A stretch of 64,000 nucleotides of DNA from an uncultured Kangiella sp. (GTDB taxonomy: Bacteria > Pseudomonadota > Gammaproteobacteria > Enterobacterales > Kangiellaceae): positions 333,469 to 397,468 of the forward strand of contig CANNDL010000001.1 in assembly GCA_947503435.1 (NCBI GenBank), read 5' to 3'. The translations under genes and the position numbers were made by a program. The notes under the pieces were generated by a model. The model had not been told where the DNA came from. It did not search any database and saw only the letters and a list, made by a program, of their open reading frames with translations. This document shows, piece after piece, positions 1 to 64,000 of the stretch (the stretch's first letter is position 1; each line of letters starts with the position of its first letter).

Positions 1-659
1 CTACGCATCTTTAAAGTTTTCACTTTGTATTCGAGCGTATTAATAGCTTTTTTCATAGCCCTTAGGTTTTCAGGACTTATTTTAGCCACAAACTCTTTGC
101 ATTCTTTTTCTGCCGATAGGTATTGCAAACTGCCGTTGCTTCCAATCCAACCTCCACACATAACCGTTATCTTGTTGCAAGCATGAACACTTCGTAATCG
201 GCTGCCAGTACATTTAGGGAAATCTTCTTTTAAGTGCTTTAAATAACGCTCTGATACTGCTAAGTCGTTATATTCAAGGTATAAATCGAGGGCTTTATTT
301 TCGATTTTTTCGCGTTGTTCAGCCTCTACTTTCTGGTCTAACTTATCGAAGTATTCAACAAAATATTCATTTTTGGTTGATTTAGAAAGCTTTGCCCAAG
401 CGTATGCAGTCTGAAAATCTTTTTCAGTTCCAAGTCCCAAAAGGTACATGATGGAAAGTTTATACTGAGAGTGTTTATCACCAGATTCCGCTAATTTTTC
501 ATACATAGGAAAAGCTTGCGCGTAGTTTTTCTCTTTATACAGATTATCGACAATTGCGATATCTTCATCATTAGGGACATAAAACTTTTCTTTGGCTTGA
601 CCTAAATTAGCAAAACAAATAATTACGCTAGTGACTAGGAATAGAATTACTTTCTTCAC
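1..659 (-). CDS. Exported Sel1-like repeat protein, 3' end cut by window
   Basis: I read an open frame of 219 codons from a GTG start at 659 (MKKVILFLVTSVIICF...) to the left edge. The apparent TAG at bases 1-3 is out of frame, so the gene continues outside the window. A purine-rich CTCCAC/AAAAGGA stretch precedes the start. Residues 1-22 look like a cleavable signal peptide. Residues about 35-85 contain a Sel1/TPR-type helical repeat (YAQAFPMYEKLAESGDKHSQYKLSIMYLLGLG). The region after that is charged and holds several cysteines, possibly periplasmic disulfides. The next gene upstream on this strand (PQQ-like, stop at 723) is 63 bases away, so the two may be co-transcribed. The specific role is unknown; Sel1 repeats normally mediate protein-protein contact. 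Confidence 0.75.
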   Translation of the reverse strand, partial: MKKVILFLVTSVIICFANLGQAKEKFYVPNDEDIAIVDNLYKEKNYAQAFPMYEKLAESGDKHSQYKLSIMYLLGLGTEKDFQTAYAWAKLSKSTKNEYFVEYFDKLDQKVEAEQREKIENKALDLYLEYNDLAVSERYLKHLKEDFPKCTGSRLRSVHACNKITVMCGGWIGSNGSLQYLSAEKECKEFVAKISPENLRAMKKAINTLEYKVKTLKMR

Positions 660-722
660 ACCGAATTCCTTTTGTGGAGTAATAAAAGGATTAAACTGCC
701 AAGGCATTCTTAAGTCAAGCCA

Positions 723-1058
723 TTAGGTAGTAGCAGAAGTTGTTACCACTACACCTGCGGCAGCGGCAGCTTGTTGGGCTGAGGCGGCGCTAGCGGATGC
801 CCCGGAACTTTGGTCCGAGCCTGCGATAATGCAGTAGCTGTAACCAAGGCCTTTTAGCTCGTTTTCCCATTGGATATCTCCTGTTAGGGCGTTTATAGCG
901 AATAAATGGCCTCCAGAGTAGGCAATGATTTGATTGCCTTCTTTAACGAGGTTAGTTAAAGAACTGCCTTTTTTAAGTTTAGTACGCCAAACTTCAGTGC
1001 CAGTAGATTTATCAATGCAGGTAACATGGCCAGCAATGCCAATATAAACGTAATTCAT
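723..1058 (-). CDS. Short PQQ-type beta-propeller repeat protein
   Basis: A 111-residue protein with two PQQ/WD-like blade repeats: HVTCIDKSTGTEVWRTKL near residues 11-28 and HLFAINALTGDIQWENEL near 51-68. The tail, from about residue 80, is rich in Ala and Ser (ASASAASAQQAAAAAG) and ends with a Val/Thr stretch. It has no signal peptide and far too few blades for a full propeller, so it is either a small stand-alone repeat protein or needs to oligomerise. Short proteins of this architecture exist in several proteobacteria without a known function. It lies upstream of the Sel1-like gene on the same strand and diverges from the rpsP operon. Confidence 0.7.
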   Translation of the reverse strand: MNYVYIGIAGHVTCIDKSTGTEVWRTKLKKGSSLTNLVKEGNQIIAYSGGHLFAINALTGDIQWENELKGLGYSYCIIAGSDQSSGASASAASAQQAAAAAGVVVTTSATT

Positions 1059-1210
1059 GGATTATCCTTCGAGTAGTTAATTATTTGATTTTATAATACT
1101 AATTTAGCATTTAAGTGAATTTCGGTCTGTGAGAAACTGTAACAAGCCATTAGGTTTAAAATATAGCTATATAATTCCTCTGGAAATAGCTTATTTATTG
1201 ATAAAAAGCA

Positions 1211-1240
1211 TTTCCCAAACCTAAGCTTTTCATGTAAAAT
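1211..1240 (+). promoter_or_regulatory. Candidate promoter of the rpsP operon
   Basis: TTTCCC at 1211-1216 and TGTAAAAT at 1233-1240 (TAAAAT -10 with an upstream TG) sit about 90 bases before rpsP. A second TATAAT lies at 1170-1175 without a clear -35. Assigned by eye only. Confidence 0.35.
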
Positions 1241-1264
1241 TCGCGCTCTTAAAAATTTGCAAAC

Positions 1265-1305
1265 CTTTGAAAACCTCGAAATACGGCGTTTTCAGGGTCT
1301 TTTTG
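1265..1305 (+). terminator. Terminator-like hairpin in the rpsP leader (possible attenuator)
   Basis: CTTTGAAAAC (1265-1274) can pair with GTTTTCAGGG (1288-1297), including two G-U pairs, across a 13-base loop. TCTTTTTG follows directly. This is the layout of a weak intrinsic terminator, placed 25 bases before the rpsP start and downstream of the candidate promoters. It could attenuate the operon, but the stem is AU-rich and folding energy was not computed. Confidence 0.35.
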
Positions 1306-1329
1306 TACTTAAAACAGAGGATTTAAACG

Positions 1330-1575
1330 ATGGTAGTCATTCGTTTAGCTCGTGGCGGTTCTAAAAAACGCCCTTTTTACCACTTAGTAGTTGCTGATCA
1401 ACGTATGAAGCGTGATGGCCGTTTTATTGAGCGTGTGGGTTTCTTTAACCCTGTTGCTCGCGGTCAAGAAGAGCGTTTACGCGTTAATGCTGATCGTGTT
1501 GAGCATTGGGTTGGCCAAGGCGCACAACCAAGCGCTCGTGTTGCTAAGTTGTTGAAAGATAACGCAGCTGCATAA
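1330..1575 (+). CDS. rpsP: 30S ribosomal protein S16
   Basis: An 81-residue protein starting [20 protein letters not shown], the conserved N-terminus of bS16, and close to the usual length of about 82. It binds 16S rRNA and is needed for 30S assembly. It is the first gene of the rpsP-rimM-trmD-rplS operon that is conserved across gammaproteobacteria; the ffh gene often found upstream is absent here. Spacing to rimM is 26 bases. The candidate promoter and terminator-like leader hairpin lie in the 270-base upstream gap. Confidence 0.97.
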
Positions 1576-1601
1576 TTAGTTCCCTTTAGTAAAGAGAACT
1601 C

Positions 1602-2129
1602 ATGATGTCAGTACCTGAAGATTTTAAACCACTAGTAGTGGGTAAAGTTAACGGTGCTTCTGGCATCAAAGGATGGGTTAAAGTTTATTCTTATACCGAT
1701 CCTAAGGAAAATATTCTTTCCTATAACCCTTGGTATATGAAAGTGAAAGGCCAGTGGCTGCCACTTGAAATTACTAATGGGCGTGAGCAGGGTAAAACCG
1801 TAGTGGCTCACATAAAAGGTTGTGATGATCGGAATTTGGCGGAGAGTTACCACGGTAATGAGTTGGCCATCGACCAATCACAACTTCCTCAACTGGAAGG
1901 CGACGATTATTATTGGCGTGATCTGGTGGGGCTGTCAGTGGTTAACTTACAAGGTGAAGACTTTGGTCTGGTTAAAAAACTGATGGAAACTGGTGCAAAT
2001 GATGTGTTGGTGGTAAAAGCCGACGGAAAAGAAGAAATTCTTATCCCTTTTGTACTGGATTACAGTGTTATGAAGGTGGATTTAGCCGCGAAATTAATCA
2101 CGGTTGATTGGCAAGCCGACTACTCTTAG
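1602..2129 (+). CDS. rimM: Ribosome maturation factor RimM
   Basis: A 175-residue protein with the RimM N-terminal barrel ([20 protein letters not shown], residues about 12-30) and a C-terminal PRC-barrel that begins near [11 protein letters not shown] (about residue 102). RimM binds S19 and helps 16S 3'-domain maturation in the 30S subunit. Two consecutive ATG codons (1602 and 1605) can serve as the start; GAGA lies just upstream. Second gene of the rpsP operon. Its stop is 11 bases before the trmD start. Confidence 0.96.
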
Positions 2130-2140
2130 GGCTGTATCAG

Positions 2141-2899
2141 ATGAATATTCATGTGATCAGTTTGTTTCCACAAATGTTTGATGTGGTTACTGAGCAAGGG
2201 GTAGTAGGAAGAGCTATTCAAAAAGGTAAAGTTGGTTTTGAAGTTACGAACCCAAGAAACTTTACTAGTGATAAGCATCGTACGGTTGACGATCGACCTT
2301 ATGGGGGCGGGCCAGGTATGTTAATGATGACTGAGCCATTAACCCAAGCGATTCGATTTGCTGATTCAAAATTGGCAATAGATGGCGAACCGGTACACAA
2401 GGTTTATCTTTCACCGCAAGGTAAGAGGTTAGACCAAAAACTGGTTCAAGAATTGGCTGAAAAGCCAAATCTGCTACTGGTAGCAGGGCGCTATGAAGGA
2501 ATTGATGAACGAGTGATTGAGTCGGAAATCGACCAAGAAATATCGTTAGGAGATTTTGTTCTTAGTGGAGGGGAAGTTGCGGCTATGGCCGTAATCGACG
2601 CGGTTGTTCGCGTAATGCCTGAGGTACTCGGGCATGAGCAATCGGCGGTTGAGGATTCGTTTAGTGGTGATGGACTTGCTTTGTTAGATCATCCACACTA
2701 TACGCGCCCTGAGTTTTTTGAGGGCAAACAGGTTCCAAACATATTGCTAACCGGTGACCACGAGAAAATTCGTCGCTGGAGGCTGAAGCAATCTCTGGGC
2801 AGGACTTGGGCAAGACGCAAAGACTTGTTGGATGGCGTTGAATTAAACAATGAACAGCAAACTTTGTTGCAAGAATTTATCGATGAGTTAGAAACTTAA
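2141..2899 (+). CDS. trmD: tRNA (guanine-N1-)-methyltransferase TrmD
   Basis: This SPOUT methyltransferase makes m1G37 in tRNAs using S-adenosylmethionine. I chose ATG at 2141, giving [14 protein letters not shown] and 252 residues, because it matches the family N-terminus. A TTG at 2108 in the same frame would add 11 unconserved residues inside rimM. Visible family motifs are [18 protein letters not shown], the knotted SAM-binding region [11 protein letters not shown] / LSGGE, and [10 protein letters not shown] with [14 protein letters not shown] near the C-terminus. Third gene of the rpsP operon. Confidence 0.97.
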
Positions 2900-2968
2900 A
2901 GTTAAGCTCATCAAATATTATTAGTTTTTATTCTATTGAAAAGTAGAGCTCAAGTGAGGAGCACAGCC

Positions 2969-3319
2969 ATGAATATTATCGATCAGTTAGAAGCTGAACA
3001 AATGACAAAAGAAGTACCGACTTTCGGTGCTGGTGATACTGTAGTTGTACAGGTTAAAGTTAAAGAAGGTAACCGTGAGCGTTTACAGGCCTATGAAGGC
3101 GTAGTAATTGCTAAGCGTAACCGTGGTCTTAACTCTGCATTCACAGTACGTAAAATTTCTTCGGGTGTAGGCGTTGAGCGTACATTCCAAACTTACAGCG
3201 CATTGGTTGACAGTATTACTGTTAAACGTCGTGGTGATGTTCGTCAAGCGAAAATCTACTACTTGCGTGAGCGTTCAGGTCGTTCTGCACGTATCAAAGA
3301 AAAATTGGAAAAGAAATAA
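2969..3319 (+). CDS. rplS: 50S ribosomal protein L19
   Basis: A 116-residue bL19 from ATG 2969 ([19 protein letters not shown]), preceded by GAGGA at 2956-2960. An in-frame TTG at 2936 would add 11 residues that do not fit the family, so it was not used. L19 sits at the 30S-50S interface. The body ([20 protein letters not shown] ... [19 protein letters not shown]) is fully typical. Last gene of the operon, followed by a strong terminator. Confidence 0.97.
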
Positions 3320-3353
3320 TTCTTTTATCTTAAGAATATTTCTTAAAGGTTTT

Positions 3354-3382
3354 AAAAAAGCAGCTTTCGAGCTGCTTTTTTT
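3354..3382 (+). terminator. Intrinsic terminator after rplS
   Basis: AAAAAAG-CAGCT-TTCG-AGCTG-CTTTTTTT: a perfect stem capped by a stable UUCG tetraloop and followed by a T tract. It ends the rpsP-rimM-trmD-rplS operon. The A/T flanks would let it act in both directions. Confidence 0.9.
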
Positions 3383-3468
3383 ATACGTAAAAAATTTTAA
3401 TCCAATTAACTATATTAGCTGTTTATGCTAACTTATTGGCTCTGAAATACTATTTGGGGAAATAGAGT

Positions 3469-4530
3469 ATGGCAATTTTAAGAAGAATATTAATGGTAAT
3501 AGCAGTGCTGATACTGCTATTGTTTATGGCAAGTTTTTTCCTGCCGAAAGAAGCGCACGTAGAGCGCTCAGCACTAATCAATAGTTCTCAAGCAAAGTTA
3601 TTTGATTATCTGAATACCACCAAGAACTTTAATCAATGGTCTCCTTGGTTTGAAATGGATCCCAATGGTGATTATAAATTCAGTGGACCCGAAATGGGCG
3701 TAGGCGGAATCTTGGCTTGGGATGGAGAAAAAACAGGGAAAGGCACGCAAGAGATTGTCGAATCTAATCCTTATCAAAATATTAAATTAAAATTAATTTT
3801 TGATGGCCAACCACCAGCTTATGCAAGCTATAAATTAGAGCCTGTAGAAGGCGGTACTAAAGTTACCTGGGGTTTTGATACAAGCTTAAATGGTCCTGTT
3901 GAAAAGTACATGGGTTTAATGATGGATTCTTTCGTTGGTGATATGTACGACAAAGGCTTGGATAATTTAAAAGCCAAAGTAGAAGCCATGCCAGATGGAG
4001 TCTCTATGATAGAAGCAAATTTAAGTAATAAGTCAGAACAAGTAAGAACTAATGACATGTATCAGCCTGAAGTTATAGAAGTTGAACCTTTCGATATAGC
4101 ATATATTGCTAGCCGAGCAGACTTTGATGGAGACCTGATTTCAAAAGAGTTGGCAGCTTCCTACGGCAAAATTATAGGGCTAATGACGAAAAACGGTATT
4201 AATTTTGCCGGCTCTCCTCTGGCTATTACAACTGGCGGCAGCCCTGAGGAAGGGTTCTGGGCTTTTGAAGCTGCATTGCCGGTTGATAAGGTGATTGTAA
4301 CAGACGAAGGGGATGAAATTCAGTTTAAGAAAACCTATGGTGGTAAAGCTGTAAAGCTAGTTCACAAAGGCCCTTATATGGATATGGCATCTTCATATAA
4401 AAAATTAGCGGAATTTGTGTACGGTAACAATTTAGTGCCTAATGGTAACGTTTGGGAGCAATATGTTTCTGATCCAGGTAACACGCCAGAAGAAGAGTTG
4501 ATGACTCACTTATTCTTTCCTGTTAAATAA
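3469..4530 (+). CDS. Membrane-anchored SRPBCC (polyketide cyclase-like) plus GyrI-like domain protein
   Basis: A 353-residue protein. Residues about 5-25 form one hydrophobic helix (ILMVIAVLILLLFMASFFL), most likely an uncleaved anchor. Residues about 30-175 resemble an SRPBCC / START-like ligand-binding fold (FDYLNTTKNFNQWSPWFEMD, GTKVTWGFDTSLNGPVEKYMGLMMD). Residues about 200-353 resemble the GyrI / AraC effector-binding fold (VEVEPFDIAYIASRADFDGD, VKLVHKGPYMDMASSYKKLAEF). Both folds bind small hydrophobic or cationic ligands, but the actual ligand is unknown. GGGGA at 3456-3460 supports the ATG start. It is transcribed alone between the rplS terminator and dsbC. Confidence 0.75.
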   Translation: MAILRRILMVIAVLILLLFMASFFLPKEAHVERSALINSSQAKLFDYLNTTKNFNQWSPWFEMDPNGDYKFSGPEMGVGGILAWDGEKTGKGTQEIVESNPYQNIKLKLIFDGQPPAYASYKLEPVEGGTKVTWGFDTSLNGPVEKYMGLMMDSFVGDMYDKGLDNLKAKVEAMPDGVSMIEANLSNKSEQVRTNDMYQPEVIEVEPFDIAYIASRADFDGDLISKELAASYGKIIGLMTKNGINFAGSPLAITTGGSPEEGFWAFEAALPVDKVIVTDEGDEIQFKKTYGGKAVKLVHKGPYMDMASSYKKLAEFVYGNNLVPNGNVWEQYVSDPGNTPEEELMTHLFFPVK

Positions 4531-4679
4531 TTCCTATGAGCTCTGAAGATAAAGCCTATCAATTTATAGATTTTTTATATTGTCAGAGCGTGTAAATGTT
4601 TGTAAATTGGGCCTCTTTTTGCTGTAAAACATCTAAAATGGCTGCATATAGTCAGCAAGACTATTGCTAGGAAACAAAA

Positions 4680-5462
4680 TTGTATTATTGGTTAAACCTT
4701 ATGAAAAAAATAATAGCGCTGTTTATTTTAATTGCAGCTACATTTAATTTAGCGGCGAATGCTGGCGAGTTAAAACAGAAAGAAATAAAAGAGCTGATGA
4801 AGCAGCGATTCCCAAGTTTAAATATTAATTTGATTAATGATAGTCAAATGCCTGGGTTCTATGCGGTAGAAGCGGATGGTGAGTTAGTATATTTGTCTAA
4901 AGATGGTCGTTATTTTATTCAAGGCACTGCTATCGATTTAGAGAAACGCGTGAATTTAAATCGTCAACAAACGCAAGTTTGGAACAATTTAAAAGCTCCT
5001 ATGAGAAAAGACGATATCGCTCAATTGGATGAAGAGGATATGGTTGTTTTTAAAGCGCCTAACGAAAAACATGTAATTACCGTGTTCACCGATATTGATT
5101 GCGGCTATTGTCGTAAATTGCACCGTGAAAGACAGGATTATTTAGATCGTGGAATTACCATCCGCTATTTAGCTTTTCCAAGAGCTGGCTTGAAATCTTC
5201 TGCAGCTAAAAAATTAGAAGGCATCTGGTGCTCAAAAGATCGTCAAGCTGCAATGACCAATGCTAAGCTTAACCAAAAATTTAGCAAAGCTAGCTGCAAG
5301 AATCCTTTACCTGAACACATGAAATTGGTGAGAAAATTTGGCTTAGGCGGTACACCAAGCATCGTACTTGAAAATGGTAATTTAATAGGTGGCTATCAGC
5401 CGGCTGAAGTATTGATTCAAAGCTTAGATAACTTAAGAAGCCAAGATCAAGCTAAAAACTAA
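4680..5462 (+). CDS. dsbC: Thiol:disulfide interchange protein DsbC
   Basis: A periplasmic disulfide isomerase. The thioredoxin-fold motif is TDIDCGYCRKLH (CGYC at residues 141-144 from the first start). The second structural disulfide of DsbC is visible as WCSK ... SCKN. The cis-proline loop is GGTPSIVLENG. The N-terminal dimerisation domain covers about residues 30-95. Two starts are possible: TTG 4680, with AGGA seven bases upstream, or ATG 4701 (MKKIIALFILIAATFNLAANA), which gives a standard signal peptide but has no clear ribosome site. Convergent with the next gene, with only four bases between the stop codons. It sits just before recJ, as in many gammaproteobacteria. Confidence 0.92.
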   Translation: MYYWLNLMKKIIALFILIAATFNLAANAGELKQKEIKELMKQRFPSLNINLINDSQMPGFYAVEADGELVYLSKDGRYFIQGTAIDLEKRVNLNRQQTQVWNNLKAPMRKDDIAQLDEEDMVVFKAPNEKHVITVFTDIDCGYCRKLHRERQDYLDRGITIRYLAFPRAGLKSSAAKKLEGIWCSKDRQAAMTNAKLNQKFSKASCKNPLPEHMKLVRKFGLGGTPSIVLENGNLIGGYQPAEVLIQSLDNLRSQDQAKN

Positions 5463-5466
5463 GCTT

Positions 5467-5835
5467 CTAAGTAAACAAAATAGCTAGCACTTTCCGGCCT
5501 TCTTCCGCTAATGCGGTGAAGGTTCGGCAGGCCGCGTCTGTGGCCATTACCTCCAATGGTCTGCCTGAACATTGAGCTGATTCTAATAATTCCCACTCTG
5601 GAAATATCAATGTGTTTCCTGTTCCAAGAATAGCCACTTCGTAAGAGTTAAATTCTAATTGATTTAATTGTTCAATACTTAATTCTTTAGCTGTTTCTGG
5701 TAACTCGATATGTAATAGTTGTTCACTATTCAAAGCAAGAGAGCATTTATATGCTTCATTATTGAGCGTTATAACGCCGTCTTGATAAGACTGAATTCTT
5801 ATCGCGGAATTTGCATGTTCTAATGATATTTCCAC
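5467..5835 (-). CDS. Mth938-like (DUF498/NDUFAF3 family) protein
   Basis: A 122-residue cytoplasmic protein. Features typical of the Mth938/DUF498 fold are FNSYEVAILGTGNTLIFPEWEL in the middle and a C-terminal segment with ATDAACRTFTALAEEGRKV, where the family has a conserved T-x-A-C-R-T-[FY]-N-x-L-x-x-E-x-R. The start is GTG at 5835 without a clear ribosome site, so the exact N-terminus is uncertain. The eukaryotic homologue assists complex I assembly; the bacterial role is not established. Convergent with dsbC and divergent from the amidohydrolase gene. Confidence 0.82.
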   Translation of the reverse strand: MEISLEHANSAIRIQSYQDGVITLNNEAYKCSLALNSEQLLHIELPETAKELSIEQLNQLEFNSYEVAILGTGNTLIFPEWELLESAQCSGRPLEVMATDAACRTFTALAEEGRKVLAILFT

Positions 5836-5894
5836 TGGTATTTTTTAACCGCTTATGCGAATGTGTAGCTATAATCATAGCAATTAAATAGCAA

Positions 5895-7115
5895 ATGAAA
5901 AGAAGAAGACTTATTAAAGGATTAATTGGTTTAGGAGCCGTTGGTGGAATTGGATATTGGCAACTGTCTAAACATTGGGATGGGTTTCTTCAAAATCCAT
6001 GCAAGCAAGGACTTCCTCAGGCAATTAAGGATACAACTCTTTGGCAAACCATATGGCAGGATATTGACCCAAGCAAGGTCATCGATAGTCATGTGCATAC
6101 TATTGGCTTAGGCGATGCTAATTCAGGAATCTGGGTTAATCCAAATATGCAAAGTTGGCTGCATCCAATTCAACAGGCTCAATTTAAGTTTTATATGAAT
6201 GCAGCTTGTATCGAAAATCCTGAACATGCTGATTCTGAGTATATTTCTAGATTATTGAGCTTGCATTATGATTTGCCACGAGGATTTAAATCGATGCTTT
6301 TGGCCTTTGACTATCATCATAATGAGAAAGGACAAGCGGTTAAGGATTTAAGCACTTTTTATGTGCCTAATGATTACCCAGCTTCTATTGCTAAGAAACA
6401 TCCTGAATATTTTGAATGGGTGGCTTCAATTCATCCCTATCGAACGGATGCGATTGATGCTTTAGAAAAGGCAAAAGCTCAGGGCGCGGTTGGAGTTAAA
6501 TGGTTGCCTCCTGCACAAAATATGGACCCTCTGTCAGCCAAGTGCACGGCTTTTTATCAAAAAATGGCTCAACTCGATTTGGCTCTAATTTGTCATGCCG
6601 GAACTGAAAAGGCGGTACAAGGCTCCGATACACAAGAGCTAGGTAATCCATTGCGTTTAAGGAGAGCTTTAGATAACGGTGTGAAGGTGGTGGTGGCGCA
6701 TTGTGCAACATTAGGTGAAAACCAAGATCTAGATAAAGCATCTAGACCTATGACCGATAGCTTTGAGTTATTTAAACGTTTAATGGACGAATATTCAGAT
6801 AATTTATATGGAGAGTTATCGGCTACCTTACAAATTAATCGTGCTCCTGAAAAGCTACGATTTTTGTTAGAAAATACGGACTGGCACTCTAGGCTGGTTA
6901 ATGGCAGTGACTATCCTCTACCTGCAGTAATGCCTTTGATTTCTATTAAAAGTTTGATCCGAAATGATTTATTAGATGTCAAATGGCAGCAAGATTTAAA
7001 CTTGCTTCGTCAATACAATGGCTTAGCATTCGACTTTGCCGTAAAACGCTTACTACAATCTAATGGTAATAGTTTTTCCGCACCAGTTTTTGAAACTTAC
7101 AATGTTTTTAAATAG
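5895..7115 (+). CDS. N-terminally anchored amidohydrolase-family (TIM-barrel) hydrolase
   Basis: A 406-residue protein. The N-terminus MKRRRLIKGLIGLGAVGGIGYW has an arginine cluster followed by a hydrophobic helix, resembling a Tat-type or uncleaved export signal. The catalytic part fits amidohydrolase_2: metal motif DSHVHT (H-x-H) near residue 67, the carboxylate/lysine region AVGVKWLPP, LALICHAGTEKA, VVVAHCATLGE, and the last metal aspartate in NGSDYPLP. The substrate is unknown. It starts close to the divergent Mth938-like gene, lacks a strong ribosome site, and ends 9 bases before recJ, so it is probably co-transcribed with recJ. Confidence 0.8.
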   Translation: MKRRRLIKGLIGLGAVGGIGYWQLSKHWDGFLQNPCKQGLPQAIKDTTLWQTIWQDIDPSKVIDSHVHTIGLGDANSGIWVNPNMQSWLHPIQQAQFKFYMNAACIENPEHADSEYISRLLSLHYDLPRGFKSMLLAFDYHHNEKGQAVKDLSTFYVPNDYPASIAKKHPEYFEWVASIHPYRTDAIDALEKAKAQGAVGVKWLPPAQNMDPLSAKCTAFYQKMAQLDLALICHAGTEKAVQGSDTQELGNPLRLRRALDNGVKVVVAHCATLGENQDLDKASRPMTDSFELFKRLMDEYSDNLYGELSATLQINRAPEKLRFLLENTDWHSRLVNGSDYPLPAVMPLISIKSLIRNDLLDVKWQQDLNLLRQYNGLAFDFAVKRLLQSNGNSFSAPVFETYNVFK

Positions 7116-7124
7116 CTAGTTAAT

Positions 7125-8846
7125 ATGATCAAAACCATCATTAACCGAAAACCAACAGCCGATTCTAATGCTGCAATAGATAGCTTATCAGATAGGATAC
7201 TAATTAATCGAGGAGTTGCCCCTGATGAACCGCTTGATTATGGCTTGACTAATTTGTTAGCTTTTGACTCCTTGAAAGATATTGATAAAGCTGTGGCGTT
7301 ATTATTTGAAGCCGTATCCAAGCAAAATAAAATTTTAATCGTTGGTGATTTCGATGCTGACGGCGCCACTAGTTCGGCTTTATGTAAATTGGTTTTGGAA
7401 AAGTTTGGTGCAAAAAATATAAATTATCTAGTTCCTAATCGTTTCGATTATGGTTATGGGCTATCAGCAGAGTTGGTTGAGTTAGCTCAAGAACAAAAGC
7501 CAGATTTGATTATCACTGTTGATAATGGCATATCGAGTATAGAAGGTGTTGAAAAGGCCAAATCTTACGGGATAAAAGTTCTAATCACCGATCATCATCT
7601 TGCAGGTGATGTACTGCCGCAAGCTGATGCCATCATTAACCCAAATCAGCCAGATGACAAATTCCCCAGTAAAAACTTGGCTGGAGTAGGGGTGGTGTTC
7701 TATTTGTTATTGGCATTTAGGGCACATTTAAGAAAGCAAAACTGGTTTAGTGAACATCGTTTAGAAGAGCCAAACTTGGCCCATTATCTAGATTTAGTGG
7801 CGTTAGGGACTGTTGCTGATTTGGTTCCTTTAGATATTAATAATCGAATCCTAGTCAAGCAAGGCTTACGTTTGATTAAAGCTAGTAAAGCTCGTTTAGG
7901 GATATTAGAACTATTAAATTTATCGAAACGAAAGTTAGCTAAAGTTAAGAGTTCAGATTTGGGGTTTGCCATTGGCCCCCGTTTAAATGCTGCAGGAAGA
8001 TTAGATGATATGAGCTTGGGGATAGAGTGTTTATTAGCTCAAGATAAATCCACCGCGAATGAATATGCACAAATTTTGCATAGTTTAAATAGTGACCGGC
8101 AGGAAGTGGAGCAAGATATGCAGCAAGATGCTCTTAAAATACTTGCTGAGCAAGATTTTAGTTTGGCTTGTGAGCACTCTATCTGTATGTATCAAGAGCA
8201 TTGGCATCAAGGCGTTGTGGGTTTATTGGCGTCTAGAGTCAAAGATAAGGTTAATAAGCCTTGTATTGTCTTTGCTAATGATAACGATGAGATGCTAAAG
8301 GGCTCTGCTCGTTCAATTAAACAAGTGCATATCCGAGATGCGTTGGCACTGGTTGACGCAAGGCACCCGAGCTTGATTGAAAAGTTCGGTGGCCATGCCA
8401 TGGCCGCAGGTTTAAGTCTTAAGAAGAAAAACCTAACAATTTTTGAGCAAGCTTTTGACCAAGCAGTCGAAGTTTTACTCGATGGTAACAGTATTGAAAA
8501 CGCAATAGAAACTGATGGTGAGCTAGCCTCTAGCGAATTAAGCCTGCAATCAGTGGCGATGTTAGAGGCTTTAGGACCGTTTGGACAAGCCTTCCCAGAA
8601 CCGTTGTTTCATGGCGATTTTAAAGTTCTCAGTCAACGCATTGTTGGACAAAATCATCTTAAGTTGCAACTACAACCTATTAATTCAGAACAAGCTATAT
8701 CAGCAATTGCTTTTAGAGTAGAGCTGGAACAATGGTCAGATAAAGCCGACTTTATCCGAGTCGCTTATCAATTAGATATTAATGATTATTATCATCAAGA
8801 TGAATTGCAACTGATTATTCAGTACATAGAGCGAATAGAAATCTAA
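7125..8846 (+). CDS. recJ: Single-stranded-DNA-specific exonuclease RecJ
   Basis: A 573-residue, full-length 5'-3' ssDNA exonuclease acting in RecF-pathway recombination, mismatch repair and base excision. DHH-superfamily motifs are visible: IVGDFDADGATSSAL, DLIITVDNGISS, LITDHHLAGD (DHH) and DLVALGTVADLVPL. The DHHA1 part is marked by GPRLNAAGRLDDM, HQGVVGLLASR and KFGGHAMAAGLSL. An OB-fold region follows. dsbC-recJ proximity is a common gammaproteobacterial arrangement. It is convergent with the lipoprotein gene, which ends 2 bases later. Confidence 0.96.
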   Translation: MIKTIINRKPTADSNAAIDSLSDRILINRGVAPDEPLDYGLTNLLAFDSLKDIDKAVALLFEAVSKQNKILIVGDFDADGATSSALCKLVLEKFGAKNINYLVPNRFDYGYGLSAELVELAQEQKPDLIITVDNGISSIEGVEKAKSYGIKVLITDHHLAGDVLPQADAIINPNQPDDKFPSKNLAGVGVVFYLLLAFRAHLRKQNWFSEHRLEEPNLAHYLDLVALGTVADLVPLDINNRILVKQGLRLIKASKARLGILELLNLSKRKLAKVKSSDLGFAIGPRLNAAGRLDDMSLGIECLLAQDKSTANEYAQILHSLNSDRQEVEQDMQQDALKILAEQDFSLACEHSICMYQEHWHQGVVGLLASRVKDKVNKPCIVFANDNDEMLKGSARSIKQVHIRDALALVDARHPSLIEKFGGHAMAAGLSLKKKNLTIFEQAFDQAVEVLLDGNSIENAIETDGELASSELSLQSVAMLEALGPFGQAFPEPLFHGDFKVLSQRIVGQNHLKLQLQPINSEQAISAIAFRVELEQWSDKADFIRVAYQLDINDYYHQDELQLIIQYIERIEI

Positions 8847-8847
8847 G

Positions 8848-9246
8848 TTATGATTGCTCTTTTTCGGGTATCGAGTCATGGCAAGTGTTTGGATCACCTT
8901 GCCAGCTAGAATTAACGACAGTTCCATCTTCTTTATAGCCCACTTGTACTAAGCAGTGAGATTCTTCTTGTCCGCCAAAAATAGTGGTGCCGATGCTGCC
9001 AAATATCCGACTGCCGAATCCGCCAACCCCAATATTTATGGCAGGTTTATTTTTGATTTCGCGACTATTCCACTCGGCGTATTTTAACCCTTGAATTTCT
9101 CGCTCATTGGTTGGTAAACCCCATACTTGGATTAACGTTGAGATGTTGCTTCCTTGCCAGCTGGCCAGTTTTGAGTCCACTTGGCCTGGGTTGACAGAGG
9201 CACAGCTAGTAATTAGCAGTAATATAACTAAGCTGAAGTAACGCAT
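8848..9246 (-). CDS. Small outer-membrane-type lipoprotein
   Basis: ATG at 9246 gives a 132-residue protein with GGAG correctly placed upstream. A further in-frame start at 9285 would put 13 residues before the signal peptide and was rejected. MRYFSLVILLLITSC is a lipoprotein signal with the acylated cysteine at position 15. The rest contains LIQVWGLPTNEREIQGLKYAEWNSR and a glycine-rich loop (NIGVGGFGSRIFG). The W-G-x-P ... Y ... W pattern resembles small SmpA/OmlA-like lipoproteins, but I cannot assign a family. Convergent with recJ; divergent from mscS. Confidence 0.75.
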   Translation of the reverse strand: MRYFSLVILLLITSCASVNPGQVDSKLASWQGSNISTLIQVWGLPTNEREIQGLKYAEWNSREIKNKPAINIGVGGFGSRIFGSIGTTIFGGQEESHCLVQVGYKEDGTVVNSSWQGDPNTCHDSIPEKEQS

Positions 9247-9400
9247 ATGGGCTCCAAATATTGACACTTTTGTTGATATTAGCATGAGTCATGAACAATT
9301 TATAAGCAACAGTATAAAATACTGTAAAATAACAAGTGGTTGATTGCCTGTTTGTGGCTAACTGATTACAATTTCACAGATTTTTATTTTGGAGACGAAA

Positions 9401-10237
9401 ATGAGTTTACCTGTTGATACAAAAGAGCTGAGTGGTTTAGCGGATAAAGCTATGGAACTTGGTAGTCAATATGCACCAAAGCTAGCAATGGCTATTGTAG
9501 TTTTTATTGTTGGTTTAATTATAATTCGAATGATAACAGGTGCCATGAAGCGCTTGTTTGACAAAAAAGATTACGATGAAACTTTAGAGCGATTCTTATT
9601 AAGCCTTACGGGCATGATATTAAAGATTTTATTGATTGTTACCGTGGTCACTATGCTTGGCGTACAGATGACTTCATTTGTTGCAATTTTGGGTGGTGCT
9701 GGTCTTGCTATTGGTATGGCGCTTTCAGGTACCCTGCAAAATTTTGCAGGCGGCGTGATGCTTTTGATTTTCAGACCTTACAAAGTAGGTGATGTTATTG
9801 AAGCACAGGGCCACATAGGTAAAGTTGAAGAAATTCAAATCTTTAATACAGTATTATTGACACCCGATAATAAGACTATCATTATTCCAAATGCACCAAT
9901 TTCAACTAACTCAATCGTTAATTACAGTGACCAAGGAACTCGACGTATAGACTTCACTATTGGTATTGGATATGACGATGACATTGATCAAGCGAAAGAA
10001 GTTATTATGAACGTTATCACTAAAGATGGACGCGTGCACAAAGATCCCGCACCATTTATCGCGGTTTCTGAATTAGCGGACAGTTCCGTTAACTTTACAC
10101 TTCGCGTTTGGGCCGATGTTTCAGATTATTGGGGTGTTTACTTCGACAATTTAGAGGCAATTAAGAAAGCTCTCGATGCTGCGAGTATTTCTATTCCCTA
10201 CCCACAAACCGATGTACATTTGCATAAGGTTGATTAA
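9401..10237 (+). CDS. mscS: Small-conductance mechanosensitive channel, MscS type
   Basis: ATG 9401 with GGAGAC five bases upstream gives 278 residues. The in-frame TTG at 9389 was rejected because it overlaps the ribosome site. Three N-terminal helices are visible. The pore helix TM3 carries the Ala/Gly packing pattern (GGAGLAIGMALSGTLQNFAG), followed by FRPYKVGDVIEAQG of the beta domain and a mixed alpha/beta cytosolic vestibule. It acts as an osmotic safety valve in the inner membrane. Size and layout match E. coli MscS (286 residues). It is monocistronic and followed by a terminator. Confidence 0.94.
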   Translation: MSLPVDTKELSGLADKAMELGSQYAPKLAMAIVVFIVGLIIIRMITGAMKRLFDKKDYDETLERFLLSLTGMILKILLIVTVVTMLGVQMTSFVAILGGAGLAIGMALSGTLQNFAGGVMLLIFRPYKVGDVIEAQGHIGKVEEIQIFNTVLLTPDNKTIIIPNAPISTNSIVNYSDQGTRRIDFTIGIGYDDDIDQAKEVIMNVITKDGRVHKDPAPFIAVSELADSSVNFTLRVWADVSDYWGVYFDNLEAIKKALDAASISIPYPQTDVHLHKVD

Positions 10238-10253
10238 TCTCAACCGGTATTAT

Positions 10254-10277
10254 GAAAGCGCCTTAGGGCGCTTTTTT
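10254..10277 (+). terminator. Intrinsic terminator after mscS
   Basis: AAAGCGCC-TTAG-GGCGC-TTTTTT: an 8-pair stem with a TTAG loop and a T tract, 17 bases after the mscS stop. Confidence 0.88.
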
Positions 10278-10364
10278 AATGGCAGAAACTTATCCCTTTT
10301 GGATGAAAAATATAGACTTTAGAGATATAATTCACGCCCTTATTCGTTTCATATTGTAATTTAG

Positions 10365-11714
10365 ATGCAAGTACACTTAAGTTCACTGGGTTGCCGCCTG
10401 AATGAAGCAGAGCTTCAAAACTGGGCTCAGACTTTTCAGACGATTGGTTATTCTTTAGTGAATCAGCCTGATGAGGCTGACTTAATGGTACTTAATACTT
10501 GCGCTGTCACTTCAGAGGCTGCTCGTAAATCTCGTCAAATGGTTCGTAAATATCACCGAACCAATCCGCAAGCAAGATTAGTGGTAACCGGTTGTTATGC
10601 TTCTCTAGAGCCACAGGAACTCGAGAAAATTATGGGCGTGGACTTGGTGGTAGACAATAGTGATAAAGATGTTTTGGTAGAGAAAGTTCAAGAACTACTC
10701 GATGTTCCCGTCATGCCAGAATTTGCAACCGAACCAGGCGAAAGTCCTCTATTCTCTCGAAATCGTGAACGAGCATTTATTAAAATACAAGATGGCTGTC
10801 GCTATCGTTGTACCTATTGCATTGTTACTGTTGCGCGTGGTGAAGAAAGAAGTCGCAGCGTTGAAGATTTGCTTGTCGAAATTCGACAGCTAGAGCAACA
10901 GGGTGTTCCAGAAATTGTATTGGCTGGGGTGCATGTTGGTGGCTACGGCTCAGATATTGATTCTAGTTTATATGAACTAGTAGAAACTATATTAAATGAA
11001 ACATCTATTCAACGCATACGCTTCGCTTCTGTAGAGCCTTGGGACTTAGGAGATGGTTTTTTTGAGTTGTTTAAAAATCCACGCCTGATGCCGCATATGC
11101 ATTTACCGATTCAAAGCGGTGCCAACTCAGTCTTAAAACGAATGTCTCGTCGTTGCAAAACAGAAACTTTTTCTGAACTTGTGGCGGAGGCTCGAAGGTA
11201 TGTACCAAACTTCAATGTGACCACTGATGTAATAGTGGGCTTTCCAGGTGAAACTGAGGAAGAGTTTCAAGAAACTTTAGAGTTTGTGAGGAGTCAGCCA
11301 TTCGGACACATGCACATTTTTAGTTATTCTGATCGTGAAGGAACCAAGGCTGCTAGGTTACCCAATAAAATAGACAAAGAGACTAAGAAGCAACGTAGTC
11401 GGCAGTTGCATGAGCTAGCCGCTAATATAAAAACGAAAGAGCTTTCGCAACAAGTTGGAGAAATTTTAAATATTCTGTGGGAAAGTTCATCTCAAACTCT
11501 AGAAAATGGCAAGCAACGTTATTTTGGTTATACGCCGAATTATCATAAGGTTCAGCTAGAACTAGAGTGCGGCTATGCTATTGAGCGTACAATCTTAGCT
11601 ACTAAAATTATCGCAGTGGCAGAGAATAATGTTTTAATTGGGGAGCTAACACCAGAACAGATTCGTAGTATACCAAAGTCTACATCTGCAGATATCAAGA
11701 TCACTCAACTATAA
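10365..11714 (+). CDS. mtaB: tRNA t6A37 methylthiotransferase MtaB
   Basis: A 449-residue radical-SAM methylthiotransferase that converts t6A37 to ms2t6A. The N-terminal UPF0004 domain carries three cluster cysteines: SLGCRLNEAE, LNTCAVTSEA and VTGCYASLEP. The radical-SAM cluster motif is CRYRCTYC (x3-x2 spacing) after IKIQDG. A C-terminal TRAM-like part is followed by a short tail. The opening LSSLGCRLN and GC-NEAE pattern fits MtaB rather than MiaB or RimO. A TATAAT at 10326-10331 lies just upstream. The gene is convergent with barA (4 bases apart). Confidence 0.93.
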   Translation: MQVHLSSLGCRLNEAELQNWAQTFQTIGYSLVNQPDEADLMVLNTCAVTSEAARKSRQMVRKYHRTNPQARLVVTGCYASLEPQELEKIMGVDLVVDNSDKDVLVEKVQELLDVPVMPEFATEPGESPLFSRNRERAFIKIQDGCRYRCTYCIVTVARGEERSRSVEDLLVEIRQLEQQGVPEIVLAGVHVGGYGSDIDSSLYELVETILNETSIQRIRFASVEPWDLGDGFFELFKNPRLMPHMHLPIQSGANSVLKRMSRRCKTETFSELVAEARRYVPNFNVTTDVIVGFPGETEEEFQETLEFVRSQPFGHMHIFSYSDREGTKAARLPNKIDKETKKQRSRQLHELAANIKTKELSQQVGEILNILWESSSQTLENGKQRYFGYTPNYHKVQLELECGYAIERTILATKIIAVAENNVLIGELTPEQIRSIPKSTSADIKITQL

Positions 11715-11717
11715 AAT

Positions 11718-14534
11718 TTAATTAAGACTCGTTTCTTTTAGGTAGGGCTCTGCCTCTAAATTGATTTTATTCAGTTCCGATAATAGTTGACTATGAATTT
11801 CTTCAAGTGAGTTAAATTGTTGTTTCTTTAACTTGGTTTCGTATTCAGAACTTAACCTTTTAAGCCTTGGAGTTCCTAAGTAGCAACTAGCACCATGTAA
11901 TTTATGAACTTGATGCAGTAGATTTTCAAATTCTTGTGCTTGGAATGCAGCGTGAATTTGCTTGCTGGTTGCAAAATTTGAGTCGACTAACATTTTTAAC
12001 ATATCAACTGCTAGCTGACTATTGCCATTTGCAAGTTTAAGGCTAAGCTTCCAATCAAGCGTGGACTCTGATTCGCTGGTTTCAATTGATGGTTCCAAGG
12101 CTTCTACAGGTTCGTCTTGGGTCCATTTGAATAAGGTTTTTATAAGATCATTTTCCGATACGGGTTTGGTCATATAATCATCCATACCAGCTTCTAGTAA
12201 TTGCTCCTTTTCATTAGCCATTGCATGTGCCGTTAAGGCAACTATTGGTGTTTTTGAATTAGTGTTATTGGCCTTGATGGTTCTCGTTGCTTCTAACCCA
12301 TCAATTTCAGGCATTTGAATATCCATCAATATAAGATCATAGACTTTATCTTTGCTTAGAGAAATGGCTTGAATGCCGCTTTCAGCTGTATCTACATTTA
12401 AGCCTAAGTCGGTTAAGAGAATATTTACCAAGCGCAAATTGGCGGCATTATCATCTACCGCTAGGACATATAAGTTTTTAAGTATATCGAGGTCATAACT
12501 AATCTCTACTTCTTCATTTGTAGCAACTTGATTGCGCAATGTTTCCAATAAAGCATTATATAAATTCCTGTGGGTTACTGGTTTGCGTAAAGTGCGAGTT
12601 ACGCCTAGGGATTGCAGTTGCTCTAAAGCCGACATATCGAGCGAGGTGCTAAAACTTATTACCGGACAACTTAGCAACTCGGCTTGCTGACAAATATACT
12701 CAAGCTGAGATTGTCGGCGTTTAAAATGTTGTCCACCGATGACAATAACTTCTACGCTTTTTCCGTTCAGTTGATAAAGATCGATTTCAGTCGCAAGGTC
12801 TTCAATGGTATCGAAATTGGTCACAGACATTTGTAACTCTTCAAGCATCTGAGTGATAGATAGACGTGTTGCAGGATGTGAATCAAACACTAAAGCAGGC
12901 TTATGAGCTAAAAATGCTGAACTGATTTCGGGATCAGCGGCTGATTCAGCGCGCTCACATTGAATAGTGAACCAAAAGGTTGAACCTTGCTCCGCAATAC
13001 TAGTAACGTTGATTTCACCCCCCATTTTTTCAACCAGTGATTTCGAAATAACCAATCCAAGTCCAGTTCCTCCAAAGATACGCTTAGTGCTAGCATCGGC
13101 TTGATTGAAGGCTTTAAATAAAGAGTTTTGCTGTTCAGAGTTCAGCCCTATACCAGTGTCTTTAACTTGAATTTTTAGAACTAAATCATTATCTGTTTCA
13201 GATTCAATCTCTGCATGCAATTCAATACTTCCAGATTTGGTAAATTTGATCGCATTATTAATTAAGTTAGTGATGATTTGTTTAATTCGGATAGGATCAC
13301 CCAACAATGAGTGAGGTACATCCGAAAAAATTAAGGAGACCAGTTCCAAGCCTTTTTTATTAGCGTTAGGGCCTAACATACTAAAGACATCATCAACGCA
13401 TTCACGAAGATCAAAAGGGTAGCGCTCTAACGACATTTTTCCGGCTTCAATTTTAGAGTAGTCTAGAATATCATCGATGATAGAAAGCAGGTTAGATGCC
13501 GAACGCTTGATATCAAGCATGAAGTCTTTCTGTTTATTGTTAAGTTCAGTTTTTAGTAATAAATCTGTGAATCCAATCACCCCATTCATCGGGGTTCGTA
13601 TTTCATGCCCCATATTGGCTAAAAATTCAGTTTTTACTCGGCTAGCTTCAAGGGCTTGCTTTCTAGCCAAATCCAATTCTAGGTTATTTACTTCAAGCGT
13701 TTCTAGAGTATCCTGTAAATCTGATGTTGCCTGTTTCACAGCCGTTTTTAGTTCTTCCTGATTATGCTCCATCTGCTCAGCCATGGAGTTTATGCCTTGT
13801 TCCAAAAGCTTTAATTCAGTGCTAGAGCTTGCTGCTAGACGTGTATCCAAGCGGCCATCTCGAATACGATTTATTCCACGCAGCATATTTTGGAGTGGAT
13901 GGGTGACACTAGAGGCAAGTTTGCGAGCTAACAAACCGCCAACAGTAAGTCCTAATAGAGCAATAAAAAGGCTGGCAAAGAGGGTTTTGTTTTTAGTGCT
14001 GTTAGCAATTTTTTGGTCTAAATAAACAGCAACATAACCCAGTATATTTTCGGGATCAATTTTCCCGGAATTGTTGGAATTCCAACTATGGCTAGAATCT
14101 ACAAATGAGCTCACAATTGGAGCATAGAAGACAAGCCCATTTTCATGTTCGTTCAGCAATGATCCATCATCAAAATTTACTTCCGCTAATAGTTTGGTTA
14201 GATCAATGGAAGGAATTCTCTCTATTAATTCAAGTTCACCAGCAGAGGATATTGCTCGATGATTTTTGTCGAAATAAACTATGCCTTGTATGTCGAGGTC
14301 ATTCTCTTTAGCTCGAGTACTAATGTTTTTTAGGTTGATAAAATTTTGGCTGACGATATCGAATTCGCCACTAATGGCCAAGTGGGTGGCAATGCTTTTT
14401 CCGCGTTTAATGGTAGAGTCATCCACGGTTTGCGAATAGCTGTTGATGAAAAAGATACTCATCAGAATGGCGACTAATATCGTCGGCGTTAAAGAAAGAA
14501 ATATAATTCTTGAACTAACGCTCCACTTATTCAT
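11718..14534 (-). CDS. barA: Hybrid sensor histidine kinase BarA
   Basis: A 938-residue tripartite kinase. It has TM1 near residues 10-30, a periplasmic sensor of about 150 residues, TM2 near 180-200, HAMP and a coiled linker, and then HisKA with phospho-His 310 (GHEIRTPMNG). The HATPase boxes include DTGIGLNSEQ and GGTGLGLVISKSL. A degenerate receiver-like region follows, then a true receiver with Asp738 (LMDIQMPEIDG), and an HPt with His880 (KLHGASCYL). BarA feeds phosphate to UvrY/GacA and so controls CsrB-type RNAs. Identity is supported by the E. coli-like neighbourhood barA / rlmD / relA / mazG / pyrG / eno. The start ATG overlaps the stop of the upstream periplasmic protein by 4 bases. 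The UvrY partner is not in this window. Confidence 0.93.
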   Translation of the reverse strand: MNKWSVSSRIIFLSLTPTILVAILMSIFFINSYSQTVDDSTIKRGKSIATHLAISGEFDIVSQNFINLKNISTRAKENDLDIQGIVYFDKNHRAISSAGELELIERIPSIDLTKLLAEVNFDDGSLLNEHENGLVFYAPIVSSFVDSSHSWNSNNSGKIDPENILGYVAVYLDQKIANSTKNKTLFASLFIALLGLTVGGLLARKLASSVTHPLQNMLRGINRIRDGRLDTRLAASSSTELKLLEQGINSMAEQMEHNQEELKTAVKQATSDLQDTLETLEVNNLELDLARKQALEASRVKTEFLANMGHEIRTPMNGVIGFTDLLLKTELNNKQKDFMLDIKRSASNLLSIIDDILDYSKIEAGKMSLERYPFDLRECVDDVFSMLGPNANKKGLELVSLIFSDVPHSLLGDPIRIKQIITNLINNAIKFTKSGSIELHAEIESETDNDLVLKIQVKDTGIGLNSEQQNSLFKAFNQADASTKRIFGGTGLGLVISKSLVEKMGGEINVTSIAEQGSTFWFTIQCERAESAADPEISSAFLAHKPALVFDSHPATRLSITQMLEELQMSVTNFDTIEDLATEIDLYQLNGKSVEVIVIGGQHFKRRQSQLEYICQQAELLSCPVISFSTSLDMSALEQLQSLGVTRTLRKPVTHRNLYNALLETLRNQVATNEEVEISYDLDILKNLYVLAVDDNAANLRLVNILLTDLGLNVDTAESGIQAISLSKDKVYDLILMDIQMPEIDGLEATRTIKANNTNSKTPIVALTAHAMANEKEQLLEAGMDDYMTKPVSENDLIKTLFKWTQDEPVEALEPSIETSESESTLDWKLSLKLANGNSQLAVDMLKMLVDSNFATSKQIHAAFQAQEFENLLHQVHKLHGASCYLGTPRLKRLSSEYETKLKKQQFNSLEEIHSQLLSELNKINLEAEPYLKETSLN

Positions 14535-15502
14535 ATTCCATTCCTGCTATTGGCAAACTGTTCTGCTAACTTTGTCTTCTGTAATAAATCTCCGATGGAC
14601 TTCTTAGCCAAACTGCCTCCAATACTATTTTTTATTTTATGATTGGAGTCTATCACAAATTTTTCAGGCGTTTGGAAGCGAGCTATATCATTTTTTAAAG
14701 CTACATTTAAAGTAATTATAGCTGCTTGCTGGCCAAGTTGGTGAGGCTCAGTATAGATGGCGTACATGGCACCGAGTTTTAGCATCTGCTTATTACTTCC
14801 GATGGTAATGATTTTTCGACGGTAACTTTCGAATAGTAATGATTTCAGCTTAATTATCGAGTTTGAAAAGTCGGTATCTTTTAGGAGCAATATTCGGCAA
14901 CAGTTGTGGATGCTATTGATCGTTTCTATGATGCTAGTTTGTTTGTTAGTATTAATTGCTTTAAACGGTATGCTAAGACTTTGAGCCAGTTGCAAGTAAG
15001 TCTTTTTGAGTGACTGTTGCTCCTTAAAAAATAAAGCACTTGCTTGAGTATGGTTAAAGTCCATAGCATTAAGCAAGGCGAATAGGCGGTGGACTGGCTG
15101 TTCTTTGCTAATTAAGTACTGCTTGTCTTTATTTTCTTGTTTTGCAGTATTAAATAACTCTGAACTTATACCAATACCGACTTTGGGAATATCGATATTC
15201 AGAGGAGATATGGTTTGCCAAGCTCGATCGGCAACAGCAATAATATATCGATAATTTTTTGTTTCAAGCTTTTCATAAATAGAAGATAATTTATTCGAAT
15301 CTATAAAATCTATTAAAAACTGGTTATGAGAGGAGTAGTTGAAACCTTTCAATTCGAGATCAAGCTTTTCATCTTGGTAAGCACTTACCCATAAAATAGA
15401 ATCTTTTGTTGGGTTTAAAGATTCGGCAGCGATTAGGTTTGAGGAAGCAATAAAAGTAATGAATAAACCACTTAGCTTGTAAACTAAAGACAATAGATTC
15501 AT
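14531..15502 (-). CDS. Periplasmic ABC-type substrate-binding-like protein coupled to barA
   Basis: From ATG 15502 the protein has 323 residues with a signal peptide (MNLLSLVYKLSGLFITFIASSNLIAAE). An ATG at 15556 in frame would add 18 residues in front, but a candidate -10 lies directly before it, so I prefer 15502. The mature part looks like the two-lobed fold of ABC_sub_bind (PF04392-like) proteins: IIAVADRAWQTI, IPKVGIGISSELF, RLFALLNAM, GAMYAIYTEPHQLGQQAA. No permease or ATPase gene is nearby. The stop overlaps the barA start (ATGA), so the two are translationally coupled. A role in presenting a ligand to BarA is inferred, not shown. Confidence 0.75.
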   Translation of the reverse strand: MNLLSLVYKLSGLFITFIASSNLIAAESLNPTKDSILWVSAYQDEKLDLELKGFNYSSHNQFLIDFIDSNKLSSIYEKLETKNYRYIIAVADRAWQTISPLNIDIPKVGIGISSELFNTAKQENKDKQYLISKEQPVHRLFALLNAMDFNHTQASALFFKEQQSLKKTYLQLAQSLSIPFKAINTNKQTSIIETINSIHNCCRILLLKDTDFSNSIIKLKSLLFESYRRKIITIGSNKQMLKLGAMYAIYTEPHQLGQQAAIITLNVALKNDIARFQTPEKFVIDSNHKIKNSIGGSLAKKSIGDLLQKTKLAEQFANSRNGI

Positions 15503-15566
15503 ATGAAAATGACCATAGCTTTGGTGCTGCTTAAACTTGAAAATAAATGCGCTCATCTAAAATTTA

Positions 15567-15574
15567 GTTATAAT
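15567..15574. promoter_or_regulatory. Overlapping divergent -10 elements (exonuclease gene / barA operon)
   Basis: GTTATAAT reads as TATAAT (15569-15574) on the plus strand and TATAAC (15567-15572) on the minus strand. It serves as a plausible -10 for both the exonuclease gene and the periplasmic protein-barA operon. Neither side has a good -35. Confidence 0.35.
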
Positions 15575-15648
15575 CCTTTAAACAAGTCTAATCTACCTTG
15601 AGCTGAGTAAGGACGCAAGCTTCCTTCTAGCCATTCAAGAGGCGCTAA

Positions 15649-16431
15649 ATGAACATATTCGTATTTGATATTGAAACCATTCCAGATTTTGAAGCAGGCC
15701 GTGAACTGAATGACTTTGATGGTTTGTCAGATGAAGATGTGGTTTCGGCTATGGAGCATATGCGCTATCAACAAGCCGGGCATACATTTCAACCTTTGTA
15801 TCTACACAAGGTGGTGGCGATATCCGCAGTATTTCGATATGGCGATAAGGTTAAAGTATGGACGCTTGGCGATGAAAATGCTGATGAAAAAGAAATTATC
15901 CAACGCTTTTTTGATGGGATTGAGCGCTTTACGCCAACGCTAGTCTCCTGGAATGGTTCTGGTTTTGATTTACCAGTACTGCATTATCGCGCTATGAAGC
16001 ATAATGTGGTCGCGCAAAAATACTGGGATCAGGGTGAAATTGATAGTCAATTTAAATGGAATAATTACTTAAATCGTTATCAAGCTCGACATACCGACTT
16101 AATGGATTTACTGGCTTTATATAACGGCCGAGCTAACGCACCATTGGATAAATTAGCTTCAATGCTTGGCTATCCTGGCAAGATGGGCATGAGTGGCGCT
16201 AAAGTGTGGGAAACCTATAACGATGGCAATATTAAAGCGATTCGCGATTATTGTGAAACTGATGTCTTAAATACCTATCTTGTTTATCTGCGTTTTGAGA
16301 TAATGCGCGGCAATTTGACCATGGACGACTATGAGTTAGAGGCGCAAAAGTTACGAGATTATTTGCGTGAAGAAACTCTTAACCATGAAGGTAAAGACCA
16401 TTTCAATGAATTCTTGGAAGCTTGGAAATAG
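15649..16431 (+). CDS. DEDDy 3'-5' exonuclease, PolB-exonuclease-like
   Basis: A 260-residue RNase H-fold exonuclease. Exo I is VFDIETIPDFE (catalytic Asp and Glu near residues 6-8), Exo II is SWNGSGFDLPVL, and Exo III is YCETDVLNTY, with the Tyr-x3-Asp pattern of the DEDDy class. The family (DNA_pol_B_exo2-like) is annotated as predicted 3'-5' exonuclease; the natural substrate is unsettled. GAGG precedes the ATG. It lies between barA and rlmD and probably shares the transcript with rlmD (53 bases apart). Confidence 0.88.
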   Translation: MNIFVFDIETIPDFEAGRELNDFDGLSDEDVVSAMEHMRYQQAGHTFQPLYLHKVVAISAVFRYGDKVKVWTLGDENADEKEIIQRFFDGIERFTPTLVSWNGSGFDLPVLHYRAMKHNVVAQKYWDQGEIDSQFKWNNYLNRYQARHTDLMDLLALYNGRANAPLDKLASMLGYPGKMGMSGAKVWETYNDGNIKAIRDYCETDVLNTYLVYLRFEIMRGNLTMDDYELEAQKLRDYLREETLNHEGKDHFNEFLEAWK

Positions 16432-16484
16432 TCGTTGCTCGATAATATATAGTCCGCCGAAGATAACATTTAAAGAGATAGATT

Positions 16485-17819
16485 ATGGCCAGACGTCGCC
16501 GCAGAAAACCATTACCTAAAGATCCTGTTACCGCCAGTATTCATGCGTTTTCCCATGAAGGTAGAGGTATTGCTTCTATTGATGGCAAAACTACCTTTAT
16601 TGATAACGCTCTAGCTGGCGAAGAAGTTGATTTTATCTATACCGAAAAGCGCGGCAAGTTTGATGAAGGCCTTGCGGTTGAGGTACACCAAGCGTCAGAT
16701 GATCGTGTGACACCGCCTTGCGCCCATGCGGATATTTGTGGTGGCTGTAGTTTGCAGCATTTGGCTAACTCAGCGCAAATAGCACATAAACAATCGGTTT
16801 TGGTTGAACAGCTTAAACATTTTGGCGCAGCTGAAGATTACGAGCTAGTCGAGCCAATGCAAGCAGATGTTCTAGGTTATCGCCGTAAAGCACGTCTTGG
16901 TGTGAAATTCGTGCCTAAAAAGGGCGGTGCTTTAGTCGGTTTTCGTGAGAAGAAAAGTAATTTCTTAGCCCAGATCGAATCCTGTGCAGTTTTGGATGAG
17001 CGAGTGGGGCAAATCATTCGTCCGCTACGTGACATGATTACCGAGTTAGATACTAATAACAAAACGGCTCAATTAGAAGTTGCAATGGGTGACGATCAAG
17101 TTGCTTTAGTTGTTCGTCATCTTGAGGAGCTAACCGATAAAGATAGAACTCTTTGGACAGACTTCGGAAAAGAGCATGGCTTGTATATTTATTTGCAACC
17201 TAAAGGGCCTAACACGGTTCATCTACTTTATGGACCAGACGAGCGTGAATGGTTGTCCTATAAAATTGATGCTTTTGAAGTGGAGTTATTATTCCATCCA
17301 ATGGACTTTACTCAAGTAAACGCCAGCATTAATCAGCAGATGGTCAAAAAAGCCATCGACTGGTTAGAGCCAAAAGATGAAGACCGTATTTTAGATTTAT
17401 TTTGCGGCTTAGGTAACTTTACTATTCCTCTTGCCAAAGTCGCCAAGAACGTAATTGGAGTAGAAGGTTCAGATGCCATGGTCGAACGTGGCGGCATGAA
17501 CGCCAAGCATAACGGCCTAGATAACGTGGAATTCTACGCTACTAATTTGCAAGAAGACTTCACTGGCGAAGAATGGGCACAACAAGGCTTCAACAAAGTC
17601 CTTATCGATCCGCCAAGAAGTGGAGCATTAGATGTAGTACAAAACATTGCTCGCTTTAATCCTGAGCGTATCGTCTACGTTTCTTGTAATCCAGCCACTT
17701 TGGCTCGTGATGCAGGTGAGCTAAAAGAAAAAGGATATAAGCTGGTTAAAGCTGGGGTTATGGATATGTTTCCGCATACTTCGCACACTGAATCCATTGC
17801 CTTGTTTGAAAAGATCTAA
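16485..17819 (+). CDS. rlmD: 23S rRNA (uracil-1939-C5)-methyltransferase RlmD
   Basis: A 444-residue methyltransferase acting on U1939 of 23S rRNA. It has an N-terminal TRAM domain (residues about 10-70), then the [4Fe-4S] cysteines in CAHADICGGCSLQH plus a later cysteine in IESCAVLDE. The SAM site is LDLFCGLGNFTIPLAK, the catalytic nucleophile region is VSCNPATLARD, and DFTQVNASIN carries the conserved Gln. The very basic start MARRRRRKPLPKD fits RNA binding. The place beside barA and relA matches E. coli. It ends before a bidirectional terminator. Confidence 0.95.
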   Translation: MARRRRRKPLPKDPVTASIHAFSHEGRGIASIDGKTTFIDNALAGEEVDFIYTEKRGKFDEGLAVEVHQASDDRVTPPCAHADICGGCSLQHLANSAQIAHKQSVLVEQLKHFGAAEDYELVEPMQADVLGYRRKARLGVKFVPKKGGALVGFREKKSNFLAQIESCAVLDERVGQIIRPLRDMITELDTNNKTAQLEVAMGDDQVALVVRHLEELTDKDRTLWTDFGKEHGLYIYLQPKGPNTVHLLYGPDEREWLSYKIDAFEVELLFHPMDFTQVNASINQQMVKKAIDWLEPKDEDRILDLFCGLGNFTIPLAKVAKNVIGVEGSDAMVERGGMNAKHNGLDNVEFYATNLQEDFTGEEWAQQGFNKVLIDPPRSGALDVVQNIARFNPERIVYVSCNPATLARDAGELKEKGYKLVKAGVMDMFPHTSHTESIALFEKI

Positions 17820-17887
17820 GATTTTATAATCGTTTTCGACATGATAATAAAAATCTACTGCTTGCTGCTTATAAGTTCGATTATCAC

Positions 17888-17922
17888 AAAAGCTCAAGTA
17901 CCTAACTGCGTACCTGAGCTTT
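17888..17922. terminator. Bidirectional terminator between rlmD and peroxiredoxin gene
   Basis: AAAGCTCAAGTAC (17888-17900) pairs with GTACCTGAGCTTT (17910-17922). The stem is 13 pairs with a single A-C mismatch on the plus strand and a G-U pair on the minus strand, over a 9-base loop. Short T tracts on both sides suit the two convergent genes. Confidence 0.75.
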
Positions 17923-17936
17923 AGTTGTAGGGTATA

Positions 17937-18596
17937 TTAGTTTGGCTGTTTAACCTTACGTAAATAAGGTTTAACAGTTTCCCAGCCGTTAGGGTATATT
18001 TTTTCAGCTTCGTCGTTAGATACAGCCGGAACAATAATCACGTCTTCTCCATCTTTCCAATTAACTGGAGTTGCTACTTTATATTTTGCGGTTAATTGAA
18101 TAGAGTCTATAACTCGTAAAATTTCGTCGAAATTTCTTCCTGTTGTCATTGGATAAGTAATCATCAGCTTGATGTTCTTATCAGGCCCTACTAAAAATAC
18201 AGAGCGAACAGTGGCATTTGTCAATGCTGTTCGTCCTTCAGCAGTCCCTGATTCATCTGCAGGGAACATGTTATAGAGTTTTGCTATATTCAGATCTGTG
18301 TCAGCTATTACTGGGTAATTTACTGTGGTGTTAGCTACTTCTTCTACGTCTTTGATCCACCTTTCATGATCATCTAATGGGTCAATACTTAAACCAATTA
18401 TTTTGGTATTTCTTTTCTCAAATTCTGGCTGGATTTTGGCCATATATCCAAGTTCGGTAGTGCATACAGGAGTAAAGTCTTTTGGGTGTGAGAATAGCAC
18501 AGCCCAACCATCTCCAATCCATTCATGAAAATCTAATTTGCCATGGGTAGTGTCAGCATGAAAATTTGGTGCTTGATCATTTATACGTAAGGACAT
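17937..18596 (-). CDS. 1-Cys peroxiredoxin (Prx6 type)
   Basis: A 219-residue peroxidase that reduces hydroperoxides. The peroxidatic cysteine lies in DFTPVCTTELG, preceded by FSHPKDFTP. This is the only cysteine in the protein, so no resolving Cys exists and an external thiol must recycle it, as in Prx6. The long C-terminal extension with KVATPVNWKDGEDVIIVP is typical of this subgroup and distinguishes it from AhpC and BCP. GGAGAG precedes the ATG. It is monocistronic, convergent with rlmD, and upstream of a 393-base gap leading to relA. Confidence 0.93.
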   Translation of the reverse strand: MSLRINDQAPNFHADTTHGKLDFHEWIGDGWAVLFSHPKDFTPVCTTELGYMAKIQPEFEKRNTKIIGLSIDPLDDHERWIKDVEEVANTTVNYPVIADTDLNIAKLYNMFPADESGTAEGRTALTNATVRSVFLVGPDKNIKLMITYPMTTGRNFDEILRVIDSIQLTAKYKVATPVNWKDGEDVIIVPAVSNDEAEKIYPNGWETVKPYLRKVKQPN

Positions 18597-18989
18597 GTTG
18601 CTCTCCGGTCATTAATTAAAATTGTTAAGCCATTCCACTAAAAGACGTTAATGCGGATATAAGTGTTACATAAAGCAGCTTTAGTGAAAGAGACTTTGTT
18701 TTCACCTCAGCTTATTTTTCGAACTTATTCGAGTGTTAAGGCTTATTATGAGCCCATTAAAAATTAAGTTTAAGCGTGCCCAGTCGTGAATGGCAATTAG
18801 TGTTGCTACTCAATAACGCAGAATTCCTTAAGGTGCATCCTTGGTCATTGAGCAATCTCTTGCATCTAGTAAAGATAACTTATTTACAATTATCTTACTA
18901 AATATATTTATAAAAGGGTGTTTTTGTTGGTTTGATTTTGTTAAAACATTTGTTCGAGTAAATACTTTTAATTTATAACCGCATAAACA
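18597..18989. other. Intergenic region between peroxiredoxin gene and relA
   Basis: A 393-base AT-rich gap carrying the divergent promoter regions of the peroxiredoxin gene and relA. TTTACA followed by an AT-rich TATATT/TATAAA cluster lies near 18890-18915, and TTGTTAAAACA near 18937. I see no convincing protein gene, no tRNA and no strong hairpin. Open frames that run into relA on the other strand look like chance. Confidence 0.5.
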
Positions 18990-21212
18990 ATGAAGCGCAA
19001 AGATCACGATATTTTTGAGTTGGTGGAGCAGGGCGAATTTGAGTTCGAGGCTTGGCTTGAGCTGAATCAACTGGAGTTAACTAGCAAAGCTAAGAAGAAG
19101 ATGGCTTTGGCGGTTGAACTTGCTCAGAAGAATGTATCGAAAACACCTAATTTGAAGTTGAATACGGTATCGGCTGGTTTGGAGCTTGCTGAGGTCTTGA
19201 CGCACTTTAATGCAGATTCAGAAACGCTTACGGCGGCGATTTTACTGCCTTCGGTTATTTCAGATTCGGTTAAAGTTGAGACAATCAAGGATAAGATTGG
19301 AAAGCCAGTTGCAGATCTTGTGCATGGCGCTGGTCAGATGGAGGCCATTAGAAGCCTGCAACAGCAGACAGGCGCTGAGCAGGATAGTCAGCAAATAGAA
19401 AGCCTAAGAAAGATGCTGTTGGCGATGGTTGATGATGCCAGAGTGGTTTTGTTAAAGCTTGCTGACAGGGTTATTTCTTTGCGCCATATCAAAAAAGCCA
19501 GCCGTGAACTGCAAGTGGCATTTGCGCTTGAAACTAAAGACATTTTTGCTCCATTGGCTAATCGTTTAGGTATTGGTCAGTTAAAATGGGAGTTGGAAGA
19601 TTATGCTTTTCGATATTTAGAACCTGATACCTACAAAAAAATAGCTAAGAGCCTTAAAGAAAAGCGAGTTGCACGTGAGAAATACATTGAAGATGTAATC
19701 CAACTGCTGACCGAAAAGGTCAAAGCTGAAAATATCAATGGCGATGTTTCTGGTCGAGTTAAGCATATCTACAGCATCTGGAAAAAGATGCAGCGCAAGA
19801 ACTTACCGTTCGAGGAAATCTATGACGTAAGGGCGGTACGTATTCTGGTTGAAAAAGTGCAAGATTGTTATGCCGCTTTAGGTATTGTTCATGGAGAGTG
19901 GCAACATATCCCAAAAGAATTCGATGATTATGTCGCGACGCCTAAGGAAAACGGATACAGCTCTATTCATACGGCAGTTTTAGGCCCTGAAGGAAAAGTT
20001 TTAGAAATTCAGATCCGAACCTTCCAAATGCACGAAGAAGCAGAGAAAGGCATTGCTGCCCATTGGGCTTATAAAGAAGGCGCAAATATTGCTAAAGCTG
20101 GTGTTGACGAGAAAATTGCTTGGATGCGTCAATTACTTGAGTGGCAGTCAGAGTTAGCCGACGCCAATCCTGATGAGCTAATGGATGAGTTCCAGACGTC
20201 AGTATCGGAAGATAGGGTGTTCACCTTTACCCCTGGGGGAAAGGTGGTGGATTTGCCTTCAGGCTCGACGCCCATTGATTTTGCATACCGTGTGCATACT
20301 TCGGTTGGCCATCGCTGTATAGGTGCTAAAGTTAAAGGGCGAATTGTTCCGTTGACTTATAAAGTGCAAAGCGGCGATGTGATTGAGATCATGACTAAAA
20401 AAGATGAGGCGCCTAGTCGTGATTGGCTGGTTCCTTATAACGGTTATATTGGTGCTACTCGAACTCGCCATAAAATTAATCAATGGTTTAATAAACTTAA
20501 TAAAGAAGAAAATGCAAATGCTGGCCGCCTTTTGTTAGAAAAAGAATTAGCTAGGGTTGGTATTAAAAATGCAGATTATTCAGAGTTAGCTTCGCGTTTA
20601 CATTTAGCTGCGGAAGTAGAACTTTTAGCAAAAATTGGTACGGGTGATTTAGGGATTAACCTTGTCATCAATCGTGCTCGAGAATTATTCCAACCCGATA
20701 GTTTAGATGCAGATGCAAAACAAGACATTACTCCAGCGCTTAAGAAGAAAACTAAACGAAAGTCGATGTCTGATATTTCGGTTTCAGGCGTAGGTGATTT
20801 GTTGACGAATATTGCAAAGTGCTGCAAACCAGTCCCAGGTGAATCAATTATTGGATATATCACTCAAAGTCGCGGGATCGTGATTCATAGTAGGGACTGT
20901 ATTCACGCAAAAAAAGCCATTGAGCAAAAACCAGAAAGAATTATCCCGGTGGAGTGGGAAGCAAATTCAGAAAATAATTACTCAGTTGACTTGGTCATCC
21001 ATGCTTTTGATCGCAGAGGACTGTTAAAGGATATAACTACAGTGTTATCGAATGAAGATGCTGCGATTACGGATATGAATACTCATAAAGCTAATGAGCA
21101 AGTAACCATTAATTTAGAAGTGGAATTATCGGCTTCAGAAGACTTAAACAGAGTTCTGAGCTTGTTAAAGCAATTACCGAATGTATTTGAGGTTAAACGT
21201 CATCGTGGCTAG
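18990..21212 (+). CDS. relA: GTP pyrophosphokinase RelA, (p)ppGpp synthetase I
   Basis: A 740-residue ribosome-associated alarmone synthetase (E. coli RelA: 744). The N-terminal hydrolase domain is dead: where SpoT has the His-Asp pair, this protein reads LTAAILLPSVISDS. The synthetase domain has RVKHIYSIWKKMQRKN, the RelA-type EFDDYVATPKENGYSSIHT (the E-x-D-D signature of monofunctional enzymes) and EIQIRTFQMHEEAEKGIAAH. TGS follows (VFTFTPGGKVVDLPSGSTP), then helical/zinc-finger-like parts with CCKPVPG, and a C-terminal ACT domain. The ATG has a poor ribosome site. mazG overlaps its 3' end. Confidence 0.96.
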   Translation: MKRKDHDIFELVEQGEFEFEAWLELNQLELTSKAKKKMALAVELAQKNVSKTPNLKLNTVSAGLELAEVLTHFNADSETLTAAILLPSVISDSVKVETIKDKIGKPVADLVHGAGQMEAIRSLQQQTGAEQDSQQIESLRKMLLAMVDDARVVLLKLADRVISLRHIKKASRELQVAFALETKDIFAPLANRLGIGQLKWELEDYAFRYLEPDTYKKIAKSLKEKRVAREKYIEDVIQLLTEKVKAENINGDVSGRVKHIYSIWKKMQRKNLPFEEIYDVRAVRILVEKVQDCYAALGIVHGEWQHIPKEFDDYVATPKENGYSSIHTAVLGPEGKVLEIQIRTFQMHEEAEKGIAAHWAYKEGANIAKAGVDEKIAWMRQLLEWQSELADANPDELMDEFQTSVSEDRVFTFTPGGKVVDLPSGSTPIDFAYRVHTSVGHRCIGAKVKGRIVPLTYKVQSGDVIEIMTKKDEAPSRDWLVPYNGYIGATRTRHKINQWFNKLNKEENANAGRLLLEKELARVGIKNADYSELASRLHLAAEVELLAKIGTGDLGINLVINRARELFQPDSLDADAKQDITPALKKKTKRKSMSDISVSGVGDLLTNIAKCCKPVPGESIIGYITQSRGIVIHSRDCIHAKKAIEQKPERIIPVEWEANSENNYSVDLVIHAFDRRGLLKDITTVLSNEDAAITDMNTHKANEQVTINLEVELSASEDLNRVLSLLKQLPNVFEVKRHRG

Positions 21213-22005
21213 TAGTCGGCTTCCAAATACACAACGCCTTTTAGGTATCATGGCCGCTTTGCGTGATCCTCAATCAGGCTGTCCCTGGGATCGGAAACAA
21301 ACTTTTGCAACCATTGTTCCATATACTTTAGAAGAAGCCTATGAGGTAGCGGATGCGATTGAGCAGGGAGATTTTGAGGAGCTGCATGGCGAGTTGGGTG
21401 ATTTACTCTTTCAAGTGATCTTCTATGCCCAGATGGGCCAGGAACAAGGATACTTTGATTTCGAGTCCATTGCTGGGAAGATGGCGGATAAATTAGAAAG
21501 GCGGCACCCGCATGTTTTCGGCGAGCAAGAATATACCTCTGATGAAGAGTTAAAGCGTAATTGGGAACAGCAAAAGCAGTTAGAGCGTCAAGCAAAAGAT
21601 GCTTCTAATAAAAGCTTGTTGGATGATTTGCCAAAAGGCTTTCCATCACTATCTATAGCACAGAAAATTCAAAAAAGAGTAGGGCGCCATGGTTTTGACT
21701 GGCCAAGCGTTGACGGCGTTATTGATAAAATTGAAGAAGAAATAGCTGAGTTAAAACAAGCTGTTGCCAATCAAGACCGCGTCAATATGGAAGAGGAGGT
21801 TGGCGACTTATTATTTGCGGTAGTAAACCTATCTCGTCATTTAGACTTCGATGCTGAAGCGGCATTGCGTAAATCCAATAGAAAATTTGAGCAGCGCTTT
21901 AGAAAACTTGAGCAACTTTTAATGGAGAGTAACTTATCGGTATCTGATGCGTCTTTAGAGCAACTAGAAGCTGCATGGCAACAAGCCAAAGAACGATTAA
22001 GATAA
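21205..22005 (+). CDS. mazG: Nucleoside triphosphate pyrophosphohydrolase MazG
   Basis: GTG 21205 overlaps the relA stop by 8 bases and gives 266 residues, close to E. coli MazG (263). An ATG at 21181 is also in frame but lies deeper in relA. There are two MazG domains. The first has CPWDRKQTFATIVPYTLEEAYEV and ELGDLLFQVIFYAQ. The second has EEEIAELKQAV and MEEEVGDLLFAVVNLSRH, with the E-x2-E...E-x2-D metal sites. It hydrolyses NTPs to NMP and PPi and lowers (p)ppGpp in E. coli, which fits its coupling to relA. The mazEF toxin genes found here in E. coli are absent. Confidence 0.93.
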   Translation: MASSRLPNTQRLLGIMAALRDPQSGCPWDRKQTFATIVPYTLEEAYEVADAIEQGDFEELHGELGDLLFQVIFYAQMGQEQGYFDFESIAGKMADKLERRHPHVFGEQEYTSDEELKRNWEQQKQLERQAKDASNKSLLDDLPKGFPSLSIAQKIQKRVGRHGFDWPSVDGVIDKIEEEIAELKQAVANQDRVNMEEEVGDLLFAVVNLSRHLDFDAEAALRKSNRKFEQRFRKLEQLLMESNLSVSDASLEQLEAAWQQAKERLR

Positions 22006-22015
22006 GGAACTGAAG

Positions 22016-22837
22016 ATGAGCAAATTAGAATTAGCAACATTTGGCGGTGGTTGTTTTTGGTGCGTGGAAGCCATTATCCAAAAGCTAAAAGGTGTAGAGC
22101 AAGTAGTATCTGGTTACGCTGGAGGTCATGATGATGATCCGAACTACAACCGCGTTTGTGCGGGCGTTACTGGTCATGCAGAAGTCATTCAGGTGAGTTT
22201 TGATGCTAATGTTTTGAGCTATAAAGATTTATTGGAAGTCTTTATGACTAGTCATAATCCAACTCAGCGTGATGGCCAAGGCGCTGACATTGGTACTCAG
22301 TATCGCTCCATTATATTGCATCATTCTGATGAACAAAAAGATATTGCTGAAGCAGTGGTACAAGAGATGTCATCTGTATTTGAGCAGCCTATTGTGACAG
22401 AAGTAGTCGCAATGGATAAGTTCTATCCGGCAGAAACGTATCATCAAGATTATTACCAGCGTAACCCTGAGAACCGTTATTGTTCGGTGGTGATCGAGCC
22501 AAAACTCGCTAAGTTAAGGCAAAAGCACGCAGATAAGCTTATTGAACAGCCTAAGGCGGAATTGCCGCGTGTGATCCATCAAGCGGATAAAGAGCAGTTT
22601 TTAGTGGAGCTTGAACCAGAGCAATTTGCCATGCTTCGATACTCCAATCATGGTAACTACTTATCCTTAGACTATACTGAAGTGCCCGTAGAACTAAGAG
22701 GCAAAGGCTATGGCTCAGTATTAATGAAAATGACGCTAACTGAAATCGAAAAAATGGGCCTAAAAGTTAAGCCCATCTGTACTTATACCGTGCGTTATTT
22801 GCAGCGTCATCAAGAGTGGCAACATCTGCTTCTTTAA
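22016..22837 (+). CDS. msrA: Peptide-methionine (S)-S-oxide reductase MsrA fused to a small GNAT domain
   Basis: A 273-residue fusion. Residues 1 to about 170 are a complete MsrA: catalytic motif GGGCFWCVEA (Cys13), VVSGYAGGHDDDPNY, HAEVIQVSFD, GADIGTQYRS and QDYYQRNPENRYC. Residues about 190-273 match the small YidJ/YjdJ-like GNAT fold (Acetyltransf_CG type): FLVELEPEQFAMLRYSN, the acetyl-CoA loop VELRGKGYGSVLMK, and CTYTVRYLQRHQEW. MsrA repairs oxidised Met; the acetyltransferase target is unknown. AAGGA precedes ATG 22016, ten bases after mazG, so it probably belongs to the relA-mazG transcript. Convergent with the DUF2306 gene. Confidence 0.92.
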   Translation: MSKLELATFGGGCFWCVEAIIQKLKGVEQVVSGYAGGHDDDPNYNRVCAGVTGHAEVIQVSFDANVLSYKDLLEVFMTSHNPTQRDGQGADIGTQYRSIILHHSDEQKDIAEAVVQEMSSVFEQPIVTEVVAMDKFYPAETYHQDYYQRNPENRYCSVVIEPKLAKLRQKHADKLIEQPKAELPRVIHQADKEQFLVELEPEQFAMLRYSNHGNYLSLDYTEVPVELRGKGYGSVLMKMTLTEIEKMGLKVKPICTYTVRYLQRHQEWQHLLL

Positions 22838-22840
22838 AAG

Positions 22841-23644
22841 TTACATATTCGGTAGCCACTTTATCACTGAAACTGCAAATATACCGACAGACATTAATAG
22901 TGTGAATATCACTAATATCGAGGATGTGAGCGCTTTCACCACTGTTCCACCTTTGTCTTTGGCGTAAAAATATAGCTCTAGAATAGCTAGCGGAATTAAA
23001 TATTGGGCAAAGGAAATAAAAGTCACAAAAGGTCCTGAAAAAGTTTCAGGGTCAAAGCCAACAGGCCCTTGATTAATCATTATCCATCCAAAAAAACCAA
23101 CTCTAAAGAACCATACTGCAGTAGCGACTAAGAAAGTTCTTAAAGCCCAGCGGCGATGGATGCTGAATTTTTTAGCGATTGCGTATTTCCAAGCCATAAA
23201 GCCAAAAGTAAAGATCAATATTCCATCAAGAGTTATTGCAATTTGGAGTATTTGAGGAAGATGCTGTTCGCGTCCCCAAATTAAATATAAACCAGCGAAT
23301 GTAGTTAGAAAAATGCTGACCATATAGCTTCGGCCAAGCCATCGATGAACACTAGGGTATTTATTTCGTATTTGAGGCATTAACTGGATCGGTCCGCCAC
23401 CAATTATGATAACCGCAAGTAAGATATGAATAGCAAATGAAATGTTGCCTATTAAGTCATTTTCAAGAATTCCACCATTAGAAAGTTGATTCCATTGCTT
23501 TAAGTCGCCGCCAACGGCATGACCGCCATAACCCAAAACTAAATAAGCAACGAATATCCAAAGCCCCACTGTCGCTGCAATAAACCAAAATATGGCTGAG
23601 GCGTTTAATATTTTTTCAGCGTTTATGTATCTTGAACCTATCAT
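22841..23644 (-). CDS. DUF2306 family integral membrane protein
   Basis: A 267-residue protein with about seven hydrophobic helices. Features of the DUF2306 family are FAIHILLAVIIIGGGPIQLMPQIRNKYPSVHRWLGRSYM, an H-x-[FW]-x-G-R region, and IHRRWALRTFLVATAVWFFR later on. The conserved histidines and arginines on one membrane face suggest a heme or quinone site, but no function is established. It stops 4 bases after the convergent msrA fusion gene. The upstream 250 bases separate it from the divergent Hcp-like gene. Confidence 0.8.
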   Translation of the reverse strand: MIGSRYINAEKILNASAIFWFIAATVGLWIFVAYLVLGYGGHAVGGDLKQWNQLSNGGILENDLIGNISFAIHILLAVIIIGGGPIQLMPQIRNKYPSVHRWLGRSYMVSIFLTTFAGLYLIWGREQHLPQILQIAITLDGILIFTFGFMAWKYAIAKKFSIHRRWALRTFLVATAVWFFRVGFFGWIMINQGPVGFDPETFSGPFVTFISFAQYLIPLAILELYFYAKDKGGTVVKALTSSILVIFTLLMSVGIFAVSVIKWLPNM

Positions 23645-23895
23645 CCTATACTCCTTCTCAATATAGGTTTAGCTATTTTATTTAAGTCCACCCATCTTAA
23701 AACTAATCCTGCTAATGTAAATCCAAATTATGTAATGATGAATTTCAAATGTAATACTTTCTTGCATTAATGAATTTTAACTTAACGAACAGTTAATAAA
23801 TTTACATATAATTTAGTAAAAAAACATGACAGTGGTTTTATAATCGAAAAAAAGGTAGCTTGTTGTTAGTTAATTATCAATCAAGGAATAGGGAT

Positions 23896-24408
23896 ATGTT
23901 TAAGAAATTAATAATGACCGCAGGGTTAGTGCTAGTTTTTCAAAGTGCTGCAATTGCCGCTAACGATACGTTTTTGAAAATAGAAGGCGTAGAAGGAGAA
24001 AGTCTGCATGCAGAACACAGAGATGAGATTGATGTTTTAGCCTGGTCTTGGGGCTCGTCAACGAATGGGCGCTCTACCTGCGTACAGGATATTTCATTAG
24101 TCAAATATGCGGATTTGGCTTCGCCTCAATTACTAATGGGTCACGTTGACGGCTTTGTTTATCCTAATGCTAAATTAACCGTTAGACGTTCAGGCGGCAG
24201 CATGACTGGTCTAGCTTATGTTGTATTAGACTTTAAAAATCTTTATGTGTCATCTGTTTCTACAAGCGGATCTGGTGGTGAAGAACGTTTAACTGAGAAT
24301 GTCACTTTGAATTTTGAGGAAGTTAAGTATACCTATACTCCACAAAATCCAGATGGAAGTGCGGGCCTACCTGTTAGCGCTACGATTAGACCGAACCAGT
24401 GTAAGTAA
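23896..24408 (+). CDS. Exported Hcp-family (type VI tube-like) protein
   Basis: ATG 23896, with AAGGAATAGGG upstream, gives 170 residues. The extra in-frame start at 23860 was rejected because it would precede the signal peptide. MFKKLIMTAGLVLVFQSAAIAA is a clear Sec signal peptide. The rest follows the Hcp beta-barrel pattern: FLKIEGVEGESLHAEHRDEIDVLAWSWG, TCVQDISLVKYADLASPQL, and LNFEEVKYTYTPQNPDGS. Classical type VI Hcp has no signal peptide and is cytosolic, and no other type VI gene is present. Two cysteines (CVQD and the C-terminal QCK) could form a disulfide. Its role outside the cytoplasm is unknown. Confidence 0.85.
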   Translation: MFKKLIMTAGLVLVFQSAAIAANDTFLKIEGVEGESLHAEHRDEIDVLAWSWGSSTNGRSTCVQDISLVKYADLASPQLLMGHVDGFVYPNAKLTVRRSGGSMTGLAYVVLDFKNLYVSSVSTSGSGGEERLTENVTLNFEEVKYTYTPQNPDGSAGLPVSATIRPNQCK

Positions 24409-24479
24409 CTGTACATTTGAATGAGGTGGCAATTATTGTCGCCTTATTCAAAAACTCCTCGCCAATCATTAGCCCTTTT

Positions 24480-24488
24480 TGCTATAAT
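24480..24488 (+). promoter_or_regulatory. Extended -10 promoter of pyrG
   Basis: TGCTATAAT is a perfect extended -10 (TGn-TATAAT), about 200 bases before pyrG. No good -35 is needed for this class. A second, weaker TGCTATAAC occurs at 24572-24580. Confidence 0.55.
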
Positions 24489-24490
24489 AT

Positions 24491-24534
24491 TTTCCCGTCC
24501 TGGGAAAGCTTTTCTCAAAGATCCTTCTCAAAGA
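24491..24534 (+). promoter_or_regulatory. pyrG leader: start-site hairpin and tandem 10-base repeats
   Basis: TTTCCC (24491-24496) and GGGAAA (24502-24507) form an inverted repeat that begins two bases after the -10. Two exact copies of TTCTCAAAGA follow at 24512-24521 and 24525-24534, 13 bases apart. The arrangement suggests leader control of CTP synthase; the mechanism is not known. Confidence 0.4.
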
Positions 24535-24679
24535 CATTTGGCTGCTACGATTAATGAAATGAGCGCCAAATTGCTATAACAGAATTCGTGAAATCCGCTA
24601 ATAACAAAGCCTGTAGGCTAACTGTTTGTTTTTGGCGTTTTTCTTATTGTATTAATGAAATTTAACGTGAATCGGTTGA

Positions 24680-26320
<1,641 letters not shown>

Positions 26321-26353
26321 TTCATTAAACTAGTTAAAAAAGCAGGTTAGCTT

Positions 26354-27214
26354 ATGAAATTATTAGACTGGGAAGTTGGACTCGATCAACCGTTTTTCTT
26401 GATCTGTGGACCTTGTGTGATTGAAAGTGAACAGCTCGCAATCGATACCGCAGGTTATATGAAGGAAATTACTGACCGTTTAGATATTCCTTATATTTAT
26501 AAATCATCTTTTGATAAAGCGAACCGTTCATCCAGCAAAAGTTTCCGTGGGCCGGGCATGGAAAATGGCTTGAAAATTTTGCAAAAGGTTAAAGATCAAG
26601 TTGGCGTGAGAGTACTAACCGATGTACATGAAGACACACCGATGCATGAAGTGGCTGATGTGGTTGATGTGATGCAAACACCTGCATTTTTATGCCGCCA
26701 GACTAATTTCATTCGTCGTGTATGTGAGCCTGGTATCCCTGTGAATATCAAAAAAGGCCAATTTTTATCGCCTTGGGATATGAAAAACGTGATTGATAAA
26801 GCTAAAGAAACTGGCAATCAAAACGTTATGATTTGCGAGCGTGGGGTTTCTTTTGGTTATAACAACTTAGTCTCTGATATGCGCTCTCTTTCCATTATGC
26901 GCGAGTCAGGTGTGCCAATTGTTTATGACGCGACTCATTCGGCACAATTACCGGGTGGACAAGGTTCGTCTTCTGGCGGTTTACGAGAAGTGATTCCAGT
27001 ATTGACTCGTGCAGCTATCGCCTCAGGCGTTTCAGGAGTATTCATGGAGTCGCACCCAGATCCAGCTATAGCAAAATGCGATGGTCCAAATTCATTTCCA
27101 ATGTATCGCATTGAAGAAATGCTTGCGACAATGAAAGAATTAGATTTGGTAGTAAAAAAAGCAGGTTTTGTTGAAGATTCTATTACCGAATTCGGTAATG
27201 GCGACTTAATTTAA
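26354..27214 (+). CDS. kdsA: 3-deoxy-8-phosphooctulonate synthase
   Basis: A 286-residue KDO-8-phosphate synthase that condenses phosphoenolpyruvate with arabinose-5-phosphate for lipopolysaccharide KDO. Motifs: [70 protein letters not shown] and [11 protein letters not shown]. The family's metal-dependent form has Cys in the GPC(V/M) motif, while the metal-independent form has Asn; here the residue following GP is Cys. It lies between pyrG and eno, likely in one operon. Confidence 0.97.
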
Positions 27215-27220
27215 GTTTAG

Positions 27221-28528
<1,308 letters not shown>

Positions 28529-28534
28529 GAATAT

Positions 28535-28556
28535 TAAGGGCTCAGTTGAGCCCTTA
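28535..28556 (+). terminator. Hairpin after eno
   Basis: TAAGGGCTC-AGTT-GAGCCCTTA: a perfect 9-pair stem with a 4-base loop just after the eno stop. The following ATTAATATT is AT-rich but not a clean T tract, so termination may be partial, leaving read-through into ftsB. Confidence 0.65.
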
Positions 28557-28595
28557 ATTAATATTGAAAACAAAGGGTTTTGATAAAGTAATATT

Positions 28596-28877
28596 ATGAA
28601 GTGGATGGCCGCCATACTATTTTTGATCTTGGTATCATTGCAATACCGAATTTGGTTCGGAGGTTCTTCATTCCAAAAAATTCAGCAGCAAAAAGAAAAG
28701 GTTTCGATAATTGAAACGGAAAATGATGAGTTACTACAAAGAAATCAAAAGCTGTTAGCTGAAATTAAAGGGTTAAGAATTGGAACGGACTCAGTAGAAG
28801 AAAGAGCTCGTTACGAACTAGGAATGATCAAAGAAGGAGAAGTGTTCTTCCGACTGCTCGAAAAGGATACACAATAA
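28596..28877 (+). CDS. ftsB: Cell division protein FtsB
   Basis: A 93-residue bitopic inner-membrane protein of the FtsQLB divisome complex. It has one helix near residues 3-21 (MAAILFLILVSLQYRIWFGG), then a coiled coil of about residues 30-60, and the conserved VEERARYELGMIKEGEVFFRLL end. The LQYRIWFGG junction after the helix is the family hallmark. The position eno-ftsB-ispD is the usual gammaproteobacterial one; ispD starts 7 bases later. Confidence 0.95.
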   Translation: MKWMAAILFLILVSLQYRIWFGGSSFQKIQQQKEKVSIIETENDELLQRNQKLLAEIKGLRIGTDSVEERARYELGMIKEGEVFFRLLEKDTQ

Positions 28878-28883
28878 CCATAC

Positions 28884-29591
28884 ATGACCAACAATCAGAA
28901 TTCCGATGAAAAAATTTGGGCTATCATTCCAGCTGCCGGTATTGGCGCACGAATGGCTACAGATACACCTAAACAATACCTTACCATCGGCAATAAAACT
29001 ATCTTAGAGCACAGTCTCAGCAATTTTTTAAAGCATCCTGCTATACACAAAGTTATTATGGTCATACATCCACAAGATAAAAAATGGTCAACATTAGAAG
29101 TTTCTGAACATGATAAAATTATAGTGGTAGATGGTGGTGAAGAGCGAGTTGACTCTGTCAAAAATGGTCTAGCAAAAATTAAAGATCTAGGCGGCGCAAA
29201 AGACTGGGTTATGGTGCATGATGCCGCTCGTCCTTGCTTATATTCCTTGCATATTGATAATCTAATTAAAGCCAAAGAAACTTCGCCTGAAGGCGTTATT
29301 TTAGCTATCCCGTCATTTGATACTGTTAAAGTCACTAATAACCAACAGACAATTGATAAAACCTTAGAGCGTGAAAATATTTGGTTAGCACAAACTCCAC
29401 AATTTTTTCCGGTAGAATTATTATGTAATTCAATCCGTCAGTCACTAATCGATGGTATTAATATCACCGATGAAGCATCGGCAATGGAAGCGCAAGGCTA
29501 TCATCCGGCCTTAGTGATTGGTTCAAAGCATAATATTAAGGTTACTGAGCAAGAAGACTTGATATTGGCGTCTATATCACTAAGCCATTAG
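28884..29591 (+). CDS. ispD: 2-C-methyl-D-erythritol 4-phosphate cytidylyltransferase
   Basis: A 235-residue MEP-pathway enzyme that joins MEP with CTP. The nucleotide-binding start is [20 protein letters not shown], with conserved later motifs [31 protein letters not shown] and [14 protein letters not shown]. It contributes to isoprenoid precursors together with ispF immediately downstream (8-base gap). Confidence 0.96.
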
Positions 29592-29599
29592 GAGAAGCG

Positions 29600-30082
29600 A
29601 TGTTTAGAATTGGTCATGGCTATGATGTCCATAAATTTGGAGGTGATAAGCCTTTAATTTTAGGCGGTGTCGAATTTGAAAATGAGCAAGGATTAATAGC
29701 TCATTCAGATGGCGATGTGGTATTACACGCTATTTGTGATGCTTTGTTAGGCGCTATTGCCAAAGGCGATATAGGCCATCACTTTCCAGATACTAATGAC
29801 GAGTTTAAAGATGCCGATAGTAAGCAGCTTTTAACGCAGGTGATGAATTTAGTTATGGAATCAGGTTATAGCCTTGGCAACTTAGATATCACTATCATTG
29901 CTCAGGCGCCCAAAATGGCTGCAAAAATAGATGGTATGCGTGGAATAATCGCTGCAACCTGTAATGCTGATTTTGATCAAATAAATATCAAAGCAACCAC
30001 GACTGAAAAGCTTGGTTTTATAGGGCGTAAAGAAGGGATCGCCGTTCATGCAGTATGTTTGCTTGTAAAAAATAATGGTTGA
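29600..30082 (+). CDS. ispF: 2-C-methyl-D-erythritol 2,4-cyclodiphosphate synthase
   Basis: A 160-residue trimeric MEP-pathway enzyme. Zinc-site motif [12 protein letters not shown] (Asp-x-His), then [33 protein letters not shown] and a [18 protein letters not shown] tail, all conserved. AGGAG precedes the ATG. It overlaps the truD start by 8 bases, pointing to translational coupling. Confidence 0.97.
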
Positions 30083-31130
30083 ATTATCTTTATATAACTG
30101 GGCTCGCTTTACCGGAGATCCTGCAGGCAAAGCTCAATTTCGTTCTCATCTCGAAGATTTTATTGTTGAAGAAAACTTAAGGTTCGAGCCTTCAAATGAA
30201 GGTGCTCACCATTTGCTTTATATCGAAAAGCGCAATGTAAACACGGATATTGTTTGCCACAAACTGCGTCGGTTTGCTGATGTAAAACCTTTAGATATTG
30301 GTTATGCGGGCAAAAAAGACCGCTTCGCAGTGGCACGCCAATGGTTTAGTGTCCAACTTCCTATGTTACGAGAAATTAACTGGCAAGAATTTAACGATGA
30401 TGAAGTTAAAGTTCTAACTGCTACTCGTCATGATAAAAAACTTAGAATAGGAGCGGTTAAATCTAATCAATTTAAAATCATTTTAAGAGATTTTAATGGC
30501 GATAGAGGTTTATTAGAAGAAAAGCTCAAAATTATTAACCAGCACGGATTCCCTAATTATTTTGGTGAGCAAAGGTTTGGCCGTAACGGTGATAATTTAG
30601 TTCGTGGCTTGGATATACTTGAATCGAATAAGCGTTTTAAGAATCGTAATTTACAGGGCTTATTATTTTCATCGGTACGCTCCGCCTTATTTAATCATCA
30701 AGTTTCGCAAAGAGTTGAGCAATGTTTGTTTAATCAGTTATTAGAAGGCGACTTTGTGCAGTTAGACGGCTCCGAATCAGGTTTTTTAGTTGAAAACTTA
30801 GCAAAAGAAGATGCCCGCTATCACGAGAATGATATTCATCCCTGTGCTAGCTTACCAGGGCGTGGGCGAACGCCAGTTAATGGGCAATGCTTAATTCTAG
30901 AGAATCAATCTTTAGTAGAATATCAAGATGTTATTGAAGGACTCGCAAAAAAAGGCTTGAATTGGGAAACACGCTCAATTCGTGTTTTTCCTAAAAATGT
31001 CACTTTGAGTTGGCATAATAATAAAGATTTAGAAATTAGCTTTAGTTTGCCAAAAGGGGCTTTCGCAACTAGCTTTTTAAGAGAACTGGTTGATTTGCAG
31101 ATAGTGAGAAGAGATGAAGATATTACTTAG
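30075..31130 (+). CDS. truD: tRNA pseudouridine(13) synthase TruD
   Basis: A 351-residue pseudouridine synthase acting on U13 of tRNA-Glu. Motifs: [20 protein letters not shown] near the N-terminus, catalytic region [19 protein letters not shown] (Asp in KKDR), [16 protein letters not shown], and the C-terminal [15 protein letters not shown]. Its ATG is inside ispF (8-base overlap), and its 3' end overlaps surE by 17 bases, so ispF-truD-surE are tightly coupled. Confidence 0.96.
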
Positions 31131-31866
31131 TAACGATGATGGCTTTTTTGCTCCGGGAATTAATGAGCTTTATGATCACTTGTCGAAAATTGCCGATGTT
31201 ACAGTGGTAGCACCGGATCGCAATCGTAGCGGCGCTTCAAATTCTTTAACTTTAGATCAACCTATTCGGGCTCACAAAACCGAGCGTGGGTTTTATTCAG
31301 TCACCGGCACTCCTACTGACTGTGTCCATTTAGGTACTCATCACTTAATGCACTCAGCTCCAGATATGGTAGTGGCTGGGATTAACACAGGCGCAAACCT
31401 CGGTGACGATGCTCTCTATTCAGGTACTATTGCTGCGGCAATGGAAGGGCGCGCACTTGGCCATACAGCTGTTGCAATATCTCTCAATGGGCATAATTGC
31501 AGTCATTATGAAACCGCTGCACGGGTGGCGGTTGAAGTTATCCAAAAGCTAATAGCTAAGCCTTTGGCTAAGAATCAGGTAATAAACATTAATGTTCCCG
31601 ATTTGTCTTATGAAGAAATTAAAGGATTTAAGTTAACTCGCTTGGGAAATCGACACAGGGCTGATACTATTATTCCAGCGAAAGATCCAAAGGGTCGAAC
31701 CATTTACTGGATAGGACCACAGCCAGAAGGGCAAGATGTTGGAGAGGGCACTGACTTTCATGCAGTTGAAAATGGCTTAGTTTCAATCACGCCAATTAAT
31801 GTGGATCTGACCGCCTATAACAGTTTTGATGAAATAGAAAACTTCTTAGAAAGTTTCACGGATTAA
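31114..31866 (+). CDS. surE: 5'/3'-nucleotidase SurE
   Basis: A 250-residue metal-dependent nucleotidase/exopolyphosphatase. It opens [20 protein letters not shown] with the Asp-Asp metal pair, followed by VVAPDRNRSGASNSLTL, TPTDCVHLG, GINTGANLGDDALYSGTIAA and FHAVENGLVSITPI. It starts inside truD and is followed after 12 bases by pcm, the classical surE-pcm stationary-phase pair. Confidence 0.97.
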   Translation: MKILLSNDDGFFAPGINELYDHLSKIADVTVVAPDRNRSGASNSLTLDQPIRAHKTERGFYSVTGTPTDCVHLGTHHLMHSAPDMVVAGINTGANLGDDALYSGTIAAAMEGRALGHTAVAISLNGHNCSHYETAARVAVEVIQKLIAKPLAKNQVININVPDLSYEEIKGFKLTRLGNRHRADTIIPAKDPKGRTIYWIGPQPEGQDVGEGTDFHAVENGLVSITPINVDLTAYNSFDEIENFLESFTD

Positions 31867-31878
31867 AAAGATAATTAT

Positions 31879-32547
31879 ATGAATGCAACTCGAGTTTCTG
31901 GCATCGGCATGACTTCACAACGCACTCGAAGTCGTCTAGTGCAATGGTTAATGGATGAAGGGATCCAGAACCAACAAGTTTTAAGAATCATGGAAGACAC
32001 GCCGCGTCATTTGTTTATTGACGAAGGCTTATCTCATCGAGCATATGAGAATACTGCATTGCCTATTGGTGAAGGACAAACTATTTCACAGCCTTATATC
32101 GTAGCTCGTATGACCGAGATTTTACTTGAGACCGGAAGCGTCGACAAAGTTTTAGAAATTGGTACCGGTTGTGGTTATCAAACTGCGGTTTTGGCAAAGT
32201 TATGCAAAACAGTATTTTCTGTTGAGCGTATTCGAAAACTACACATGCAGGCCAGAAGAACTCTTAATCAAATTGGACTACATAATATTCAACTATTATT
32301 TGCTGACGGATTTAATGGATGGAATCAAAATGCGCCTTTCGACGCGATCATAGTTACTGCGGCACCTTCGGAAATTCCTGAAAAGCTTTTACTGCAAATG
32401 GCTGACGGCGGCCGAATGATTATACCTGTGGGAACCCAAGAAGCGGAGCAAGAGCTCTATTTAGTGGAACGTCAGGGTGACAAATTCAGAAAAACCTTTG
32501 TCGAGAAAGTTAAGTTTGTACCGCTGGTTGGAGGCGTTGCTCGTTGA
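31879..32547 (+). CDS. pcm: Protein-L-isoaspartate O-methyltransferase
   Basis: A 222-residue repair methyltransferase that starts conversion of isoaspartyl residues back to aspartyl. Substrate region EGQTISQPYIVARMTE, SAM motif I VLEIGTGCGYQTAVLAKL, motif II ADGFNGWNQNAPFDAIIVTAA and motif III GGRMIIPVG. It is coupled to yqaA: the TTG start of yqaA overlaps the pcm TGA stop. Confidence 0.96.
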   Translation: MNATRVSGIGMTSQRTRSRLVQWLMDEGIQNQQVLRIMEDTPRHLFIDEGLSHRAYENTALPIGEGQTISQPYIVARMTEILLETGSVDKVLEIGTGCGYQTAVLAKLCKTVFSVERIRKLHMQARRTLNQIGLHNIQLLFADGFNGWNQNAPFDAIIVTAAPSEIPEKLLLQMADGGRMIIPVGTQEAEQELYLVERQGDKFRKTFVEKVKFVPLVGGVAR

Positions 32548-33131
32548 AGATTTTCACTAGTCTGTATGACAAATGTCTTGAATGGGCCAGACACCAGTAC
32601 GCAGTTTATATTTTAGGTTTTATCAGTTTTATTGAGTCGATTTTCTTTCCGATCCCAACAGCCATTATGTTTGCTCCCATGGCATTGGCGAATCCCCAAA
32701 AAGCTTTCAGGTTGGCGTTTATTGCCACTTTGTTTTCGGTGCTCGGAGGTATTGCGGCTTATTTTATTGGTTTTTATGCTTATGAGTCATTGGTGACGCC
32801 ATTGGTTGAGCAATTCGGCTGGCAAAACAAAATGGTTAAGGCGCAAGGCTGGTTTGAAACTTATGGTATTTGGATTGTATTAATCGCGGGCTTTTCGCCA
32901 ATTCCTTATAAAATCCTCACACTAACCGCAGGTGCTATGCAGATGGCTTTCTTGCCGTTTGTATTGGCTTCGATTGTAGGTCGAGCTGCGCAATTTTATC
33001 TGATCGCTGGCTTTGCTAAATGGGGCGGTAAGGAAATGGAACAAAATTTGCGTAAATATATGGAATATATCGGTTGGGCAGTGATAGTCTTGGCTGTGAT
33101 GGCTTATGTTATTTATCAACTTTATCAATAG
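32544..33131 (+). CDS. yqaA: DedA/VTT-family inner-membrane protein YqaA
   Basis: A 195-residue protein with four to five helices. Residues typical of the family are FISFIESIFFPIPTAIMFAP, the re-entrant loop AGFSPIPYKILTLTAGAM, and a C-terminal helix (YIGWAVIVLAVMAYVIYQLY). DedA/VTT proteins are linked to lipid flipping and envelope homeostasis; the substrate of YqaA is not established. TTG 32544 is the start, with TGGAGG at 32529-32534 and a TTGA overlap with the pcm stop. The order pcm-yqaA-nlpD is frequent in gammaproteobacteria outside the enterics. Confidence 0.88.
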   Translation: MKIFTSLYDKCLEWARHQYAVYILGFISFIESIFFPIPTAIMFAPMALANPQKAFRLAFIATLFSVLGGIAAYFIGFYAYESLVTPLVEQFGWQNKMVKAQGWFETYGIWIVLIAGFSPIPYKILTLTAGAMQMAFLPFVLASIVGRAAQFYLIAGFAKWGGKEMEQNLRKYMEYIGWAVIVLAVMAYVIYQLYQ

Positions 33132-33150
33132 CTTGTGGTCTTATTGATAT

Positions 33151-34110
33151 ATGAAGGACAATAATCCGAAACCGTTATCGCAAATTCTAAAAGAGTCGGC
33201 CATTAGAGCTTTGTGGCTGGTAGCGATTGTGTTTGTGATATATTTACTGCAAGGTTGCGGCAACAAGCGATTGGCCTCGATTGAGGAAAGGCAAACTAAG
33301 TCATCACAGGTGAAAGTAAATACCGATGATGATTATTCAGCGGTTGATCAAAATACTGATGTTTATCAAGTCAAAGCCGGTGATACATTGTATTCAATCG
33401 CTTTTCGATTTGGACTGGATTATAGAACCCTTGCCAAAGCTAATGGAATTGGCCGAAGCTACTTAATCAATGTTGGGCAAAACTTAAATATTGAGGCCGC
33501 TAGGAAGTTTCAAGAACCTAAAACTAGGGAAACTCGAGTCGCAACCTCAAAACCCGTAGTTACTCGAGAAAAACCCAATCTAACTCGCACAAACCAAGGG
33601 ACATCTAAGCCTGTGGTTGTCTCAAGAAACCAAAAGCCAATAGTTTCAAGCGGTAGTAACAAGCCAAAACCTAAACCGCCAACTTCCAACACTAAAAAAC
33701 CACAAAACAATCAAGGCATTAAACATTCCGATTCAAACAAACCCGTTAAATTTTGGATTTGGCCAAATATGGGAAGAGTCGATAAAGGCTTTGTCGCCAC
33801 CGGCAGAAAAGGAATTGATATCGCTGGCAATATGGGGGATCCAGTGCGAGCATCTGCAGCCGGTAGAGTCGTTTATGCCGGAAGAGGTTTAAGGGGGTAC
33901 GGAAACTTAGTTATCATAAAGCATAATAATAGTTTTATTAGCGCCTATGCTCATAACCGCAGTTTGTTAGTCAAAGAAAACGAAATCATTAAGGCGGGTC
34001 AAAAAATTGCTGAAATGGGCCGATCGGATTCTGATATCCCTAAATTGCATTTTGAAATTCGTTATAAAGGTAAACCTACCGATCCTTTGAAATACCTCCC
34101 AAAGCGTTAA
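33151..34110 (+). CDS. nlpD: Murein hydrolase activator NlpD
   Basis: A 319-residue lipoprotein. A long N-terminal hydrophobic segment ends in YLLQGCG (acyl Cys36). LysM follows at about residues 71-115 (VYQVKAGDTLYSIAFRFGLD). Next comes a Pro/Lys/Asn-rich linker with repeated KPVV and QKP elements, and then the LytM/M23 domain from about 215. Like E. coli NlpD the LytM domain is degenerate: the first metal motif reads KGIDIAG without the usual His, though LHFEIRYKG remains. It activates the amidase AmiC during division. rpoS, which usually follows nlpD, is not here. Confidence 0.93.
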   Translation: MKDNNPKPLSQILKESAIRALWLVAIVFVIYLLQGCGNKRLASIEERQTKSSQVKVNTDDDYSAVDQNTDVYQVKAGDTLYSIAFRFGLDYRTLAKANGIGRSYLINVGQNLNIEAARKFQEPKTRETRVATSKPVVTREKPNLTRTNQGTSKPVVVSRNQKPIVSSGSNKPKPKPPTSNTKKPQNNQGIKHSDSNKPVKFWIWPNMGRVDKGFVATGRKGIDIAGNMGDPVRASAAGRVVYAGRGLRGYGNLVIIKHNNSFISAYAHNRSLLVKENEIIKAGQKIAEMGRSDSDIPKLHFEIRYKGKPTDPLKYLPKR

Positions 34111-34212
34111 TCTCACTACAATTCGATACATATTTAGCTGTAATTTATGCTAAGTTTGTTCGTCAATTGTACGAATTGTCAGCATTTTAAACATTTTATA
34201 AGGGTAGGTATT

Positions 34213-37200
34213 ATGCTTTTTAAGAAGCCATCTGTATCGCTGGCTATAGCAGCGACTTTATTTTCATTTGGGGTGTCAGCAGACAGCTCTTTAAATTTAA
34301 AAGAGAATTATTATTTCACAAGTTCTGCTAACCAAGTCAATTTAAATCTAAAAGCACAAAAGCAAACTCATAATGTTAATTTTCACCAAGGTACAATCGC
34401 AAAACCACAATTAAATCTTTTAAAATCAGGTCAAAGTTTAGACCAAGCATATGCGGATTATTACCTCTCTCGCTTACTTCCTACCGTTATAACGCCTACC
34501 ATTGCGAAACAAAAAAAATCAGCTGAAGGCGCTACTTTAAAAATGATGCATAGCAATGGTAAAGGTGCCATTGTCGCAAAATATCAGCAAATAATTGATG
34601 GCAAGGAAGTTATAGGTCGCGAATTTAATGTTTTGATGAATGATAAGCATGAGCTAATTGCTTCTTCAGGCTATTTTTCGGCTCCAAATTTAAAGTTGTC
34701 TGCTAAGAATAAACAAATTATTCTTCAAGCAAATGATGCATTCCAATTGGCTCTTAAAGATTTACTAGGAGCAAATATTTTTGCCGTAGTCCAGCCCACT
34801 AACAAAATCCAAAATTACCAGCATTTTGAAGTATCACAAACCAGTAATGACTTTCGGTTAGATAAAGAGGCGCGTAGTAAAGATGTTTGGTTTGACTCGT
34901 ATGGGCAGTTACATACAGCTTACTATTTAGAGTTCTTCGGAAAAGATAAAGATAACCAGCAGTTCGCGTATTCTTATGTGGTCGATGCCGAGTCTGGCAA
35001 GATATTGGCGCGAAAAAACTTGGTTCAATATGAAAACTTTACCTATCGTGTTTTTACCGCAGACCCCACTAAGGCGCCTATATTAGAAGGGCCACAAGGT
35101 CACGAGTATCCAATTATAGGAGCTGATCCGACTACCGTTAATAACAATCATAATCGTGTATATCAAGCTGCTAGTCATCAGTTAGTGACTCTAGAATCGG
35201 CACCTTTTTCAAGAAATGATCCTTGGTTAGCTGCAGGAGCAACCACTACCAGTGGTAATAACGTAGATGCTTATTTAGATATTTCGGGCGAGCAAGGTTT
35301 TAATAGCTCCGATTTTAGAGCCGCCACTACTTCGGCTAACACTTTTGATTACACTTATAATGTAGACAATGCTGGCGCTACTAACTCACAAAATTCGGCC
35401 ATCGTTAATTTGTTTTATATGAATAACTGGTTGCACGATTGGATGTATGACTCGGGTTTCGATGAAGCATCATTAAATGCCCAGAATGATAACTTTGGTC
35501 GCGGTGGTGCTGGCAATGATGCTATCAATGCCGAAGGTCAGGATTTTTCAGGACGTAATAATGCCAATATGGCAACCCCATCTGATGGCTTTTCGCCAAG
35601 AATGCAGATGTATTTATACGATGGCCCTGCAACTCAAGGGGTCGATTATCAATTAACTTTAACCGGCGTTTCAGGCTTAACCAACCCTAATGTAGGTTTG
35701 GCAAGCTATGGTCCATTATCGTATCCAAGCACCACAGGCGAGCTCGTTGCCTTTACCGATGCTACCGCACCAGAATTTGATGCTTGTACGGCACCGACCA
35801 ATGGAGCTGCGTTATCCGGTAAGATTGCCTTAGTTGATCGGGGGGAGTGTAACTTTACTGAAAAAGTTAAACACTCGCAGGATGCTGGTGCAATCGCTGT
35901 CATAGTAGCAAATAATGTGGATGCAACTGCCGTTATTACTATGGGTGGTGATGACAATACCATTACCATTCCAAGCATGATGGTTTCCCAGAATGATGGT
36001 GCGACAATACGCTCAGCCATGGATTCAGGAACTGTGTCAGCCACATTATTCAGAAATAATACCGATGTGGATGGAACTTTAGATAATGCCATCGTTGCCC
36101 ACGAATGGGGGCACTATATTACTAACCGTTTAGTTGGTAATGCCTTTGGATTGATTAATAATCAAGGTCGCGGTATGGGTGAAGGTTGGGGCGATTTTAT
36201 GGCCTTGTTAACTTATGCAGCTGAAGCAGATAAAAACGTTACAGGTAATGATCAATATCAAGCGCTGTACCCAATGTATGGTTGGGCTGATAGTAATACT
36301 TACTATGGTATCCGCAGAGTCCCTTATACCACCAATATGGCGCAAAACGGATTGACCTTTAAACATATTGAAGAAGGTGTTGCCTTACCTAATCATCCTG
36401 TGCAATTTGGTGCTAATGGTGATGGTAATAGTGCGGTACATGCTACCGGTACTGTTTGGGCGACTATGTTATGGGAAGTTTACGCCTCTTTGTTAAATAC
36501 GTACGCATTTGATACCGCACAAACTAAGATGAAAGATTACTTAGTCGCCTCGCTTAAAATGACTCCAGTAGCTCCAACTTTCGTAGAAGCCCGTGATGCT
36601 ATGTTATCAGTGGCACTTGCTACCAATGCTACCGATTACGATCTTATGTTAACGGCATTTGCAAAGCGTGGTATCGGTGTCGGCGCTGAAGCTCCGGCTA
36701 AAGATTCTGACAATAATTCTGGCGTTGTGGAGAGTTTCGTTGCTCGCCAATCAAGGTATGATTTTAGTGGCAGCAATATAGACAACTCTTTTGCAGGTGG
36801 CTTAGGTTTTTGTACTGATGATGGGATTTTAGATGCCGGCGAAACAGCATTACTTACTGTTTCGGTTAAAAATACGGGTAGTGAAGCTTTATCAAATGTA
36901 TCTGTCAGAATGGCCTCAAATGCTGATGTTAGCTTTAGCAATAATGGCCTTCAACAAATAGCAAGCCTTACTCATTTTGAGTCTAAGGATGTCACGTTTG
37001 AAGTAACACTTAATTCCGCACAATCTGCTGAGGATATTACTTTAAATGTTGAATTCCCTGAGGCTGTTGTTGGGGATGTGATTGTCGAACCTGGAACAGA
37101 AGTTTTAAGTTATAAAGTGAATTTTGATTTTGGCCCTGATGCATCTCGCCAAGTTGAAGACTTTTCAGTCATTGAAGCGGTTGAAAATGATTGGACGCGT

Positions 37201-38436
37201 GAATCAGGACCTATGACGATAGGAGATGCGAATCAAGTTGGTATCGATACTGCAAAAGTTATTACTACAGTAGAAAATCGTGCAGATTTAGGCAATGCTT
37301 TGATGTTCGTTGATAACGATTTCCGTTCTGATATTAGCTTTGTTAGTCCAGAATTAGATATCGGAAACGATCCATTCTCTATTGCATTTGAACACTTTTA
37401 TGATTTTGAAGATGGTTCTTGGGATGGGGCAGTAGTTGAAATTAGTGTCGCAGGAGGTGCTTGGGAAGATGTGACCACTGCTAATGGTACTTTTGGAACG
37501 GGTTACAATGGCACCATCGCTCAGAACAATGATAGTCCAATCAGTGAACGTTCAGCATTTGTAAATACCTCTACGGACTATATTAATGAGACTTTATCAT
37601 TTGGGACAGCACATGCAGGTAAAACTGTCCGCTTACGATTCCGTCAAGGAACTGATGCCAATACTGGTGGTTTTGGTTGGATAATTGATAATATTCAATT
37701 CAATGGCGTTACGAATGCCTTCTTGTCAGGAATCGTAGCTAATGCGGTTGCTTGCAATAGCGAATCGCCAATTGTTAATTTGGCTCAGACTAGTGTTGAT
37801 GTTAGGGAAAATGTTGCAGTAACGTTAGATGCAAGTGCTTCAACAGATCCTCAAGGTGACTCCTTATCATATAGTTGGGTGCAATTGTCTGGTACAAGTG
37901 TAAGCATTACAGACTCAAACCAGGCAGTCGCTTCGATAAATTCACCAGATGTTGCCGCTAATGAAGCATTAGTTTTTGAAGTGACAGTCTCTGATGGAAC
38001 GAATGAATCGAAGGGGCAGGTAACCGTTAATGTTGAGGCTAATGTTGCGCCTAATGCGCAAGTGGCACAAGCGACTATCACCGTCAACGAAGGCGCAGCT
38101 GTAAATTTAAATGCATCAAATTCAAGTGATGCCAATGGAGATAGTTTGACTTATAGTTGGGTGCAAACTTCCGGTGGGGCAGTAACTTTGAATAATGCCA
38201 GTACTTCAAGTGCAAGCTTTACCGCGCCACAAGTAACGGCTACAACAAGTTATGCATTTGAAGTCACCGTTTCCGATGGAGAATTAGAGGACAAAGCGAT
38301 AGTTACAGTGAATGTTAACAACACCACACCTCCGCCAGAACCACCTGCATCAGGTGGCGGTGGTGGTAGCACCGGAATACTAGCCTTGTTAGGTTTAAGC
38401 TTGCTAGCAATAAGTCGACGTCGAAGAAAACATTAA
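34213..38436 (+). CDS. Large secreted M36 (fungalysin-type) metalloprotease with PA, PKD-like and GlyGly-CTERM parts
   Basis: ATG 34213 with AAGGGTAGG upstream gives 1407 residues and a signal peptide (MLFKKPSVSLAIAATLFSFGVSA). A start at 34147 would place 22 Cys-rich residues ahead of that signal and was rejected. Order: FTP/PepSY-like propeptide (about 60-290), M36 catalytic domain with an inserted PA domain (about 500-600; LSGKIALVDRGECNFTEKV), zinc site AHEWGHYI (residues 629-636) with the downstream glutamate in MGEGWGDF, beta-sandwich modules (about 860-1180), two PKD/cadherin-like repeats sharing D-SLSYSWVQ/D-SLTYSWVQ (about 1185-1375), and a C-terminal GGGGGST-helix-RRRRKH tag. The last is a GlyGly-CTERM sorting signal cut by rhombosortase. 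It occupies the locus after nlpD and is followed by a terminator. Confidence 0.9.
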   Translation: MLFKKPSVSLAIAATLFSFGVSADSSLNLKENYYFTSSANQVNLNLKAQKQTHNVNFHQGTIAKPQLNLLKSGQSLDQAYADYYLSRLLPTVITPTIAKQKKSAEGATLKMMHSNGKGAIVAKYQQIIDGKEVIGREFNVLMNDKHELIASSGYFSAPNLKLSAKNKQIILQANDAFQLALKDLLGANIFAVVQPTNKIQNYQHFEVSQTSNDFRLDKEARSKDVWFDSYGQLHTAYYLEFFGKDKDNQQFAYSYVVDAESGKILARKNLVQYENFTYRVFTADPTKAPILEGPQGHEYPIIGADPTTVNNNHNRVYQAASHQLVTLESAPFSRNDPWLAAGATTTSGNNVDAYLDISGEQGFNSSDFRAATTSANTFDYTYNVDNAGATNSQNSAIVNLFYMNNWLHDWMYDSGFDEASLNAQNDNFGRGGAGNDAINAEGQDFSGRNNANMATPSDGFSPRMQMYLYDGPATQGVDYQLTLTGVSGLTNPNVGLASYGPLSYPSTTGELVAFTDATAPEFDACTAPTNGAALSGKIALVDRGECNFTEKVKHSQDAGAIAVIVANNVDATAVITMGGDDNTITIPSMMVSQNDGATIRSAMDSGTVSATLFRNNTDVDGTLDNAIVAHEWGHYITNRLVGNAFGLINNQGRGMGEGWGDFMALLTYAAEADKNVTGNDQYQALYPMYGWADSNTYYGIRRVPYTTNMAQNGLTFKHIEEGVALPNHPVQFGANGDGNSAVHATGTVWATMLWEVYASLLNTYAFDTAQTKMKDYLVASLKMTPVAPTFVEARDAMLSVALATNATDYDLMLTAFAKRGIGVGAEAPAKDSDNNSGVVESFVARQSRYDFSGSNIDNSFAGGLGFCTDDGILDAGETALLTVSVKNTGSEALSNVSVRMASNADVSFSNNGLQQIASLTHFESKDVTFEVTLNSAQSAEDITLNVEFPEAVVGDVIVEPGTEVLSYKVNFDFGPDASRQVEDFSVIEAVENDWTRESGPMTIGDANQVGIDTAKVITTVENRADLGNALMFVDNDFRSDISFVSPELDIGNDPFSIAFEHFYDFEDGSWDGAVVEISVAGGAWEDVTTANGTFGTGYNGTIAQNNDSPISERSAFVNTSTDYINETLSFGTAHAGKTVRLRFRQGTDANTGGFGWIIDNIQFNGVTNAFLSGIVANAVACNSESPIVNLAQTSVDVRENVAVTLDASASTDPQGDSLSYSWVQLSGTSVSITDSNQAVASINSPDVAANEALVFEVTVSDGTNESKGQVTVNVEANVAPNAQVAQATITVNEGAAVNLNASNSSDANGDSLTYSWVQTSGGAVTLNNASTSSASFTAPQVTATTSYAFEVTVSDGELEDKAIVTVNVNNTTPPPEPPASGGGGGSTGILALLGLSLLAISRRRRKH

Positions 38437-38446
38437 TACTAGAATT

Positions 38447-38472
38447 AAAAAGGAGCCGACGGGCTCCTTTTT
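38447..38472 (+). terminator. Intrinsic terminator after the M36 protease gene
   Basis: AAAAAGGAGCC-GACG-GGCTCCTTTTT: an 11-pair perfect stem ending in T residues, 11 bases after the stop. The A-rich opposite flank would let it also stop transcription from the convergent bolA-side genes. Confidence 0.9.
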
Positions 38473-38494
38473 GTTAGTATTCAAGCATATTGAA

Positions 38495-38758
38495 CTATAA
38501 GACCTTGATCGCTAATGCGTGAATATCAGTTTGCATCATGCTACCTAAAGCTTGGTAAATAGCTCTATGTTGTTGCAGCATACGCTTACCTTCTAAAGCC
38601 TCACTTTTTATTATTAATGTAAAATGGCCTAAACCACCTTTAGCGCCGGCATGGCCAACATGTTTGTGACTGTCATCGATAATTTCTATATGACTGGGTG
38701 AAAGACTTTCCGTTAAACGCTTTTCCATTTCAGCAATTCGTTCGCTGTTATCAATCAT
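38495..38758 (-). CDS. bolA: BolA-family protein
   Basis: An 87-residue protein with the class II KH-like BolA fold: IEIIDDSHKHVGHAGAKGGLGHFTLII, EGKRMLQQHRAIYQALGSMMQTDIHALAI. It keeps the His in HVGH and the invariant His in IHALAI, used for [2Fe-2S] sharing with monothiol glutaredoxins. It is shorter than E. coli BolA (105), so a BolA-like paralogue is possible. AAGGA precedes the ATG. It is third in the yciB-yciI-bolA set, 10 bases after yciI. Confidence 0.9.
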   Translation of the reverse strand: MIDNSERIAEMEKRLTESLSPSHIEIIDDSHKHVGHAGAKGGLGHFTLIIKSEALEGKRMLQQHRAIYQALGSMMQTDIHALAIKVL

Positions 38759-38768
38759 GTTGTTTTCC

Positions 38769-39068
38769 TTAAGGTAAGACCTTGTTAAAAGGCTTTACGG
38801 TGACTTTTTGATAAATACCAGCTCGAACGTAAGGATCTGCGTCAGCCCAAGCTGTTGCAGCTTCGAGGGATGCAAATTCAGCGACAATCATTGAGCCAGT
38901 AAAACCTGCTTCACCTGGATCGACCGCATCAATGGCGGGAGTTGGTCCTGCAATAATCAGTCGACCTTCACTTTTAAGTTGCTTCAAGCGTTCAACATGG
39001 GCAGGACGTGATACTTTGCGCAACGGCAGTGAGTTATCTACATCTTCGGAATAAATTAAATACAACAT
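38769..39068 (-). CDS. yciI: YciI-like protein
   Basis: A 99-residue ferredoxin-like-fold protein. Family motifs are a conserved His-Asp pair ([19 protein letters not shown]), [12 protein letters not shown], and the [17 protein letters not shown]-type segment (here [23 protein letters not shown]). The cellular role is not established; an actinobacterial relative is a dechlorinating/muconolactone-type enzyme. It lies between yciB and bolA, the usual neighbours. Confidence 0.92.
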
Positions 39069-39083
39069 GGTTAAACAGTTTCC

Positions 39084-39662
39084 TTAAGAATCACTTTCTG
39101 ATGATGTGGCTTCTTCATCATCAAAATTCAAGTATTGAGCTAAAATTACAAAGCTGGTGATCATTAAGCCCATTAGGGTCACAAACAGGCCAATCATTTT
39201 AAAATAGAACCAAAAATCAGTACTAAAATTATAGGCGATATATAGATTTAAACCGCCGAATAAGACTAGCGCGATCATCCAAATAGAATTAATAGTATTG
39301 AGCTTGGATTTGGGTGGTTCTGACTTAAATTCAACGGATGATTGCATCAAGTCCATAAAAACGTATTTTTTGCTGACTAATTGTCTGACTAAGATAACCA
39401 ATGCGCCAGCCCAAACCATAACGGTAGTTTTCCATTTAATAAAACTTTCATCATTAAAGTAATAAGCCATGGCTAATAATGCCAGGCCTAAAACAAAATA
39501 AGCCATATGAGATTTTTTTACTGGTTCTTTAATAATCAGACTGGTAATGATTTGTAGTAATGAACCTGCGCTCCAAACACCAGCTGCTAATATTAAATTT
39601 TTAGTGACTAAATAAGCGATTAAAAAGCCTACTAGAGGATAGTTTTCTTTTAAGAATTTCAT
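39084..39662 (-). CDS. yciB: Inner membrane septation-related protein YciB
   Basis: A 192-residue protein with five to six helices, starting MKFLKENYPLVGFLIAYLVTKNLILAA. The FIKWKTTVMVWAGALVILVRQL segment is characteristic of YciB/IspZ. YciB acts in envelope integrity and cell-shape control, with interactions with elongation and division proteins in E. coli. An acidic Ser/Glu tail (DDEEATSSESDS) ends the protein. First gene of the yciB-yciI-bolA operon and divergent from rnm across 99 bases. Confidence 0.9.
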   Translation of the reverse strand: MKFLKENYPLVGFLIAYLVTKNLILAAGVWSAGSLLQIITSLIIKEPVKKSHMAYFVLGLALLAMAYYFNDESFIKWKTTVMVWAGALVILVRQLVSKKYVFMDLMQSSVEFKSEPPKSKLNTINSIWMIALVLFGGLNLYIAYNFSTDFWFYFKMIGLFVTLMGLMITSFVILAQYLNFDDEEATSSESDS

Positions 39663-39761
39663 GCTTCGAGCTTCTTAATAATTTGGCGCTCAGTGTAACC
39701 CTTGTTTACCCCAACTGCAAAGCAGGGCACAATGGAACTATATCGCTAATGACATTTTATT

Positions 39762-40580
39762 ATGATTGATTTGCACAGCCATACTTACTATTCAGACGGA
39801 AGTTTATCTCCGCTTGAGTTAATAGATATGGCCGTAGAAGCGGGTGTTGAGCAGTTGGCAATTTCCGATCACGATTCCATTGATGGGCTCTTAAGCTTAG
39901 AGGCTTTTCCTGACAAGCTAAGAATTATTCCGAGTGTGGAAATTTCTGCTAATTGGGGTAAGCAAGGACTGCATATTCTAGGGTTAAATATTGATACGCA
40001 AAATCAAGCACTACAATCATTTTTGAAAACACAACAAGCCAGCCGCAAGCAAAGAGCACTGCAAATGGCTGATAAATTGACACAAGTAGGTGTTGAGCAT
40101 GCCCTTGACGATATTAGTTACTTAATTGATTCTCAGCCAATGGTTTGTCGAACTCACATCGCTCAGCTATTAGTTGATCAAGGCTATGTAAAAAAGTTCC
40201 AAGATGCATTTAAGAAGTATTTAGCCAAAGGTGGCAAGGCTCATGTTAAAGATGATTGGTTTGAACTTGAAGATGTGATTGCCATTATCAAAGCTGCTGG
40301 CGGGCAAGCAGTAATTGCTCACCCCATGCGCTATGGTATGGGAACCAATAAATTAAAGTCTCTAGTGGAAGAGTTTAAAGCCTTAGGTGGTGACGGTTTA
40401 GAGATTTGTTACCCAAACATTCATCCCGGCCATAAAAACCTATTGGCAACATGGGCAAAAGCCTATAAATTGTGTGGCTCGCAAGGTTCTGATTTTCATA
40501 GTCCTGATAAGTCTTGGGTGAAACTCGGTAAATTTGCACCGCTACCTGATGATGTAGAGCCCGTTTGGCATAGATGGTAA
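39762..40580 (+). CDS. rnm: PHP-domain 5'-3' exoribonuclease RNase AM (TrpH/YciV)
   Basis: A 272-residue PHP phosphoesterase. Metal motifs: IDLHSHTYYSDGSLSP, ISDHDSIDGL, RIIPSVEISANW, CRTHIAQLL, AVIAHPMRYGM and GSQGSDFHSPDKSW. E. coli RNase AM matures the 5' ends of rRNAs and degrades short RNAs. The earlier symbol trpH reflects linkage with trp genes. It is followed after 15 bases by yciO, the conserved partner, and diverges from yciB. Confidence 0.92.
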   Translation: MIDLHSHTYYSDGSLSPLELIDMAVEAGVEQLAISDHDSIDGLLSLEAFPDKLRIIPSVEISANWGKQGLHILGLNIDTQNQALQSFLKTQQASRKQRALQMADKLTQVGVEHALDDISYLIDSQPMVCRTHIAQLLVDQGYVKKFQDAFKKYLAKGGKAHVKDDWFELEDVIAIIKAAGGQAVIAHPMRYGMGTNKLKSLVEEFKALGGDGLEICYPNIHPGHKNLLATWAKAYKLCGSQGSDFHSPDKSWVKLGKFAPLPDDVEPVWHRW

Positions 40581-40595
40581 AACGAATATAAAAAT

Positions 40596-41219
40596 ATGAC
40601 ACAACTGATTGAAATACATCCAGATAATCCGCAACCCCGCTTGGTTAGCCAAGTGGCGGCGATGATACGAAATGGCGGTTTGGTGGTGTATCCAACGGAT
40701 TCAGGTTATGCCTTAGGTTGTCATATTGGCGATAAACGAGTCTTAGATAAAATTCGACGTATTCGTGATTTGGATAAAAAGCACAACTTTACTTTGGTTT
40801 GTCGTGATTTATCGGAATTAGCAATTTATGCGCGAGTCGATAACTTGGCTTTTCGTCTGATTAAAAATAATACTCCCGGGCCTTATACCTTTGTCTTAAA
40901 GGCAACTCAGGAAGTGCCTAATCGTCTAAAACATCCTAAGAAGAAAACCATCGGTATTCGGGTTCCCGATAACACCATTGCACAAGCCATGCTCGAAGAC
41001 TTGGGTGAGCCGATGATGAGTACTTCTTTGAAGCTACCACAACAAGAAGATGACGAAGTACTTGAACCGCATGAAATATTGGATTTGCTGGATGGACGAG
41101 TGGATGCCGTGATTGATGGCGGTTACTGCGGTCATGAAGAAACTTCGGTAATTGATTTAACTTCAGGCTACCCAGAAGTTATTCGACACGCAGCAGGCGA
41201 TCCCAGCCTCTTTGAGTAA
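40596..41219 (+). CDS. yciO: YciO-like Sua5/YrdC-family protein
   Basis: A 207-residue YrdC-fold protein. The substrate-binding region is GGLVVYPTDSGYALGCHIGDK, with RIRDLDKKHNFTLVCRDLS, NNTPGPYTFVLKAT and KKTIGIRVPDN. It resembles TsaC, which makes threonylcarbamoyl-AMP for t6A, but YciO is the paralogue whose catalytic efficiency and role are debated. The C-terminal part (AVIDGGYCGHEETSVIDLT) is typical. It lies between rnm and the DUF6122 gene on one strand. Confidence 0.92.
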   Translation: MTQLIEIHPDNPQPRLVSQVAAMIRNGGLVVYPTDSGYALGCHIGDKRVLDKIRRIRDLDKKHNFTLVCRDLSELAIYARVDNLAFRLIKNNTPGPYTFVLKATQEVPNRLKHPKKKTIGIRVPDNTIAQAMLEDLGEPMMSTSLKLPQQEDDEVLEPHEILDLLDGRVDAVIDGGYCGHEETSVIDLTSGYPEVIRHAAGDPSLFE

Positions 41220-41232
41220 GCATTTTTAAATT

Positions 41233-41559
41233 ATGCACATGGCTTTGCACTTTTTAGTGCCGCTAATCGTTTCACTGCTATTCTTTAGATCAGACTCTAA
41301 CAAAAAGGCTTGGCTCAAAGCTTATTTGATTATGATGGCAGGCATGTTAATTGATATTGACCATTTGCTAGCGACACCAATTTATGATGCCGGTCGATGC
41401 AGTATCGGCTTTCATCTTCTTCATACCTTAATTCCCATAAGCCTTTATTTCTTAATGTGTTTTTTTAAGAAAACTCGAATCTTAGGAATTGGCTTAATGA
41501 TCCATATTATTTTGGATTCGATTGACTGTCAGGTGACGAATGGCATTTGGTGGGTTTAG
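41233..41559 (+). CDS. DUF6122-type small membrane protein
   Basis: A 108-residue protein with three to four helices and a cluster of conserved His/Asp: MALHFLVPL, MAGMLIDIDHLLATPIYD, CSIGFHLLHTL and IHIILDSIDC. The paired D-x-D-H and H-x2-H patterns in the membrane resemble metal-dependent membrane hydrolases, but no activity is known. It is 13 bases after yciO and probably in the same transcript; convergent with the next gene. Confidence 0.8.
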   Translation: MHMALHFLVPLIVSLLFFRSDSNKKAWLKAYLIMMAGMLIDIDHLLATPIYDAGRCSIGFHLLHTLIPISLYFLMCFFKKTRILGIGLMIHIILDSIDCQVTNGIWWV

Positions 41560-41563
41560 TTAT

Positions 41564-42007
41564 TTAGTAACTTTCTTGGTTATTCCAGGCTATTACTTTG
41601 AATTTATTTGCTTTCGGAAAATCTTTTTGCATGTTCTCTAAATTAACTTTTGCTGTTAAAAGTCCTCCGCCAAGACTGGTAGCGTTTTTCCAAGCAGAAT
41701 AAGTTTTGTCTGTATTAGAAACAATCCCAACAATATGGACTGCTAATTCTTCAACTAGATTTTCAATACGGATGTTTTCAGTATATTCGGCAATATGGAA
41801 GTGAGTTTCACCAAAAGTAAAAGTAATTTCCTCTCCAGCTGTAATGAGTCTAATTGGTAGGTTAGGGTCAAAAGGGTTATTTATCTCAACTTCGATGTAA
41901 TCTCTTTCATCATTTACAGAGAAGCTCGTAATGAAATTGGGCAATAATTTGGTTAGTGATTCTACGCACTCTATTACTGAGCAGTTTAGTTTTTCTTGTG
42001 TGTTCAT
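41564..42007 (-). CDS. Uncharacterised cytoplasmic protein
   Basis: A 147-residue protein with no signal peptide or membrane helix. I do not recognise a named family. The pattern is an N-terminal helix (VIECVESLTKLLPNFI), beta-rich middle (YIEVEINNPFDPNLPIRLITAGEEITFTFGETHFH), a helix (IENLVEELAVHIVGIVSN), and a glycine-rich LGGGLLTAK followed by a KVIAWNN end. This resembles short immunity-like or DUF proteins found singly in gammaproteobacterial genomes. It sits on the opposite strand between the conserved DUF6122 and trpS genes, so it may be a recent insertion. Confidence 0.65.
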   Translation of the reverse strand: MNTQEKLNCSVIECVESLTKLLPNFITSFSVNDERDYIEVEINNPFDPNLPIRLITAGEEITFTFGETHFHIAEYTENIRIENLVEELAVHIVGIVSNTDKTYSAWKNATSLGGGLLTAKVNLENMQKDFPKANKFKVIAWNNQESY

Positions 42008-42102
42008 ATGCTAAAAATGCTATTAATTGCAATGAAATCATACATTAATCTGATATCCATACAACATTACCTTTTAGCTTTTCTCTTACCCATGAATCTG
42101 GC

Positions 42103-42120
42103 TATAATAGGCCGCTATTA
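42103..42120 (+). promoter_or_regulatory. trpS promoter -10 with overlapping inverted repeat
   Basis: TATAAT at 42103-42108 lies 47 bases before the trpS start. It overlaps a perfect inverted repeat TAATAG-GCCG-CTATTA (42105-42120) that would cover the transcription start. The -35 is poor. Confidence 0.45.
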
Positions 42121-42154
42121 ATTATTAAAAATAACCACATCTAAGGGTATTCTA

Positions 42155-43372
42155 TTGAGTTCAGTTTCTGTTGGTCAGCAGCGCGTTTTATCAGGTATGC
42201 GTCCGACCGGGCCTTTGCATTTAGGCCATTATCACGGGGTTTTAAAGAATTGGGTTAAGCTTCAGCACGAATACGAGTGTTTCTTCTTCGTGGCCGATTG
42301 GCATGCTTTAACCACGAATTATGACGATACTTCCCGTGTCGAAGAGTATGTTTGGGATACAGTGATTGATTGGTTAGCCGCGGGTATTAATCCAAGCGCT
42401 GCGAATATCTTTGTGCAATCGAAAGTGCCTGAGCATGCGGAATTGCATTTATTGCTGTCTATGACCACGCCATTAGGTTGGTTAGAGCGAGTTCCAACCT
42501 ATAAAGAGCAGCAAGAAAAACTGAAAACCAAAGACTTAGCAACTTATGGCTTCTTAGGCTATCCAGTGATGCAGTCGGCAGATATCTTGATATATAAAGC
42601 GGGTAATGTGCCAGTAGGCGCCGATCAGGTACCGCATATCGAAATGACCCGTGAGATTGCCCGTCGCTTTAACCACTTCTATGGCAAAGAACCTGGCTTT
42701 GAGGAAAAAGTTGAAGCTGCCATTAAGAAAATGGGTAAGAAAAACGCTAAATTATACAAAGGCTTGCGGAAGAAATTCCAGGAAACTGGTGATCAAGAAG
42801 CATTGGATACCGCGCGTGCGTTAGTGGAAGCCCAAGGCAGTGTGTCATTAAATGATCGTGAGCGTTTATATGGCTTTTTAGACGGTGGGGGTAAGATCAT
42901 CTTGCCAGAGCCTCAAGCTTTATTAACTCCAGTTTCTAAAATGCCGGGGCTTGATGGGCAAAAAATGTCTAAGTCTTATGGTAACACCATTAATATGCGT
43001 GAGCCGAAGGAAGTGGTGGAAAAGAAAATTCGCACCATGCCGACGGACACTAAACGCGTTCGTTTAACTGATCCGGGTAATCCAGAAGATTGTCCAGTGT
43101 GGGAGTTCCATAAGATCTATTCTTCGGAAGAAGTTAAAGACTGGGTACAAAAGGGCTGTACTAGCGCGGGCATTGGCTGCTTAGAGTGTAAAGGACCGGT
43201 GATTGATGCGGTATGTGCCGAGCAGCAGACTTTTATGGAACGAGCTCAAGAATACAAAGAGTCACCAGAAATAGTGCGTAATATTGTTTCTGAGGGTTCT
43301 GAGCGTGCTAGAGACGTGGCACGTGAAACTATGGATGACGTACGCTCTGCTATGGGATTAGCTTACAAGTAA
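42155..43372 (+). CDS. trpS: Tryptophanyl-tRNA synthetase (longer proteobacterial type)
   Basis: A 405-residue class I synthetase. TTG 42155 is the start, with AAGGG seven bases upstream. Signature GMRPTGPLHLGHYHG (HIGH equivalent) and PGLDGQKMSKSYGNT (KMSKS). Compared with the 334-residue E. coli form it carries an extra segment of about 65 residues before LLTPVSKMPG, as in Pseudomonas-type TrpS. The C-terminal anticodon region contains CTSAGIGCLECKG, with several cysteines that could bind metal. It leads a trpS-scpA-scpB run (scpA starts 1 base after its stop). Confidence 0.95.
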   Translation: MSSVSVGQQRVLSGMRPTGPLHLGHYHGVLKNWVKLQHEYECFFFVADWHALTTNYDDTSRVEEYVWDTVIDWLAAGINPSAANIFVQSKVPEHAELHLLLSMTTPLGWLERVPTYKEQQEKLKTKDLATYGFLGYPVMQSADILIYKAGNVPVGADQVPHIEMTREIARRFNHFYGKEPGFEEKVEAAIKKMGKKNAKLYKGLRKKFQETGDQEALDTARALVEAQGSVSLNDRERLYGFLDGGGKIILPEPQALLTPVSKMPGLDGQKMSKSYGNTINMREPKEVVEKKIRTMPTDTKRVRLTDPGNPEDCPVWEFHKIYSSEEVKDWVQKGCTSAGIGCLECKGPVIDAVCAEQQTFMERAQEYKESPEIVRNIVSEGSERARDVARETMDDVRSAMGLAYK

Positions 43373-43373
43373 T

Positions 43374-44318
43374 ATGAATAACGAAACTCCTGACAATCTA
43401 GAGATGAATCCAGCCGAAGCCGAAGCGGCCGGTGCTGGCGTGGTTGCAGATGCCGCGGTGGTGGCAGACCCACAAGCAGTTCAGGAGGAAATGCCATTTC
43501 ACCTAGTGGGTGGTGAGCAGTTAGAAAAATTCCCAGACGATCTTTATATTCCGCCAGAAGCTCTCGAAGTGTTTTTAGAAGCCTTTGAGGGTCCGTTGGA
43601 TTTGCTGCTGTATCTAATTAAGCGCCAAAACCTTGATATTCTGGATATACCATTAGCTCATATTACTGAGCAGTACATGGAATACGTGGAAATAATGAAA
43701 GTCATGCATCTGGAGTTGGCGGCGGAATATCTGGTGATGGCTGCAATGTTAGCGGAAATTAAAAGCCGGGTGTTATTACCTAAACCTAAAACTGATGATG
43801 ACGAAGATGATGACCCACGAGCTGATTTGATTCGTCGTCTACAAGAATATGAGCAGTTTAAGAAAGCGGCAGAAGAACTGGATGAAATCCCTCGTATGGG
43901 ACGTGATGTTTTTTCAGTTAGCGCTAAAAAACCTGAGTTAAGGATAATAAAACCCGATCCTGAAGTGGACATGAAAGAAATCTTATTGGCTTTGCGTGAT
44001 GTGTTAAAGCGTGCGGAGATGTTTTCTAGCCATCAGATTTCTTTTGAAGCTTTATCGGTACGTGAGAAAATGGGTATAGTCTTAGAGCAATTATCAGCTC
44101 AAAGTTTCTGTGACTTTAGCCAATTGTTTCAGCCAGAAGAAGGACGTATGGGTGTAGTAGTGACTTTCTTAGCTATTATGGAGTTGGCTAAAGAATCGCT
44201 GCTGGAACTTATTCAAACGGATTCTTATGGTCCTATTCATGTGCGTGCAAAAGTTGATGAGTCGAGCATGGTTGATCCTGATGATTTACCCGAAGTAAGC
44301 TCAAGTGATGATGATTAA
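43374..44318 (+). CDS. scpA: Segregation and condensation protein A
   Basis: A 314-residue kleisin that bridges SMC/ScpB-type condensin. The core begins LEVFLEAFEGPLDLLLYLIKRQNLDILDI (residues about 62-90), preceded by an unusual Ala/Glu-rich extension of about 60 residues (AEAEAAGAGVVADAAVVADP). Internal LAAEYLVMAAMLAEIKSRVLLP is the conserved ScpA helix. The C-terminal winged helix (VVVTFLAIMELAKESLLEL) is followed by an acidic tail. scpB starts 23 bases downstream. Confidence 0.93.
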   Translation: MNNETPDNLEMNPAEAEAAGAGVVADAAVVADPQAVQEEMPFHLVGGEQLEKFPDDLYIPPEALEVFLEAFEGPLDLLLYLIKRQNLDILDIPLAHITEQYMEYVEIMKVMHLELAAEYLVMAAMLAEIKSRVLLPKPKTDDDEDDDPRADLIRRLQEYEQFKKAAEELDEIPRMGRDVFSVSAKKPELRIIKPDPEVDMKEILLALRDVLKRAEMFSSHQISFEALSVREKMGIVLEQLSAQSFCDFSQLFQPEEGRMGVVVTFLAIMELAKESLLELIQTDSYGPIHVRAKVDESSMVDPDDLPEVSSSDDD

Positions 44319-44341
44319 AAGTATTGGATAATTAGAAAACC

Positions 44342-45094
44342 ATGCAACAAGAAAAAATTACCAGAATTATTGAAGCCGCTTTATTAGCTGCTGGATCCAG
44401 TTTGAATAAAGACCGCATGTTAGGTTTATTTGGCGAAGATGAGTCCATCAAACCAGCAGAAATCAAAACCGCCATTGAAACCTTACAACAAGAAGCTGAA
44501 GGACGTGGTGTGGAGTTAGTTGAAGTTTCCACGGGTTACCGTTATCAAGCGAGACAAGACTATGCTGAGTGGATTGCGCGTCTATGGGAAGAACGCCCTG
44601 CGCGTTATTCGCGAGCATTATTAGAAACATTATCCTTGATCGCTTATCGCCAACCTGCCACTCGTAGCGATATAGAGCAAGTGCGTGGCGTTAGTGTTAG
44701 TTCTAGTATCGTTAAAACTTTGCTGGAGCGGGAATGGGTGCGCGTTGTTGGTCATCGCGATGTGCCAGGAAAGCCAGCTTTATACGCAACTACTAAACAA
44801 TTTTTAGATTATTTTGGATTGAAAAGTTTGGATGAATTGCCATCATTGGCAGAAATTCAAGATTTAGATAACTTAAATCCAGAGCTACAATTTGATCAAG
44901 ATACTGTAAATGAGTTGCCCTCAGACGAAGAAGAAAGCTCTGACGAAGACCAAACTCATGCTGAAACCAATGTTGATGAAGAGATAGAACGTTCAGAAGA
45001 AGATGATTTATCTGATAAAGCTTTAACTGAGCAAGAAATTGCTGAAGAACAAAAAGATTTAGAAGAAGAAATCGCACTTAGAAGCGTAGACTAA
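44342..45094 (+). CDS. scpB: Segregation and condensation protein B
   Basis: A 250-residue protein with two winged-helix domains in residues 1 to about 165: RIIEAALLAAGSSLNKDRMLGLF, VSTGYRYQARQDYAEWIARLW, and LLETLSLIAYRQPATRSDIEQVRG, VVGHRDVPGKPALYATTKQFLDYFGL. A long, strongly acidic tail of about 70 residues (Glu/Asp/Ser-rich) follows and is probably disordered. It forms a dimer that binds the ScpA kleisin. In many relatives rluB follows directly; here a palindrome and a coiled-coil gene come between. Confidence 0.93.
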   Translation: MQQEKITRIIEAALLAAGSSLNKDRMLGLFGEDESIKPAEIKTAIETLQQEAEGRGVELVEVSTGYRYQARQDYAEWIARLWEERPARYSRALLETLSLIAYRQPATRSDIEQVRGVSVSSSIVKTLLEREWVRVVGHRDVPGKPALYATTKQFLDYFGLKSLDELPSLAEIQDLDNLNPELQFDQDTVNELPSDEEESSDEDQTHAETNVDEEIERSEEDDLSDKALTEQEIAEEQKDLEEEIALRSVD

Positions 45095-45157
45095 CTCGAA
45101 TTTGATAAATTTTTGTTAAACCCTTCATGTTTTAACAGACAATTTCTGTCAATTAAT

Positions 45158-45183
45158 AAGGTTTTTATTGAAATAAAAACCTT
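45158..45183. repeat. Perfect 12+2+12 palindrome downstream of scpB
   Basis: AAGGTTTTTATT-GA-AATAAAAACCTT. It is perfectly symmetrical, 63 bases after scpB. A second inverted repeat, ACAGA-CAATT-TCTGT, lies at 45135-45149. It may serve as a factor-poor terminator or as an operator for the coiled-coil gene at 45291. There is no clean T tract. Confidence 0.55.
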
Positions 45184-45290
45184 GCTTGCAATCTAACTTA
45201 TTGATTTTACGATTTTTGTTGATTGAAATTTGAACTGTGTCACATTATTTGTTAGCTTAGAGGCTCCCCTAAGTTCAGTAGGAGTTCGAA

Positions 45291-45863
45291 ATGGCAGACA
45301 ACATGATGTTAGTTTATTCATTGATCGCTATAGCGGTTTTAGGCTTTGCTCTAATTTTCGCTAAGTTTCGAACGAGTTATATAAAATCCCTTTACGACAA
45401 AATCAATTCACAAGAAGAGCAATTGGGTAAAATTATTAACCAATTAGCTGCTTCAAAAACCATTAATCAAAATCTTGAAGATACTAATAAAAATCAAGCT
45501 AAACAAATTAGTGAAATGGTTTCTGTGAATTCAGGCCACAGTGATAAGTTATCTCAATCCTATCTTGATAATAAGCAATTAATACAGGATTTGAAAAGTG
45601 CTAACGAAAAGAAGAATGAATTAGAAGATGAATTAGCTAGTCTTGACGTAAAGCATCAGCAAATATTAGAAGCTAAAGCAGAAGCGTTCGATAGAGTAGA
45701 ATCATCTTACAAAAAAGTAACTCATAGTTTCGAAATTATGCAGCAAAGTAATGACAACCTTCGGGAAGAACGAGACTTTTATCGCGAAGAATTTATGAAA
45801 CTTAGAGAACAAAATATCGATCTGGATAATAAAGCTAGAATCGCAACCATTAAATCTGCATAA
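45291..45863 (+). CDS. Membrane-anchored coiled-coil protein
   Basis: A 190-residue protein. Residues about 5-24 are one helix (MLVYSLIAIAVLGFALIFAKF). From residue 35 to 180 the sequence is almost continuous coiled coil, rich in Gln, Asn, Glu and Lys with heptad leucines and isoleucines (INSQEEQLGKIINQLAAS, LEDELASLDVKHQQILEAK). No named family is recognised. The topology (N-terminal anchor, cytoplasmic rod) recalls DUF1043/ZapG-like or RmuC-type division and DNA-associated proteins. TAGGAG precedes the ATG. It is monocistronic, bounded by the palindrome and a strong terminator, between scpB and rluB. Confidence 0.7.
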   Translation: MADNMMLVYSLIAIAVLGFALIFAKFRTSYIKSLYDKINSQEEQLGKIINQLAASKTINQNLEDTNKNQAKQISEMVSVNSGHSDKLSQSYLDNKQLIQDLKSANEKKNELEDELASLDVKHQQILEAKAEAFDRVESSYKKVTHSFEIMQQSNDNLREERDFYREEFMKLREQNIDLDNKARIATIKSA

Positions 45864-45889
45864 AGACTTTAATTGGGGTAGTCGTTCTT

Positions 45890-45913
45890 AGGAGCCTTTG
45901 GGCTCCTTTTTTT
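45890..45913 (+). terminator. Intrinsic terminator after the coiled-coil gene
   Basis: AGGAGCC-TTTG-GGCTCCT followed by a run of T: a strong stem and T tract, 26 bases after the stop. Confidence 0.9.
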
Positions 45914-45970
45914 ATCTTCTGAGTTTGAAATCGGTTACAATAAGATAACTTTATTGATTGGCAATACTAT

Positions 45971-46777
45971 ATGTCAGAAAAACTACAGAAAATCTTGGCT
46001 AACGCAGGCTTAGGCTCACGCCGAGAAATTGAAAAATGGATCGCTGCTGGCAGAGTTAGCGTCAATGGATCTATCTCGAGCTTAGGCGATCGTGCTACAG
46101 ATAAAGATCTGATACGGGTCGATGGGAACATCGTGACCTTAAAATCTAAAGAAGAAACTTACACACGTGTGCTGGCATATCATAAGCCATTAGATGAAGT
46201 ATCAACTGCCAAAGATCCGCAAGGTCGAGCCACAGTGTTTGATAGTTTGCCAAATACTAAGTTTGGACGATGGATAGGTATTGGTCGATTAGATATTAAT
46301 ACTACGGGATTACTATTATTTACTAATAATGGCGAATTAGCACATCGTTTAATGCACCCCTCTTATCAAGTTGAAAGGCGTTATGCGGTTAGAGTTTTTG
46401 GTCAAGTTACTGACGAGATGTTAAAAAATCTGCAAAAAGGTGTTCTGATTGAAGGTGATTTATGCCATTTTGATTCAATTGTAGATAAAGGTGGCGATGG
46501 TTCAAATCATTGGTATGAAGTAGGGTTGGCAGAAGGTAAAAACCGTGAGGTTAGAAAGCTTTGGCAGTCTCAAGGAGTAGAGGTTTCTCGTTTGATGAGG
46601 GTTAAATACGGGCCGGTTGAATTACCGCAAAACTTAAGCCGAGGTCGCTGGCTTGATTTAAGTGAAGAGTCAATCAACGAACTTGCTGACCTTGTAAAGT
46701 TGAAAGTGACACCGCGCCGAGAGAGGCCACATCAAAGAAAGTCCAACAAGAAAGCTTTTTCTTGGAAAAAAAAGTAA
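45971..46777 (+). CDS. rluB: 23S rRNA pseudouridine(2605) synthase RluB
   Basis: A 268-residue RsuA-family synthase. It has an N-terminal S4 RNA-binding domain (LQKILANAGLGSRREIEKWIAAGRVSVNG), the catalytic aspartate in IGIGRLDINTTGLLLFTNNG, and EGKNREVRKLWQSQGVEVSRLMRVKYG. The C-terminal tail is basic (RRERPHQRKSNKKAF), shorter than in E. coli RluB (291). The position after scpAB is typical and favours RluB over RluE/RluF. Confidence 0.92.
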   Translation: MSEKLQKILANAGLGSRREIEKWIAAGRVSVNGSISSLGDRATDKDLIRVDGNIVTLKSKEETYTRVLAYHKPLDEVSTAKDPQGRATVFDSLPNTKFGRWIGIGRLDINTTGLLLFTNNGELAHRLMHPSYQVERRYAVRVFGQVTDEMLKNLQKGVLIEGDLCHFDSIVDKGGDGSNHWYEVGLAEGKNREVRKLWQSQGVEVSRLMRVKYGPVELPQNLSRGRWLDLSEESINELADLVKLKVTPRRERPHQRKSNKKAFSWKKK

Positions 46778-46842
46778 TTAAATTTCATAGTAGCATCAAT
46801 CAACTTTGCTATTATGGAGACGGAAATTTATTAGATTGAGTT

Positions 46843-48957
46843 ATGGGAAAGAATAATATCGTTGAATTAAACCCTCAAGAGGGTGCAAATTTAGAGTCAA
46901 TAGATTTAGACAATCCAGACTTCTATTTTGAGCGCGAAATAAGTTTACTGCGCTTTAATTGGCGGGTGCTACAACAAGCGCTGGATGAATCCATACCTTT
47001 GTTAGAAAGAATAAAATTTGCCTGTATCTGCAGTAATAATTTGGATGAATTTTTTGAGGTTCGAGTTGCAGGACTGAGACATAGACTTGAGCGGGGAGAT
47101 ACTAAGCCTAGCCTAAATGGTGAATCTCCTGAACAAATTTTAAATAATATTCGTGATTTTTCTCATGATTTAGTGTCAGAGCAATATCGTATTTTGAACG
47201 ATAATTTAATTCCAAAATTAGAAATCGAAGACATATACTTTAGAAATGCTCAAGATTGGACTGAAAAGCAATATAATTGGCTTAAAAAATATTTTAAGCA
47301 GCAAGTCACTCCAGTTATAACGCCAATTAGCTTAGATTTAGCACATCCCTTCCCACGATTGGTTAACAAGTCACTCCACTTTTTAGTACACATGCATGGT
47401 AATGATGCTTTCGGTCGTGATTTGGAATACGCGGTTCTACATATGCCGCGTTCTCTGCCCAGAATGATCGAAATCCCGGCTGAATTATCACAGACAGAGG
47501 GAAATGAGTTTGTTTTTCTTTCTACTGTAGTTTCAGAGTTTGCTTCGAATTTATTTCCCGGCATGGACATTGATGGCTGTTACCAATTTAGGCTAACTAG
47601 AGATAGTGATTTATGGGTTAACGAGCAAGAAATTGAAGATTTGGCTAGTGCACTAAAAAGAGAATTGCAGTCTCGTAATTTTGGAACGGCAGTAAGATTA
47701 GAAGTTGAAAATTCATGCCCGAATAAGTTGGTTAACTTCCTGCTACAGAAGTGCAACTTAACTCCAGATGAGTTGTATCTAGTTGATGGGCCTGTGAATT
47801 TAAATCGACTTATGTCATTGCCAGATTTGGTGGAGCGAGACGACTTAAAGTTCGTCGGCTTCACACCCAAGACACCAGAAGAGTTACAACTTGGGCGGCC
47901 TATTTTAGAGGTGATGCAAGAGAACAATATCTTATTACATCATCCCTATGAAAGTTTTATGCCTGTAATTGAGTTTGTCAGGCAGTCGGCTTCGGATCCT
48001 GATGTATTAGCAATAAAGCAGACTTTATACCGAACAGGCAGTGACTCACCTATAGTAGAAGCATTAATTGATGCCGCCCATGCCGGAAAAGAAGTTACTG
48101 CTGTTGTAGAGTTGCGAGCTCGTTTTGATGAAGAAGACAACATTGAACTGGCCCAAAAGCTGCAAGAAGCAGGAGTATTGGTTGTTTATGGAGTTGTGGG
48201 TTATAAAACTCATGCCAAAATGAGTCTTGTAGTTCGTCGCTTTAAAAAGAAACTTGTTCGTTTTGCTCACTTAGGAACGGGTAATTACCATCAACGAAAT
48301 GCACGAGTTTATACTGACTATAGTCTACTGACTTCCAATAAAGAAATTTGCGAAGATGTGCACAAGGTATTTCAGCAGCTTACTGGTATGGGTAAACTAT
48401 ATAAGTTGCATCAGTTGTGGAATGCTCCTTTTAGTTTGCACAAAAAACTGATTAAGCATATTGATAATGAAATAACCCATATCGAAAATGGCTACCCATC
48501 AGAAATAATTTTAAAAATAAATTCACTTACGGATCAAGCGCTCATAAAGAAACTTTATCAAGCCTCTATGGCGGGAGTTAAAGTTCGTTTGTTAGTCCGA
48601 GGTATTTGTTGTTTAAAACCTGGGATAAAAGGCGTTTCTGATAATATACAAGTGAGCTCTATTATAGGACGTTTTTTAGAACACTCGCGAGTATATATTT
48701 TTAATAATGCTGATGATCCTGTTGTATATGCTTCCTCTGCAGATATTATGGAGCGTAATCTTTATCGAAGAGTTGAAGTGGCTTTTCCAATATTAGATGA
48801 CACCTCTAAAAAACGTATAATTAAAGATATGAAAGCTATGTTAACGCCTAATAAGCAAAACTGGAAATTGGGAAATGATGGCATGTATCAGATTTCATCA
48901 AATAAACTGGAAGAGATAAAGGTGCAAGATAAATTGCTTGAAGATTGGTCCTTGTAA
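46843..48957 (+). CDS. ppk: Polyphosphate kinase 1
   Basis: A 704-residue enzyme making polyphosphate from ATP. N domain: FEREISLLRFNWRVLQQALD. Catalytic domains: HHPYESFMPVIEFVRQSASD, IKQTLYRTGSDSPIVEAL, VVELRARFDEEDNIELAQKL, the autophosphorylated His in YKTHAKMSLVVRR, then AHLGTGNYHQRNARVYTDYS and the later His region LEHSRVYIFNNADD. It is convergent with ppx, whose stop abuts the ppk stop. Confidence 0.97.
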   Translation: MGKNNIVELNPQEGANLESIDLDNPDFYFEREISLLRFNWRVLQQALDESIPLLERIKFACICSNNLDEFFEVRVAGLRHRLERGDTKPSLNGESPEQILNNIRDFSHDLVSEQYRILNDNLIPKLEIEDIYFRNAQDWTEKQYNWLKKYFKQQVTPVITPISLDLAHPFPRLVNKSLHFLVHMHGNDAFGRDLEYAVLHMPRSLPRMIEIPAELSQTEGNEFVFLSTVVSEFASNLFPGMDIDGCYQFRLTRDSDLWVNEQEIEDLASALKRELQSRNFGTAVRLEVENSCPNKLVNFLLQKCNLTPDELYLVDGPVNLNRLMSLPDLVERDDLKFVGFTPKTPEELQLGRPILEVMQENNILLHHPYESFMPVIEFVRQSASDPDVLAIKQTLYRTGSDSPIVEALIDAAHAGKEVTAVVELRARFDEEDNIELAQKLQEAGVLVVYGVVGYKTHAKMSLVVRRFKKKLVRFAHLGTGNYHQRNARVYTDYSLLTSNKEICEDVHKVFQQLTGMGKLYKLHQLWNAPFSLHKKLIKHIDNEITHIENGYPSEIILKINSLTDQALIKKLYQASMAGVKVRLLVRGICCLKPGIKGVSDNIQVSSIIGRFLEHSRVYIFNNADDPVVYASSADIMERNLYRRVEVAFPILDDTSKKRIIKDMKAMLTPNKQNWKLGNDGMYQISSNKLEEIKVQDKLLEDWSL

Positions 48958-50484
48958 TTAAATAACTTGCCAGCTTAAATCTAATTGATGATATGCCCAG
49001 TACTTTTTTTCTTTTTCTAACTCAAACATAATCAGTTGATGAACCTGAAACCAGTTTTCTGGTATTTCGATTAATAAGCTATTATTGTCCTTAGCTATAA
49101 ATGAAAGTGTTTTAATATCAGTCGCGTCCCGCTTAATATTAAAGAGAAGTGATAGTCTTAATATTTGTGTAACCGCCAATAGTGAAGTACTGGATTCATA
49201 TTTATCATTGAAGTGATTAATTAGTATTTTTTTATTTTGCGATAAAACAATAGCAGATAAAGATTCTTGTGTTTGTAAGCTAAAACCGGGCATATCTGCA
49301 TACTGAATAATATGCGAGCTATGGTAACGTAATTTATTGTAGCTAATGGATAAACCAACTTCATGTAGCTGGCAAGCCCAGTCTAAAAGATTCTTGCTAT
49401 GAGGATCGTATATCCCCCATAAGTCACAAAGATCGTCGAAAATTACTTGGGCAGTGCTTTTAACCTGCTGAGCATGAGTATGATCAATGTTAAAGCGTTT
49501 TATTAGACTTATAACTGTTTGGTTGCGGTTATCGTTTCCTTTTAGTTCATCAGCTAATTCCAAAAGAATACCTTCACGAAGTGAAGCGTTAGAAATATAC
49601 ATTTCATGAATATTGAAGCCTTCAAACAGAGCTATCAAAATAGCTAAGCCAGTAGCAAAAGTATTTACTCGACTAGAAGACAAGCCTTCTAAATTAATAC
49701 TATCGACATCACCAATTTCTATAAGCTTCTCTTTTAAGAAGTATAGGTGCTCCTTTTTAAGGGTAGTATCTCGGTAGCCAAATGCTTGAATAACTTTAAA
49801 TACGGCCTCAATACTTCCAGATGATCCAATACAATGTTGCCAGTTGTCGGAAGAGTAACGGCTCTCTAATGGAGAGAGAGATAAAGCGGCATTAAATATG
49901 GCCTCTTTAAAATTAGCTTCATTAATAATGTCATCTTTAAAAAACCGCTTATAAGTGACGCAGCCAATTGAGAGGCTGTCGAGTTGCTGATGCTCGAATT
50001 TTTTACCACAAATTATTTCAGTACTGCCACCGCCAATATCAATAACCAATGCCCGATTAATATCGGGGTGATTATGAGAAACTCCATTATAAATAAGTCT
50101 GGCTTCTTCGGTTCCAGGTAAAATTTCAATAGGTACCGATAGAATCTCTTCTGCTTTTTGAATAAATTCATGAGCATTAATTGCTTTTCGAAGAGTATAA
50201 GTAGCGACCACTTTAATTTGATTTTTAGGTATTTTATTAAGTCGTTCAGAAAAGAGCTTTAAGCAATTTAACCCTCTTTGAATGGCTTCTTCTGAAAGGA
50301 TACTTTCGTCGTCTAAGCCGCTAGCCAATTGAACTTTTTCTTTTATTTTTCCGATGACCTGAAATGCTTTACCATCGTATTGAGCAATGGCCATATGAAA
50401 ACTATTCGAGCCTAAATCAATTGCAGCGTAATGTGCCGTTGAGTATGTAGGTTCTTTGCTTTTTTCTTCAAAGCTCTGGCTCAA
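48958..50484 (-). CDS. ppx: Exopolyphosphatase / guanosine pentaphosphatase (Ppx/GppA)
   Basis: A 508-residue ASKHA-fold phosphatase: AAIDLGSNSFHMAIAQYDG, VVATYTLRKAINAHEF, VPIEILPGTEEARLIYNGV, LVIDIGGGSTEIICG and FATGLAILIALFEGF. A C-terminal HD-like helical part (CQLHEVGLSISYNKLRYHS) follows. The start is TTG 50484 with AAGGAAG upstream. It degrades polyphosphate made by the convergent ppk gene. Length and the HD-like end fit Ppx (513 in E. coli) but GppA activity cannot be excluded. yciK lies 12 bases upstream on the same strand. Confidence 0.92.
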   Translation of the reverse strand: MSQSFEEKSKEPTYSTAHYAAIDLGSNSFHMAIAQYDGKAFQVIGKIKEKVQLASGLDDESILSEEAIQRGLNCLKLFSERLNKIPKNQIKVVATYTLRKAINAHEFIQKAEEILSVPIEILPGTEEARLIYNGVSHNHPDINRALVIDIGGGSTEIICGKKFEHQQLDSLSIGCVTYKRFFKDDIINEANFKEAIFNAALSLSPLESRYSSDNWQHCIGSSGSIEAVFKVIQAFGYRDTTLKKEHLYFLKEKLIEIGDVDSINLEGLSSSRVNTFATGLAILIALFEGFNIHEMYISNASLREGILLELADELKGNDNRNQTVISLIKRFNIDHTHAQQVKSTAQVIFDDLCDLWGIYDPHSKNLLDWACQLHEVGLSISYNKLRYHSSHIIQYADMPGFSLQTQESLSAIVLSQNKKILINHFNDKYESSTSLLAVTQILRLSLLFNIKRDATDIKTLSFIAKDNNSLLIEIPENWFQVHQLIMFELEKEKKYWAYHQLDLSWQVI

Positions 50485-50496
50485 ATATAACTTCCT

Positions 50497-51249
50497 TTAG
50501 TTTTTGATAAAATCACGGGCGTCGATCGCCTGTCCATTACGCGAATTCTGACTTCTATCCATAAGCCATAGGTAAGCTGGCATAATATCTTCAGGTGTAG
50601 GTAATGAATTTGGATCTTCGCCTGGATAAGCATTAGCGCGCATATTGGTACGAGTTGCACCTGGGTTTATGCTATTCACAATAATATCTGATTTTTCAAC
50701 TTCGTCGGCTAATGTTTGCATTAAGCCTTCGGTAGCAAATTTTGATACCGCGTAAGCGCCCCAATAAGCTCTTCCTTGACGTCCAACTCCTGAAGAAGTG
50801 AAGGCGATGGCGCCTTGTTTCGCGTTTCTTATTAATGGTAAGCAGTATTTCGTAAGTAAAAATGTCGCATTGACATTCACTTGCATCACTCGATACCAAG
50901 TTTCTTCATCAAAATGCTCAATAGGGCTTAATAATCCTAAATCACTGGCATTAAGTAATAGCCCATCTAATACTCCAAATTCAGCCTCAATAAGGTCCGC
51001 GACTTGAGAATATTGCTCAGGATCATTATTTTGCAGGTTTAACGGAATAAACGCAGGCTGCGGGAAGCCCAACGATTCAATTTCATCATAAACCATTTCT
51101 AACTTCTTAGTATTACGTCCTGAAAGTATTACGGTTGCACCGTAACTGGCATAAGTAATGGCAGCTTGCTTACCTATGCCATTGGTCGCGCCGGTCACCA
51201 AAATGGTTTTGCCCGTTAAAAAGCCAGCTTCGGCTTGATAATTTTTCAT
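50497..51249 (-). CDS. yciK: YciK-family short-chain dehydrogenase
   Basis: ATG 51249 with AAGGA upstream gives 250 residues (MKNYQAEAGFLTGKTILVTG), matching the E. coli YciK start. The upstream in-frame start at 51291 was rejected. NAD(P) site TGATNGIGKQAAITYASYGA, NASDLG, catalytic Ser in FTSSGVGRQGRA and Tyr-x3-Lys in WGAYAVSKFA, then INPGATRTNMRANAYP. The substrate is unknown. In pseudomonads yciK follows mupP and ubiG; here a signalling insert of about 6 kb separates it from those genes. Confidence 0.92.
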   Translation of the reverse strand: MKNYQAEAGFLTGKTILVTGATNGIGKQAAITYASYGATVILSGRNTKKLEMVYDEIESLGFPQPAFIPLNLQNNDPEQYSQVADLIEAEFGVLDGLLLNASDLGLLSPIEHFDEETWYRVMQVNVNATFLLTKYCLPLIRNAKQGAIAFTSSGVGRQGRAYWGAYAVSKFATEGLMQTLADEVEKSDIIVNSINPGATRTNMRANAYPGEDPNSLPTPEDIMPAYLWLMDRSQNSRNGQAIDARDFIKN

Positions 51250-51349
51250 AGAATCCTTGAGCGGAACTGAGTAAAAAGGTATTTTACTCAAATGGTTGCA
51301 GTCTCACAAGAAAAGGCTGTCATAGCATTGATGAATTTAAGGAACTAAA

Positions 51350-52045
51350 ATGGCAAAGCGTATTGCTTTAGTAGAAGATGAGCCAATTTTGCAGCAAAAC
51401 TATAGCATGGCCTTGAAAAAGTCAGGTTATGAAGTGATGGTCTATGGGGATAAGAAGAATGCCTTATTAGCCTTTCAAAATAGATTGCCAGATTTAGTTT
51501 TGTTAGATATAGGCTTAGGCGATGAACCCGAAGCAGGGTTCGAGGTTTGTCGTGAGTTAAGACAAAAATCGAGTCAACTACCTATCATTTTCTTGACAGC
51601 ACTTGATAGTGACTTCGATATAATTTCTGGCTTGAGGTTGGGTGCTGATGATTATTTGACTAAAGACATCAGCATGCCGCACTTGCTAGCTCGTATTTCA
51701 GCACTATTTAGGCGAATGGAGCTATTAGCGGCCACTAATGAACCGGATGACAAGCTAGAAGTTGGGGACCTTACTATCGATAACGAACGGCTTTCGGTGA
51801 AATGGATGCAGCAACTGGTTGATTTGACCGTTACCGAATTTTGGATAGTGGCTGCATTAGCGAACAAACCCGGCCACGTTAAAAGTCGAGATCAATTGAT
51901 GCAAGCTGTAAAAGCTGTTGTTGACGACAGTACTATTACTTCTCATATCAAAAGAATTCGCCAAAAGTTTCAGACTATCGATCCAAAGTTTGATCATATT
52001 GATACTGTTTACGGCATGGGTTATCGTTGGAATAATCGTGCATGA
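51350..52045 (+). CDS. pdsR: OmpR-type response regulator, PdsR-like (proteobacterial dedicated sortase system)
   Basis: A 231-residue regulator. The receiver (1-120) has acidic pocket EDE near residue 12, phospho-Asp53 in VLLDIGLGDEPE, and LTALDSDFDIISGLRLGADDYLTKDISMPHLLARISALFRR. The C-terminal winged helix ends IKRIRQKFQTIDP...IDTVYGMGYRW. The wording of the alpha4-beta5-alpha5 region (DSDFDIISGLRLGADDYLTKDIS) is what I recall for the PdsR family that pairs with PdsS next to class-specific sortases. AAGGAAC precedes the ATG. It overlaps the kinase gene by 4 bases. Confidence 0.75.
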   Translation: MAKRIALVEDEPILQQNYSMALKKSGYEVMVYGDKKNALLAFQNRLPDLVLLDIGLGDEPEAGFEVCRELRQKSSQLPIIFLTALDSDFDIISGLRLGADDYLTKDISMPHLLARISALFRRMELLAATNEPDDKLEVGDLTIDNERLSVKWMQQLVDLTVTEFWIVAALANKPGHVKSRDQLMQAVKAVVDDSTITSHIKRIRQKFQTIDPKFDHIDTVYGMGYRWNNRA

Positions 52046-54057
52046 AATATATTTCCTTAAACTGGAAATTATTTGCTTTACTGGCACTTTTCTTTCTAGT
52101 GCCATTATCGGGTTGGTACTTAGCAAAGTATTTTGAAAGTCAATTAGAAGAGTTCAGAGTTGCTGAAAATAAGCAGCAGCTAAGTAGTTATCATAGTTTC
52201 TTACAGAAGTTGCTTGCTGAAGATAGTGACTTTGCTCAAAGCTTGGCAATAGAAAAATTGCCTAATCTAGTTACCGTTGGCAAGCGTCAAAGTTCTATAT
52301 TAATTGATGGCTTTGCCGACGAGTGGTTTTCCTACCAGGACAGCGCTTTGTTATCGCGTAACAGCGATAAGCCGTCTAGATTATTATTAGTTGAAGACGA
52401 ACGTTTTTTATTTGGGTTATTGCAAGTAAACGACAACCACTTGGTATATCGCAGTAGTCCTTACAGTAGTCAATCGTCTGATATGGTGCGAATTGATTTG
52501 GGGCAAGGGTTTTGGCTATTTCAAGCAATTGCTCCAGGGCGGTTGAAAGTCTTACGAGAATATGGAAATGGTTTTAAAACGTTAAATTCAGTATTTGCCG
52601 TATGGCAGGAAACTCAGGCTGGATACAATATTGAATTTCGTGTACCAAAATCATTAGTGGGAGATCGTCTAAATGCAGTTTTATATGACGTAGATAATAA
52701 AAATCTTAAAGAATATAATGAAATTTACCAAGGCGTTTTTACTTTTACCAATTTTAGTTATTTCCCATTGAGTGGTGTAACCAATAATGATTGGTTGTTA
52801 AGTAATAACTTTAGCAATCAGCGCCTAAGCATTCTTAATAAAAATGGGCAAATCATATATCGAGTTGGTGATTTGTTTCCTATTACTGATAGTTGGTTTA
52901 TCAAACCAGATTTAGTATCTCAAGCAGATAGTTACTTGCAAAGCACCAAATTGGACAATCAATTTACCAAGAAAACCAAGGCAGGCGATATAAATAATGA
53001 GCAAGTTGCCGATGGTACTCATTATTTTGTGGTGCGTTCAGCAAAACGATTTATGTTAAACGGTGATGAGCAGGGGATGGTGATTTTAGAATCTTCATTA
53101 CTTGATACAAAATTAAAACTAATAAGCATTCAGTGGGTTGGATTTCTTATATTTGCCATTATTTGGTTGCTACTTTGCATAGTAATTTTGAAGCGAGTGA
53201 GCCACTATCGAGAAAGAGTGAGTATTCTAAGAGAGTTAACAGAAGAGGTTTATGAAAATGATTCTGAAACTGTAGACCTTAAAACAATATCAGTTGAGGG
53301 AGATGACGAGGTTGCACAAGTATTTGAAAATTTAAATTACTTTAACAAGCGACTTGAGCAGCGCAGAGACCATCAACAGAAACTATTGGCAAGATTGAAT
53401 CATGAGTTACGTACTCCATTAGCAATAATAGGATCTTCAGTAGATAATCTAGCGCTTTCAGAATTAACAAAAGAAGATGAGCAACTCATTGCAAATGCTA
53501 GATCGGGATTAGAACGGTTAAGTTTGAGCTTTAGTCGTTTAAGTGAAGCTAATCGTTTGGAAGAAAGCATTGATTCAGTGAAACTAGATTGGTTCGAATT
53601 GAATCCACTTTTGGACTCACTAGTAAAATCCTACGCTAGGACTTGGCCGCATGTAACATTTGAATTAATCCTAACAGTTAAAGCGGTGAAAATTAAAGGT
53701 TCAGAAGATCTATTTGCCCAGTTAATGGATAAACTTATTTCTAACGCGGTTGATTTTGCAAAGGCCGGTTCACCAATAAAAATAAGTCTTGAGCAAACCA
53801 AATCCACATTAATATTAGAAGTAGCCAATCAAGGGCCAATAATTGAGTCTAGTAAATTGAAATCAATTTTTAATATTATGGAATCGCAAAGAGACAAGCA
53901 ATATAAGCAGGGGGCTAGTAATTTGGGGCTTGGGCTTTATATGGCTAAGCTTATAGCTAGACGGCATAGAGCAAAGATTGTAGCTAAGAATTTAGAATCA
54001 AAAGAGGGAGTGGCGCTTCAATTGAGTTGGAGCAAGAAAAGTTATATAGTTTTATAG
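52042..54057 (+). CDS. pdsS: Sensor histidine kinase, PdsS-like (proteobacterial dedicated sortase system)
   Basis: A 671-residue kinase. TM1 near residues 8-28, a large periplasmic region of about 320 residues that includes an ILIDGFADEWFSYQD element resembling a CBM9-like carbohydrate-binding fold, TM2 near 357-378, a HAMP-like linker, HisKA with His454 (RLNHELRTPLAIIGS), and HATPase boxes (NLGLGLYMAKLIARRHRA). Length, topology and the CBM9-like sensor fit PdsS. No sortase or LPXTG-type target gene is in this window. The start overlaps the pdsR stop (ATGA), so the pair is translationally coupled. Confidence 0.72.
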   Translation: MKYISLNWKLFALLALFFLVPLSGWYLAKYFESQLEEFRVAENKQQLSSYHSFLQKLLAEDSDFAQSLAIEKLPNLVTVGKRQSSILIDGFADEWFSYQDSALLSRNSDKPSRLLLVEDERFLFGLLQVNDNHLVYRSSPYSSQSSDMVRIDLGQGFWLFQAIAPGRLKVLREYGNGFKTLNSVFAVWQETQAGYNIEFRVPKSLVGDRLNAVLYDVDNKNLKEYNEIYQGVFTFTNFSYFPLSGVTNNDWLLSNNFSNQRLSILNKNGQIIYRVGDLFPITDSWFIKPDLVSQADSYLQSTKLDNQFTKKTKAGDINNEQVADGTHYFVVRSAKRFMLNGDEQGMVILESSLLDTKLKLISIQWVGFLIFAIIWLLLCIVILKRVSHYRERVSILRELTEEVYENDSETVDLKTISVEGDDEVAQVFENLNYFNKRLEQRRDHQQKLLARLNHELRTPLAIIGSSVDNLALSELTKEDEQLIANARSGLERLSLSFSRLSEANRLEESIDSVKLDWFELNPLLDSLVKSYARTWPHVTFELILTVKAVKIKGSEDLFAQLMDKLISNAVDFAKAGSPIKISLEQTKSTLILEVANQGPIIESSKLKSIFNIMESQRDKQYKQGASNLGLGLYMAKLIARRHRAKIVAKNLESKEGVALQLSWSKKSYIVL

Positions 54058-54107
54058 TCGTTTGTACTAGAATAATGACAATAGAAGGAGTTGAGCTCTA
54101 AGCTAGA

Positions 54108-57100
54108 ATGGCATCTGATACGAATAGTTTATCTAACATATTAATTTCTCAATTACTGTTGAGCGACTCCGTTCATTCTGCTCTTGAGTTAATCCTTAAT
54201 CACTATAGCTTCCTTTATACCGCAGAACTATATAAAAAAAATGATTTAAGCTGGTCGGTTGTTGCAACGGCTAAGAATTATAAATTTAACTGCCAGAGCC
54301 TTTCCAAGTTTGAAGAATATCAAGCACAACAAAATATTCACCGACTCGAGTTTGATGAGCAAATTGGAAGAGCGGTTATTGAGCAAGGCGATGAGAGTTT
54401 TTTTTATATTGCTAAACAAATAAGAATTCAAGATGAAAGTGCTATATCTTTAGTGCTTTGTGGTAGTGCTGGCAAGAATGCAGAATCAGATCAAGTTGAA
54501 TTGGTCAATTCCATAACGCCCATCTTAAGTAATCTGTATCGATTGCAAGAAAGTTCAAAAACAATCAGCGACATGAGCTTGCAAAACACTCAACAAGCAC
54601 GAGATTTAGATTTAAATAAAAGCTTACTGGATAGTGTTGGAGATGCAGTATTTTACCATGACGATAAAGGTCGTTTTTTAGATGTTAATCTTCAAGCAAT
54701 AATATCACTTGGTTATTCGAAAGCAGAACTACTCAATAAACGAGTGAAAGATATCGATCTTGGTGTTAACGAAGGTATATCGCTAACAAAATTATTAAGA
54801 GAGAAGACAAAACCAGGCCAGCCTTCGACTATTCAAAGCTGGCATTTGCGAAAAGATGGTTCACGCTTTCCAGTAGAAGTGACCGTGTCTTCACATGAAA
54901 CTGGTAATTTTTTAGCGGTTGCTAGAGATATCTCCAAACGTACTCAAATTAGGGCTGAGTTAGAAAAAACCAAGGTTTTTCTGGAAAGTGTAATCGACTT
55001 ATCTGAAAGCCTCATTTATGTTTATGACTATAGTAAAGATAAAATAATTAAAGGCGCCAATAAACTTGAAAAAGCACTGGGCTATCCAAAAGGAAGTATT
55101 TCAAATTTGAATGACCTTTTAAAATGCTGTCATCCAGATGATATGGAAAGCATCAAGAAAAGTTTAGCTCAAGTGTATAATACTGAACATAAAGGTCCCA
55201 TAGAATTTGATGATAGAGTTTTAGATGCGTTTGACAAGTGGCGCTGGGTTAGAAATCATTTTAGGGTTTTTGAAAGAGCAGAGACTGGTCAGCCTAAATT
55301 AGTCATTGCCACCGCAACGGACGTTACCCGATATAAACTTTTAGAAGAAAAATTAGTTAAAAGTCAAAATAAGTATCGGGCACTGGTTGAAAATTCTTTC
55401 GACGCTATAGCGGTTTTTGACAAAGATAATCAAGTTAGCTATGCATCATCTTCCGCTTACAGGATGTTAGATTATGAAATTGGCGATGCTACTAATTTAT
55501 ACTTTGATGACTTTGTACATTCTGATGACAGGCAGCTAATAGTTGATGCTTGGCGACAAATTTTGGAGAACCCTTCCAAGCCTATTGTTGTAGAGGAAGT
55601 TCGTCTGCAAAAAAAGACAGGAAAAACGATTTGGGCAAAAGCCACCTTAAATAACTTATTATATGATGATTTTGTACAAGGAATAGTTGCAAACTTTAGT
55701 GACCTTACTAAAGAAAAAACTGCTATTTCAGAGATTGATAAAAAAGAACGTTATTACAAGTCATTGGTGGAAAAATCATTTGATGGAGTTGCACTTTATG
55801 GTGCAGATGGGGAAATTAAATTTGTTAGCGATAAGTCAAAAAAACTCTTAGGCTACGAAAATGATGAAAAGGCCCCTCGCTATGCACTTGAGTATGTATA
55901 CCCCGAAGATTTGCATATTCCAAAGCAAGCATGGGTCAAATTATTGTTGCGACCCTTTGACTCGGTAGATTTGGATGAATACCGTTTGTTGAAAAAAGAC
56001 GGTAGTACTATTTGGATTCAAAATACACTCACTAATTTACTGGAAGATCCCAATGTAAAAGGTATTGTTAGTAATTTTCGTGATGTCAGCAGTCGAAAAA
56101 GTACCGAGCAGTCGCTTTATAAAGTATCAAATTACGATTCCGATTCAGGATTGCCAAATCGCAAATTTTTATTGGAACAATTAAAACAGCAAGTTAAAAA
56201 GTCGAGCAAATCAAAAGGGCAGTTTGGTTTAGTTACCATCGATATTAATGCTTTAAATGCAATTAATACAGCTCATGGTCATGCTATAGGTGATGCGGTT
56301 ATTTTAAAAGTTGCAGAAGCCATAAAGAATACAGTATCAGCTTCAGATTTTGTTGCAAAAATTGGAGATGATGAATATGGAATAATATTTTCTGATCAAT
56401 CAACTTACGAAGTTTCTCGTAAATGTCAGGAAATACTTGAGCAATTTAAGAACTTGATTGAGGTCAAGAAAAGTAAAGTTAAAGTATCACTTACGGCAGG
56501 AATATCTATATTTCCGAAAGATGCATTGAATTCTAGAAATTTGATTAGTCATGCAGAAATAGCATTGAAAAGAGCTAAATCTGATTCCGAGCCTTTTGCA
56601 TTTTATAAAAATCATGACAGCGAAATTACTCGTTATAGGTTGGATTTAGAGAAAGACTTGCTAGAGGCGCTTGCCAATAATGAGCTTTATATGGTTTACC
56701 AGCCCATAATTAATAACCAATCCGGCGAAATAGTTTACCTTGAGTCATTATTACGTTGGCAGCACCCAGAAAAAGGCAACATTCCACCTAATTTGTTTGT
56801 CAAAATTGCTGAAGAAAGTAATTTGATTGGCCGCTTAAGCGAGTGGGTAATTAATGCAGTGGTCAAGCAAATCGCTAAATGGAAATTGTTGGGTTTAACA
56901 CCTAAAGTTACAGTTAACTTATCCCCTAAAGATATTCGCAGTAAGAATATTACCGGTTTGATCATGGATGTTTTGGAAGAACATCAAGTTCAAGCATCTT
57001 CTTTAGCTGTCGAGATTACCGAAAGCGAAGAATTACTTGATTTAGAGTTCGTAAACTCGCAAATGAATGAATTAAATCAGTTGGGAGTTAGTATTATTCT

Positions 57101-57437
57101 GGATGATTTTGGTACAGGATTTTCGTCGATATCGCATCTACTTAATTTACCTATTTCGGCGGCAAAAGTTGATAAGTCATTTATCCACCGTCCAGAAGTT
57201 AGTGATGTCTCAGAGATTAAAAATTTCTTAACTGGCGTTATAAACTTAATCCAGGGGAGTGGTGTTGAGACGATTGTGGAAGGAATTGAAACTACTGAGC
57301 AGTTCCAATATTTAAGTGACAACAAAAAGATATATTGCCAAGGGTACTTGTTCTCAAAGCCAAAAGAAGCTCATCATATTACTAAGTTATTGCAACAAAA
57401 GAAGTTAGAACTAGACGAGTTATTTGCTAACTCATAA
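54108..57437 (+). CDS. Multi-PAS GGDEF-EAL cyclic-di-GMP protein with degenerate GGDEF
   Basis: A 1109-residue cytoplasmic protein. A GAF-like N-terminal part (about 1-150) is followed by a first PAS (about 165-280), a second (about 290-405), a third (about 415-530) and a fourth (about 540-655), then GGDEF (about 670-830) and EAL (about 845-1100). The GGDEF signature reads GDDEY (753-757), so cyclase activity is doubtful. The EAL domain has Glu879 in an ESL variant and keeps VNLSPKDI, EITESE, LDDFGTGFSS, AAKVDKSF, VEGIET and QGYLFSKP, consistent with phosphodiesterase activity. It follows pdsRS on the same strand after 50 bases and overlaps the convergent phosphatase gene by 11 bases. Confidence 0.9.
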   Translation: MASDTNSLSNILISQLLLSDSVHSALELILNHYSFLYTAELYKKNDLSWSVVATAKNYKFNCQSLSKFEEYQAQQNIHRLEFDEQIGRAVIEQGDESFFYIAKQIRIQDESAISLVLCGSAGKNAESDQVELVNSITPILSNLYRLQESSKTISDMSLQNTQQARDLDLNKSLLDSVGDAVFYHDDKGRFLDVNLQAIISLGYSKAELLNKRVKDIDLGVNEGISLTKLLREKTKPGQPSTIQSWHLRKDGSRFPVEVTVSSHETGNFLAVARDISKRTQIRAELEKTKVFLESVIDLSESLIYVYDYSKDKIIKGANKLEKALGYPKGSISNLNDLLKCCHPDDMESIKKSLAQVYNTEHKGPIEFDDRVLDAFDKWRWVRNHFRVFERAETGQPKLVIATATDVTRYKLLEEKLVKSQNKYRALVENSFDAIAVFDKDNQVSYASSSAYRMLDYEIGDATNLYFDDFVHSDDRQLIVDAWRQILENPSKPIVVEEVRLQKKTGKTIWAKATLNNLLYDDFVQGIVANFSDLTKEKTAISEIDKKERYYKSLVEKSFDGVALYGADGEIKFVSDKSKKLLGYENDEKAPRYALEYVYPEDLHIPKQAWVKLLLRPFDSVDLDEYRLLKKDGSTIWIQNTLTNLLEDPNVKGIVSNFRDVSSRKSTEQSLYKVSNYDSDSGLPNRKFLLEQLKQQVKKSSKSKGQFGLVTIDINALNAINTAHGHAIGDAVILKVAEAIKNTVSASDFVAKIGDDEYGIIFSDQSTYEVSRKCQEILEQFKNLIEVKKSKVKVSLTAGISIFPKDALNSRNLISHAEIALKRAKSDSEPFAFYKNHDSEITRYRLDLEKDLLEALANNELYMVYQPIINNQSGEIVYLESLLRWQHPEKGNIPPNLFVKIAEESNLIGRLSEWVINAVVKQIAKWKLLGLTPKVTVNLSPKDIRSKNITGLIMDVLEEHQVQASSLAVEITESEELLDLEFVNSQMNELNQLGVSIILDDFGTGFSSISHLLNLPISAAKVDKSFIHRPEVSDVSEIKNFLTGVINLIQGSGVETIVEGIETTEQFQYLSDNKKIYCQGYLFSKPKEAHHITKLLQQKKLELDELFANS

Positions 57438-58092
57438 ATAACTGAGCCAGCTCGTTACTGCTTGCAACTACAAAATCAGGTTTCCAATTATAAAATTCAT
57501 CCTCTTCGGTAATGTAACCATATTGAGCCGCAATAGCATATTGACCTGAGGATTTTGCAGCTTGAATATCACGAATAGCATCGCCGACGTAAATACATTG
57601 ATTGGCAACCACATTTGCTTGGTGACAGGCTAAAAACATCGGTGTGGGGCTAGGCTTAGTTGGCTTAATGGTGTCTCCACAGACTATGGAAGCAGCTCTG
57701 TCTTTTAATCCTAATGACTCCAATAATGGCATGGCTAAAAACTCCGGTTTGTTGGTAACGATGCCCCACTTAATTCCATTATTGTCAAAGTAAGTTAAGA
57801 GGATGTCTAGTTTTGGAAATAAGCTGCTGTTAACCGCCAAATTGTTGGCGTAAATACTTAAGTATTCTTGGCGGTACTTTTCAAAACGGCTATCTTTGGG
57901 CGTCATTTGAAACCCTAACTTCAAAAGTGCTGCTGCTCCATGGGAAACCCAAGGCCTAATAACGTCAAACGGCAAAGGAGCTAAATCATGCGCTTCTAAT
58001 TGAATGTTTAGCGCTAAAGCCATATCTGGAGCCGTATCAATTAAAGTTCCGTCTAAATCGAAAAATACTGCTTTGATTTGATGTTTAAACAT
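57427..58092 (-). CDS. mupP: HAD phosphatase, candidate N-acetylmuramic acid 6-phosphate phosphatase MupP
   Basis: A 221-residue HAD hydrolase. Motif I FFDLDGTLIDTAPDM (Asp nucleophile and acid), motif II GIVTNKPEFLAMPLLESLGL, Lys in KPTKPSPTPM and motif IV YVGDAIRDIQAAK. Sequence alone says phosphoglycolate-phosphatase-like (Gph). The neighbourhood ubiG-phosphatase-yciK matches Pseudomonas mupP, which removes phosphate from MurNAc-6-P in peptidoglycan recycling, so I prefer MupP by context. No other recycling gene is in the window. 14 bases separate it from ubiG. Confidence 0.8.
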   Translation of the reverse strand: MFKHQIKAVFFDLDGTLIDTAPDMALALNIQLEAHDLAPLPFDVIRPWVSHGAAALLKLGFQMTPKDSRFEKYRQEYLSIYANNLAVNSSLFPKLDILLTYFDNNGIKWGIVTNKPEFLAMPLLESLGLKDRAASIVCGDTIKPTKPSPTPMFLACHQANVVANQCIYVGDAIRDIQAAKSSGQYAIAAQYGYITEEDEFYNWKPDFVVASSNELAQLFMS

Positions 58093-58106
58093 GCGATGCG
58101 GATTCG

Positions 58107-58808
58107 TTATATAGGTAAGCAGTGAACGATATAATTAACATCCACATTATCCGCTAGCCAATACTTCTTAGTCAGAGGATTATAATGCATGCCGATCATG
58201 TGCTTAAAATCTAACCCATTCGGGCGTGACCAACTTTCAAGCTCAGAAGGGCGTATAAATTTCTTAAAATCATGAGTCCCCTTAGGCAGCATTTGCAAAA
58301 GATATTCTGCTCCTACGATGGCGAATAAAAAACTTTTAGGGTTGCGATTGATAGTGGAGAAAAAAACATTGCCACCCGGCTTAACTAGCATTCTGCAAGC
58401 CTTAATCACCGACTCTGGATCAGGGACATGCTCCAGCATCTCTAGGCAAGTTACCACATCAAATTGGCCCGCGTATTTTTCAGCAAAGTCCTCGGCTGTA
58501 GATTTTTGATAATCGACATCTAACTTAGACTCTAGCAAGTGCAATTTAGCAACTTCTAAGGGCATTTCGCCCATATCGATAGCAGTAACTTGGGCTCCTT
58601 CTTTAGCCATCGATTCGGCGAGTATGCCTCCGCCGCAACCAATATCCAAAACTTTTTTCCCGGCTAAACCACCGGCATGTTCAAGAATAAAATCTAATCG
58701 AAGCGGATTGATATCGTGTAAAGGCTTAAAGTCGCCTTCTTTATCCCACCATCGGGATGCCATTTTTTCAAATTTGGATATTTCGTGCTGATCAACATTC
58801 TGAGTCAT
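58107..58808 (-). CDS. ubiG: Ubiquinone biosynthesis O-methyltransferase UbiG
   Basis: A 233-residue SAM enzyme performing the two O-methylations of ubiquinone synthesis. It opens with [34 protein letters not shown], the family hallmark, followed by SAM motif [27 protein letters not shown] and [18 protein letters not shown]. It sits between the MtaD-like gene (8-base gap) and the phosphatase, a set conserved in gammaproteobacteria together with gyrA and serC. Confidence 0.96.
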
Positions 58809-58816
58809 AATTTTAG

Positions 58817-60106
58817 CTATTTATTAAATCGGTTATGCCATGAACCAAGTGACTTATTCAGGTAATTTTCATCGATATCAGTGAGCTGATAATTTGCAAC
58901 CTTTGTTTGACCATTTATCCATAAATGACTGGCTCTTTGTTGATTGGAAGTATAAACGATTTGCTCATAGGGGTCACAATAATTATAAGCGCTATTAATT
59001 TGTTCCATGGCGCAAAGATTGGCTATATACCCTTTAGCGATAGTGCCGGTTTTCATATCTGATGCCAGGGGTTGAGTTGCTAATTGAATGAGTTTTGATG
59101 CCGATTCAAGCTGTGAAGACCTGGATTCAAGCTTTCCAAGCCATGCCGCTAGTTGAAGCTCTTTAATGAGGTTTAAATTAGAGCTGAGGAAATTATCACT
59201 CCCTAAGCCTATATTGGCTCCTAAGCTCATTAATGCATACATGGGAGCTAAGGCTGTGGATTGAATCAGTTGTGACTGTGGACTGACACTACAAAAGGTT
59301 TTAGTTTTAGCAATTAATTCTATTTCTTGTCTATTTAGATGAGTGACTCGATTCAGTTGAAGATCAGGTGACAACAAGGACAAGCTGTTTAAACGCTTGA
59401 GGCTGCCGTGGCTAGATGCGTAATCAACAGTATTATGTAAAGGGTTCAGATTGACTTCTAGCTTCAATCCAAGTTCATTAGAGATAGCCGCTACTTTATC
59501 TAAAGCACTATCACTAACTTCAGGCAGGTTATCGATAGCAAGACTAATTTCGATTCCTGCGTGATGCTTGAAATCGTCCCGAAGCTGTAATGCTTTTGCA
59601 AGCTGCGTTTCAAGTTGACTGTCATGCCCGAAATCATAACTAGTAATGGGGTAGGAGAAATTCGCAATAATTGAATGCTTATGAACAGATTTTGCACTCA
59701 CACTGGGCATTAAATAGTGGCTATTAAAGCTGGTGGTACCGCTTTTGAACATTTCGCGCAAAGATAACTCAGAAGCCAACTCTACTAATTCGTCTGACAT
59801 ATGCTTCTTCTGAAGCGATAGTAAATGGTTTTGCAGGCGTAGATTAAAAGGTGAGTCAAAGCCTATATGATGAAAAGCACTAGCCCCTAGTGAACAATAA
59901 TGATTAGTAAAACCAGGCATCAAGATATGTTTATTCAACTCAATAGATTCTTTAGCCTGGTATTGATTTGCTACTTTACCTTGATCCAACACATCTATAA
60001 TTTGCCCATTATCAATAATTACTGCCTTTTTGCGCAATATAGCGTCATTTTTGCCACTCATTGGTAAAACGTATCGGGCATTAATTTGTAAGTCGATTTT
60101 TTGCAT
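58817..60106 (-). CDS. MtaD-like amidohydrolase-fold protein with missing metal ligands (pseudoenzyme)
   Basis: A 429-residue protein colinear with TRZ/ATZ-type deaminases such as MtaD (5'-methylthioadenosine / S-adenosylhomocysteine deaminase). Flanks of the active-site motifs are kept, but the residues are not. The HxH after the first strand is replaced in [10 protein letters not shown] (Tyr70 and Ser72). The H-x2-E of strand 5 reads EVNLNPLH (Asn219, Pro222). The downstream catalytic His position is Arg in LNRVTHL. HCPESN becomes VSPQSQ. Only the last Asp (304, LGSDNFLS) remains. The gene order ubiG-here-gyrA matches the mtaD locus. It is probably non-catalytic, with an unknown scaffold or regulatory role. 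Alignment was made by eye. Confidence 0.8.
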
Positions 60107-60259
60107 ATCAGTAGAGCTTTAGTTGCTTGTCTTTTGAATGATATTTAACCATGTTTTGTTTGAAAATTGAGGGTTTATTTTAATAAATGTAGATAACTGG
60201 AATAGGGGCCAATTAATACCTAAAATAGCTTTCAAATTGTCGCTCGAAAGCTGGCCTTG

Positions 60260-60268
60260 TGCTATAAT
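60260..60268 (+). promoter_or_regulatory. Extended -10 promoter of gyrA
   Basis: TGCTATAAT (TGn-TATAAT) about 110 bases before gyrA, in the 271-base gap between the divergent MtaD-like gene and gyrA. TTGTCG at 60237-60242 is too far for a standard -35 (20-base spacer). It is the same 9-mer as the pyrG promoter. Nothing else was recognised in the gap. Confidence 0.55.
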
Positions 60269-60377
60269 TTTGCGCTTATCTTGAGTGAAAGAAAATGCTC
60301 AAAAAATAGCCGTTTCCAGAGCTGTTGAGAAATAAATATAAAACAATATAACTTGTTGAAAATAAAAGGTTTTTACG

Positions 60378-63005
60378 ATGGGTGAAGTCGCCAAAGAAAT
60401 ACTTCCAATTAATATTGAAGATGAGCTTAAAAACTCTTATTTAGATTATGCCATGAGTGTCATCGTTGGGCGTGCCTTGCCTGATGTTCGTGATGGCCTA
60501 AAACCTGTGCACAGAAGGGTGTTATATGCCATGGATGTACTGGGCAATGACTTCAATAAGGCCTATAAAAAATCCGCCCGTGTTGTGGGTGACGTAATTG
60601 GTAAATATCACCCGCATGGTGATACTGCGGTTTACGATACGATTGTACGTATGGCGCAACCATTTTCTTTGCGCTATATGTTGGTTGATGGTCAGGGTAA
60701 CTTTGGTTCGGTTGATGGTGATTCACCCGCTGCGATGCGTTATACGGAAGTGCGCATGGACAAAATGGCACATCAATTACTAGCGGATCTTGATAAAGAA
60801 ACTGTCGATTTTGAAGAGAACTATGATGGCTCTGAAAGCGAACCGACGGTTTTGCCAACTCGTATCCCTAATCTACTAGTTAATGGTTCTTCAGGTATCG
60901 CTGTAGGTATGGCAACCAATATCCCTCCGCATAACTTGAATGAAGTTATTGATGGTTGTTTGGCTTTGATTGATAACCCGGATATGACCATTTCGGATTT
61001 GATGGAGTACATCAAAGGTCCGGATTTCCCAACTGCAGCAATTATTAATGGCCGTGCCGGCATTGTGGATGCTTATAACACGGGACGCGGCAAGATTTAT
61101 TTACGTGCACGCCATCACATCGAAACAGATGAGAAAAATGGTAAGGATTCGATAGTAGTCACGGAGCTTCCTTACCAAGTTAATAAGGCTCGTTTGCTAG
61201 AAAAAATTGCTGAGCTAGTTAAAGATAAAAAAATTGAAGGCATTACTGGTCTGCGTGATGAGTCTGATAAAGATGGTATGCGCATGGTGATTGAATTGCG
61301 CAAAGGCGAAGTGCCAGAAGTTATATTGAACAATTTATATGCCCAATCTCAAATGCAGAATGTGTTTGGTATCAATATGGTGGCCTTGGATAATGGTCAA
61401 CCACGTCTATTTAACCTTAAAGATGCATTAGATGCATTCTTAACTCATCGTCGCGAAGTGGTTACGCGTCGTACTATTTTTGAATTGCGAAAGGCTCGAG
61501 AAAAAGCTCATGTTTTGGAAGGTTTAGCCATCGCACTAGCTAATATTGATGAAGTGATTGAGTTAATTAAGCAATCGCCTACACCAAAAGAGGCGAAAGC
61601 AGAGTTAATTGCTCGCGGTTGGAAGCCTGGTCAAGTTTCAGAAATGTTAGCCCGTGCGGGAACAGAAGCTTGTCGCCCTGAGGATTTAGGTGCTGAATTT
61701 GGCTTCCATGATGATGTGTACATGTTGTCGGAAGCGCAAGCTCAAGCAATCCTTGAATTGCGTTTACACAAGTTGACTGGTCTTGAACACGATAAAATTT
61801 TAGACGAATACAAAGATTTATTAGGTCTAATTGAAGAATTATTGCATATTTTATTGAACACTGAGCGCTTATTAGAAGTAATTCGGGAAGAACTTAATGA
61901 AGTTCGCGAAGAGTTTGGTGATGAGCGTCGCTCTGAGATTTTAGAAAGCAAATTAGATCTGACGATAGCTGATTTAATTACCGAAGAAGATGTTGTCGTA
62001 ACCCTTTCTCATGAAGGGTATGTTAAATACCAAGCATTATCTGAATATAAGGCACAGCGTCGTGGTGGTCGCGGTAAATCAGCCACTAAAATGAAGAATG
62101 AGGATTTTATTGAGAAGTTATTAGTTGCTTCGACCCACGATACGATTTTATGTTTCTCTTCTCGCGGTAAAGTTTATTGGTTAAAAGTCTTTGAATTACC
62201 AAATGCTGGTCGTGGTTCACGTGGTAAACCAATTGTGAATGTCTTGCCATTAGAAGAAGGCGAAAAGATCAGTGCAATCTTGCCAATTCGCGAATATAAA
62301 GAAGATGAATATGTCTTTATGGCGACGGCTAATGGTACGGTTAAGAAAACTTCTTTAGAGCAATTCTCACGCCCTCGTGCTAATGGCATTATCGCCTTAA
62401 CCATTATGGACGATGATGAATTAATTGGTGTAGCAAAAACTGATGGAACTGATCATGTGATGATGTTTAGTGATGCCGGTAAAGTAATTCGATTCGATGA
62501 AGCGAATGTACGTGCTATGGGCCGTACCGCGAAAGGAGTCAGAGGCATTCGCTTACTCGACGGGGCCAAAGTTATTGCCATGGTGGTAACCGAAGAAGAT
62601 GGTTCTATTTTAACGGCGACTGAAAATGGTTACGGTAAACGTACTGCAATGGATGACCATCCATTACGTGGCCGAGGTGGTCAGGGTGTAATTTCAATTC
62701 AAATGTCTGAGCGTAATGGCGGTGTTGTTAGTGCGGTTCCAGTTATTGATGGCGATGAAGTCATGTTAATCAGTAAAGGCGGAACTTTGATTCGTACTGG
62801 GGTTGATGATATTCGTGTCATGGGTCGTAATACGCAAGGTGTGCGCTTGATTAAATTGGATGAAGGCGAAACTCTTGTAGGCTTACAGCGTATTGTTGAA
62901 TTAGATGACGATGAAGACTTTGAAGAGAACCAAGTCGCTGACACTAGTGAAGCTTCAAGTGTGGTAGCTGCTGAAGTATCAACGGAAGAAGCACCTGAAG
63001 ATTAA
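60378..63005 (+). CDS. gyrA: DNA gyrase subunit A
   Basis: An 875-residue type II topoisomerase subunit. The catalytic Tyr122 lies in MRYTEVRMD. The quinolone-resistance region reads [19 protein letters not shown], with Thr at position 83 and Asp at 87; Thr83 is the ordinary residue in pseudomonads. The C-terminal DNA-wrapping domain contains the GyrA box QRRGGRGK and repeated blade motifs ([42 protein letters not shown]). The end is an acidic tail. It introduces negative supercoils with GyrB. Followed by serC after 12 bases, as in many gammaproteobacteria. Confidence 0.98.
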
Positions 63006-63017
63006 TTGAGAAGACGA

Positions 63018-64000
63018 ATGACAAGGGCGTTTAATTTTTCTGCAGGTCCTGCAGCTATACCAACTGCGGTATTAGAGAAAGCGCAATCTGAGCTATTAAA
63101 TTGGAATGGGCAAGGTTGTTCGGTGATGGAGTTTGGTCATCGAACACCTGAATTTCAAGAGCTAATCGATCGAGCTGAAACTAATTTACGAAATTTATTA
63201 AAGATCCCTGAGCATTATAAAGTACTCTTTATGCACGGCAGCGCTTCCCATCAATTTGCGATGGTGCCAATGAATTTACTTAGTAACAACGATAGTGCTA
63301 ACTATTTAGAACAAGCTCATTGGTCCAAGAAAGCAATTAAAGAAGCCAGGCATTTTGGGAATATTCATGTACAGTCAGGTTTCGAGCAAACGGACTCTGG
63401 ATTAAGCATTATTCCTGAAAAAAAATGGCAATTAGACGACCAAGCAAAATATTTACACTTCACTTCTAATGAAACCATAGTTGGAGTGCAATTCCAGGAA
63501 GAACCAGAAGCATTTAGAGGGAAACTAGTTTGTGATATGTGCTCTGATATTTTGTCACGACCTATTGAAATAGAAAACTACGGCTTAATTTATGCCGGTG
63601 CACAAAAAAATATTGGCCCATCGGGGATGACTCTTGTCATTGTGCGTGAAGATTGGTTTGAACAGATGCAAAGCGATAGAGTTCCAAGCTTGTACCAGTA
63701 TCCTCTAATGGCTCAACATGGTTCGCTTTATAATACTCCTCCAAGCTTTGGAATCTATCTTGCCAGTTTAGTATTTGAGTGGTTGATAGAGCAAGGTGGT
63801 GTGAAAGCAATGGAGCAGCATAATCAAGCTAAAGCTGATTTGTTATACGATTATATTGAAGCATCAGATTTTTATCACTCACCTGTTGCAAAAGATTCAC
63901 GTTCAATCATGAATGTAGCCTTTACTTTAAGCGATCCGATTTTAGATGTTCAGTTTTTACAGCAAGCTAAACAGCAAGGACTAATTGCATTAAAAGGGCA
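63018..64000 (+). CDS. serC: Phosphoserine aminotransferase, 3' end cut by window
   Basis: Open from ATG 63018 (MTRAFNFSAGPAAIPTAVLE) to the right edge, about 327 codons of the usual 360. PLP enzyme of serine and vitamin B6 synthesis. Motifs: FGHRTPEFQELID (substrate Arg region), LFMHGSASHQFAMVPMNLL (phosphate-binding), HFTSNETIVGVQF, DMCSDILSRPI, and the PLP lysine in YAGAQKNIGPSG. QYPLMAQHGSLYNTPPSF is the conserved product loop. It follows gyrA after 12 bases. Confidence 0.95.
   Translation, partial: MTRAFNFSAGPAAIPTAVLEKAQSELLNWNGQGCSVMEFGHRTPEFQELIDRAETNLRNLLKIPEHYKVLFMHGSASHQFAMVPMNLLSNNDSANYLEQAHWSKKAIKEARHFGNIHVQSGFEQTDSGLSIIPEKKWQLDDQAKYLHFTSNETIVGVQFQEEPEAFRGKLVCDMCSDILSRPIEIENYGLIYAGAQKNIGPSGMTLVIVREDWFEQMQSDRVPSLYQYPLMAQHGSLYNTPPSFGIYLASLVFEWLIEQGGVKAMEQHNQAKADLLYDYIEASDFYHSPVAKDSRSIMNVAFTLSDPILDVQFLQQAKQQGLIALKG

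Follow-up and report, generated by a model that had tools for sequence, protein, structure and literature searches.

A putative MtaD-derived pseudoenzyme in the slot before ubiG in one Kangiella clade

Locus, predicted fold and former ligand positions

The window analysed here, 64,000 nucleotides of a contig from an uncultured Kangiella sp., contains on its minus strand an open reading frame (58817–60106) that begins with ATG, stays open throughout and encodes 429 amino acids. From the reading frame, homology, alignment and a structural model, we describe its product as pseudo-MtaD, a protein of predicted amidohydrolase fold without the deaminase metal site. The ubiG gene (58107–58808, minus strand; TIGR01983, 293.8 bits against a cut-off of 102.95) is located directly downstream, separated by a gap of 8 bp, and is a presumed operon neighbour. 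The third gene of the same-strand run (57427–58092, minus strand) encodes a HAD phosphatase of the MupP/phosphoglycolate phosphatase type, with the best match to NF009696 (MupP) at 185.3 bits, below the cut-off of 359. On the other side, the slot is anchored by the divergent gyrA gene (60378–63005, plus strand).

This order of gyrA, mtaD-type gene, ubiG and HAD phosphatase is identical in the five other genomes carrying a pseudo copy and in the three genomes with intact mtaD laid out for comparison. Moreover, gyrA and ubiG frames lie within 1.5 kb of the gene on either side in all 22 loci examined, which include 13 intact Kangiella loci and three outgroups. These observations agree with a preliminary description made from the DNA letters of the window, which gave the same coordinates, strand and intact 429-codon frame and placed the gene in an mtaD-type slot beside ubiG. 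No plus-strand frame of 100 or more residues is found across 58817–60106, and an overlapping antisense gene was therefore rejected as a source of constraint. Elsewhere in the window, a response regulator, a histidine kinase and a PAS-GGDEF-EAL gene form a block (51350–57437) between a yciK-like SDR gene and the mtaD-ubiG-HAD run; the PAS-GGDEF-EAL gene is absent from the corresponding place in the loci L036, L037 and L040.

The window protein matches the amidohydrolase family PF01979 with 71.6 bits (Pfam gathering cut-off 25). Its match to the MtaD-type family NF006549 spans residues 1–428 (E 2.7e-74), in line with the full-length colinearity described before, and the score of 250.4 bits stays below the curated cut-off of 540. 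Among PDB sequences, the highest-ranking match is 4f0r, which carries the name MTA/SAH deaminase. The AlphaFold2 model (pTM 0.80, pLDDT 76.2; 10-row alignment including intact MtaD rows) places strand 1 at residues 66–71 and the last barrel strand at residues 298–301. Foldseek ranked 4f0r, 4gbd, 4f0s, 4dzh, 4dyk and 3lnp first in the PDB with query TM values of 0.87–0.88, and the top seven PDB rows are titled adenosine deaminase or, for 3lnp, Oleispira amidohydrolase. At the level of the overall fold, the comparison with a solved MtaD, which the preliminary description had proposed as a check, gives a predicted MtaD-type fold (TM 0.87). A model computed from pseudo copies alone (5 rows) was poor (pLDDT 53.9, pTM 0.46) and was not used, and the better one drew on intact MtaD rows, so the fold assignment owes as much to homology as to prediction.

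The former ligand positions were read from 40 aligned rows (34 intact copies and six pseudo copies). They were selected from 59 candidate loci, and the others were left out either as identical copies or because no match was obtained, the two reasons being pooled. H70, H72, H219, E222, H253, H274 and D304 are each present in 34/34 intact rows. The seven columns are measured, and their ligand or catalytic roles are assumed from general family knowledge, in which the zinc ligands are presumably the HxH pair, the strand-5 His, the strand-6 His and the strand-8 Asp. The window protein has lost six of the seven. It reads Tyr70-Cys71-Ser72 in barrel strand 1 (59891–59899, minus strand) at the position of His-x-His in intact MtaD, followed by Asn219, Pro222, Arg253, VSPQSQ at 274–279, and Asp304. 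Among the presumed zinc ligands only Asp304 is kept, with Y70/S72, N219 and R253 at the others, and the glutamate of HxxE and the histidine of HCP[EQ]SN are replaced by P222 and V274. The residues are those given in the preliminary description, and its equivalence to MtaD ligands, drawn by eye, is borne out by the alignment.

In the order window, G029, G024, G030, G027 and G031 (labels of the genomes compared), the six pseudo copies read YYYYYF at column 70, SSSSSS at 72, NQSSSQ at 219, PRPPR- at 222, RQDDNN at 253, VVVIVL at 274 and DHNNDD at 304. None of the seven ancestral residues is conserved across the six. The earlier statement that only Asp304 remains is accordingly correct for the window protein and fails for the group, in which three copies have His or Asn. 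In the six-copy alignment, no His, Asp or Glu is common to all copies at the former ligand columns, which lends no support to a metal site rebuilt from other residues, the outcome named beforehand as a refutation. A register shift by one residue, with His69-x-Cys71 as the metal pair, was also rejected: pseudo and intact copies alike retain P64 and N68, the alignment shows no gap from one to the other, and Ser69 stands in the G029 copy, which by family score has diverged least.

A still active deaminase with unusual ligands could appeal to Asp304 and the retained fold. It would have to work without H70, H72, H219, E222, H253 and H274, in three of the six copies without Asp304 as well, and with family-model scores that fall from 633–653 to 141–336 bits, so that we regard it as extremely improbable. 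Judged from these residues, the zinc-deaminase function is almost certainly lost.

Distribution and selection within Kangiella

Twenty Kangiella genomes, among them that of the window (G000), were returned and searched. Intact MtaD is present in 13 of them (633–653 bits on NF006549, all 13 passing the cut-off), and six contain the degenerate copy only (141–336 bits, none passing). No MtaD was found in the remaining genome, which is 55% complete. The search for a second, intact mtaD that had been called for found none in any of the six genomes; in the window's own genome the next match has 68.5 bits, and a regulatory subunit of an intact paralogue was rejected on this ground.

The six, small genomes of marine Kangiella, form one group in a FastTree tree of UbiG and partial GyrA (split support 0.993). 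In the whole order, the pseudo alignment matched 97 of 295 genomes, and only these six exceed 600 bits, with the next at 381. The other order-level proteins looked at, all from returned loci, have an intact HxH and Asp; independent losses are conceivable among the order-level matches without a locus. Within Kangiella, the loss counts as a single event, and mtaD would have been converted once to a pseudoenzyme, in the ancestor of this subclade.

The protein has changed very fast. Pairwise identity among the six averages 41.2% for pseudo-MtaD (range 31.4–96.5), 88.1% for UbiG and 96.4% for partial GyrA, and the corresponding values within the 13 intact Kangiella are 77.2% for MtaD, 87.1% for UbiG and 95.3% for GyrA. 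The frame is nevertheless open in all six copies, the single TAA tabulated for G024 and G030 being the terminal stop. AT drift as a sign of decay was rejected: third-position GC in the same six genomes is 35.0% for the pseudo gene, 37.4% for UbiG and 38.1% for GyrA, at most a slight difference.

Selection was estimated using a self-written GY94-type codon model, the code of which was not checked against PAML; the topology inside the clade follows the gene tree, which differs slightly from the UbiG and GyrA tree. Omega is 0.131 in the six pseudo copies versus 0.029 in 8 of the 13 intact MtaD, and UbiG has 0.019 and 0.018 in the pseudo and intact sets. In a joint codon tree of six pseudo and six intact copies, two ratios (0.028 intact, 0.135 pseudo) beat one ratio by 83 lnL, and a crown omega of 1 is worse by 222 lnL; the stem omega of a three-ratio model is uninformative, with dS saturated. 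Selection on the pseudo copies is thus about five times looser than on MtaD. Because deep branches are saturated in dS, the clean evidence for selection comes from the close pair G024/G030, which differs at 32 synonymous and 15 nonsynonymous codons in 426 codons. Its omega is 0.148, and omega = 1, worse by 18.3 lnL (2*dlnL 36.5), is rejected. The dN/dS comparison across relatives suggested in the preliminary description therefore yields an omega of about 0.13–0.15 for the pseudo copies, and its reading of the intact frame as selection rather than decay is upheld by this pair, which rejects neutral decay.

These results bear on a slowly dying gene, in which selection is relaxed and the frame remains open through too little time or through a dependence of ubiG translation on it. 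The very fast protein change, the tight 8-bp spacing to ubiG and the genome reduction described for Kangiella (PMC6000758) are all compatible with such a gene. However, six genomes keep open frames at 31–97% mutual identity, and the G024/G030 pair reveals constraint on amino acids, whereas coupling to ubiG needs an open frame and not conserved amino acids. Moreover, a truly decaying gene of the clade looks different: the broken nucleosidase remnant of G031 (L035:6380-6656, G031:C1), whose best pieces are still 65–78% identical. We consider slow decay very unlikely.

Neither a disrupted frame nor neutral substitution, the marks of a pseudogene, was found, and the gene combines the features of a pseudoenzyme, namely lost catalytic residues, a kept frame and predicted fold, and purifying selection. 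A selected function is very probably kept. The pseudoenzyme with a non-catalytic role, as first proposed, stands in that the deaminase residues are lost at the same locus in six genomes of one clade; that the kept role is non-catalytic we infer.

The MTA and polyamine setting

In P. aeruginosa, 5'-methylthioadenosine (MTA) is deaminated to methylthioinosine, which then undergoes phosphorolysis (PMC6302742). All 20 Kangiella genomes have AhcY, so SAH does not need MtaD. The bacterial AdoMet decarboxylase (SpeD, PF02675), which is on the route making MtaD's substrate, is present in 13/13 intact genomes and 0/6 pseudo genomes. The equation of SpeD loss with absence of MTA holds in part only: half of the pseudo genomes have another decarboxylase together with SpeE. 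The eukaryote-type AdoMet decarboxylase PF01536 occurs in three of the 20 Kangiella genomes, namely G024, G030 and G031, all without PF02675, and the same three carry SpeE above 200 bits and probably still make MTA. PF01536 and SpeE are adjacent in both loci read, L082:4895-6704 (G024) and L083:4499-6308 (G031), where agmatinase-like and SpeA-like frames, named by eye, lie nearby. In the window's genome, G027 and G029, the searches found neither type of AdoMet decarboxylase and only a PF01564 homologue of 43–54 bits that the other genomes carry as well.

A nucleosidase closest in the PDB to the plant MTA nucleosidase 2h8g (167 bits, below NCBIfam cut-offs), the plant enzyme presumably being AtMTN1, is located divergently beside apt, the gene for adenine phosphoribosyltransferase, in four of the six pseudo genomes: that of the window (L031:6424-7764, G000:C3), G024, G027 and G030. 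Only these four of the 20 Kangiella genomes have nucleosidase and apt both over their cut-offs. By homology, this pair would handle MtaD's substrate; the nucleosidase is a PNP-fold protein at a different locus, unrelated to pseudo-MtaD and no part of the pseudoenzyme. Among the 13 intact-MtaD Kangiella, no PF01048 match and no apt over the cut-off was found, with a 20-bit apt match in G026. Likewise, neither nucleosidase nor apt was found in G029, and G031 contains the broken remnant with no apt found.

Two side observations concern disposal. In G031, decarboxylase and SpeE are present, and neither intact MtaD nor intact nucleosidase was found for the disposal of MTA. The 13 intact-MtaD Kangiella show no PF01048 phosphorylase and no mtnA match, and methylthioinosine is perhaps a dead end or exported there.

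Among 20 genomes from other genera of the family, 13 contain a relative of the nucleosidase, and at least eight of these 13 also have MtaD with an intact HxH, so redundancy alone does not kill MtaD. These relatives also make differential loss as likely as a new gain, which softens the idea that a newly gained nucleosidase replaced MtaD. The trigger of the conversion may have been a turnover of MTA metabolism, and the conversion would have followed or accompanied the disappearance of the bacterial route to spermidine. Catalysis would no longer have been needed once the bacterial AdoMet decarboxylase was gone, the plant-type nucleosidase and apt probably covering MTA in four of the six genomes; the association with SpeD loss was observed a single time, in this clade.

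Less certain than this trigger, the protein body would have survived for another job. Pseudo-mtaD persists in G029 and G031, which have no intact nucleosidase, and in the window's genome, G027 and G029, in which no AdoMet decarboxylase was found. Kept with or without routes that make or clear MTA, the gene shows a retention that does not track MTA chemistry, and this points to a role outside it; these are associations from one clade and not tests.

Conserved segments and candidate roles

Ninety-two columns reach at least 95% conservation across the 34 intact rows. The six pseudo copies all retain the ancestral residue in 16 of these and are fixed for a different one in five (H72S, A74G, W90R, F107L and G305N). 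Against a smaller set of 16 intact rows and 141 columns, eight such derived-fixed changes are counted, and none was found in 115 UbiG and 292 GyrA columns. The best-conserved 30-residue stretch among the pseudo copies is 64–93 (59828–59917, minus strand), which includes H72S, A74G and W90R. Its conservation is reached in 31 of 2000 shuffles, a modest test on five rows, for which the near-duplicate copy of G030 was omitted, with a stretch length of our choosing. This stretch is highly conserved in intact MtaD too, and part of its conservation may be old. Three other segments also stand out. Codons 301–320 (59147–59206, minus strand) follow the last barrel strand and contain Asp304, which is not kept clade-wide, the fixed G305N and a one-residue deletion after Asn310 common to all six. 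Codons 376–420 (58847–58981, minus strand) form a second conserved segment with the motif DPxxQxVY...SHLW...L, and the third covers residues 166–180. Strand 1 and the last strand are neighbours in a TIM barrel, and the pattern thus suggests one conserved barrel side.

The invariance of Cys71, Ser72, Arg90, Asn93 and Asn305 in the six copies, together with the five changed and fixed ancestral invariants, could indicate a new enzyme with a metal-free activity or with a metal site rebuilt from other residues. Against this stands the lack of a shared His, Asp or Glu at the former ligand columns. In addition, Cys71 lies between the two positions of the former HxH pair, where strand alternation should turn it away from the pocket, and Cys occupies this position in 7/34 intact rows as well. 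New chemistry is therefore an unlikely reading.

A ligand-binding sensor, in which the old pocket would signal to a partner after binding, but not converting, a nucleoside or similar small molecule, fits the data somewhat better. The newly fixed S72, G74 and N305 are at or within two positions of former ligands, R90 is in the following loop, and the barrel is retained in the model. However, columns invariant in intact MtaD have an elevated rate of loss across all six copies when they lie within five residues of a former ligand (13/28, versus 15/71 elsewhere; Fisher p 0.024), and the old-pocket stretches 190–197 and 271–285 are poorly conserved. We retain the sensor as a lesser possibility.

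We moderately favour a role in binding or assembly over new chemistry or a sensor. The binding side would comprise strand 1 with its loop, the last strand and the C-terminal segment, a barrel side proposed because conservation and newly fixed residues concentrate there. UbiG and the HAD phosphatase would be the first candidate partners, although UbiG has no matching fixed changes. On balance, this gene is probably the mtaD orthologue, still in its original place, which in this clade has become a pseudoenzyme whose function is other than deamination and may be binding or scaffolding.

Pseudo-MtaD resembles the MtaD-type MTA/SAH deaminases (NF006549/PRK09045; PDB 4gbd, 4dyk, 4f0r) in length, predicted fold, position before ubiG and C-terminal motif, and differs from them by the loss of metal and catalytic residues, a score of 250 bits against 540 and an approximately five-fold higher omega. 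Inactive amidohydrolases have precedents, and pseudo-MtaD is therefore not new in kind. The dihydropyrimidinase-like CRMPs and the inactive dihydroorotase domains or subunits use the amidohydrolase fold for assembly or binding after loss of metal ligands, and inactive dihydroorotases work with another enzyme of their pathway. Unlike these, pseudo-MtaD belongs to a different subfamily, and intact MtaD was not found in the window's genome. Searches of open-access literature listed no report of a dead MtaD.

The locus provides a clean natural case of a change from enzyme to pseudoenzyme, with one gene slot occupied by the active type in 13 genomes and the dead type in six genomes of one genus. 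Because selection can be measured in the two groups and a metabolic trigger is plausible, the locus is suited to the question why cells keep a metabolic enzyme that is dead. A further point is an annotation warning: the copies could take MtaD names from their relatives, and metabolic models using such names would credit the clade with an MTA/SAH deamination that is most likely absent. More tentatively, a deaminase freed by polyamine and MTA rewiring may have become, in a single conversion, a non-enzymatic part of the ubiG operon that evolves fast but under selection, perhaps a binding or assembly factor in ubiquinone synthesis or cell-wall recycling; this would leave living intermediates between enzyme and non-enzyme in one genus.
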